From: a virus
Virus record (IMG/VR): IMGVR_UViG_3300018019_000131
Span: 1-31,320 of that record
Direction: 5' to 3' (one strand)
DNA length: 31,320 bases
The notes under the pieces are model-generated. The model searched no databases and was not told the origin of the DNA. It saw only the letters and a list, made by a program, of their open reading frames with translations. Every line of letters starts with the position of its first letter. The first letter of the stretch is position 1. This document shows positions 1-31,320 of this stretch, one piece after another. A program made the position numbers and the translations under genes.

Positions 1-41
1 CGGATAGGCCCGACACGGATTTCATCGCCGCGTCGAATCAT
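1..41 (-). CDS. Partial unknown protein, 5' end only
   Basis: Only the first 13 codons are in the window, read from an ATG at 41 toward position 1 (MIRRGDEIRVGPI), and the frame stays open to the edge. The start overlaps the stop of the gene at 38-223 as ATGA, the same coupling used by its upstream neighbours, which is the main reason to believe it. It would be the distal gene of the minus-strand ribonucleotide reductase operon. No function can be given from so short a stretch; an N-terminus with two arginines and a GDEIRVG turn says little. Confidence 0.55.
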   Translation of the reverse strand, partial: MIRRGDEIRVGPI

Positions 42-223
42 GAAAGAGCCTGAGTTTGATTGAAAGGCGGATTTTCTTTAAGGCTCATCGACTTGACCCC
101 CGACGCAACAAGGGTACGAATCACAGCCTCTAAATCGGGTTGATCTACTTTTAGTTCAACACCGATATTACTCGGATGAGTCTTAAACGTAACTGCCCAT
201 AGGGGAATTATAAATACACTCAT
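38..223 (-). CDS. Small unknown protein, 61 aa
   Basis: Not recognised. A 61-residue protein starting at the ATG at 223, whose first bases overlap the TGA of the preceding gene (ATGA). The N-terminal half is hydrophobic and strand-like (SVFIIPLWAVTF), followed by a possible beta-alpha unit (VELKVDQPDLEAVIRTLVASGV) in which a short helix is likely. There are no cysteines, no clear membrane helix and no signal peptide. Its support is the tight four-base coupling on both sides in a series of small genes behind the ribonucleotide reductase. A structural or regulatory role is possible but not visible. Confidence 0.6.
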   Translation of the reverse strand: MSVFIIPLWAVTFKTHPSNIGVELKVDQPDLEAVIRTLVASGVKSMSLKENPPFNQTQALS

Positions 224-459
224 TTGAGCTTCACCACCTTCCTGGTTGCTATATCCTCACGTGTATTACGGTCGGCGGTTGCCTTCTCCTGCGCTTGTTC
301 AATAGCCTTGGCTTCGGACTCAGCGGAGCCCTTTCCAACTTGCATGTTAGACCCCCAACGCTTACCCGAACGAATCGAAACATAGACGGAGTAGTTCCAG
401 CGTCCGTTCTCAAGCTCGAAAAGCCCGACCTCATAACGGAGATTGTTTAGTGACCCCAT
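220..459 (-). CDS. Small unknown protein, 79 aa
   Basis: Not recognised. I take the ATG at 459 as start rather than the TTG two codons upstream, because AAGGATGG lies a suitable distance before it. The protein has a beta-rich first half (YEVGLFELENGRWNYSVYVS) and an alanine- and glutamate-rich helix in the second half (SAESEAKAIEQAQEKATADR), then a basic tail. This beta-beta-beta-alpha layout with a central W-x-Y is common in tiny phage proteins, but I cannot name a family. It overlaps the upstream gene by 13 bases and the downstream gene by four, so it is probably co-translated with them. Confidence 0.65.
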   Translation of the reverse strand: MGSLNNLRYEVGLFELENGRWNYSVYVSIRSGKRWGSNMQVGKGSAESEAKAIEQAQEKATADRNTREDIATRKVVKLK

Positions 460-608
460 GTACAACCATCCTTACCACGGGGATGATTGATTGGCTGGCA
501 CTCGGCTAGAGGCCGACCTGGCGGAAGACGATGATACGCTGGGTGTCGGTCATCGTGCTCGCGAATCTTATCAGTCTTCTGCTTAGGCGCTGCCGTAGGC
601 TGGGTCAT
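447..608 (-). CDS. Small unknown protein, 53 aa
   Basis: Not recognised. The start chosen is the ATG at 608, which sits six bases after a TATGCT -10 element and directly after AGGGG. A longer reading would run into the reductase gene and lacks such support. The protein is polar, proline- and histidine-rich (KIREHDDRHPAYHRLPP) and likely disordered, with a lone cysteine near the end. It lies 22 bases beyond the reductase stop, so it could be made from the reductase message as well as from its own promoter. Confidence 0.5.
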   Translation of the reverse strand: MTQPTAAPKQKTDKIREHDDRHPAYHRLPPGRPLAECQPINHPRGKDGCTWGH

Positions 609-614
609 GCCCCT

Positions 615-623
615 AGCATAGCA
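615..623 (-). promoter_or_regulatory. Extended -10 promoter (TGC-TATGCT) for the small-gene group
   Basis: On the minus strand TGC-TATGCT lies between the reductase stop and the ATG at 608, with six bases between the -10 and the start codon. Transcription would begin at or within a base of that ATG, giving a leaderless message. It matches the TGC-TATAxT elements found elsewhere in the window; no convincing -35 is seen. Confidence 0.45.
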
Positions 624-630
624 CGTATCG

Positions 631-3585
631 CTAGACTCCGCAAGCTCCCCCCACACACGCCTCGTCTCGCGAGTCCTCAAACGTGAGCCCAGCCTTGCCA
701 ATCGCCTGCTTATAATCTACTGCTTCTAATGGCTGCCCGCTACGACTTCCGTTTGGATACGCTGTAACGCCACGTAGACGAGGAAGATACTTCATCAAGG
801 TGTCTCCGAAGTCCTTGACCTCCGCCTCATCCACGATAGGATACGGCAGATTCAGAGTTGAACTTATTCCGTGATCTACATAGTCCTGGAGGTCAGCCTG
901 AAACTTGATGCGACGCTCAATATTATACGCAAGCGAATAAGCATCCTCGATGTCATCAGGTGCGACTCCCATCTCTTCTATCAAATGATACGCCGTCGGG
1001 TCTATCACGTACTGATACTTCCAAAGCCTATCCATGTCAAGGAAGCGTCGCTTATATGCCACACAAAAGATCGGCTCTGCTGATGTCGTAGTCTCTGCGA
1101 CGATGCCAATAGTTCCATTAGGCGCGATAGCTCTTGTCTTTACTGGGCGACTTAGATTGTGTTGATCTGCCCACTTGGATGCAATCTCCGTGGATTTCTC
1201 GTACTCGGCAAGCCACTCACGAAGCTCAGGAACCATCTCGTATCGGTACCCACGCACGAGAAGCCACTCATGTAGACCCATAAGCCCTAGACCAAGACGA
1301 CGGTTCTTCTCGCGCGTACCAATGATCTCTGAATGAGGTACGTCAGAGTAAACAGTGCCCGCCAAAAGCAATAACGTAGCAAGGCGAATAATCTCCTTGA
1401 ACTCATCCAACGTTTTGACGCGAGCCAAGTTGATAGAACCAAGATTGCAGACATCCGAATCATCCGAGCTACATAACTCTGTGCAAGCGTTTCGCAAGTT
1501 CTCTCCCTCGTTCTCACCAGCATCAATAGAAAATCCAGGCTCTCCATTCTTGACCATATTAGCTGTCGTCTCCCAGTACACACGATGAGCTAGCTCGTGT
1601 TGTGGATGATCATCGTTCTTATATGCCTCAAAGAATTCTGTGTCGAGGATAACCGATATGTTGGTCATGTCCATCTCGGCATGAGCATGTTGGTCTACCG
1701 CCTTAGCAGCGCGTACCTCGTCTGACCAATCCTTGCAATGAATCCAGTCAAACACGTCAGGATGATTCCAATGAAGTCCTCCCCAGATTGCGCTATTATG
1801 AACCAACATACCCTCAGCTACAAACTCATTTCTTCCTTCTACTTCGATGTCGTAAGTATCAATCACGCGACCAGCTTGTATACCCTTGACCTTTACAGGA
1901 GTATAAGATTGCTCTCCATTATAATCTTCGAATCTCTGCATAGCAATATCGGCATCGTAATTTTTCATTCCTAGACCGTGGTGAATCTTCTCTTCTTTGC
2001 CCATCCCGGCTGAAATAGCATATGAGAATTGTGGGGTACTTTGAAGTACAACCTCCTTATGAGCCACCCCGCTCATAAGAAACGCAAACCTTTCTACGTG
2101 ACGCTTATCGGTAACGTTGAGATGATAAAGAGATTGCCAATTATCCTTGGCCGGTCGGACCATCTTTAGTCTGGTGGCTAATCCCAAAGACGCACAAAGA
2201 GCCTGTACTTGACGTAGATACGTGGGATAAACTGAAGCGGCTATACAAACGGGGCGACTTGATACCGAACCATCTGCATCAAAAAGGCCAGCTACATAAG
2301 CAGCCCGAATAGAAATAGTTCCCTGCAAAATAAAATCAGGGATCTCAATTGATTCGTTAGGCTTCTTTATCTGTGATAAATAGTTGGCTAATTGCCACGA
2401 CTTTGTACCGATATCCCAACATTTTCCATCTCCCTCGCGACGCATTACGTTGGTTCCAAAACGCGACAATTGGCGTTCTGCTTCATCAGCTACGTCCGGT
2501 AAATCATGTGCCGCTGCTATTGAAACAGAACCACCGTTATAACCATCCTTTACCCGTACACTAACGCAACCATCCCCGTGGAGTAGACCAATAAACCAAG
2601 CCATCTCTAGATCAAGTTCTGGAATAATAATATCCTTACACGTAGTTGACATCTTAGGCTTTGTGTATTTCCAATCTGGAAGCGAAGTTTCTATACCCTC
2701 AATCGGTTGAGGAACAAAAATCATTCGATCTCCCTTTGTAAGGTTTTGTGCCTCCTTCCAATCGTAATCACCTAGCGTATTGGCTAATACAGCAACGCGA
2801 TGATTAGGCGTACACTCAAAATCTCCCATTTGAGTATTGATCAAAATTGTTTGTTGTTGGCCTTGTGAAATATTTCCCTGGACAGTATGATACCCGTCAT
2901 AGGTCATCACTTGATCTCCAATTTGAACATTTTGAATTGGAACTAAACCGCGTTCTAAATGTACAAAAGTATCAACTGGCAAACACCGCCGTTGGCCACC
3001 TTGCATCACGTGGCGAGCAATCTCATTGACCATATTTGCTGGAGATAGAGGTCCCGTAGCTACTCCTCCTGTCTTTTTGATGCGCGTGTTATTGGGTCGC
3101 ACATCCGAGTAGACCACACCAATACCTCCACCGCACGAAAGAGAAAGAATCGACTTACGAACCAGGTCAGCCCAACCCTCACGAGAGTCCTCACACCTGT
3201 AGAGAAAACAGTTGTTGGTTTGGTGGAACTGTCGTCCAGCCTGAGCTAGCTTACGTCCACCAGGAAGCAGCTTACGTTCGATGATAAGCTTTACAAGAGC
3301 CTGAAACTCAGGATCGTGATCGGTGTACCCAAGCGCCCCTAATTCGTGACGCACGACACGATATGCAGTGTCCGGCCATACCTCTATTGGTTCGCCATCC
3401 TCATCCTTCCACGAGTACTTATCGAGGTACTGCTTATGAGCCCAAGGTCCCATCTGGTCATCGAGTGGGTCTTTCTCTAGGTCTTCGACTGTATCAATCG
3501 TGGTTTCTAATTTCTCCCACTCGTCGTTGAAGTCGTCGGTTGAAAATTGAAATCCCGCATCGACGGGAAGTAGTGCTGCCTCCAT
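631..3585 (-). CDS. nrdJ: Adenosylcobalamin-dependent (class II) ribonucleotide reductase with intein
   Basis: Reduces ribonucleotides to deoxyribonucleotides using a cobalamin-generated thiyl radical, feeding phage DNA synthesis in the cytoplasm. The precursor is 984 residues; removing the intein (201-597) leaves about 587, a small class II size. Visible hallmarks: C126 (NNCFLYR), the glycine-rich CGGGIGVVYSD segment at 151-161, the N699-x-C701-x-E703 radical site, its redox partner C713 (DVCNLGS), the PNGTIG loop near 822-827, and the C-terminal CVGGAC pair (C977, C982) that regenerates the active site. No NrdB-type partner is adjacent, as expected for class II. AGGA lies six bases before the ATG. 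It follows the zinc-finger gene by 31 bases and probably shares its promoter. A vitamin B12-type dependence is a family property, not visible here, and no cobalamin riboswitch is seen. Confidence 0.95.
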   Translation of the reverse strand: MEAALLPVDAGFQFSTDDFNDEWEKLETTIDTVEDLEKDPLDDQMGPWAHKQYLDKYSWKDEDGEPIEVWPDTAYRVVRHELGALGYTDHDPEFQALVKLIIERKLLPGGRKLAQAGRQFHQTNNCFLYRCEDSREGWADLVRKSILSLSCGGGIGVVYSDVRPNNTRIKKTGGVATGPLSPANMVNEIARHVMQGGQRRCLPVDTFVHLERGLVPIQNVQIGDQVMTYDGYHTVQGNISQGQQQTILINTQMGDFECTPNHRVAVLANTLGDYDWKEAQNLTKGDRMIFVPQPIEGIETSLPDWKYTKPKMSTTCKDIIIPELDLEMAWFIGLLHGDGCVSVRVKDGYNGGSVSIAAAHDLPDVADEAERQLSRFGTNVMRREGDGKCWDIGTKSWQLANYLSQIKKPNESIEIPDFILQGTISIRAAYVAGLFDADGSVSSRPVCIAASVYPTYLRQVQALCASLGLATRLKMVRPAKDNWQSLYHLNVTDKRHVERFAFLMSGVAHKEVVLQSTPQFSYAISAGMGKEEKIHHGLGMKNYDADIAMQRFEDYNGEQSYTPVKVKGIQAGRVIDTYDIEVEGRNEFVAEGMLVHNSAIWGGLHWNHPDVFDWIHCKDWSDEVRAAKAVDQHAHAEMDMTNISVILDTEFFEAYKNDDHPQHELAHRVYWETTANMVKNGEPGFSIDAGENEGENLRNACTELCSSDDSDVCNLGSINLARVKTLDEFKEIIRLATLLLLAGTVYSDVPHSEIIGTREKNRRLGLGLMGLHEWLLVRGYRYEMVPELREWLAEYEKSTEIASKWADQHNLSRPVKTRAIAPNGTIGIVAETTTSAEPIFCVAYKRRFLDMDRLWKYQYVIDPTAYHLIEEMGVAPDDIEDAYSLAYNIERRIKFQADLQDYVDHGISSTLNLPYPIVDEAEVKDFGDTLMKYLPRLRGVTAYPNGSRSGQPLEAVDYKQAIGKAGLTFEDSRDEACVGGACGV
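1795..2985 (-). mobile_element. Intein with LAGLIDADG homing endonuclease in NrdJ
   Basis: An in-frame insertion of 397 residues (201-597) that splices itself out of the reductase. It begins with C201 (CLPVDTFV), has the block B motif GDFECTPNHRV, two dodecapeptide motifs of a LAGLIDADG endonuclease (MAWFIGLLHGDG near 328-339 and AAYVAGLFDADG near 428-439) and ends with VHN before S598. The exteins join as QGGQRR-SAIWGG, restoring a continuous reductase core just before the helix leading to the barrel. All residues for class 1 splicing are present (Cys1, block B TxxH, His-Asn, Ser+1), so it looks active. By eye it is more AT-rich than the extein DNA around it, which suggests separate arrival. 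Confidence 0.93.
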
Positions 3586-3616
3586 GTTGTCCTATCTCTT
3601 GTTTGTCGTGTGCATG

Positions 3617-3823
3617 TTACTGTTCGCGAAACAGTCTAGCAGAGTGGGAAGCTAGGTTGCTTGTAAACTTACTATTTCCAGTCCTAATCCATTCTTCAGC
3701 TACTACCCAACGCTCTCGATGATTTGATATGCGTTTCTTCCCACGAGAACTGATACAAAAATCAGTCGGGTTAGCACCACAATAAGGACACTCAAAACAT
3801 TGAACTTCGGTTCTAGACATCAT
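3617..3823 (-). CDS. Small zinc-finger protein, 68 aa
   Basis: A short protein with a treble-clef-like zinc site: CFECPYCGANPTDFC at residues 9-23 followed by ISNHRERW near 31-38. The C-x2-C-G-A-x-P-x3-C ... H-x2-R spacing is a pattern I associate with small zinc-binding proteins of actinophages; its biochemical role is not established. I start at the ATG at 3823 because GGAAA lies about nine bases upstream and a -10 element sits inside the longer reading that begins at 3880. It is the first gene of the minus-strand operon leading to the ribonucleotide reductase, so it may be regulatory, but that is inference from position. Confidence 0.72.
   Translation of the reverse strand: MMSRTEVQCFECPYCGANPTDFCISSRGKKRISNHRERWVVAEEWIRTGNSKFTSNLASHSARLFREQ
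3619..3635. repeat. Perfect inverted repeat before nrdJ
   Basis: ACTGTT-CGCGA-AACAGT, a six-base dyad with a five-base centre. It overlaps the last codons and stop of the zinc-finger gene, 34 bases before the reductase ATG. In the minus-strand RNA it forms a short hairpin without a U-tract, so it is not a standard terminator. It could be an operator or an RNA element separating the two genes. It does not match the NrdR box I know. Confidence 0.4.
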
Positions 3824-3868
3824 CTTTTGTTTTCCTTTCTCGTACTCTTTTCTTTCAAGGCTCTTACC

Positions 3869-3877
3869 ACTATAACA
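3869..3877 (-). promoter_or_regulatory. Extended -10 promoter (TGT-TATAGT) for the reductase operon
   Basis: Minus-strand TGT-TATAGT, with a leader of roughly 40 bases containing a GGA ribosome site before the ATG at 3823. A weak TTAGAT lies about 17 bases upstream and could act as a -35. This is the likely start of the message for the zinc-finger protein, NrdJ and the small genes behind them. Confidence 0.5.
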
Positions 3878-3917
3878 CATCTATACATGACATCTAAAAC
3901 TAAGTTTAATACAATAG

Positions 3918-3927
3918 TACTATAGTA
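3918..3927. promoter_or_regulatory. AT-rich divergent control region with TACTATAGTA palindrome
   Basis: The non-coding stretch from 3824 to 4002 separates the leftward reductase operon from the rightward replication operon and is visibly AT-rich. At its centre TACTATAGTA reads the same on both strands and so contains TATAGT in both directions. It could be an overlapping pair of -10 elements or an operator between the two outward promoters. No gene is seen here. Confidence 0.35.
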
Positions 3928-3983
3928 TATACATACCTACTCAAGAATCTAGTAAGCTTTGAAAAAGATGTATCAACTCAAGC

Positions 3984-3992
3984 TGCTATCCT
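3984..3992 (+). promoter_or_regulatory. Extended -10 promoter (TGC-TATCCT) for the rightward operon
   Basis: TGC-TATCCT with 10 bases between it and the ATG at 4003, so the leader would be only about four bases and no ribosome site fits. A TTGAAA lies 22 bases upstream, too far for a standard spacer. This is probably one start of the rightward operon. Confidence 0.45.
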
Positions 3993-4002
3993 ATTGTAAA
4001 TC

Positions 4003-4314
4003 ATGTCAATCATAACCACACAAAGATGTCTTTCTGCGGAGCCTTGGTTTGAGTTGTATATACCTTCCTCAACAGAGCCACAAAAAAAGTATCGAGTGTT
4101 AGTACCCTGGCCTGATGATACGGTAAATGATTTAACTTGTGAATGTCTTTCATTTGTTCATAGAGGTCATTGTCATCATCAACAAGAGGCTTTTGATGCG
4201 CTTTGTAGATGGACCTCTATAGATGGACCAGAGGAACAAACTTTTGAGCAACGACATAACCACATTTGTCCTCGTTGTGGAGGAGAAACTCTGATGGAGG
4301 CCGAGTACGAGTGA
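4003..4314 (+). CDS. SWIM-type zinc-finger protein, 103 aa
   Basis: Two zinc-binding signatures are visible. The first, TCECLSFVHRGHCHHQQEA around residues 45-64, fits the SWIM pattern C-x-C-x(n)-C-x-H, a module for binding DNA or proteins. The second is a half zinc ribbon CPRCGG near the C-terminus (about 92-97) that could be completed by H86 or C90-region residues. The N-terminal part looks like a small beta unit typical of the region before SWIM (PQKKYRVLVPW). It opens the rightward operon under an apparently leaderless promoter, so it is probably expressed early. A DNA-binding or regulatory role is likely by family, but the target is unknown. Confidence 0.6.
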   Translation: MSIITTQRCLSAEPWFELYIPSSTEPQKKYRVLVPWPDDTVNDLTCECLSFVHRGHCHHQQEAFDALCRWTSIDGPEEQTFEQRHNHICPRCGGETLMEAEYE

Positions 4315-4316
4315 TG

Positions 4317-4325
4317 TGCTATAGT
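4317..4325 (+). promoter_or_regulatory. Extended -10 promoter (TGC-TATAGT), leaderless
   Basis: TGTGC-TATAGT begins three bases after the stop of the SWIM gene and ends exactly eight bases before the ATG at 4334. Transcription would start about one to two bases before the start codon. There is no Shine-Dalgarno sequence, consistent with leaderless initiation. Confidence 0.6.
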
Positions 4326-4333
4326 TGATTTGT

Positions 4334-4882
4334 ATGAGTAACGACCTAAACCAAATCACAAAGCGCCTCGGTAACGCTCATAAACAAAAGACAGTGGCAG
4401 AAAAGGAACTCAAGGAGTCGCGAAATCTTTTCTTTGACGCAATTGATGATGAGATTCTTGATACCGAGACGCTTGCTCAACAAACAATTGAGATTCCAAA
4501 CTACGTAGATGATGTAGTAGATTACATCAAACAATTTTATCCTGGATGGTATCTAATTGAACATTTTGCAAAAGAAGATAAAACGGCATTGATTGAGGAA
4601 GACCCCTCTTTCAAGAAGTTCGTCTATGTCAATCAAGAGGATGAAAACCTTTACAAACGCAACGTCTCTCAAGCTGGACCTTCTCTGGACGACGAACGTC
4701 TCAAAGAAGAGGACCCAAAGCTTTGGAAACGAATCACCGACCAGAAGACTACGCGCGTACTAAAAGATTTGGAGACGGTATCTAACGATGACCTTGCTGC
4801 GATGCAAAAGTATTTCGTACCTGGTCCGATGACTGTAAAGCTAGATGCTCCTCGTAAAGCTAAGCCCGAGGAGTTGACATGA
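4334..4882 (+). CDS. Acidic unknown protein, 182 aa
   Basis: Not recognised. The start is the ATG at 4334; a TTG three codons upstream overlaps the -10 region and would lie before the predicted transcript start. The protein is strongly charged and acidic. It has a probable N-terminal coiled coil (residues 1-35, KRLGNAHKQKTVAEKELKES), a central unit with aromatic residues (YIKQFYPGWYLIEHF near 65-80) and a lysine- and proline-containing tail. There are no cysteines, so no zinc site, and no membrane segment. It is followed after one base by a helix-turn-helix gene. An accessory role in replication control is possible from position only. Confidence 0.7.
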   Translation: MSNDLNQITKRLGNAHKQKTVAEKELKESRNLFFDAIDDEILDTETLAQQTIEIPNYVDDVVDYIKQFYPGWYLIEHFAKEDKTALIEEDPSFKKFVYVNQEDENLYKRNVSQAGPSLDDERLKEEDPKLWKRITDQKTTRVLKDLETVSNDDLAAMQKYFVPGPMTVKLDAPRKAKPEELT

Positions 4883-4883
4883 T

Positions 4884-5174
4884 ATGCAGACCACGACCCG
4901 AGTCAATTGGAGATTCACGTTTACGATTACGGACGTTGGTCGAATGCTCGGAAAGTCTCCAGTCACTTTACGAGGGTGGGAGGATAAAGGATTGGTCACT
5001 ATCCCTCGTGACAAATCCAATGACCGCAAGTTTAGATGCAAGGATGTGCATATCATTACCGACAAAGCTTTCGAGCTTGGACGTATCAATCGTCGGCGTG
5101 CAAATCTAGTGCATGCTACAATGACAATGATGGAGCAGATTGAAACGGATAATAACTGGAAGGCTAAGCAATGA
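4884..5174 (+). CDS. MerR-type winged helix-turn-helix protein, 96 aa
   Basis: A DNA-binding protein of the MerR/excisionase fold: FTITDVGRMLGKSPVTLRGWEDKGLV spans residues 10-36, where the V-GRMLG-K-S-xxTLRGWEDKGL signature marks the helix-turn-helix, followed by a wing (PRDKSNDRKFRCKDV). The C-terminal part forms one helix that could dimerise. It lacks an effector domain, as in phage excisionases and small regulators. The ATG at 4884 starts one base after the previous stop, and the gene ends in an ATGA overlap with the next. It could be an operon regulator, an origin-binding protein or an Xis; no integrase is in the window to support the last. Confidence 0.75.
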   Translation: MQTTTRVNWRFTFTITDVGRMLGKSPVTLRGWEDKGLVTIPRDKSNDRKFRCKDVHIITDKAFELGRINRRRANLVHATMTMMEQIETDNNWKAKQ

Positions 5175-5788
5175 CCGACTTAAGGATTGGCATCCTTGGC
5201 CCGCCAAAATCGGGTAAGAGCGCATTCGCGAAATCTTTAGCAAAAACACTTAGCGCACAGAGTCAAAAGGTTAAGGTAGTGGATGGCTATATGGATAGCC
5301 TCATCAAACGCACAGGATACGCTTTCGACATCTTCGCCACTTACCCACAGAACCTACAGATTCTTTTTGAGCGCTGGACACGAGAACAAGAGGCGGAAAA
5401 GGTAGGATGTCATACCTTGATAACGGTAGGTTCTCTTTACGAAACGATTTTATATACGGGATTGCGTGTCAATTCTGACCTCACGCTCAAAACTGATAAG
5501 ACGGTTCAGATGCAGGGACGAGTGGCTATGGAAATGCTTGGCGTTATCCAATCGCTTATCGCCACACACGACCTGCTATTGTTTCTTCCGTACACAAATA
5601 AGGTACTTGCCGAAAAGGGTCGTTCTTATGATGTAGTGATTCATGAGAAGCTTCCAGAAGTCGTGGCTGGATATTTCCGTCCACTTACTCCGCTCACAGG
5701 TACTACGAAAACAAAGGTGAAAGATGCCCTTACCGCCATTAAGGCGATTGAAGATTGGAAGGCCGAAATTGCTATCTCCGATGAGTGA
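5171..5788 (+). CDS. P-loop NTPase, 205 aa
   Basis: A single-domain P-loop protein. The Walker A loop GPPKSGKSAFAKSLA is at residues 10-24, and LLLFLPYTNK near 136-145 ends a core strand in the Walker B region. Size and architecture resemble small nucleotide or polynucleotide kinases, but no lid or base-binding motif is clear, so I leave the substrate open. It is coupled by ATGA to the helix-turn-helix gene and overlaps the helicase-loader gene by eight bases, which places it within the replication group. Alternatives are a deoxynucleotide kinase or a ParA-like partner; the sequence does not decide. Confidence 0.7.
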   Translation: MTDLRIGILGPPKSGKSAFAKSLAKTLSAQSQKVKVVDGYMDSLIKRTGYAFDIFATYPQNLQILFERWTREQEAEKVGCHTLITVGSLYETILYTGLRVNSDLTLKTDKTVQMQGRVAMEMLGVIQSLIATHDLLLFLPYTNKVLAEKGRSYDVVIHEKLPEVVAGYFRPLTPLTGTTKTKVKDALTAIKAIEDWKAEIAISDE

Positions 5789-6575
5789 CCGACAGTTTGA
5801 TGAAGTCGAACGGCTCATCCAAGCGTCTCCTATCAAGTCCGATGAATGCCCAACATGCGGAGCAAAACCTGTTGAAGTGGCACCTGGAATAACCGAGTGG
5901 GGACCCAGCACATATCACTATCTTGATGAGGACCATCCGTGTGACTGCAAAGAACAGAAAGCTTTATTCCGTCACTACCTCCTTGCGCGTATACCCCAGG
6001 AGTATATGAACCTTGGACTTGAGAACTACGTCGGCGACCCTGCGGCTCTCAAAGCAACGCAGACATATCTAGAGAAATGGACAAACTTTCGCAAGCACGG
6101 TATGGGTCTTGGTTTCTACTCAAAGAACCAAGGAACGGGCAAGACCTTCCTCGCGTGTTATTTAGCGCGAGAGTTGGTCAAACGTGGAGAGTCAGTCTAC
6201 TACGTCTACTTCCGAAACATAGTGGGTATATTCGAGTTACCATATGAGGCGCGTAAGGACGAGGAAAATCGTCTCCGCGACTGTACGGTTTTGATTCTTG
6301 ACGAGGTAGCTCGACCAATATCAGAGGCTCAGCGAGTTCTTTTCGCAGAGAAGTTTGAGGAGCTGATTCGGTATCGGTCCAACTACAACAAAGTAACAAT
6401 CTTGACAACTAATCTTACGCCAAAAGAACTTGATACAATTTATCCACGTACCTATTCTTTGCTCGCCGCAAAGGAGCAATCCATCGAAGTAGCTGGTAAC
6501 GATGTGCGCAAGGAAGGTATCTGGAGTGTCAACCGTGAGTTGGCCGAGAACGCAGAATCGAGACCGCTATCGTAA
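5781..6575 (+). CDS. DnaC-like helicase loader (AAA+ ATPase), 264 aa
   Basis: A replicative-helicase loader of the DnaC/IstB AAA+ type. From the ATG at 5781 it has an N-terminal zinc site (CPTC at residues 23-26 with CDC at 54-56), then the AAA+ core: Walker A NQGTGKTFLACYLA (GTGK at 118-121), Walker B VLILDEV (D174, E175) and sensor 1 TILTTNLTP, ending with an arginine-bearing segment. DnaC and some phage loaders also carry a zinc domain before the AAA+ core. The start is preferred over a longer reading because it overlaps the previous stop as ATGAGTGA, the usual spacing in this operon. It would load the helicase encoded at 6975-9539 onto DNA. Confidence 0.85.
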   Translation: MSDRQFDEVERLIQASPIKSDECPTCGAKPVEVAPGITEWGPSTYHYLDEDHPCDCKEQKALFRHYLLARIPQEYMNLGLENYVGDPAALKATQTYLEKWTNFRKHGMGLGFYSKNQGTGKTFLACYLARELVKRGESVYYVYFRNIVGIFELPYEARKDEENRLRDCTVLILDEVARPISEAQRVLFAEKFEELIRYRSNYNKVTILTTNLTPKELDTIYPRTYSLLAAKEQSIEVAGNDVRKEGIWSVNRELAENAESRPLS

Positions 6576-6585
6576 AGGAAAAATT

Positions 6586-6975
6586 ATGTGGTTTGTAAGT
6601 AAAAAGAAATATCAATGGACGTTAGACGAATGGGAATCTGATTGGAATTGGTGGTCAAAACGTACTGATGAACTTGAAAAACAAATTGTAAAACAAGATA
6701 CACTATTGGCTCATAGTATTCCACAAAATATTTATCTAGGGAGCCCACAGACAAGAATTGATAGTCATATTCCTCAATGGGAACGAGAAGAGAAAGAGTG
6801 GGGTTATGAGGCATATGCTAAAGGTAATGTACGTATTGAGGCTGAGGCGATTGACGAGGATGATGGTAAGGAGCCTGGTTATACTCGTGCGCGGGTAAGT
6901 ATTTTTGATTCTGAGTTAGAGGATTCACCAGCATTGGCGGCAGCTAAGGCTGTTACCGAGGAAGCAAAACTTTAA
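6586..6975 (+). CDS. Unknown protein, 129 aa, AT-rich gene
   Basis: Not recognised. The start is the ATG at 6586 because AAAGGA lies about eight bases upstream; a longer frame overlapping the loader gene has no such site. The N-terminal 60 residues are rich in tryptophan, lysine and glutamate (YQWTLDEWESDWNWWSKR) and probably helical, perhaps a coiled coil. The C-terminal third has the form of a small beta-alpha domain (GYTRARVSIFDSELEDSPALAAAKAV). Codon choice is clearly more AT-rich than in both neighbours, suggesting recent acquisition. Its stop and the next start share bases as TAATG. Confidence 0.65.
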   Translation: MWFVSKKKYQWTLDEWESDWNWWSKRTDELEKQIVKQDTLLAHSIPQNIYLGSPQTRIDSHIPQWEREEKEWGYEAYAKGNVRIEAEAIDEDDGKEPGYTRARVSIFDSELEDSPALAAAKAVTEEAKL

Positions 6976-9539
6976 TGTCAGGTGAAATCAGACGCGGCCG
7001 TAAAGCCATAGAGGAAGCAAGCCAAGGCGGCATTCAGAAGCTACTAGACCGACTCTCAGAACGAGGGTTTGACCCAGAAGAGCAAAGCAAAGGTTGGCTT
7101 GCCTTATGCCCTGTTCATGGCGACACAAATCCAAGCTTAGCCATAAACGAAGGCGAAAACGGACAGACGCTCATCTATTGTCTGAGCCATCAGTGTGAGT
7201 TCAATGACATTCTTGACGCACTTGACTTGGAGGCGCGTGATTTAGGAGGTATTCAGAAAACTTCTAAGAGCAAGAAAACTATCGAGTATATTTATACCGA
7301 CGTAAACGGAAATCCTGTACGTAAGAAGGTTCGTAAGGCTGGAAAGCAATTTTCACAAGCGTGGTGGGACGGCAACGAGTGGGTTTGGAAAGACGTTTCA
7401 AAGAACGCCCCAACACTACTTTATCACCTACCCGATGTACTTGACGCCGTAGATGTAGGCGAGGTCATCTACGTTTGCTATGCGGACGATACCGAAGTGC
7501 TCACGCCATCTGGCTGGGTGTCGATGGCCGAGTTATCTGATGACGCTCTGGTCGCGCAGTACGACCTTGGTGAGGTTTCGTTCGTTGTGCCGTCCGCGCA
7601 GCAAGTCTTCGACTACGCCGGTCCTATGGTGTCGATTGACGCCAACTGGTCTGGGTTACTCGTTACTCCCGATCATCGTGTGTTGTGTAAGTATCCTGGT
7701 TTCTCGCCGGTAACCATTCCCGCCGAGAAGGTCAACGTGCAGCGCCAGCTTCCCGTTGCCGGGGTCCGCACGGGAAACGGCAACGGGCCGAGCGCCGATG
7801 AGGCGCGGCTGCTCGCCGCGTGGCAAGCCGATGGTGTTAACTGCGCTCGTGGCTATCGCATTGGTTGGAACCTACGTAAGACTCGTAAGATAACTCGGCT
7901 TCGTTATTTGTTCTCTGTACTTGGTATCGAATGGCAAGAGCAGCAATTTCCGTCCAGATTCGGATGGACATATTTAACGATTGATCGGCGGGACGTACCT
8001 TTATTACAGCGGTTGGCCAATAAGCGTTTTGGATGGGATATTTTAGATTGGCCAATAGAAAGCCGCCAAGCGCTGCTTAGCGAGCTGGGCTATTGGGACG
8101 GCGACCAGATCGGCAAAGAAGGTGTGCGTTATTACACTGCCGATAAGCAGTGTGCGGAGGTTATTTCCGCCGTCGCTGCAACAACTGGATGGGGTGCGAT
8201 TACGCGTCTTGATGAACGGATTGAGCGCCCAAAGCAAAGCCCGCAGTGGATTGTTAACCTTGTTCCGCGCGATTGGCGGCGGCTTGGTCGCAAGCCGGGC
8301 CGCGTAGACTATGATGGGCGCGTCTATTGCCTAACGGTTCCGAGCGGCTATCTCGTGACACGTCGGCAGGGCAAGGTAACAGTTTGCGGAAATTGCGAGG
8401 GCGAGAAGGACGTAGAGGCGCTTATCGAGGCAGGGGTGACGGCTACTTGCAACCCCGATGGTGCAGGTAACTGGAAAGATGAGCTATCTATCCCACTTGA
8501 AGGCGCGAACGTCATCGTTATCGCAGACAGAGACGAGGCGGGTTACCAACATGCCAACAAGGTTGCCTTATCATTACGTCAACGCGACTGTGACGTGCTG
8601 ATTGTCGAGGCCAAAGTTGGCAAGGATGCTCATGACCATCTACGCCTATTTGGCGTTGAAGATTTTGTAGCTGTAGAGGAAATTAAGACTCTACCTGGAG
8701 AAAGATATGGCACTGGAGATTTCGCTCGCGCCATTCAGAGTTATTTTGATAAAGTATTCCGAGGCTCAGGTCCATCCTTTGGTTTTTCCCACTTAGACGA
8801 TTACTTCTATGGGCAACGAGGCGTAACGATATGGCTTGGAGCACCAAAGACGTACAAGAGTTGGGTTCTTGTCAAGGGTCTGAGAGAAAACATATATGCA
8901 GGTAATTGCCCTTGGCATTATTCGTTAGAGCTACCTGCCGAGGAAACCTACATGCGATTGATGTGCATGATTGCCAATATTCCCTGGTGGAAGTATCTTC
9001 GTAATAAACTTTCGCCAGATGAGTGCCAATCCATGAAACAACTAACTGAGGAATTAGAGCAATCAGGGTCCTTTGAAATAGTTAAGCCGCCTCCTGGTGA
9101 ACGTTCAATTGACGATTTGGTTAGCCAAGCCAAAGACGCCGGGGCGGCCGTTGTCTTCATCGACCAGCTTCAATATGTTGAGGTAGATGGACGTTCGCTT
9201 GGTGACTGGAACGAAACGGGTAGATACTTTGGCGTACTTGACCGTGCTCGTAACTACTCCGATGAGATTCCGATTTGTTTTGCCCATCAGTTCAATCGCA
9301 CCATAATGAACGCGGAGACAATGCCAGTAGTGGAGCAAGCAAAGGCGTCTAACGCTATCGCCGAGACGGCCACACAGGTTCTTGGAATATGGTCGAGTAA
9401 AGAGATGCGCGAATCGTCTCAGTTTGAAATTGGTACATTAGCTTCTCGTAACAATAATCTACGTAATTGGTCGGCCGAAGTTAATTTGACCAATGAATGC
9501 CGTTTCGACATTACGGGAGTAGCGGAGAGCGATGGCTGA
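6975..9539 (+). CDS. Primase-helicase (zinc finger, TOPRIM, RecA-type helicase) with intein
   Basis: A fusion of primase-like and DnaB-like parts, as in many phages, acting at the replication fork. The precursor is 854 residues, about 548 after splicing. In order: a CHC2-type zinc finger (C45, H48, C69, C74), a TOPRIM domain whose catalytic CEGEKD follows the intein (E475) and whose IADRDEAG supplies D518 and D520, then a RecA-type helicase core with Walker A GAPKTYKS (622-629) and Walker B VVFIDQ (726-731). The Walker A has tyrosine where glycine is usual. I see no separate catalytic primase RNA-polymerase subdomain beyond TOPRIM, so priming activity is likely but unproven. The N-terminus (EIRRGRKAIEEASQGG) closely resembles that of the SSB-like protein at 10086. 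Confidence 0.9.
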   Translation: MSGEIRRGRKAIEEASQGGIQKLLDRLSERGFDPEEQSKGWLALCPVHGDTNPSLAINEGENGQTLIYCLSHQCEFNDILDALDLEARDLGGIQKTSKSKKTIEYIYTDVNGNPVRKKVRKAGKQFSQAWWDGNEWVWKDVSKNAPTLLYHLPDVLDAVDVGEVIYVCYADDTEVLTPSGWVSMAELSDDALVAQYDLGEVSFVVPSAQQVFDYAGPMVSIDANWSGLLVTPDHRVLCKYPGFSPVTIPAEKVNVQRQLPVAGVRTGNGNGPSADEARLLAAWQADGVNCARGYRIGWNLRKTRKITRLRYLFSVLGIEWQEQQFPSRFGWTYLTIDRRDVPLLQRLANKRFGWDILDWPIESRQALLSELGYWDGDQIGKEGVRYYTADKQCAEVISAVAATTGWGAITRLDERIERPKQSPQWIVNLVPRDWRRLGRKPGRVDYDGRVYCLTVPSGYLVTRRQGKVTVCGNCEGEKDVEALIEAGVTATCNPDGAGNWKDELSIPLEGANVIVIADRDEAGYQHANKVALSLRQRDCDVLIVEAKVGKDAHDHLRLFGVEDFVAVEEIKTLPGERYGTGDFARAIQSYFDKVFRGSGPSFGFSHLDDYFYGQRGVTIWLGAPKTYKSWVLVKGLRENIYAGNCPWHYSLELPAEETYMRLMCMIANIPWWKYLRNKLSPDECQSMKQLTEELEQSGSFEIVKPPPGERSIDDLVSQAKDAGAAVVFIDQLQYVEVDGRSLGDWNETGRYFGVLDRARNYSDEIPICFAHQFNRTIMNAETMPVVEQAKASNAIAETATQVLGIWSSKEMRESSQFEIGTLASRNNNLRNWSAEVNLTNECRFDITGVAESDG
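7476..8393 (+). mobile_element. Intein with degenerate LAGLIDADG endonuclease in the TOPRIM domain
   Basis: An in-frame insertion of 306 residues (168-473). It starts at C168 (CYADDTEVLTPSGW), has block B LLVTPDHRVLC, two dodecapeptide-like motifs (LLAAWQADG and LLSELGYWDGD), block F VYCLTVPSGYLV and ends VCGN before C474. Splicing joins EVIYV to CEGEKD, immediately before the TOPRIM catalytic glutamate, a typical highly conserved target. The residue before the terminal Asn is Gly, not the usual His. Parts of the element near 7690-7850 look more GC-rich than the host gene, in contrast to the AT-richer intein of NrdJ, suggesting a different origin. Confidence 0.92.
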
Positions 9540-9816
9540 GATTCCCGTTCATATTGTTCAAAAGAAAACAGAAAACCTAGACCCCTTTCCGATTCCCAAT
9601 TGGTTTGATGACCCCGAGCAGGTCGCTCCATGCCCCTGTGGTCAACCGCCCGATGAGAGCTGTATGCTCGTTACAGGAGACACACCCCTCAGTCGATGGT
9701 TTCATCAAGGCTGCCTCGATTTCTTAGAGAAAGAGATGGACGAGGAAGAAATTGAGGAAAAGCATGAGTGGGAGAGGCAAATGAAAAAACTACAAGAAAG
9801 AAACGAAGAAGAATAA
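9532..9816 (+). CDS. Small zinc-binding protein, 94 aa
   Basis: Starts at ATG 9532, overlapping the end of the primase-helicase gene by eight bases. Cysteines are arranged as C34-x-C36, C44 and later H-x2-C near residues 58-61 (WFHQGC), which would complete one zinc site. A long, very acidic helix with a charged coiled-coil pattern forms the last third (EKEMDEEEIEEKHEWERQ). I do not know the family. It sits directly after the helicase and before the SSB-like gene, so a role as a replisome accessory is plausible but inferred. Confidence 0.65.
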   Translation: MAEIPVHIVQKKTENLDPFPIPNWFDDPEQVAPCPCGQPPDESCMLVTGDTPLSRWFHQGCLDFLEKEMDEEEIEEKHEWERQMKKLQERNEEE

Positions 9817-9845
9817 ACGCGCCCATTCTGAAGGGTAATAAGCGT

Positions 9846-10001
9846 ATGAGTTTAACAAAGTATGCGGACATAGAAGGCGCTAAAGTCTTGACCCCCGATG
9901 AGCACCAACGCATCGCTAAGAGCCTGCAAAAGCTGGGCAAGCTGAGCGCGCAAGACCTTACCGATGATGAGCGCAAGCTTTTGTTAGACCTATCTAAGTA
10001 A
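9846..10001 (+). CDS. Small unknown protein, 51 aa
   Basis: Not recognised. I take the ATG at 9846, preceded by AAGGG eleven bases away; the frame is open further upstream but would overlap the zinc gene by a run of lysine and arginine codons. The protein is two predicted helices (DEHQRIAKSLQKLGKL and TDDERKLLLDLSK) separated by a short turn, without cysteines. Length and charge suit a small helical adaptor or a fragment of a helix-turn-helix, but no recognition motif is evident. It ends 25 bases before the promoter of the SSB-like gene. Confidence 0.5.
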   Translation: MSLTKYADIEGAKVLTPDEHQRIAKSLQKLGKLSAQDLTDDERKLLLDLSK

Positions 10002-10026
10002 TCTGGCAAAGCCTTTCGAGGCCGCC

Positions 10027-10035
10027 TGCTATAAT
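10027..10035 (+). promoter_or_regulatory. Extended -10 promoter (TGC-TATAAT) for the SSB-like gene
   Basis: TGC-TATAAT, the best -10 in the window, in the gap before the SSB-like gene. The leader would be about 45 bases. Just upstream, GCCT-TTCG-AGGC (10011-10022) forms a small dyad in the spacer region and could be an operator. No -35 hexamer is evident at 16-18 bases. Confidence 0.65.
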
Positions 10036-10070
10036 GAAATAAAACAATGACCATAGGGTTCGCCCGGTCA

Positions 10071-10076
10071 AAGGAG
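10071..10076 (+). promoter_or_regulatory. Ribosome binding site deciding the SSB-like start
   Basis: AAGGAG nine bases before the ATG at 10086, the strongest such site in the window. It excludes the upstream ATG at 10047, which has none and lies only about five bases inside the transcript. Confidence 0.75.
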
Positions 10077-10085
10077 ACAAATAAG

Positions 10086-11156
10086 ATGTCTGAGATTCGT
10101 AGAGGTTCCGCAGCAATTCAAGAAGCAGCCGAGGGTGGTCCTAGTGGAGAGGGTCAGTTCCGTCCTTATCTCCCAGCACTCTTTTGGAAGGAGGACCAGC
10201 AAGAGCGTTACGTCCTTTTCCTCAACGAGGTAGAGGATATGCCGCTATTTGACATGATTCAATTCATTCCAGAGGGCGACTACTTTCAGGAAGCAGTATC
10301 AAAGACCGACCAGTTTTTTGGCGAGAGATATGATGCTTTCGAGAAGGAGTGGGATGCAACAGCTCGTAAAACAAATATCGCCATCGCGGTCGAGCTTGAG
10401 CCCGTAGTAGAGATTGTCAACAAACGTCGTAAGCCGCGAGGCTTTGAGGTTAAGACAGTTGAGTATGAGCGCACCGTCTTTGATGATGATGGCGAGAAGA
10501 CAGACGAGAAGGAAGAGGTTACGTGCCCAGCGGTAGGTTATATAGCGCAGAGCCCAAACAATTTCTTCAACCAAATCAGCAACTACGATGCAAATGAGGC
10601 TCCCGTTACCGAAACGGCGCTGAAGATTACTCGTATCGGTAAGGACAAGTCCACCACCTATCAAATCGTAGGATATGACGAACTCCCTATTGATTTGTCT
10701 AATCTAATCGGTTACGTAGATGGAATTAGCTATCTTGGCGAGGACCTGGACCCTCTGCTCGATGAGATTGAGAAGCTAACGCCAGAGGAAGCCGCACTAG
10801 CCATCGGTAAGAAGCTCCTTGATAAACGCGAAGAGGAACTGATTGATGACGACCGTTATCAGGAATTGTTTGATGGCGTCACAGAGTCAATGGACAAGTT
10901 CGGCAACAAGAAGAAGAGCAAGGAGAAGACGAAAGCCGAGCCCGTAAGAAGCCGAGCAGCTTCTCGTCGCGTAACAAAGGCAGAGGAGTCAGATGGAGAT
11001 GAGCCAGATGAGCCTACGTCTGACCCCGAGCCAACGGAGGAGGTCACGCCTGCTCCAAAAGCTGCTAAAAAAGCAGCTTCTGTCAAACAGACCCCTGAGT
11101 CTCGTATGGCAGAGTTGCGTAAGAAGTCAGCCGAGAGAGCAGCGGCGCGAAAGTAA
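10086..11156 (+). CDS. Probable single-stranded DNA-binding protein, 356 aa
   Basis: Proposed to coat single-stranded DNA at the phage fork. Support is indirect: a central beta-rich domain after RPYLPALFWKEDQQERYVLF, and a long C-terminal tail (from about residue 270) of lysine-rich then acidic/proline-rich low complexity, a layout like phage SSB proteins whose tails recruit partners. It lies between the primase-helicase and RNase H genes. The first 18 residues (SEIRRGSAAIQEAAEGG) match the primase-helicase N-terminus. The extreme C-terminus is basic rather than the acidic tip of bacterial SSB, which is a reason for caution. Own promoter and strong ribosome site suggest high expression. Confidence 0.6.
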   Translation: MSEIRRGSAAIQEAAEGGPSGEGQFRPYLPALFWKEDQQERYVLFLNEVEDMPLFDMIQFIPEGDYFQEAVSKTDQFFGERYDAFEKEWDATARKTNIAIAVELEPVVEIVNKRRKPRGFEVKTVEYERTVFDDDGEKTDEKEEVTCPAVGYIAQSPNNFFNQISNYDANEAPVTETALKITRIGKDKSTTYQIVGYDELPIDLSNLIGYVDGISYLGEDLDPLLDEIEKLTPEEAALAIGKKLLDKREEELIDDDRYQELFDGVTESMDKFGNKKKSKEKTKAEPVRSRAASRRVTKAEESDGDEPDEPTSDPEPTEEVTPAPKAAKKAASVKQTPESRMAELRKKSAERAAARK

Positions 11157-11160
11157 TCGC

Positions 11161-11595
11161 GTGCTTCGAAATCCTATTTCAATTTTCACAGACGGCTCAT
11201 CCAACTATAAAGACGGTTCTGGGGGTTGGGCGTTTGTAGCTATTGATAGTTACGACGGCGAAGAGGTCGGTAGTGGTCACGCCTCGGACACAACGAACAA
11301 TAGGATGGAGCAAACCGCATGGGCTAAGGGTCTAAGCTATTTGTTTGAGACTCTTGGCCCATGCGATGTTCTTGTTTACAGCGATAGCCAGTATGTAGGT
11401 TTAGGGGCGATGGACCGCACACGAAAACGAAAGAGAAACCGTGACCTTTGGAATGAAATTGATAAGGCGATTGACCAGCACAGTTCAGTTGAGTTTGTTT
11501 GGGTCAAGGGTCACGATGGAAGTCATTATAATCAACAGGCGGATGGTCTCGCGGTAAAAGCTCGCAAGGCTGGAATCAAAAATGCCAGAAACTAA
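11161..11595 (+). CDS. RNase HI, 144 aa
   Basis: Cleaves the RNA strand of RNA-DNA hybrids, here most likely removing primers or R-loops. All four catalytic acids of the RNase H fold are visible: D11 (IFTDGSS), E50 (NNRMEQTA), D75 (VYSDSQYV) and D128 (QQADGLA), along with the W-V-K-G-H-D-G loop carrying the catalytic histidine. Length matches bacterial RNase HI without extensions. The start is inferred as the GTG at 11161, four bases after the SSB-like stop; no good ribosome site is present, so it probably depends on coupling. It overlaps the methyltransferase gene by 14 bases. Confidence 0.9.
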   Translation: MLRNPISIFTDGSSNYKDGSGGWAFVAIDSYDGEEVGSGHASDTTNNRMEQTAWAKGLSYLFETLGPCDVLVYSDSQYVGLGAMDRTRKRKRNRDLWNEIDKAIDQHSSVEFVWVKGHDGSHYNQQADGLAVKARKAGIKNARN

Positions 11596-12784
11596 AACAA
11601 ATGAAAATCCTAGTTGGGTCATATTCCCTGGCGATTGTATAGCTGAGATGCAGTTGCTTGATGATAACTCTATTGACGCATGTATTTGCGACCCGCCATA
11701 CTCTTTAGAATTTATGGGAAATTCTTGGGATAAGCATATAGATTTTCAAGGATGGACGCAGCAATGGGCAACCGAGGCTTTGCGAGTTCTAAAGCCAGGT
11801 GGATATTTACTTGCTATGGGTAGCCCTCGTACCTATCATCGTCTCACTTGTGGAATCGAGGATGCTGGTTTCGAGATTAGAGATTGTTTAACTCTTTTTT
11901 ATTGTTATGGAAGCGGATTTCCTAAGTCTCATTCCGTATCTCTTGCTATCGACAAGGCCAAAGGCGGAAAAGACAGAGGAAAAGCCGTAGCAACAGCTTC
12001 AACTAAACTACCCTATCAAGGCGGACAATACGGTCAACAAAGTACAGAGAAACTCCCTAGCGGACAGCAATTACCACCATATGAGCCACAATCAGATGAG
12101 GCTAAGCAATGGGATGGCTGGGGTACAAACCTAAAGCCAGCCTATGAGCCAATCGTTATGGTTCGAAAGCCGCTTGCAGAGAAAACAATAGCCGCGAATG
12201 TCCTAAAGTATGGCACGGGCGCTTTGAACATCGACGCGACACGCATTGGAACAGAAACGATACCGATTAATAAGTTAGAGAAATGGTCTGGTTTCGGACA
12301 AGAGAAGAAACCAAATTATACGCCTACACAATCGGTAGGACGTTGGCCTGCTAATCTTTTATTGGACGAGGGGGCGGCGCAAAAACTAGATGAGCAAGTA
12401 GGAGACACTGGAAACAAATGGAAGAAGAATTATGGAGAGCAGTATGCCGACGAGGCTCGTCAATATGGCGGGGGCACGTTTGGCGGAGGAGGTTATAAAG
12501 GCAACTCAACTTACGCCGACTCGGGTGGACCTTCTAGGTTCTTTTATACACAAAAGGCAAACAAGAAAGAAAAGACCGAGGGAAGCCACCCGACTCAGAA
12601 GCCCATCGAATTGATGCGATACCTTGTGAGACTTGTGACGCCACCAGATGGGATAATTCTTGACCCGTTCATGGGCTCGGGCAGCACAGGCGTGGCTGCT
12701 CTTCTGGAGGGGTTCTCATTCGTTGGTATCGAGCGCGAGGAAGAGTATGTCAAGATAGCAGAACACCGATTGGGTGGAGTATAG
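11582..12784 (+). CDS. Beta-class DNA methyltransferase (N6-adenine or N4-cytosine), 400 aa
   Basis: An S-adenosylmethionine-dependent DNA methyltransferase acting on exocyclic amino groups. The catalytic motif DPPY is near the N-terminus (residues 37-40), and the cofactor motif DPFMGSGSTG is near the C-terminus (about 361-370), preceded by SHPTQKP. This order defines the beta class. The target domain between them, roughly 120-330, is long and glycine-rich (GGGTFGGGGYKGN) and gives no hint of specificity. No restriction endonuclease is adjacent, so it is an orphan enzyme that probably protects phage DNA or marks it for packaging or replication. It is transcribed with the replisome genes. Confidence 0.9.
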   Translation: MPETKTNENPSWVIFPGDCIAEMQLLDDNSIDACICDPPYSLEFMGNSWDKHIDFQGWTQQWATEALRVLKPGGYLLAMGSPRTYHRLTCGIEDAGFEIRDCLTLFYCYGSGFPKSHSVSLAIDKAKGGKDRGKAVATASTKLPYQGGQYGQQSTEKLPSGQQLPPYEPQSDEAKQWDGWGTNLKPAYEPIVMVRKPLAEKTIAANVLKYGTGALNIDATRIGTETIPINKLEKWSGFGQEKKPNYTPTQSVGRWPANLLLDEGAAQKLDEQVGDTGNKWKKNYGEQYADEARQYGGGTFGGGGYKGNSTYADSGGPSRFFYTQKANKKEKTEGSHPTQKPIELMRYLVRLVTPPDGIILDPFMGSGSTGVAALLEGFSFVGIEREEEYVKIAEHRLGGV

Positions 12785-12788
12785 ACTA

Positions 12789-15700
12789 ATGTCTTTACAT
12801 CAACACTCGTGTTTCAGTTCGCTCGACGGTTGGAGTACCGTTAATGAGATTGCAAACCGCACATTAGAAATTGGTCGTTCATATAGTGGACTAACCGACC
12901 ACGGCGTTGTAGCGGGTCATCTTGAGTTTGATAAGGCCATGCGTAAGCGCGGAATTAATCCCGTGTTTGGGGCCGAGCTGTACGCGGGCATCAACTTTAA
13001 TAATCTTAAGAAAGGTGAGCGCGACCAGGCTCATCTGATTGCGCTGGCTATGACAGACGAGGGATTAAAGAACCTTTGGCGGCTAGTCAACGCCACCGCC
13101 GACCGTGACCATTTCCATCACGTTGGTCGGGTGTCCCAAGAAGATATTGTGAAGTACAAGGAGGGCATAATCTTCACATCGGCTTGTCCGTTAGGTCTTG
13201 TACCTAAAGGATTGCTTCGCGGAGATGACACCCACTTGAACTGGTATCTCGATAATTTAGGTGACAATTTTCGCATAGAGATTACAACCTATCCTGGTGA
13301 CGCTGAGTTCAAGGACATGGATTCAGAGGGCGAGGAGGCGACTGTTACTCCACGTCTTATCAACGAACTTCTTATCACGGCTGCCGACGAGAGAGGCGTT
13401 CCTGTTACTTACGGCGATGATGGACACTATGCCTTTCCGAAAGATTTCGAAAAGCATGATATGTATTTGGCGGCGCAGACACGACAGTCTATCTACACGC
13501 CTGTCGAGGAGCGCAAAATGTACCATCCGCCTAATGCCATGTGTATCAAGGACGAGAAGATGGTACGCGAGGCGTTTCATTATCTACCCAAGAAGAAAGT
13601 AGATGAAGTAATCGCTAACACACATGCGGTTGGCGAAGCTGCCGATGCTCACCTCCCGACCGTAGACCGTCCACATCTACCCGTGTTTATACCAACCGAG
13701 TGTCCTTGGATTGATTCCGAGGATAAACGTGACGCGACTGCTCTCTTTACTGATTTGGTAGGCGAGGGTATTGACCGTATCTATAGCGGCACAGAGCGCG
13801 AAGAGGAGGCGTGGACCAAAGCCACGCATGAGGTCGAGGTTCTGACCGAGGATGGACTAGAGCATTACTTCCTGATGGCATGGGACATCATGCAGTTCTG
13901 TAAGTTAGAAGAAATCAACGTCGGACCAGGCAGGGGTTCGAGTGCGGGAGCTATTGTCGCATATGCGCTCGGTATCACTGACGTAGACCCGTTGTACTAC
14001 GACCTGTACTTCGAGAGATTTTGGAATAAGGGACGTACGGATGGCTTTCCCGATATCGACACGGATTTTGCCAAGTCTCGGCGTAGTGAGATATTAGATT
14101 ATCTAATAGCCCGATGGGGAGCAGACCGCGTATGCTCTATTGGCTCCGTTACTCATATGAAGCCGATTGCCGTAATTGAGAAGCTCGCGACAGCATGCGA
14201 GATAGACCACGGCGAAGTAGAACAACTAAAGAAGATTGTAAAGCAAACCAAAGACCTTGAGATTCACGGTCACGAACAGATTGGTTGGAATCCAGAGATT
14301 GAGCCCGACAAGGTCATCTATGTCAACACTTCTACGGAAATGAACCCCGAAGGTGACAAAGTAGGGAAAGAAATTGAACAATGGATAGGCGACAATGAGA
14401 AGCGACAGAAGTACGTTGAAATGTGCGAAGCTGCTTGTTCTCGCAACTCAAATTACGGCGTTCATGCTTCGGGAATCGTTGTATCGGATATTGATTTAGC
14501 AGCCTATGCGCCTGCATATCTACGCGGAGGCAAGGCCGAAGGTATCCCCGCCACCATGTTTCCTATGAAGGAGATTGAAAAGCTGAAGTTAGTCAAGGAG
14601 GATGTTCTAGGACTCAAGACTCTTGATACTCTCGCCGAGTGGGACAAACTCATGGAGGAGAAAGGAATTACTACTGAGTGGTCTGGACTTGACCGCCAAG
14701 AGCACTCTGAGGAGATGTGGAAACTCCTAGACGAAGGATTCGTTGCGGGTATTTTTCAATGCGAGACACATGCTGGTAAGGACTTGGCAGAAAGACTCAA
14801 AATCCGTAACGTTGAGGACCTTGGCGTACTCGTTGCGCTAAATCGTCCTGGTCCCTCGCGTGCAGGGGTACCAAACCGTTACATCGCGCGCAAAGAGGGG
14901 CGCAGCGAAATCACTTATCCGCATCCTTTGCTTGAAGAGATACTAAAACCAACTTTCGCTTTGTTTCTGTACCAAGAGCAGATCATTCGTTTCATGAGCG
15001 AGTTAGGGTATTCTCTTGGCGACGCCGATGCGATGCGTAAGATACTGGGAAAGAAGCAACCAGAGAAGCTAAGCGAAATCTTTGAGGGCTTCAATGAGTG
15101 GGATAAAAAGGGCTTCCTGCAAGTCGCTATGGAGAAAGGATTTAGCAAAGAGGTTGCTACTGAAGTTTGGAAGGATATTGAGGGTTTTGCCTCATACTCG
15201 TTTAACAAGTCTCATTCTATCGCCTACGCAATCATCGCGTTTCGTTGCCTTTATGCTAAGTTCTATGGCCCGCAAGAGTGGTACATCGCCTGTATTCGTA
15301 CGGTTGATAACGCTAAGCGTGTAGATTTGACGCCGCAGTATATCAAAGAGGCTCGCCGTATGGGAATCAAGGTGCTTCCTCCCGATATTCGCTACTCAAA
15401 GGCGGAAGTAGATGTACACGATGGTCATATTTACTTTGGATTCGGCGACATCAAGGGCGTTGGTACTGGGGGCGAGTATCTTGTCAAACTACGCGATGAG
15501 AATCGTTTTGATATTTCTACTCCTGAGATATTAGAAGAGATGTTGGTCTGCCTCAACGATATGGAACTCGCCCATAAGAAGGAGGCTATCGCGGAAGATA
15601 ATCCCTTACCATCCGATTGGAAGTCTCCTAAACAACTTCTAAACGAGAAGAAGCTTTCACTAGTACACGCCGTGGGCGCATGGAACGACCTTGAAGGAGC

Positions 15701-16130
15701 TACCATTGACCTAAAGACGCAACAAAAATGCGAGTTGGAGCTTCTAAATGTAATCCTCACGGACAACACCGAGGAGATTTTGGAGCAACACCAAGAGGAG
15801 ATTGAGAAATGCGATTCTTGGGACGATGCGGTGCTCGCATGGGAGGATAAAGAAACCGACGAGGAACAAACCCATCAAGATTATCGCCTACCTGCTATCA
15901 TTACAGGTATCAAACCAACAAAGGTAAAGGCAAGCGGTAACGCGATGGGTATCGTCACTATGGAGTACGGCAGACACGAGTTGACATTCGCTTGTTTCTC
16001 TAACAAGTGGGTTGCCAATAAGTTCCTGTTCAAGCCGCATAATGTCGGTATCTTTACGATTCGACAATCCGCCCCAACCGATAAGCGTAGTAGTGGGTAC
16101 CATTTTGAGCAGGGAAGGCTCCTTTCGTAA
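12789..16130 (+). CDS. dnaE: DNA polymerase III alpha subunit (DnaE type), 1113 aa
   Basis: The replicative polymerase of the phage. It opens with a PHP domain (LHQHSCFS at the N-terminus, GLTDHG, FGAELYAG, DDGHYAFPKD), then the family C core: GPGRGSSAG near 380-388, PDIDTDF near 421-427 with the two catalytic aspartates, FQCETHAGKDL, LNRPGPSRAG, YQEQ and FNKSHSIAYA, and a C-terminal OB-like region (RLPAIITGIKPTKVKASG). PHP metal ligands look largely kept, so PHP-based proofreading is possible. I start at ATG 12789 because GGTGGAG lies nine bases upstream; a GTG five codons earlier would complete the first PHP strand better and cannot be excluded. The stop and next start are fused as TAATG. 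Confidence 0.96.
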   Translation: MSLHQHSCFSSLDGWSTVNEIANRTLEIGRSYSGLTDHGVVAGHLEFDKAMRKRGINPVFGAELYAGINFNNLKKGERDQAHLIALAMTDEGLKNLWRLVNATADRDHFHHVGRVSQEDIVKYKEGIIFTSACPLGLVPKGLLRGDDTHLNWYLDNLGDNFRIEITTYPGDAEFKDMDSEGEEATVTPRLINELLITAADERGVPVTYGDDGHYAFPKDFEKHDMYLAAQTRQSIYTPVEERKMYHPPNAMCIKDEKMVREAFHYLPKKKVDEVIANTHAVGEAADAHLPTVDRPHLPVFIPTECPWIDSEDKRDATALFTDLVGEGIDRIYSGTEREEEAWTKATHEVEVLTEDGLEHYFLMAWDIMQFCKLEEINVGPGRGSSAGAIVAYALGITDVDPLYYDLYFERFWNKGRTDGFPDIDTDFAKSRRSEILDYLIARWGADRVCSIGSVTHMKPIAVIEKLATACEIDHGEVEQLKKIVKQTKDLEIHGHEQIGWNPEIEPDKVIYVNTSTEMNPEGDKVGKEIEQWIGDNEKRQKYVEMCEAACSRNSNYGVHASGIVVSDIDLAAYAPAYLRGGKAEGIPATMFPMKEIEKLKLVKEDVLGLKTLDTLAEWDKLMEEKGITTEWSGLDRQEHSEEMWKLLDEGFVAGIFQCETHAGKDLAERLKIRNVEDLGVLVALNRPGPSRAGVPNRYIARKEGRSEITYPHPLLEEILKPTFALFLYQEQIIRFMSELGYSLGDADAMRKILGKKQPEKLSEIFEGFNEWDKKGFLQVAMEKGFSKEVATEVWKDIEGFASYSFNKSHSIAYAIIAFRCLYAKFYGPQEWYIACIRTVDNAKRVDLTPQYIKEARRMGIKVLPPDIRYSKAEVDVHDGHIYFGFGDIKGVGTGGEYLVKLRDENRFDISTPEILEEMLVCLNDMELAHKKEAIAEDNPLPSDWKSPKQLLNEKKLSLVHAVGAWNDLEGATIDLKTQQKCELELLNVILTDNTEEILEQHQEEIEKCDSWDDAVLAWEDKETDEEQTHQDYRLPAIITGIKPTKVKASGNAMGIVTMEYGRHELTFACFSNKWVANKFLFKPHNVGIFTIRQSAPTDKRSSGYHFEQGRLLS

Positions 16131-17200
16131 TGAATGACAAACGCAGAGACACATTAGAGAAGATTCGTAACAAGACTATCAATAGTTTTGGTGCTAATTC
16201 ATCAATCATAGGTAGTGACAAGTACGTCTTGAATGTTGTATCTTCACCGTCGCTAATGCTTGACTATAAGCTCGGTATCGGTGGCTTTCCGTATGGCGGT
16301 ATGGTTGAGGTGTTTGGAGCAAATTCCCTCGGAAAGACGACGTGTATTGGATACGGAACCCTGGCAAATGTGCAGCGCGAAGGCAAGATTCCTGCATTGA
16401 TTGCGATGGAGCCTAACTTTGACGAGGACTGGGCTTTCAAACTGCATGGTCTAGACCCAAATCTTATTTTAGTGCAGCGCCCAGATAATGCAGAGCAGGC
16501 ATTCGAAATGCTTTATGACCTTGTGTATGACACAGAGGTTAATTACATCCTACTCGACTCTGTTGGGGCGATGGGGGCCTCATCCACACAAGAAGGTGGC
16601 AAGCAAAAGGCATATGGCGTATCAAGTGAAGTTACGTCGGGACTCAATGCCGTCATGCCTCGGTTATGGAAGGCTAATAAGGGGCTCATGATTCTCAATC
16701 AACAGCGCCAAGGGTCGGGTGGTACGCAGACATGGTATGAGTCTCCTGGGGGCGAGGGACTAAAACATCACGCCTCTATTCGTATTCATCTCAAGCCAGG
16801 GGCGAATAAGTATTACTCTGTTATTGATGGCGACAGGGTGCTTGTGGGTCGAGAATTGAAGTGCGTATTCAAGAAGAATAGGATGTCTCAAGCCGCGAAT
16901 AAGTCCGCCGAGTTTACGTTCTACAACATCGAGACAAAAGAGTACGGACTAGGTATTGACAAAGTATTGGATGTCATCAATACGGCCAAGGTATCTGGCG
17001 TCATGAAACCTCAAGGGTCTTGGCTCGAACATCAAGTCTTTCCGAAAGGCAAAATGCAAGGAATTGTCAAGGCTCGCGCCTTCTTCAAGGAGAACCCAGA
17101 GGCGTTCGAGATAATTCGTAAAGACGTAATGGGGGTAATGATTAGAAACGAGCTTGAAATTGCTCAGGGGCCGCTACAAGAGGCAGAGAATGGCAGCTAG
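16130..17200 (+). CDS. recA: RecA-like recombinase, 356 aa
   Basis: Strand-exchange ATPase that would act in phage recombination and recombination-dependent replication. Near full RecA length. Seen: a GGFPYGGMVEVFG approach to Walker A GANSLGKTT (63-71), the EPNFDEDWAFKLHGLD segment equivalent to the RecA D-A-E-H-A region, Walker B NYILLDSVGAM (D143) and the L2-like loop with NQQRQGSGGTQ, then GGEGLKHHASIRI. The C-terminal domain is present but not acidic as in E. coli RecA. It differs enough from bacterial RecA to be phage-owned rather than a host capture. Immediately downstream come two nucleases and RuvC, forming a recombination module. Confidence 0.94.
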   Translation: MNDKRRDTLEKIRNKTINSFGANSSIIGSDKYVLNVVSSPSLMLDYKLGIGGFPYGGMVEVFGANSLGKTTCIGYGTLANVQREGKIPALIAMEPNFDEDWAFKLHGLDPNLILVQRPDNAEQAFEMLYDLVYDTEVNYILLDSVGAMGASSTQEGGKQKAYGVSSEVTSGLNAVMPRLWKANKGLMILNQQRQGSGGTQTWYESPGGEGLKHHASIRIHLKPGANKYYSVIDGDRVLVGRELKCVFKKNRMSQAANKSAEFTFYNIETKEYGLGIDKVLDVINTAKVSGVMKPQGSWLEHQVFPKGKMQGIVKARAFFKENPEAFEIIRKDVMGVMIRNELEIAQGPLQEAENGS

Positions 17201-17564
17201 AGGCTCAAAGAAGCGTCTTTCAGTTGACCACGAGGACTTTATCGCGCGAGTTTATGGCGGCGTACGTTCTCCCTCATCTGGCGGAGCGGGAAATGATTGC
17301 GGCGACGTACGGACGAAGAACAGTTTGTTCGAGTGCAAGGCTACGACGAAAAGTCAATCGAAAATCCTCAAAGAGTTTGAGAAGGTTACTAAGGAGGCAT
17401 ATTCTGAGGGTCGCGAACCTCGTTTAGCTCTACGTTACTTTGCCCCCGAGAGTATTCTTGCCAACTTAGATGGCTGGGTGGACCTTATCGTGCGCACAGT
17501 TGAGAACGACCAGTTACGCGAACAAGAATTTGAGTATCTTCAAGCGTCTGAGGGGTGCCTGTGA
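17190..17564 (+). CDS. PD-(D/E)XK nuclease, Hjc-like, 124 aa
   Basis: A small nuclease of the restriction-endonuclease fold. The signature is a basic N-terminal helix with E15 (HEDFIARVYGG), RSPSSGG at 26-32, GDV with D39, and ECK with E48 and K50 on the next strand, then a helix of lysines and glutamates. The R-S-P-x-S-G element with D...E-x-K matches archaeal Hjc-type Holliday junction resolvases in layout, so junction cleavage is a reasonable guess; a mismatch or Vsr-like nuclease is an alternative. The ATG at 17190 overlaps the recA end by 11 bases and follows AGAGG. It is coupled to the next nuclease gene by GTGA. Confidence 0.72.
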   Translation: MAARGSKKRLSVDHEDFIARVYGGVRSPSSGGAGNDCGDVRTKNSLFECKATTKSQSKILKEFEKVTKEAYSEGREPRLALRYFAPESILANLDGWVDLIVRTVENDQLREQEFEYLQASEGCL

Positions 17565-18295
17565 TAAAGCTAGATAAATCTCAGATTACAAAAAACTTGG
17601 GTAATAAGCATTACAAATTCGTACCTTATCTTGAGAAAGCTATCGCCGATTTTGATGACGAATGGCAATTTGTCTATCAGGAAAAGGAGCAAGACCACCA
17701 TTGGCATCCATCGAGTCATTGTGTTCAACCCGCAACTGAGCTATATGCGATAGCGCGCGGAGAAGTTGAGCCCTGGGTTATATCTGGGTCCTTACGAAAG
17801 ACGTTCCAGGTCGGTCACTTCTGGCATCAATGGCTTCAGTACATCACGCTACATAAGTTGGAGATGTGCAAGCCCGAGGCTATTGAGCGCAAAGGAAAAC
17901 ATGAATGGGGTACAGGTCACTTCCAGGCCGTAGCTGGAGCAGGAGATATAGCTCCGCTTGAAGCCCCTGGTTGGACTGGACTAGTTGATATTAAGACTAT
18001 GAGTGCCCAAAACTACGCTCGTCCGCAGATACCTGAGTTTTTCGCCGACAAGTATGAGTGTCAAATGAACATTTACATGTTCCTTTTTGATTTGGGCGAA
18101 GCTATGATTCTAGCGGTCAACAAGGACACTGGCGAATTTCGAGAGGTTATATATCAACGAAATTTGTCGCTGATAAACACCCTTATCGAGAAGTGGCAAT
18201 TTGTTGGCGCATGTCTCGATGCCGATGAAGCTCCGACCAAGGCCGACAATGACATGTTCGACCTTGAGGGTCTACTTACTGGACCTATTGCCTAG
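17561..18295 (+). CDS. Cas4/RecB-family PD-(D/E)XK exonuclease, 244 aa
   Basis: A RecB-type nuclease domain protein. Motifs in order: H in VGHFWHQW (about 84-91), D in GAGDIAPL (near 127), D-x-K in LVDIKTM (near 142-144) and the helix Q-x3-Y in ECQMNIYMF (near 167-173). These are the marks of the lambda-exonuclease/RecB/Cas4 group often called Cas4-family exonuclease in phages. The four cysteines of the iron-sulphur cluster in true Cas4 are not evident. I take GTG 17561, overlapping the previous TGA as GTGA after AGGGG; a GTG two codons upstream is possible. It probably resects ends for RecA. Confidence 0.82.
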   Translation: MIKLDKSQITKNLGNKHYKFVPYLEKAIADFDDEWQFVYQEKEQDHHWHPSSHCVQPATELYAIARGEVEPWVISGSLRKTFQVGHFWHQWLQYITLHKLEMCKPEAIERKGKHEWGTGHFQAVAGAGDIAPLEAPGWTGLVDIKTMSAQNYARPQIPEFFADKYECQMNIYMFLFDLGEAMILAVNKDTGEFREVIYQRNLSLINTLIEKWQFVGACLDADEAPTKADNDMFDLEGLLTGPIA

Positions 18296-18306
18296 CCGTC
18301 TTTTTA

Positions 18307-18326
18307 GTTAATCTGTTACAATTAAC
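18307..18326 (+). promoter_or_regulatory. RuvC promoter with operator-like dyad over the -10
   Basis: TGT-TACAAT (18314-18322) lies exactly eight bases before the ATG at 18331, so the message should be leaderless. The -10 is embedded in a perfect inverted repeat, GTTAAT-8-ATTAAC, from 18307 to 18326. A dimeric protein bound there would block the promoter. No -35 is evident. Confidence 0.5.
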
Positions 18327-18330
18327 CCTT

Positions 18331-18828
18331 ATGAGGGTAATTGGAATAGATCCTGGGGCCACTAGAGCAGGCTGGTCCATTCTTGATAGTGGCCCTACCC
18401 ATATTGCTTCGGGCGTAATTCATCATCCGCGTTTGCCCAAGCAAAAGTTTCAGGAGTACCGCATAGAACTTACAGAACATTGGGTAGAAGAGTCTTTCGA
18501 GCTTCTAGAAGAGTACAAACCTGATGTGCTTGTGTCTGAGACCGTGCCTAGTCGCGGCCCCGCCATTATGGACCAATTATATTTGGCTAACGTACAGGTA
18601 ACAGTCTTGCACGCGATTGCCATATCATATGGCGTCAAGGTAGTACAGGTATCGGCGCGGTCAGTACAAGCGAAGATAGCCAAGCGCCGACCAGGCTATA
18701 AAGTGACTAAAGCGCAAGTGAGGTCAGGGGTTATTGAGATATTTCCTGAGTTAAAAGAGCGTCTCAAAGGCTCTGTGTTTGAGGCATCAGATGCCATTGG
18801 AATTGCAATGTATTATTTGACGAAATGA
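18331..18828 (+). CDS. RuvC-like Holliday junction resolvase, 165 aa
   Basis: Resolves branched DNA, probably clearing recombination and replication intermediates before packaging. The RNase H-like core is complete: D7 in VIGIDPGATRAGWSI, E70 in VLVSETVPS, and the C-terminal acidic pair E151/D154 in FEASDAIGIAMYYL. Size is near that of bacterial RuvC (about 170). No RuvA or RuvB homologue is present in the window, which is usual for phage enzymes. It has its own leaderless-type promoter with an operator-like dyad and follows the Cas4-like gene by 35 bases. Confidence 0.93.
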   Translation: MRVIGIDPGATRAGWSILDSGPTHIASGVIHHPRLPKQKFQEYRIELTEHWVEESFELLEEYKPDVLVSETVPSRGPAIMDQLYLANVQVTVLHAIAISYGVKVVQVSARSVQAKIAKRRPGYKVTKAQVRSGVIEIFPELKERLKGSVFEASDAIGIAMYYLTK

Positions 18829-18843
18829 ATATGTGAATCAATG

Positions 18844-18852
18844 TGCTATAAT
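18844..18852 (+). promoter_or_regulatory. Extended -10 promoter (TGC-TATAAT), leaderless
   Basis: TGTGC-TATAAT directly after the ruvC gene, eight bases before the ATG at 18861. GAGG is only two bases from the ATG, too close to serve as a ribosome site. TTGACG exists upstream but 24 bases away, too far for an ordinary spacer. Confidence 0.65.
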
Positions 18853-18860
18853 AAGAGGTA

Positions 18861-19262
18861 ATGCAAGACGCTCCAAAAAAGAATAAACAAATAACGCAAG
18901 CCGTTCCGCTCCATCGGATTCTAAGGGAGGTGCTCCGTCACTACATTGAGTACCGCGAGCTAGTCGCTCAAGACGGCCGCAATGATATTATTGACTATGG
19001 ATATTGGGTTTATAACGAGGACGGGACCCGTAACCATAAAGAGGACGTATCAATTTCCTTCTGGGACCTTCATCGAGGCATCAAAGAGTTAGCTCCACGA
19101 AAGAGAGAGGCACTCTGGTACAACGTGATTTGCGACATGAAGCAACGTGATGTGGCAAAAATCATGCACATAACTACAGTATCGGTTGGGCAATATACAC
19201 AGAACGCATGCGAACAGTTAGTGTGTGATTATTTCATGCCAGAGGAAATTGAGAAAAAATGA
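18861..19262 (+). CDS. Sigma-region-4-like helix-turn-helix protein, 133 aa
   Basis: The C-terminal half (about 77-125) matches sigma factor region 4: LAPRKREALWYNVICDMKQRDVAKIMHITTVSVGQYTQNA in pattern, that is L-P-x-R-x-R-E-A-L then a helix-turn-helix D-V-A-K-I-M-x-I-T-x-x-S-V. Region 2, needed to melt promoters, is absent; the N-terminal half is a helix plus a polar stretch with aromatic residues (IIDYGYWVYNEDG). So this is more likely a transcriptional regulator or a co-factor touching RNA polymerase or DNA than a complete sigma factor. It has a private leaderless promoter and is coupled by ATGA to the intein-bearing gene. Confidence 0.72.
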   Translation: MQDAPKKNKQITQAVPLHRILREVLRHYIEYRELVAQDGRNDIIDYGYWVYNEDGTRNHKEDVSISFWDLHRGIKELAPRKREALWYNVICDMKQRDVAKIMHITTVSVGQYTQNACEQLVCDYFMPEEIEKK

Positions 19263-20314
19263 GGACTTCAGTGAAAAACGAAATATATGATTTGTCGGTA
19301 AAAGAGAATCACTATGCGTTTGATAGACCCGCAACCAAAGATGACGACGAGCATGACGAGGATTATGACATCCTTGAAGAGGAAGAGGAGACTGTTTTTG
19401 AACAAGGCAAAAAGTATAAATCGGAAGAACTAATTGAGTTTGCCGATAAACTATTGCGCGCAGACTCAAACCGAGAGCTATGCCGCAAATGTAAGGAAAA
19501 GAACGATGATAAAGACTATTTGCCGTATGGAACAGAGACGGGGGAGATTGAGTCTATGCCTCAGTTCACGGCAGATGGAGAGCCGCTATTAGATGACGAG
19601 GGTAACCAATTGTATCTCGATTTCCCTGAACTAAAATGCGAGAAAGGTCATCGTTGGTTCAAGGGAGAGGGACAACGTCGAGACATTCGAGGACCAAATC
19701 CTATCCTATTTGAGAGCCATTTGTACAACCGTAAAAGACGCGAGATTTATACGGCGTCAGGTCAGCCTGACCCTGCATTTACAATGGATAGGTTCGGAAG
19801 ACCTACTGTTGGTATATACAATCGCGCACATCCCGATGGCCGCAAGATTAACACAGCCTCTCAGCGCGCCCGTAACGGCGCGCCCCTGGCATTAGATACT
19901 CCTCTTTTAACCGTAGAGGGTTGGAAGACTATGGGTACAGTTGAGGTTGGCGATTATGTTTATGGTCAACAGGGGTCGCCAGTTCGCGTTGTAAAGGTAT
20001 CTTCGATTTTTGAGGACCGCCTTTGTTATCGAGTGACCTTTGAGGACGAAGATTCTGTTATTGCCGACGAGGAACATCGTTGGCCTCTGCTAGAGGGTGT
20101 AAGAAGAAACACGGGAGAAATCTTTCGCTATGGAGAAAAGGTTTTTCTTGAAAACCCAGGTCCGTGTACTTTACTATTGCCTAACAAACCATCAATCGTC
20201 TATATTGATGCGGTAGATTCTGTTGATGTTAGATGTATTACGGTTTGGAACCCAGCTCATGTCTTTTTAGTGGGTAAGGGTATGCACTTGACTTGTAACA
20301 GTTACTACCGTTAG
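19259..20314 (+). CDS. Acidic zinc-ribbon protein with C-terminal class 3 intein, 351 aa
   Basis: The host protein is not recognised. After splicing it would be about 214 residues. It has a very acidic stretch (25-46), a likely split zinc ribbon (C75-x2-C78 and C127 with H131 in LKCEKGHRW), and a basic conserved-looking tail with aromatic residues (LYNRKRREIYTAS, GIYNRAHPDGRKI, SQRARNG). The intein occupies 211-347, leaving only SYYR after it before the stop. The gene is coupled to the sigma-4-like gene by ATGA and precedes the probable terminase small subunit, so a link to late transcription or packaging is possible but only positional. Confidence 0.8.
   Translation: MRTSVKNEIYDLSVKENHYAFDRPATKDDDEHDEDYDILEEEEETVFEQGKKYKSEELIEFADKLLRADSNRELCRKCKEKNDDKDYLPYGTETGEIESMPQFTADGEPLLDDEGNQLYLDFPELKCEKGHRWFKGEGQRRDIRGPNPILFESHLYNRKRREIYTASGQPDPAFTMDRFGRPTVGIYNRAHPDGRKINTASQRARNGAPLALDTPLLTVEGWKTMGTVEVGDYVYGQQGSPVRVVKVSSIFEDRLCYRVTFEDEDSVIADEEHRWPLLEGVRRNTGEIFRYGEKVFLENPGPCTLLLPNKPSIVYIDAVDSVDVRCITVWNPAHVFLVGKGMHLTCNSYYR
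19889..20299 (+). mobile_element. Class 3 mini-intein, 137 aa, no endonuclease
   Basis: A Hint domain starting at ALDTPLLTVEGWKTMG (residue 211) with alanine instead of a nucleophile at position 1. The three diagnostic residues of class 3 inteins are all visible: W275 in block B (ADEEHRWPL), C326 in block F (SVDVRCITV) and T345 in block G (HLTCN), with S348 as +1 residue. In this class the block F cysteine, not residue 1, starts the reaction. The residue before N347 is Cys rather than His. There is no room for a homing endonuclease. The exact N-terminal junction could be off by one or two residues. Confidence 0.88.
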
Positions 20315-20319
20315 CAGCC

Positions 20320-20328
20320 TGCTATACT
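20320..20328 (+). promoter_or_regulatory. Extended -10 promoter (TGC-TATACT)
   Basis: TGC-TATACT lies six bases after the stop of the intein gene and 11 bases before the ATG at 20340, so the leader would be about five bases with no ribosome site. A GTAAC-A-GTTAC dyad (20295-20305), in coding sequence, lies upstream. Confidence 0.55.
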
Positions 20329-20339
20329 AAAAGAAAGAC

Positions 20340-20597
20340 ATGTTAGAACGCAAACCATATAGTCACAAAGACGAACACGGGTATCTGTTATATTTCAGAA
20401 CCAAAGGTCCGTTGCTAGTCTTGGGCTACCATGTAAACCGAAGATGGCGGATTTTATTAGAGGTTACATTGTATCCATGTAAAAGCAAGTCTTTGGGTAA
20501 ATCTTGGAACTTCAATCTCGGACCGTTTGGAGGCCATTTTCGCTTATCGCTTGGAATGTCTGAGATTTTAGTCGGTATGAAACGATGGACGACGTAG
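20340..20597 (+). CDS. Small unknown protein, 85 aa
   Basis: Not recognised. A basic, beta-rich protein (LLYFRTKGPLLVLGYHV, RILLEVTLYP, HFRLSLGM) with glycine turns and one cysteine, consistent with a small all-beta fold. It has no signal peptide or membrane helix. It starts 11 bases after a TGC-TATACT element and overlaps the next gene by 13 bases. The combination of own promoter and overlap suggests it is the first gene of the group that includes the terminase-type protein and the SNF2 helicase. Confidence 0.65.
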   Translation: MLERKPYSHKDEHGYLLYFRTKGPLLVLGYHVNRRWRILLEVTLYPCKSKSLGKSWNFNLGPFGGHFRLSLGMSEILVGMKRWTT

Positions 20598-21343
20598 TAG
20601 AGCAGCCAGAGTTTGGCGTTTCTGATGAGGAGCGTCTAAAGCGCAAACGAATCCTTGACCGAAACTCTGGCGCTGAACTAAAGCGACGTTGGGAGCAAGG
20701 GGATAGAGCCGAGATTGATAAGCGCGAAGTAAGTATTGCGCCGCCGCGTATTATCGAGTCAAGATGCCACGTCTGCGTCTCGCCATACAGAGACTTCATT
20801 GAGGAAGCTTTAGTTCGCGGTCATTCCTATGAACGGATTGCCCGACAGGTTCCCGTTGATGAGAATAACAAGAAAATTGATAGGCGGTCGATAGCTAACC
20901 ACTTGAAGAACCATATGGACCTTCAGCGAATGGCTATCGTTGAGGAGCTTCAGATTGAGGCTAGAGCCGCCTCACAAAACATTGAAGAGGGAAGCCAAGG
21001 AGCTAAAACCGACCGAGGGTTTTTAAAGACTGCTATCGCTAAAGGGTTTGATGACATTATCAAGGGAGTTTCGACGGTTGAACCCAAGGATATGATTCAG
21101 ATGATAAAGCTCCTGAATGAACTCAACAGTAGCGCCTCGAATACGCGCGCCGAGGAGACAGAGGTTCAGCTACGCATCTTTGTGCGAGCCGTTCAGGAAG
21201 TTTGCGATAAAGAGACCTTAGAGGCAATCGTGGACAAGGCTCATGCACTGCGCGAGATGGATGACATCGAGGTAGAGGTTCGCGGAATCATGATTCCTTC
21301 AGAGCCTAAGATGATTGAGGCGGAGGTTGTCGATGAAATATAA
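20585..21343 (+). CDS. DNA-binding protein, probable terminase small subunit, 252 aa
   Basis: The segment from about 60 to 115 has the pattern C-H-V-C-x4-R-D-F-I-E-x-A-L-x-R-G-H-S-Y-x-x-I-A, then R-R-S-I-x-x-H-L-x-x-H-M. This cysteine pair plus helix-turn-helix is one I associate with small-terminase-like proteins of phages, which recognise packaging sites. The middle is a helical region suited to oligomerisation (DIIKGVSTVEPKDMIQMIK) and the tail is acidic. No large terminase lies within the window, so the assignment rests on this motif and size only. A general helix-turn-helix regulator is the alternative. The start at 20585 overlaps the preceding gene. Confidence 0.55.
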   Translation: MDDVVEQPEFGVSDEERLKRKRILDRNSGAELKRRWEQGDRAEIDKREVSIAPPRIIESRCHVCVSPYRDFIEEALVRGHSYERIARQVPVDENNKKIDRRSIANHLKNHMDLQRMAIVEELQIEARAASQNIEEGSQGAKTDRGFLKTAIAKGFDDIIKGVSTVEPKDMIQMIKLLNELNSSASNTRAEETEVQLRIFVRAVQEVCDKETLEAIVDKAHALREMDDIEVEVRGIMIPSEPKMIEAEVVDEI

Positions 21344-21521
21344 GCTTGGCAAGTGCGATGGTTGCGGGACAGAACACTATATCGGCATGACGACATATGC
21401 GGGTATCCTCATCGAGACATGTCCTTATGTCCCGAGCAACTCATGGGGATACTGGTATACTAAGACAAGCGACTCCGATGAAGACCGCGCGCTACCAACT
21501 ACTGACCGAGACCCTGCTTGA
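21333..21521 (+). CDS. Small zinc-site protein, 62 aa
   Basis: Not recognised. The ATG at 21333 is preceded by GGAGG six bases away, a strong ribosome site, and overlaps the previous stop. The N-terminus carries C8-x2-C11 (KCDGCGTEH) and a third cysteine at 31, with H15 nearby, so a single zinc site of a rubredoxin- or ribbon-like knuckle is likely. The rest is aromatic and polar. It overlaps the 5' end of the helicase gene by 44 bases in another frame, and it is the stronger of the two starts there. Confidence 0.6.
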   Translation: MKYKLGKCDGCGTEHYIGMTTYAGILIETCPYVPSNSWGYWYTKTSDSDEDRALPTTDRDPA

Positions 21522-23433
21522 CAAAATCGAGGAGTTGCCTCGCGACGCTCAAGCCGAGTGGCTCTTTCTGGAAGAGAGCGACGAGTTTAAAGGACGTTGG
21601 AAAGTAGACGGTATCTATCCCGATTGGTTTTGGGATTACCAGTCGTTAGTTGGAAGTTATCGTACTATATCACCGAGTCGCCTAGACGAGTTCCTCTCAT
21701 TTTCTGCCGATGCTGGATATCACGTCGTGTTTACCGACCCTCCAGAGGGCATTCTCGACGCCTATGAGCATTTGCATGACGACCCACCATTTGTTCTCAA
21801 CAGTTCCCTTGATACGTCCGCTAGCGGGTTATTTCCGTGGCAGACGGAAGGATTCAATCGTCTAATCAAGGATGAATCTATCAGTGCGGGCCTTGTGATT
21901 TGGGACACTGGTTCCGGTAAGTCTATGTTTATTGCCTCAGCGATTAAGTGGCATGAAACCGAGGGTCATCCTTATGACCTTACCTTGATTGTGGTCAAGA
22001 AGAATAACCGCACTGATATGCAACGCAAGCTCAAGGCGCTATCTGGATTAGATTCGTTCGTAGTAAGCGGAACGCCAACCCATAGAGATGTAACTTACGC
22101 CGAAGTAAGTTCGCGGCTAGAAGCTAAAGAAAAAGCTATTATCATTACCAATTACGAGAGTTTCCGCCAGGACGATGAGATGTTTAAGTGGCTTATCGAG
22201 GATAGAGACATTTTAACATTCATGGATGAGATGCCGACGCGCCTGAGTAACCGTTCTACCAAGGTCTATGAGGCCGTACAAAAGTGTCTCTGGAAGACCT
22301 TTCAGACGCGCACACAGTCGCCACAGCCTCGCGCCAAATGGATGCGTCAATGGGAGCTAACGGCCACACCAATTGAGAACTCCCCCGACGGTCTTTTCAA
22401 TTGTTTGAGATTGCTTAACCCCACGCTTCTCGGTACGGTAGCTCAGTTTGAGGCGGATTATGTCATCAACCGTAACCCTATTTCACATAAGCCCGAAAAG
22501 TGGGGGCGGCTTGACAAGCTAGAGGGTACGATTGAGTTCATGACACACCGTGTTAGTCGTAAAGACCCAGAGGTTACCAAGCTCTTTCCAAAAGTGATAG
22601 AGGATACGCTTGTGATTGATTGGGACCCACACGACCGAGCTATCTATGACATGCTTGCGACCAGCGCCGTGAAAATCCTTGAAGAAGAATCGGAATCAGA
22701 CGAATTTAATGTACTTGCGCTCATCCAAGTCATGCAAATGATGTGCGACGCGCCATCCATGATTGGAAAATCGGCAGAAAATCATAAGGAGTTTCAGCGA
22801 GTCGTTGAGGAACTCGGCGAAGATGATACGCCGCGCATGGTAAAGGGCTCAGAGATAGCTGTAAGGCTTGTAGAGACATTGAAACGAGCACCGACAGATG
22901 AGTACCATACTAAGTTCGAGACGCTGCGAGAAATCCTGACAGAGAAGCATCCCGACGACAAGTGTTTGATATTTATGACTTGGAGTAGTTACGGTTTTCC
23001 AGCTATGGAACAAAAGCTAGACGAATGGGGCGTATCCTACGTGGCGTATCACGGTACAGACAAACAACGACAGGCGGCCAAGGATGCGTTCCGTTCTGAC
23101 CCCGACATCCGAGTCTTTCTGTCGTCCGATAAGGGTTCGGACTCCATCGACCTCCCCGAGGCGGCTGTAGGCGTCAACTACAACCTACCCTGGACGTGGA
23201 CTCGGCTCAAGCAGCGGCAGGGCAGGAACAACCGAGTAGACTCAGAGCTAGACACGACATTTTGGTACAGTTTGACTATGTGCAATTCGGTTGAGGACCG
23301 CAAGGCGGAAATTATTGCTCAGAAGCAATCATACCATAGTATCTTATTCGATGGCAAAGCCGCTGAGGACTCTGCCAGCGCCAAGCTTTCGCGCGAAGAC
23401 CTTGTCTGGATACTCACGGGAGAACGGTCCTAG
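21478..23433 (+). CDS. SNF2-type DEAD-box helicase/translocase, 651 aa
   Basis: A superfamily 2 ATP-driven DNA translocase. Visible motifs from the ATG at 21478: FPWQTEGFNRL (Q-like element, about 119), Walker A WDTGSGKSM (GSGKS at 145-149), TNYESF (Ib), FMDEMPTR (motif II, D250-E251), ELTATPIEN (motif III), VFLSSDKGSDSIDLPEA (motif V) and RLKQRQGRNNRV (motif VI). The arrangement fits SNF2/RapA-like enzymes without extra domains. Possible roles are removing bound proteins from phage DNA or aiding replication and recombination. The ribosome site is weak and the frame is open further upstream, so the start is uncertain. Its stop shares a CTAG with the stop of the oppositely oriented tail gene. 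Confidence 0.88.
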   Translation: MKTARYQLLTETLLDKIEELPRDAQAEWLFLEESDEFKGRWKVDGIYPDWFWDYQSLVGSYRTISPSRLDEFLSFSADAGYHVVFTDPPEGILDAYEHLHDDPPFVLNSSLDTSASGLFPWQTEGFNRLIKDESISAGLVIWDTGSGKSMFIASAIKWHETEGHPYDLTLIVVKKNNRTDMQRKLKALSGLDSFVVSGTPTHRDVTYAEVSSRLEAKEKAIIITNYESFRQDDEMFKWLIEDRDILTFMDEMPTRLSNRSTKVYEAVQKCLWKTFQTRTQSPQPRAKWMRQWELTATPIENSPDGLFNCLRLLNPTLLGTVAQFEADYVINRNPISHKPEKWGRLDKLEGTIEFMTHRVSRKDPEVTKLFPKVIEDTLVIDWDPHDRAIYDMLATSAVKILEEESESDEFNVLALIQVMQMMCDAPSMIGKSAENHKEFQRVVEELGEDDTPRMVKGSEIAVRLVETLKRAPTDEYHTKFETLREILTEKHPDDKCLIFMTWSSYGFPAMEQKLDEWGVSYVAYHGTDKQRQAAKDAFRSDPDIRVFLSSDKGSDSIDLPEAAVGVNYNLPWTWTRLKQRQGRNNRVDSELDTTFWYSLTMCNSVEDRKAEIIAQKQSYHSILFDGKAAEDSASAKLSREDLVWILTGERS

Positions 23434-24329
23434 ACTTTTTTAGGAACCAAGGCGCTTACAAAAGTCAATACGGATTTGAGAGTACGTTCGGTATTCTTTG
23501 GTAATCTTCCTACGAATTTTAACGTCGCCTCAAATGTGCGTAGATAAACCCAAGTTGGCGCATCTACGGACAACGCTTTCTCCGTAGCTTTAGCGGTACG
23601 ATGAACGTTTTGTTTCGCCGTATCCGATGTCAACGATGTATCTGTCGTATGGCGCGCAAGGCCCCTTGTGCGGGTCGCTACGTCGCTTGTGAGGCTATAG
23701 TCCCCACTTGAGGTGCGTAACCAATGCGTCTGAATCGACGCGCGGTCGCTTGATAGAGCTTTCTCTGTCTGTTCGCGGACCTGTTTGCCGCCTCGCGCAA
23801 TCCAGATGTACGTTGGTTTACCCTCTACTGATAGGGCGAAATCTCCTGAGCCTTTTGCGTATTGTTTTTTTGTTTCTGTATTTCGACCACGGATGCGTTG
23901 ATGAATGTAACCAAAATCCTCGATAATGAGGTTAAGCGCCTTTGAGGTAGAAAACTCTCTACCGAGCGAGTCAAGGACGGTTAGACTGATTGCTGTATTT
24001 GGGTCTGGAACCTCATAGGTGTGTGTGACAATAGGACCATAGCCCGTATGTCCATCACCAAAGTCCCAAAAGTACTCTAGGACCGAAACTCCTGGTGGTG
24101 CAATAACATGTTCGTGTCCTTCGTGTGCGGTGCCAAAGAATTCAACCGCTAAGAAGATTGGTGTGGTGCCCCAGGCGTAGCGATAATCATCACCTTTATC
24201 ACTTGGAAGTGGCGAATAGGGATAGATATCGCCGTCGTACGTAGCGCTACCTGGGGGACCTATCTGCGCAAAATAGAAATCGCAAATAACGGGAAATGGC
24301 GGCGCAGGTGGTTCTTGTAGACGAGACAT
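23430..24329 (-). CDS. Tail appendage protein with PKD domain and short repeats, 299 aa
   Basis: Likely a distal tail or fibre component. A PKD-type beta-sandwich is clear around residues 60-135 (EYFWDFGDGHTGYGP, VTHTYEVPDP), the fold used for surface and carbohydrate contacts. Beyond it are about five imperfect repeats of the form [AS]-L-[ST]-[SV]-[DE] (FALSVEG, KALSSDR, SLTSDVA, SLTSDTA, KALSVDA), roughly 15-30 residues apart, which could form a repeating beta or fibrous stalk. No signal peptide. The ATG is fused to the stop of the upstream tail gene as TAATG, so the two are co-translated. Confidence 0.75.
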   Translation of the reverse strand: MSRLQEPPAPPFPVICDFYFAQIGPPGSATYDGDIYPYSPLPSDKGDDYRYAWGTTPIFLAVEFFGTAHEGHEHVIAPPGVSVLEYFWDFGDGHTGYGPIVTHTYEVPDPNTAISLTVLDSLGREFSTSKALNLIIEDFGYIHQRIRGRNTETKKQYAKGSGDFALSVEGKPTYIWIARGGKQVREQTEKALSSDRASIQTHWLRTSSGDYSLTSDVATRTRGLARHTTDTSLTSDTAKQNVHRTAKATEKALSVDAPTWVYLRTFEATLKFVGRLPKNTERTLKSVLTFVSALVPKKV

Positions 24330-26860
24330 TAGGCGACCGTCACCGTTTCGGTAAATTGACTACGTAATCCATTGCGGTCAATCGCTACAAGAGTGACGTA
24401 GTATTTACCTTTGAGGGCGTAGGTGTGTTCGGTGATAAGCTCATTACCTGAAGAGAAATCTCCATCTCCATAATTCCATTCGCGGGAAACGATAGCTCCC
24501 GTACCTTTCGTTGATTCATCGGTAAACTCAAAGGTTGTTGGAGAGAGGGGGGTTACTTTGAATTTAGCCGTAGGCGCAGTCTTTCCAGTAAGCTCTTCCT
24601 CGGGCCACACAAGGCGTCCCAGCGAAGCGTAGCGTGGAATTATCTTAGGAGACTTGATAACGGAGTTCTGGCGCAACGCACGGGCTCGTAGTTGTAGTTC
24701 CTTGCCACGAGGAGAAAGAAGGATACCCTTGCGATTGACATTGACTATCTCGCGGAAGTCGGTCCATGGCGCGTAATTGCTATTCCACGGGTCACTTACG
24801 ACAGAGCGCGCGCTCCACTGTACTGAGCGCTCAAAGATAGACACGTCATCAACCCACCATGTAGATGCGGTCAAGGTCGGTTGAAGGATTTGTACGTAGT
24901 ATTTTCCAGTTTGTACAATCTCTTCTGTAGGTAGGCTTATGATAATCTCCTGCCATTGGTTTGTTTCAAGTTCTGGCATTGTAAGTGGGATAATAGTGCC
25001 TTCCTCACTTACAAGTTGGGCATTGATATTACTAAACATCTCTTGTTTGGTTGAGGTGTATCCTGCGCTCGGATAAAACGGCAGATATTTATACGGGCCA
25101 GGGAAAGAGGCTTCATGTTTATGTTCTACGGTTTCGACGGTACGTGGTTCACCCGCAAACCAAAGGAAGAAACGAATCTCCGCCTGGGTAAAGTCGATAA
25201 ACTCGATTAGGTCAGTAGTGATACCCACGTTCTTTTCGGTCCCATTTGTATCGACGCGGAAACTTTCTCCGCTGAGCGTACGTGACTTGTCACGAGACAA
25301 AATGACGCCTTTTGAGCTACTTGGGATAATATCAAAGCCCTGATTCCAAAGTTCTTCGTTACCTGTAAAGCTGGCGAATAATTGTGCACCATCAACAGGA
25401 GTAAAGCTTGTAAGCGGAGCAGACTTGTATTCGGCAAAGACGACACTACGCGGGCGAATGGAATGTATATACGCATCATTATCATTCAATACAGCTTTCC
25501 ATCCTATACGACCCTGGCGGCGGCGGAAGACGCCGTCATCTTCAATCAGAGTCGAATCAAAGACGGGCTCCTGCACTACAGACTTATCTTCGTTCAGTGC
25601 AAAAATACGCACACGAGCACTAGAGTCTTCAAGTGAGCAGATCATCAGATATTCGGCGTTGTTATTCATGTTTGGAACTGCGGGGAAAATGTACCCAGGG
25701 AGTACAGAGTTTGTCATAATCAGCTTTGTTGTGCCTTCTCCCCATTTGAGAGAAAACGTAATCCAGCTCTCCTCGACGGGATTTTCTACAGGCAGACGCT
25801 CTAAGTCTTCCATTGTCTCTAGATGGTCAAAAGAGGACATAGGTTTTTTGTCTAATTCGCCCATAGTACGCGGAGCAAACTCTTTAGTTCCAATATCGGG
25901 CTGAGGATGTCCGTCTAGTTCTGATTGTGTTACCCCGATAAGGTCGAGTTGGGTTTGGAAAATCAAAGACTCCTCGCGGAAATAGAGGACAATTTCATTT
26001 TGCTTAGTCTGCGAACCTGAGTTGATAACTACTCCAAACTCCGTATCGACGGGTCTTGGGTCGTTATAACCAGGAAGAATATCGGAATGCCAAAGAATAC
26101 CCTGATTTAGAGATGAGGGTTTCGTAATATCTCCATCAATCGGCGTAGGTTTGCGCAGGAGACCGTTCCAGTTATCAAAGTCCACCGTTGATACTGCCCA
26201 TTCGGGTTGACCTTCCACTGGCGCGAGTACGAGCTTCATACCCATGACGTAAACAGTACCCGTTTCTCCTGTTTCGCAAACGATTTTTAGACGGACACCC
26301 GTAATTGCGCCAAGATTGATTTCATTCTGTTGCAATACAGAACGCTCAACGATAAACTGGCTATCCCCTTCTATAATTGCTTTGAGACTATTCGAGAGAG
26401 ATACAACCGCTGTTAGTTTTGTGTTAGAGCAATGCCCTTCTGGGTCGGATGTGATTTCGATTCGACTCTGAACAAGATTAACCTTTGATAACGGAAATGT
26501 AGGCAATCCAAATGTGAAGTAGTCAGTATCCGAGAAGCCTGTGAGTAAATCAATCGGGTGTATTGGCGTACACGATTCGGTTTCCGTAGTGTTTTCAATT
26601 GGCAGTCCTAACGCAGGATAATTTGCAAAGATAGCGTTGTAGCCATATTCTCCTTCTGTCCAATTCTCTTCTGACGCAGACAAGAATGTACGCAAATCAA
26701 CGTGTCGTTGATATGGCAACTGTTCTTTGGTTTCTTTTTCGTAGGAGTCGTAGTAGAGCCATTCGCGCTCGGTAAACTCCTCAGTAAGTGGGATATTGGA
26801 TCGTTTTCGTTCAAGCATTGTGAGCCATCGTTCATTACGCCGCCGAAGTAGTCTAGTCAT
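24329..26860 (-). CDS. Large tail/fibre protein with C-terminal PKD domain, 843 aa
   Basis: A large, beta-rich structural protein. The last ~82 residues are a PKD domain (SREWNYGDGDFSSG, HTYALKGKYYVTL). Before it are jelly-roll-like segments with the pattern seen in carbohydrate-binding modules (SLPTEEIVQTGKYYVQILQ, WWVDDVSIF). The N-terminus is basic (TRLLRRRNERW) and helical. I use the ATG at 26860, but no ribosome site precedes it and its first codons lie inside a 29-bp repeat that carries a forward promoter; M15 is an alternative start, also weakly supported. Its product probably mediates host surface binding with the downstream PKD protein. Confidence 0.75.
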   Translation of the reverse strand: MTRLLRRRNERWLTMLERKRSNIPLTEEFTEREWLYYDSYEKETKEQLPYQRHVDLRTFLSASEENWTEGEYGYNAIFANYPALGLPIENTTETESCTPIHPIDLLTGFSDTDYFTFGLPTFPLSKVNLVQSRIEITSDPEGHCSNTKLTAVVSLSNSLKAIIEGDSQFIVERSVLQQNEINLGAITGVRLKIVCETGETGTVYVMGMKLVLAPVEGQPEWAVSTVDFDNWNGLLRKPTPIDGDITKPSSLNQGILWHSDILPGYNDPRPVDTEFGVVINSGSQTKQNEIVLYFREESLIFQTQLDLIGVTQSELDGHPQPDIGTKEFAPRTMGELDKKPMSSFDHLETMEDLERLPVENPVEESWITFSLKWGEGTTKLIMTNSVLPGYIFPAVPNMNNNAEYLMICSLEDSSARVRIFALNEDKSVVQEPVFDSTLIEDDGVFRRRQGRIGWKAVLNDNDAYIHSIRPRSVVFAEYKSAPLTSFTPVDGAQLFASFTGNEELWNQGFDIIPSSSKGVILSRDKSRTLSGESFRVDTNGTEKNVGITTDLIEFIDFTQAEIRFFLWFAGEPRTVETVEHKHEASFPGPYKYLPFYPSAGYTSTKQEMFSNINAQLVSEEGTIIPLTMPELETNQWQEIIISLPTEEIVQTGKYYVQILQPTLTASTWWVDDVSIFERSVQWSARSVVSDPWNSNYAPWTDFREIVNVNRKGILLSPRGKELQLRARALRQNSVIKSPKIIPRYASLGRLVWPEEELTGKTAPTAKFKVTPLSPTTFEFTDESTKGTGAIVSREWNYGDGDFSSGNELITEHTYALKGKYYVTLVAIDRNGLRSQFTETVTVA

Positions 26861-26871
26861 GTGCTATACTG
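26843..26871 (+). repeat. 29-bp direct repeat, copy 1
   Basis: CCGAAGTAGTCTAGTC-A-TGTGCTATACTG, differing at one base from copy 2 at 29747-29775. This copy covers the first codons of the tail gene to its left on the minus strand and holds a complete extended -10 promoter reading rightward. Confidence 0.9.
26862..26870 (+). promoter_or_regulatory. Extended -10 promoter (TGC-TATACT) for the forward leader ORF
   Basis: TGTGC-TATACT in repeat copy 1, pointing rightward. The predicted transcript starts near 26877, then has GGAG at 26888-26891 eight bases before the ATG at 26900. It is the only plausible promoter for the isolated forward gene. Confidence 0.65.
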
Positions 26872-26899
26872 AGAAACGAAAGGCCCTGGAGCAAGACCG

Positions 26900-26953
26900 A
26901 TGAAACTCTTCGTCCATATTGTAAATCATCAACTACCGCCAGCTAAATCATGA
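26900..26953 (+). CDS. 17-codon leader ORF, translationally coupled
   Basis: MKLFVHIVNHQLPPAKS, 17 residues. GGAG lies eight bases before its ATG, better than the ribosome site of the following gene, which has none. Its TGA overlaps the ATG at 26950 as ATGA. It may be a real micro-protein or a leader whose translation delivers ribosomes to the next gene. The peptide is hydrophobic at the start and basic-polar later, and does not look like an amino-acid-run attenuator. Confidence 0.6.
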   Translation: MKLFVHIVNHQLPPAKS

Positions 26954-27273
26954 CGGTTATATTAGTTACCGATAAAACTGTTCCTATATCCTGTAAGGGA
27001 ATGACTAATGAGGATTGGATTGTATTTACTCAAAAACAAGCGGACCAATTGGAGAACAAAATAACAGAACAAAATGAATTAGATGATAAACAAAAAGCAG
27101 CAGATAAGGCGCGCTATGAGGTCATTGTTGCAGCGTGGCAAGAGTACCATGAGGCGACTGCTCCAGCGTTGAGTGAGTTCAATAAAGAAATCGCCCCAGC
27201 AACAAAAAAGTTTGAAGAAAAAACCGCTTTAGCGCGAAAAGCATACGACGAAGCTCTTAAAATAAACGACTAA
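26950..27273 (+). CDS. Coiled-coil unknown protein, 107 aa
   Basis: Not recognised. After a short beta start (TVILVTDKTVPISCKGM) the remainder from residue 20 is a long, charged, alanine- and glutamate-rich helix of coiled-coil type (ENKITEQNELDDKQKAADKA and a second stretch ending KAYDEALKIND). It has no signal peptide or membrane segment, so it is not an obvious holin or Rz protein. It is the only forward gene in the tail block and has its own promoter, so it is probably regulated separately from the virion genes, like a late-inserted accessory gene. Its TAA and the tail gene's TAG overlap in CTAA. Confidence 0.75.
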   Translation: MTVILVTDKTVPISCKGMTNEDWIVFTQKQADQLENKITEQNELDDKQKAADKARYEVIVAAWQEYHEATAPALSEFNKEIAPATKKFEEKTALARKAYDEALKIND

Positions 27274-29735
27274 TACGGAAACCAAACCGATTCTTCGCCA
27301 TAAACGACACCATCAAGTTCGACGGGAAATGTTTCAACATTGAAATCGCTTAGTTCCGTGTTGGTATCGTCCGTACCTGCCTCGATATACAATTCTGTAT
27401 CGGCGGTAACTGAGAACTGACTCCGTAAGAAAGCGAGTTCTTTCAGTCCCGCGAAGTATGCACGGTCGTTTTCGAAAAGCGCATTCAGTTCCTTATATTC
27501 ATGACGACAAGTAACCCAGAAATACATCACGGGCATTGATTCATCGAAAACGATTGCCTGGCGATTCAATCCCGATACTGCCATGCTTGGATTACCACGG
27601 AACTGAGGTTCACCCTCGACGGGATAGCTAGGCGCATTGTTAGCGCTAGTAGCGGCACGTGCGCCGAGAAGCGTAAGAGGGTCTCCTCGTGCCGCTGGCG
27701 GCTTGGTATAGGTGTTGAGCGTTGTTTCAATCATCCGCAGAGTTTCTGGGTCAACACGATTCGATGCAGGCGGTGCGATAGATGGCGTAGGTGTTGGATG
27801 TTCTGGTGAAGATGGGCCTTGAATAAGGTCATCAAGAAGCGGCTTGTAGCCTAGTTCAAGGGCATCGTAAACAACCCCGACGCGCTTAGCCGTAAAAGCT
27901 GGAAGAGCAACTTCTGCCAAGAACGGAGTCGCCGCCCAATCGGGGAATAGCTTATAAGTAGTAGGCTTTTGGTAATCGCCTGGTTCATATGGGCGAGCTT
28001 GCAGTTGGCTGAACTCAATCTTTATGAACTTGGCCGTAATCGGTTCTGGTAGTACATAGGTCGTCTTAACTGACGTGACATAAGATTGCGGAACGTGAAC
28101 CCAGAGCTTTTGTTCCCACTCTTCTTCTGTCATTTCTCCTTCTGTTGTTCCTGTCAAATCGTTAGTGTAATAAATGTTGAATGCTACGCCAGGAGTAATA
28201 GGGTCAAGAATAATACTGTCAATAACGACGGCATTATCTTCCAACTCGGGTTCCACCAATTCAATAGAAGCAGAACGACCTCTCTGGTTTTCCCATTTAC
28301 AACTAGGACTATCGCCGTCGATGTAAGGCGCTGCTTTAATTCCCTTGTTAGTCATAGCGCCGTCTATGTAGAAGATACGCGCAGTTGTTTCGTTAGCGAG
28401 AGTGCGGACCGCTACCGTTGTGGTACCATTTTCAATAGGGGTCAATGTGACAGAGAATCTTTGCCATTCTGCATCAACTTCAACAACTTGTTCGGATTTC
28501 CCAACTGTCGAATCCCCAACTTCAAGGACTAAAAAGTATTTGCCTACGTTACTACGGACCCAAACGGAGAAAGTTATTGGTTTGCCTAACCATACGGCGA
28601 TTTGAGCATACGTTCCTTCTGGTTCATAAAAATGTTCTTTGGTATGAGCTATGGTTTTGACTTCGAGTACGTTATCCCCGCGAGGAGCTTCGATAGCTTC
28701 AATGACCTTGAGCGTAGCTTTGCTTTCGTAGGTATCAAATCGCAAAAGGGCATCCAGGGGCTGAATTGTAAATAGCGCTTTTGCTGGTTCAGGGGCTTTA
28801 GGTGACAATTCTTCGAGTAACGATTCTTCTTCTAAAGTGGGTATAAAACCTGAAGATGAAAGTTGTGCCTGAAGTGGTTGTATCCAATCTATTACTTTAG
28901 GAGACCCAACTAATTCGGGTTGCAGTTCTTCCAGCGGCGGATTGATAAACCACCCGAAAGGTTGACCACCCACTACGTCATACTCAAAGCTGGGATTTAG
29001 CAATGTATTGATTACGCCGTATCTTGGTGTTGAAGGAAAAGTGCGCAAATCGGAGTAATGACTCGTGACGGCGAACTTAGATGGCTGTGGTGCTGAGAGC
29101 CAATAACCCGAGTTTGTGTTCTCTCCGACAGGGGCTTGTGCGCTGGAATGAATTGCAACGGAGCGATAGGGGTCGCCTAAGAAGTCCGTACCAGAATCAG
29201 CGGTCAATGCGAGGAGTCGGAAGGCAAAAGACGCAGATGGCGTCAGAAGGGCTTTCCCGTCGCTCTGGAGGGCTTCTACGAACCCTGGCAGAGGGTTTGG
29301 TTGCGCGTAGTAAAGCTTTTCTATTCCCGACACGATTTGGAAGCCGATGCGTAGCTCAGAGACATTAGTTGTCATGCTTGCGGTAACTTCAATTTCTTGG
29401 TCGAGAATCGCATCAATCCAAATACGTTCTCCTTCCGCCTGTGCCCCTGTGACGGTGCCTTTAGCCAGTACCTCCCAAGCAGAATTGCCGAAATTATGTT
29501 GTTCAATCGTGTAATTGAGAGTGCATGTAGTCGCGGCGTCTTCTTCTACGGCGGCAAGAAGTTGAAAGCCTGAGATACCAGGGAAACGAGTCTGTCCAAT
29601 TTTGACGCCGCGTAAGTAATCTTCTGGTAGACGGAACTCTTGGTAATAGAAGCTGTTGTTGGGCGTAAGAGAGCCTGTGACGACGTTTTGGTCAATCACA
29701 ACTCCTGAGTATTCAGCACACACGTTTGCCATCAT
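27270..29735 (-). CDS. Large tail/appendage protein with carbohydrate-binding-like module, 821 aa
   Basis: A beta-rich structural protein of the tail block. Around residues 340-460 the sequence has the flow of a carbohydrate-binding jelly roll (FSVWVRSNVGKYFLVLEVG, EWQRFSVTLTPIENGTTTV, IFYIDGAMT). Farther on, IEFSQLQARPYEPGDY resembles the end of an F5/8-type sandwich, then a proline-rich linker (SSPEHPTPTPSIAPP) and a C-terminal domain. The first ATG (29735) is used because GGAG lies nine bases upstream; the second ATG follows directly. That GGAG lies at the edge of the 29-bp repeat. It may bind cell-wall sugars. Confidence 0.75.
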   Translation of the reverse strand: MMANVCAEYSGVVIDQNVVTGSLTPNNSFYYQEFRLPEDYLRGVKIGQTRFPGISGFQLLAAVEEDAATTCTLNYTIEQHNFGNSAWEVLAKGTVTGAQAEGERIWIDAILDQEIEVTASMTTNVSELRIGFQIVSGIEKLYYAQPNPLPGFVEALQSDGKALLTPSASFAFRLLALTADSGTDFLGDPYRSVAIHSSAQAPVGENTNSGYWLSAPQPSKFAVTSHYSDLRTFPSTPRYGVINTLLNPSFEYDVVGGQPFGWFINPPLEELQPELVGSPKVIDWIQPLQAQLSSSGFIPTLEEESLLEELSPKAPEPAKALFTIQPLDALLRFDTYESKATLKVIEAIEAPRGDNVLEVKTIAHTKEHFYEPEGTYAQIAVWLGKPITFSVWVRSNVGKYFLVLEVGDSTVGKSEQVVEVDAEWQRFSVTLTPIENGTTTVAVRTLANETTARIFYIDGAMTNKGIKAAPYIDGDSPSCKWENQRGRSASIELVEPELEDNAVVIDSIILDPITPGVAFNIYYTNDLTGTTEGEMTEEEWEQKLWVHVPQSYVTSVKTTYVLPEPITAKFIKIEFSQLQARPYEPGDYQKPTTYKLFPDWAATPFLAEVALPAFTAKRVGVVYDALELGYKPLLDDLIQGPSSPEHPTPTPSIAPPASNRVDPETLRMIETTLNTYTKPPAARGDPLTLLGARAATSANNAPSYPVEGEPQFRGNPSMAVSGLNRQAIVFDESMPVMYFWVTCRHEYKELNALFENDRAYFAGLKELAFLRSQFSVTADTELYIEAGTDDTNTELSDFNVETFPVELDGVVYGEESVWFPY

Positions 29736-29746
29736 GGATTATGGCT

Positions 29747-29775
29747 CCGAAGTAGTCTAGTCGTGTGCTATACTG
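29747..29775 (+). repeat. 29-bp direct repeat, copy 2, with forward promoter
   Basis: Identical to copy 1 at 28 of 29 positions (G instead of A in the TCRTG step). It contains TGC-TATACT at 29766-29774 reading rightward. On the minus strand it reads on from ACG instead of ATG, so the tail-gene start present in copy 1 is lost here and the frame soon stops (TTRLLRSHNP then TGA). Confidence 0.9.
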
Positions 29776-29780
29776 TCCAT

Positions 29781-29873
29781 TACTGATATCGAATCGGCGG
29801 TCAGGGAGTTATGTAGATTCTCCTTTCATTCCCGAACTCAAGGCGTAGCGACCGTATTCCTTGGGTATCAGTT
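29781..29873 (+). ncRNA. Candidate structured small RNA, about 92 nt
   Basis: Downstream of the copy 2 promoter no open reading frame exists; an ATG is followed at once by TAG. The predicted start near 29781 is followed by ACTGATA (29782-29788), which pairs perfectly with TATCAGT (29866-29872). Next to the closing stem, CTCAAGG (29837-29843) pairs with CCTTGGG (29859-29865) with one G-T wobble. GAATC/GATTC (29791-29795, 29816-29820) could form a third helix. This resembles a multi-branch RNA. It is convergent with the 3' end of the next tail gene. The same helices could also form in the minus-strand message as a processing or termination element. Confidence 0.4.
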
Positions 29874-31320
29874 CTAAGGCGCAACGTTACGGCCAATGCG
29901 CAGATTACGTACCTCGGCGCTATACGGAAACGGCAAACCTTCTTCAGGACGGGTAAACTCAAAACGAACAAAGCGCGTGTAAATCATGGCGCTTAGTGAT
30001 GTCTCAACATTCATTGTGATAATCGACCACTGATTGATGTTCTTAGCTTCGTAAGACGTACTCTGAGTTGATGTAGCTTTACGTTCGCTGACAAGTTTTA
30101 CAGGAATAAAACTTCGCATTGGAGCGGCATCAAGAAGGTCGTAGCTAGCTGAGATTTGGAAAGGCTTTTGTGAGGCTTCGAATGAAAGAAAGTTGACGGC
30201 TTGTACGGTACCTAGGTCGATCTCTAGATAATCGGTTCCTGTCAAACGTTCCAAAGATGACCAAAATGGTGCCGTTTCAGAAGGCGCTCCCGAAATCTGA
30301 GTGAGGTTTTGATAGACGGCGGGATAGACGTAGTTGACTAGGGGTTCGGGACCTACCTTTGTCGTGAGCGGTTCTGGGGGATTAACGGCGGCATCAATAG
30401 CTTTGAATTCCTCTAACGGACTTTGGAATTTGGCAAGAAATGGATATTGCGCTCGTTGCGCAGGCGAATAAATGCCGATATGTTCATCTGCATAGTTCTC
30501 TACTTCTTCTAGATGTTCTGCCCCCTCTTCCGTATAGGCTACTGCCGCAGCAACGTTATGGAAATTGACGTAGTTAGCGTGTTGCCCGTTGATAGCCACA
30601 GGAGCCTCGTTCTCTACGCCTGGTTCAATCCAGGTGGTTGAGCTAATAGGGGGCCATGGGAGACCACGCTTGCCTGTCACGTAGCGCAGAACTTCGACGA
30701 ATTCTGAGTCGGCAAAAGAAGCGTTAGGAATCTGACGTTTGGTCAAACCAGGAGCTTTGCCTGGCGTAGGAATACAGGTGACTGGCTTGATATTGTTGAT
30801 GGCGTCTTGAGCAAAATACCAATCTTCAATAGGGATTACCGCATCCTCTCCGTCGGCAGAAGCCCCTACTTGGTTAACTTCGACTTCAATCTCAATAGGA
30901 TGTTCTTCGTTGTCGGCCAGAGAGTTTTGCGTGATAAGGAATTGAGGCATAGGCTTATCTGCCAATTCGTTAATAAAACTGATAACCAATGGGTTGCCAG
31001 GAAACGGCCCGCCCGTAACCGATACATTTTTACTTCCGATGACTGGCAGGGCTTCAAGCGCAAGCATAAGTTCTTCGAAATCTACGTCAAAGGCCAAAGG
31101 GTAGGTTGTCGTTGTATTCTGAACTTCTTCGCCTTTTCCGTTTGGTCCAAGCGGCATTGTAAGCTTGAACGTACCTGCAATGGCGTTACCTTCCTCGGTA
31201 GAGATTGTTTGCTGTGAGCTTTGTGGATGCTCTTGGCGTGGCAGAAGAATTATCTCCTCTGTTGATTTAGTCAAGCCGATAACTTCAAGTCCAAGCGGGT
31301 CGTCGGAGAAGCCATCGTAC
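29874..31320 (-). CDS. Tail/appendage protein with F5/8-type domain, partial 5' end
   Basis: The frame remains open to the right edge (reading in from YDGFSDDPLGLEVIGL), so the real start is outside; a TTG at 31274 is only an internal codon. An early module, from GTFKLTMPLG through LMLALEALPVIGSKNVSVTGGP, matches a repeat I know from actinophage minor tail proteins (G-T-F-x-L-T ... ALE-x-LP-x-IG-x-x-NV-x-VTGGP). The C-terminus is an F5/8 (discoidin)-like sandwich (YLEIDLGTVQAVNFLSFE, RFVRFEFTRPEEG, AEVRNLRIGR), a fold that binds sugars or lipids. It is the first of the four tail genes here and is separated from the next by the promoter repeat and RNA candidate. Confidence 0.78.
   Translation of the reverse strand, partial: YDGFSDDPLGLEVIGLTKSTEEIILLPRQEHPQSSQQTISTEEGNAIAGTFKLTMPLGPNGKGEEVQNTTTTYPLAFDVDFEELMLALEALPVIGSKNVSVTGGPFPGNPLVISFINELADKPMPQFLITQNSLADNEEHPIEIEVEVNQVGASADGEDAVIPIEDWYFAQDAINNIKPVTCIPTPGKAPGLTKRQIPNASFADSEFVEVLRYVTGKRGLPWPPISSTTWIEPGVENEAPVAINGQHANYVNFHNVAAAVAYTEEGAEHLEEVENYADEHIGIYSPAQRAQYPFLAKFQSPLEEFKAIDAAVNPPEPLTTKVGPEPLVNYVYPAVYQNLTQISGAPSETAPFWSSLERLTGTDYLEIDLGTVQAVNFLSFEASQKPFQISASYDLLDAAPMRSFIPVKLVSERKATSTQSTSYEAKNINQWSIITMNVETSLSAMIYTRFVRFEFTRPEEGLPFPYSAEVRNLRIGRNVAP

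Follow-up and report, generated by a model that had tools for sequence, protein, structure and literature searches.

A phage class 3 mini-intein that interrupts the conserved C-terminal motif of its host protein

Introduction

One expects to find inteins in active sites, flanked by long exteins on both sides. The locus described here raises the question of how an intein followed by only four residues of host protein is to be understood. The window, which is the whole stretch of viral DNA analysed (31,320 nucleotides, IMG/VR record IMGVR_UViG_3300018019_000131), contains an open reading frame at 19259-20314 on the plus strand. This frame encodes 351 amino acids and holds a class 3 mini-intein, P209-N347, after which there remain only S-Y-Y-R and a stop codon. 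The initial annotation offered two readings: either the tetrapeptide is essential, for example as a tag completed by splicing, or a longer extein once followed and has been lost, leaving the Hint domain as a C-terminal processing module. The features to which we refer are the following.

16130 to 18828, plus strand: upstream module with RecA-like, Holliday-junction resolvase, Cas4-like exonuclease and RuvC-like genes, assigned by module comparison
18861 to 19262, plus strand: sigma-70 region 4-like gene (Pfam Sigma70_r4_2, E=1.3e-7), with an ATGA overlap where the host gene starts
19259 to 19882, plus strand: N-extein, residues 1-208, homologous to intein-free IMG/VR proteins (49-82% identity)
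19481 to 19651, plus strand: zinc-ribbon-like segment C75-x2-C78 ... C127-x3-H131, made of invariant family columns and presumed to bind metal
19883 to 20299, plus strand: class 3 mini-intein P1-N139, 139 residues, placed by empty-site comparison, the match to 6bs8 and a structural model
20024 to 20026, plus strand: Cys48 of the intein, sharing its number with Cys48 of Msm DnaBi1, a redox partner there (PMC6195587)
20075 to 20083, plus strand: block B His65 and Trp67 (the W of WCT), with Asp62 just upstream, invariant in the alignment
20234 to 20236, plus strand: block F Cys118, the initiating nucleophile and the C of WCT (PMC6195587, PMC7664689)
20291 to 20299, plus strand: block G Thr137 (the T of WCT), Cys138 where a penultimate His is usual, and terminal Asn139, from residue comparison
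20300 to 20311, plus strand: C-extein Ser-Tyr-Tyr-Arg, the same motif that stands at the end of intein-free homologues
20585 to 21343, plus strand: conserved downstream gene, phrog_2807, with matches to hypothetical proteins in Bixzunavirus and in phage E3

Results

Position and class of the intein

The edges of the intein were set to codon precision by comparison with intein-free IMG/VR homologues. The insertion is in frame and is missing from the seven aligned homologues as well as from L008, L226 and L227, in which the flanks are continuous. Its first residue is Pro1, so that neither Cys nor Ser occupies this position; Ser348, the first residue of the tetrapeptide, stands at the +1 nucleophile position, and the stop codon of the host gene lies at 20312-20314. 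The 139 residues contain no homing endonuclease. The annotated class 3 intein four residues ahead of the end of its host is thus borne out, with the open reading frame, the Hint domain, W-C-T and the four-residue remainder all present; its assigned range (19889-20314) captured the element but started two residues late and took in the C-extein and the stop codon.

Similarity to known Hint domains, which had been named as a check on this assignment, is far above chance. In a phmmer search of the PDB the intein matched the Mycobacterium smegmatis DnaB class 3 intein (6bs8) with E=2.2e-26, over residues 2-137 of 139, and that of M. chimaera DnaB (6rix) with E=3.1e-24. A PHROG search returned intein-bearing terminases (E=3.7e-17), and Pfam on its own gave a match below cut-off, at 12-14 bits. 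The AlphaFold2 model of the intein has a pLDDT of 82, and its nearest structures in Foldseek are 6bs8 (TMt 0.94, rmsd 1.3 A) and 6rix (TMt 0.89). The Hint fold therefore extends along the full length of the element.

W-C-T is present across blocks B, F and G (W67, C118, T137), as are the block B His (H65), the terminal Asn (N139) and a +1 Ser. The penultimate residue is Cys138. A penultimate His is usual among class 3 inteins and lies outside the definition of the class. The key residues of DnaBi1 are Asp62, His65, Trp67, Cys118, Thr137 and Asn139 (PMC6195587), and all six are kept here with identical numbering. His126 of block F is also present, and a block F His of this kind is able to replace the penultimate His in its role (PMC5050341).

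To place these features we took the class 3 relatives with the best matches, 80 from viral contigs and another 80 from GTDB genomes. In this survey, which was confined to class 3, chose its members by how closely they resemble the intein's N-terminal half and includes near-duplicates, Thr occupied G5 in all 155 relatives with a parsed C-terminal junction and His the penultimate position in 154; the exception, L062, is a second copy of the same gene, on the same contig as L004. Among 146 complete downstream frames the shortest C-exteins are 4 residues (the present intein), 9 residues (L207) and then at least 96. The C-extein of 9 belongs to a decayed terminase fragment: L207, from Nonomuraea zeae, is a full-size class 3 intein with an endonuclease in an apparent terminase remnant (64 amino acids before it, 9 after) and looks like an intein that has outlived its host gene. 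Two further observations concern class 3 inteins. Across the surveyed loci, residue 1 of the intein follows the extein residue at -1, Lys(-1) nearly always going with Ala1 and Ala, Gly, Ser or Arg with Pro1. In L032-L034 the gene that holds the class 3 intein is Cas4-like, and in-frame TGA codons interrupt its reading frame, which may reflect stop-codon reassignment in those phages.

The host protein and its gene neighborhood

The N-extein runs from an acidic N-terminus through the zinc-ribbon-like segment to a DUF7236-like part that ends ...QRARNGA. The description of the host as an acidic zinc-ribbon protein accords with this layout, in which the C-x2-C...C-x3-H columns are invariant. When the C-terminal part was compared with DUF7236 (PF23883 / phrog_2849), the score of 16.6 bits fell below the gathering threshold of 27, and all seven members of the host family match this domain weakly. 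Gene order agrees with membership in the replication module to which DUF7236 belongs. The order DnaE, RecA, resolvase, Cas4-like, RuvC/RusA, sigma-4-like, host, phrog_2807 is common to the window, to Rhodococcus phage E3 (gp154-gp162) and to the Bixzunavirus Sauce (gp205-gp215). In the latter two the sigma-4-like gene is represented by E3 gp160 and Sauce gp213, and E3 gp161 and Sauce gp214 stand in the position of the host, Sauce gp214 being a full DUF7236 member (E=2e-60). The DUF7236 proteins thus lie, like the host, between the sigma-4-like and phrog_2807 genes, and they share with it the motif R.(K/Q)RE(I/V)...G.P(D/E)P...G.(Y/F).R. They differ in that E3 gp161 and Sauce gp214 have neither the zinc ribbon nor an SYYR tail, whereas proteins of the host family contain a zinc-ribbon insert and carry the tail HPxGR...GASYYR.

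No isolate-phage homologue of the host was found by tblastn, and its relatives in isolate phages were reached only through profiles and gene order. An AlphaFold2 model of the intein-free homologue L014 has a pLDDT of 56, too low for function to be read from it. Gene order identifies the host as related to DUF7236, with a zinc ribbon of its own and a place in a DnaE-RecA-Cas4-RuvC-sigma4 module, and its pairing with the sigma-4-like gene suggests a role as a transcription or replication accessory. The Pfam match listed above upholds the annotation of that upstream neighbor as sigma-4-like. The downstream neighbor had been called terminase-like, a label that is not supported: the gene matches phrog_2807, of unknown function, and the hypothetical phage proteins already mentioned; an 85-aa orphan open reading frame separates it from the host gene. 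The Cas4-like exonuclease of the window is intein-free.

Intein-free homologues share the tail

The tail was compared in ten distinct intein-free homologues, seven of them in an alignment. Eight of the ten stop at the motif, mostly as NGASYYR-stop. The five close homologues (L014, L007, L016, L017 and L009) end in (K/R)NGASYYR-stop, L018 in KSGASYYR-stop, L226 in KNGASFYR-stop and L019 in SGSGFYR-stop. In L008 the motif KNGASYYR is followed by 21 further residues, its stop being absent, and in the more distant L227 KNGASFF is followed by about 50 residues. The final Tyr-Arg is invariant in the seven-homologue alignment. Paralogues in two sister genomes carry the motif internally (GCSFYSGVK and GASFYGTKR). 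A host-protein paralogue in L050 and L051 (IMGVR 3300037222_000100 and 3300047089_000244) has an internal GxSFY and a Cys-rich C-terminal segment, and lies near a probable major capsid gene, which is on the opposite strand.

The question whether intein-free homologues end in a tail like SYYR is therefore answered affirmatively for eight of ten, L008 and L227 running on. The intein interrupts the last conserved motif of the host, which is usually the end of the protein, and the C-extein is complete rather than truncated, since the close relatives that have no intein end at the same position. A truncated large C-extein is ruled out by the same homologues. That the tetrapeptide is essential is supported to the extent that sequence can do so, by the conservation of S-Y-Y-R, SFYR or GFYR. 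SYYR is, however, the ordinary conserved C-terminal motif of the family and not a tag that splicing creates. A free C-terminus is not strictly required, given that two homologues extend past the motif.

Origin and distribution

The closest relative of the intein is only about 49% identical over the splicing blocks. In the tree the intein occupies a long branch (1.54) in a weak clade (88/88), together with phage terminase and portal inteins that are mostly Pro-first, some of them at GA/T or GA/S terminase sites (the slash marks the junction). Its codon usage resembles that of neighboring genes, which is consistent with long residence. Among ten contigs of the phage group, a copy was found only in L004, the twin of the window population, which is 100% identical to the window over 9.7 kb and is for this reason not an independent case. 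One other contig of the ten has a terminase intein. A third match is weak (E=0.007) and runs antisense to a capsid-type gene; we did not count it as genuine. No donor was found in sister phages, save for a distant Walker B terminase intein. This one is of class 3 type and lies at HN/CVTIDEAAHM in L058 (IMGVR 3300050821_001428, 144 kb), which is itself a distant sister phage. An ectopic jump from the terminase P-loop R-K-N-G-K/T of L010 to the look-alike R-A-K-N-G-A/S was considered and rejected, as the tree separates the present intein from that of L010.

The lineage is intein-rich, for the same contig carries two other inteins. At 631-3585 (minus strand) a ribonucleotide reductase large subunit of 984 amino acids contains a second intein, of class 1 type, with the junctions GGQRR/CLPVDTF...GMLVHN/SAIWGGL and a LAGLIDADG endonuclease (PF14528, E=1.6e-15). 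At 6975-9539 (plus strand) a primase/helicase of 854 amino acids has a third in its Toprim motif (IYV/CYADDTEVL...TVCGN/CEGEKD), also of class 1 type, with a penultimate Gly.

Splicing and the alternatives

We consider it probable that this class 3 mini-intein, lying within N-G-A/S-Y-Y-R-stop of a protein from a phage DnaE-RecA-Cas4-sigma4 module, splices, and that it has been kept most likely through constraint on the tail. What the comparisons establish is where the element is inserted and where its borders lie, that its anatomy is that of class 3, and that the tail is conserved; splicing itself and the need for the tail we infer. The gene would yield a 351-residue precursor in which the Hint domain folds. 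Cys118 would attack the Ala208-Pro209 bond at the N-junction, the N-extein would be transferred to Ser348, and cyclization of Asn347 (Asn139 of the intein) would free the 139-residue intein, with an acyl shift finishing the bond. This is the order described for other class 3 inteins (PMC4031507, PMC7664689). The predicted product has 212 residues, ends ...RARNGASYYR and follows the plan of the intein-free homologues, which equal the spliced sequence to the residue. The frame is open across the intein, and related contigs have no such element at this site or elsewhere, one terminase intein apart, which fits a mobile insertion. Should the tail be needed, only precise deletion restores it, and an intein without an endonuclease would then most likely be retained because the tail it interrupts is constrained. 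On the other side, the penultimate Cys could slow or uncouple Asn cyclization, and the intein is known from one population, the window and the identical L004.

The same Cys138, unique among the relatives, bears on whether splicing might be conditional, the intein switching the tail through, for example, a redox pair Cys48-Cys118 as in Msm DnaBi1, with Cys138 as a modifier. The two cysteines carry the same numbers as those that form a disulfide in DnaBi1, an intein that H2O2 reversibly keeps from splicing (PMC6195587), and in a phage intein the rate of splicing is tuned by the penultimate residue (PMC5050341). Cys48, however, is common in class 3 inteins and is needed for DnaBi1 activity (PMC6195587), so that its presence tells little; no benefit to the phage is evident, and intein-free relatives manage without it. 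We regard such control as rather unlikely; it is compatible with tail-restoring splicing, to which it would add a regulatory role. In an extended form, the protein would be inactive until SYYR is added, at a redox-dependent rate set through Cys48, Cys118 and Cys138 that would tie the replication/transcription module to the state of the cell; this we judge quite unlikely.

Loss of the penultimate His could instead mean that the intein is degenerate, either inactive or capable only of cleavage, so that the protein ends at Ala208 or remains fused to the Hint domain. The long branch and drift in block F, with Trp122 where relatives mostly have Asp, point the same way, but all nucleophiles, His65, Asp62, His126, Asn139 and Ser+1 are kept, the frame is intact, and several inteins splice without a penultimate His (PMC7664689, PMC5050341). 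Degeneration thus appears distinctly unlikely. The annotated alternative of a BIL- or Hedgehog-like module that only cleaves after loss of a larger extein draws on the C-terminal place of the Hint domain in the precursor, on L207 as proof that such decay happens and on the residues that follow the motif in the distant L227. It founders on the close intein-free relatives, which end at the same SYYR, and on the intact Asn139, Ser+1 and other splicing residues; BILs are without a +1 nucleophile (PMC4031507), and here Ser+1 is present both in the host and in the intein-free homologues. This alternative is very improbable. Even less credible is an assembly artefact joining the intein to an unrelated gene end: the element is known from a single population, but its insertion is in frame and codon-precise, the flanks are homologous and gene order is conserved on both sides.

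Discussion

As a whole, these results suggest that the rule of intein placement is "inside a conserved motif", and that such a motif may consist of the final four residues in a protein not known to be an enzyme. If the retention argument holds, the intein is a natural footprint, marking the tail residues as important in an uncharacterized phage family. With Cys138 and a native C-extein of four residues, it also offers a ready system in which to test C-terminal peptide ligation, as well as Asn cyclization without a penultimate His in class 3 inteins.

The element is of a known kind, and none of the intact class 3 relatives examined has its intein in such a position. It is closest to the DnaB inteins of M. 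smegmatis (DnaBi1, 6bs8) and M. chimaera (MchDnaB1, 6rix/6riy), with 38-40% identity and TMt up to 0.94; with DnaBi1 it shares a length of 139 residues, the lack of an endonuclease, W67/C118/T137, D62, H65, C48, N139 and a +1 Ser. The DnaB inteins differ in their helicase P-loop site, in C-exteins of more than 200 residues, and in having His138 and Ala at residue 1 where the present intein has Cys138 and Pro. The class 3 inteins of phage terminases (TerL P-loop/Walker B) and of C1 mycobacteriophage Cas4/RecB exonucleases resemble it in block sequences and splicing residues, and the Bixzunavirus Cas4 intein resides in the same gene module. In contrast to the present intein, they mostly carry endonuclease domains (about 320-400 aa) and occupy enzyme active sites, with C-exteins of at least 96 residues where the gene is intact. 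BIL domains share the Hint fold and autoprocessing but are without a +1 nucleophile, which the intein described here possesses together with WCT.
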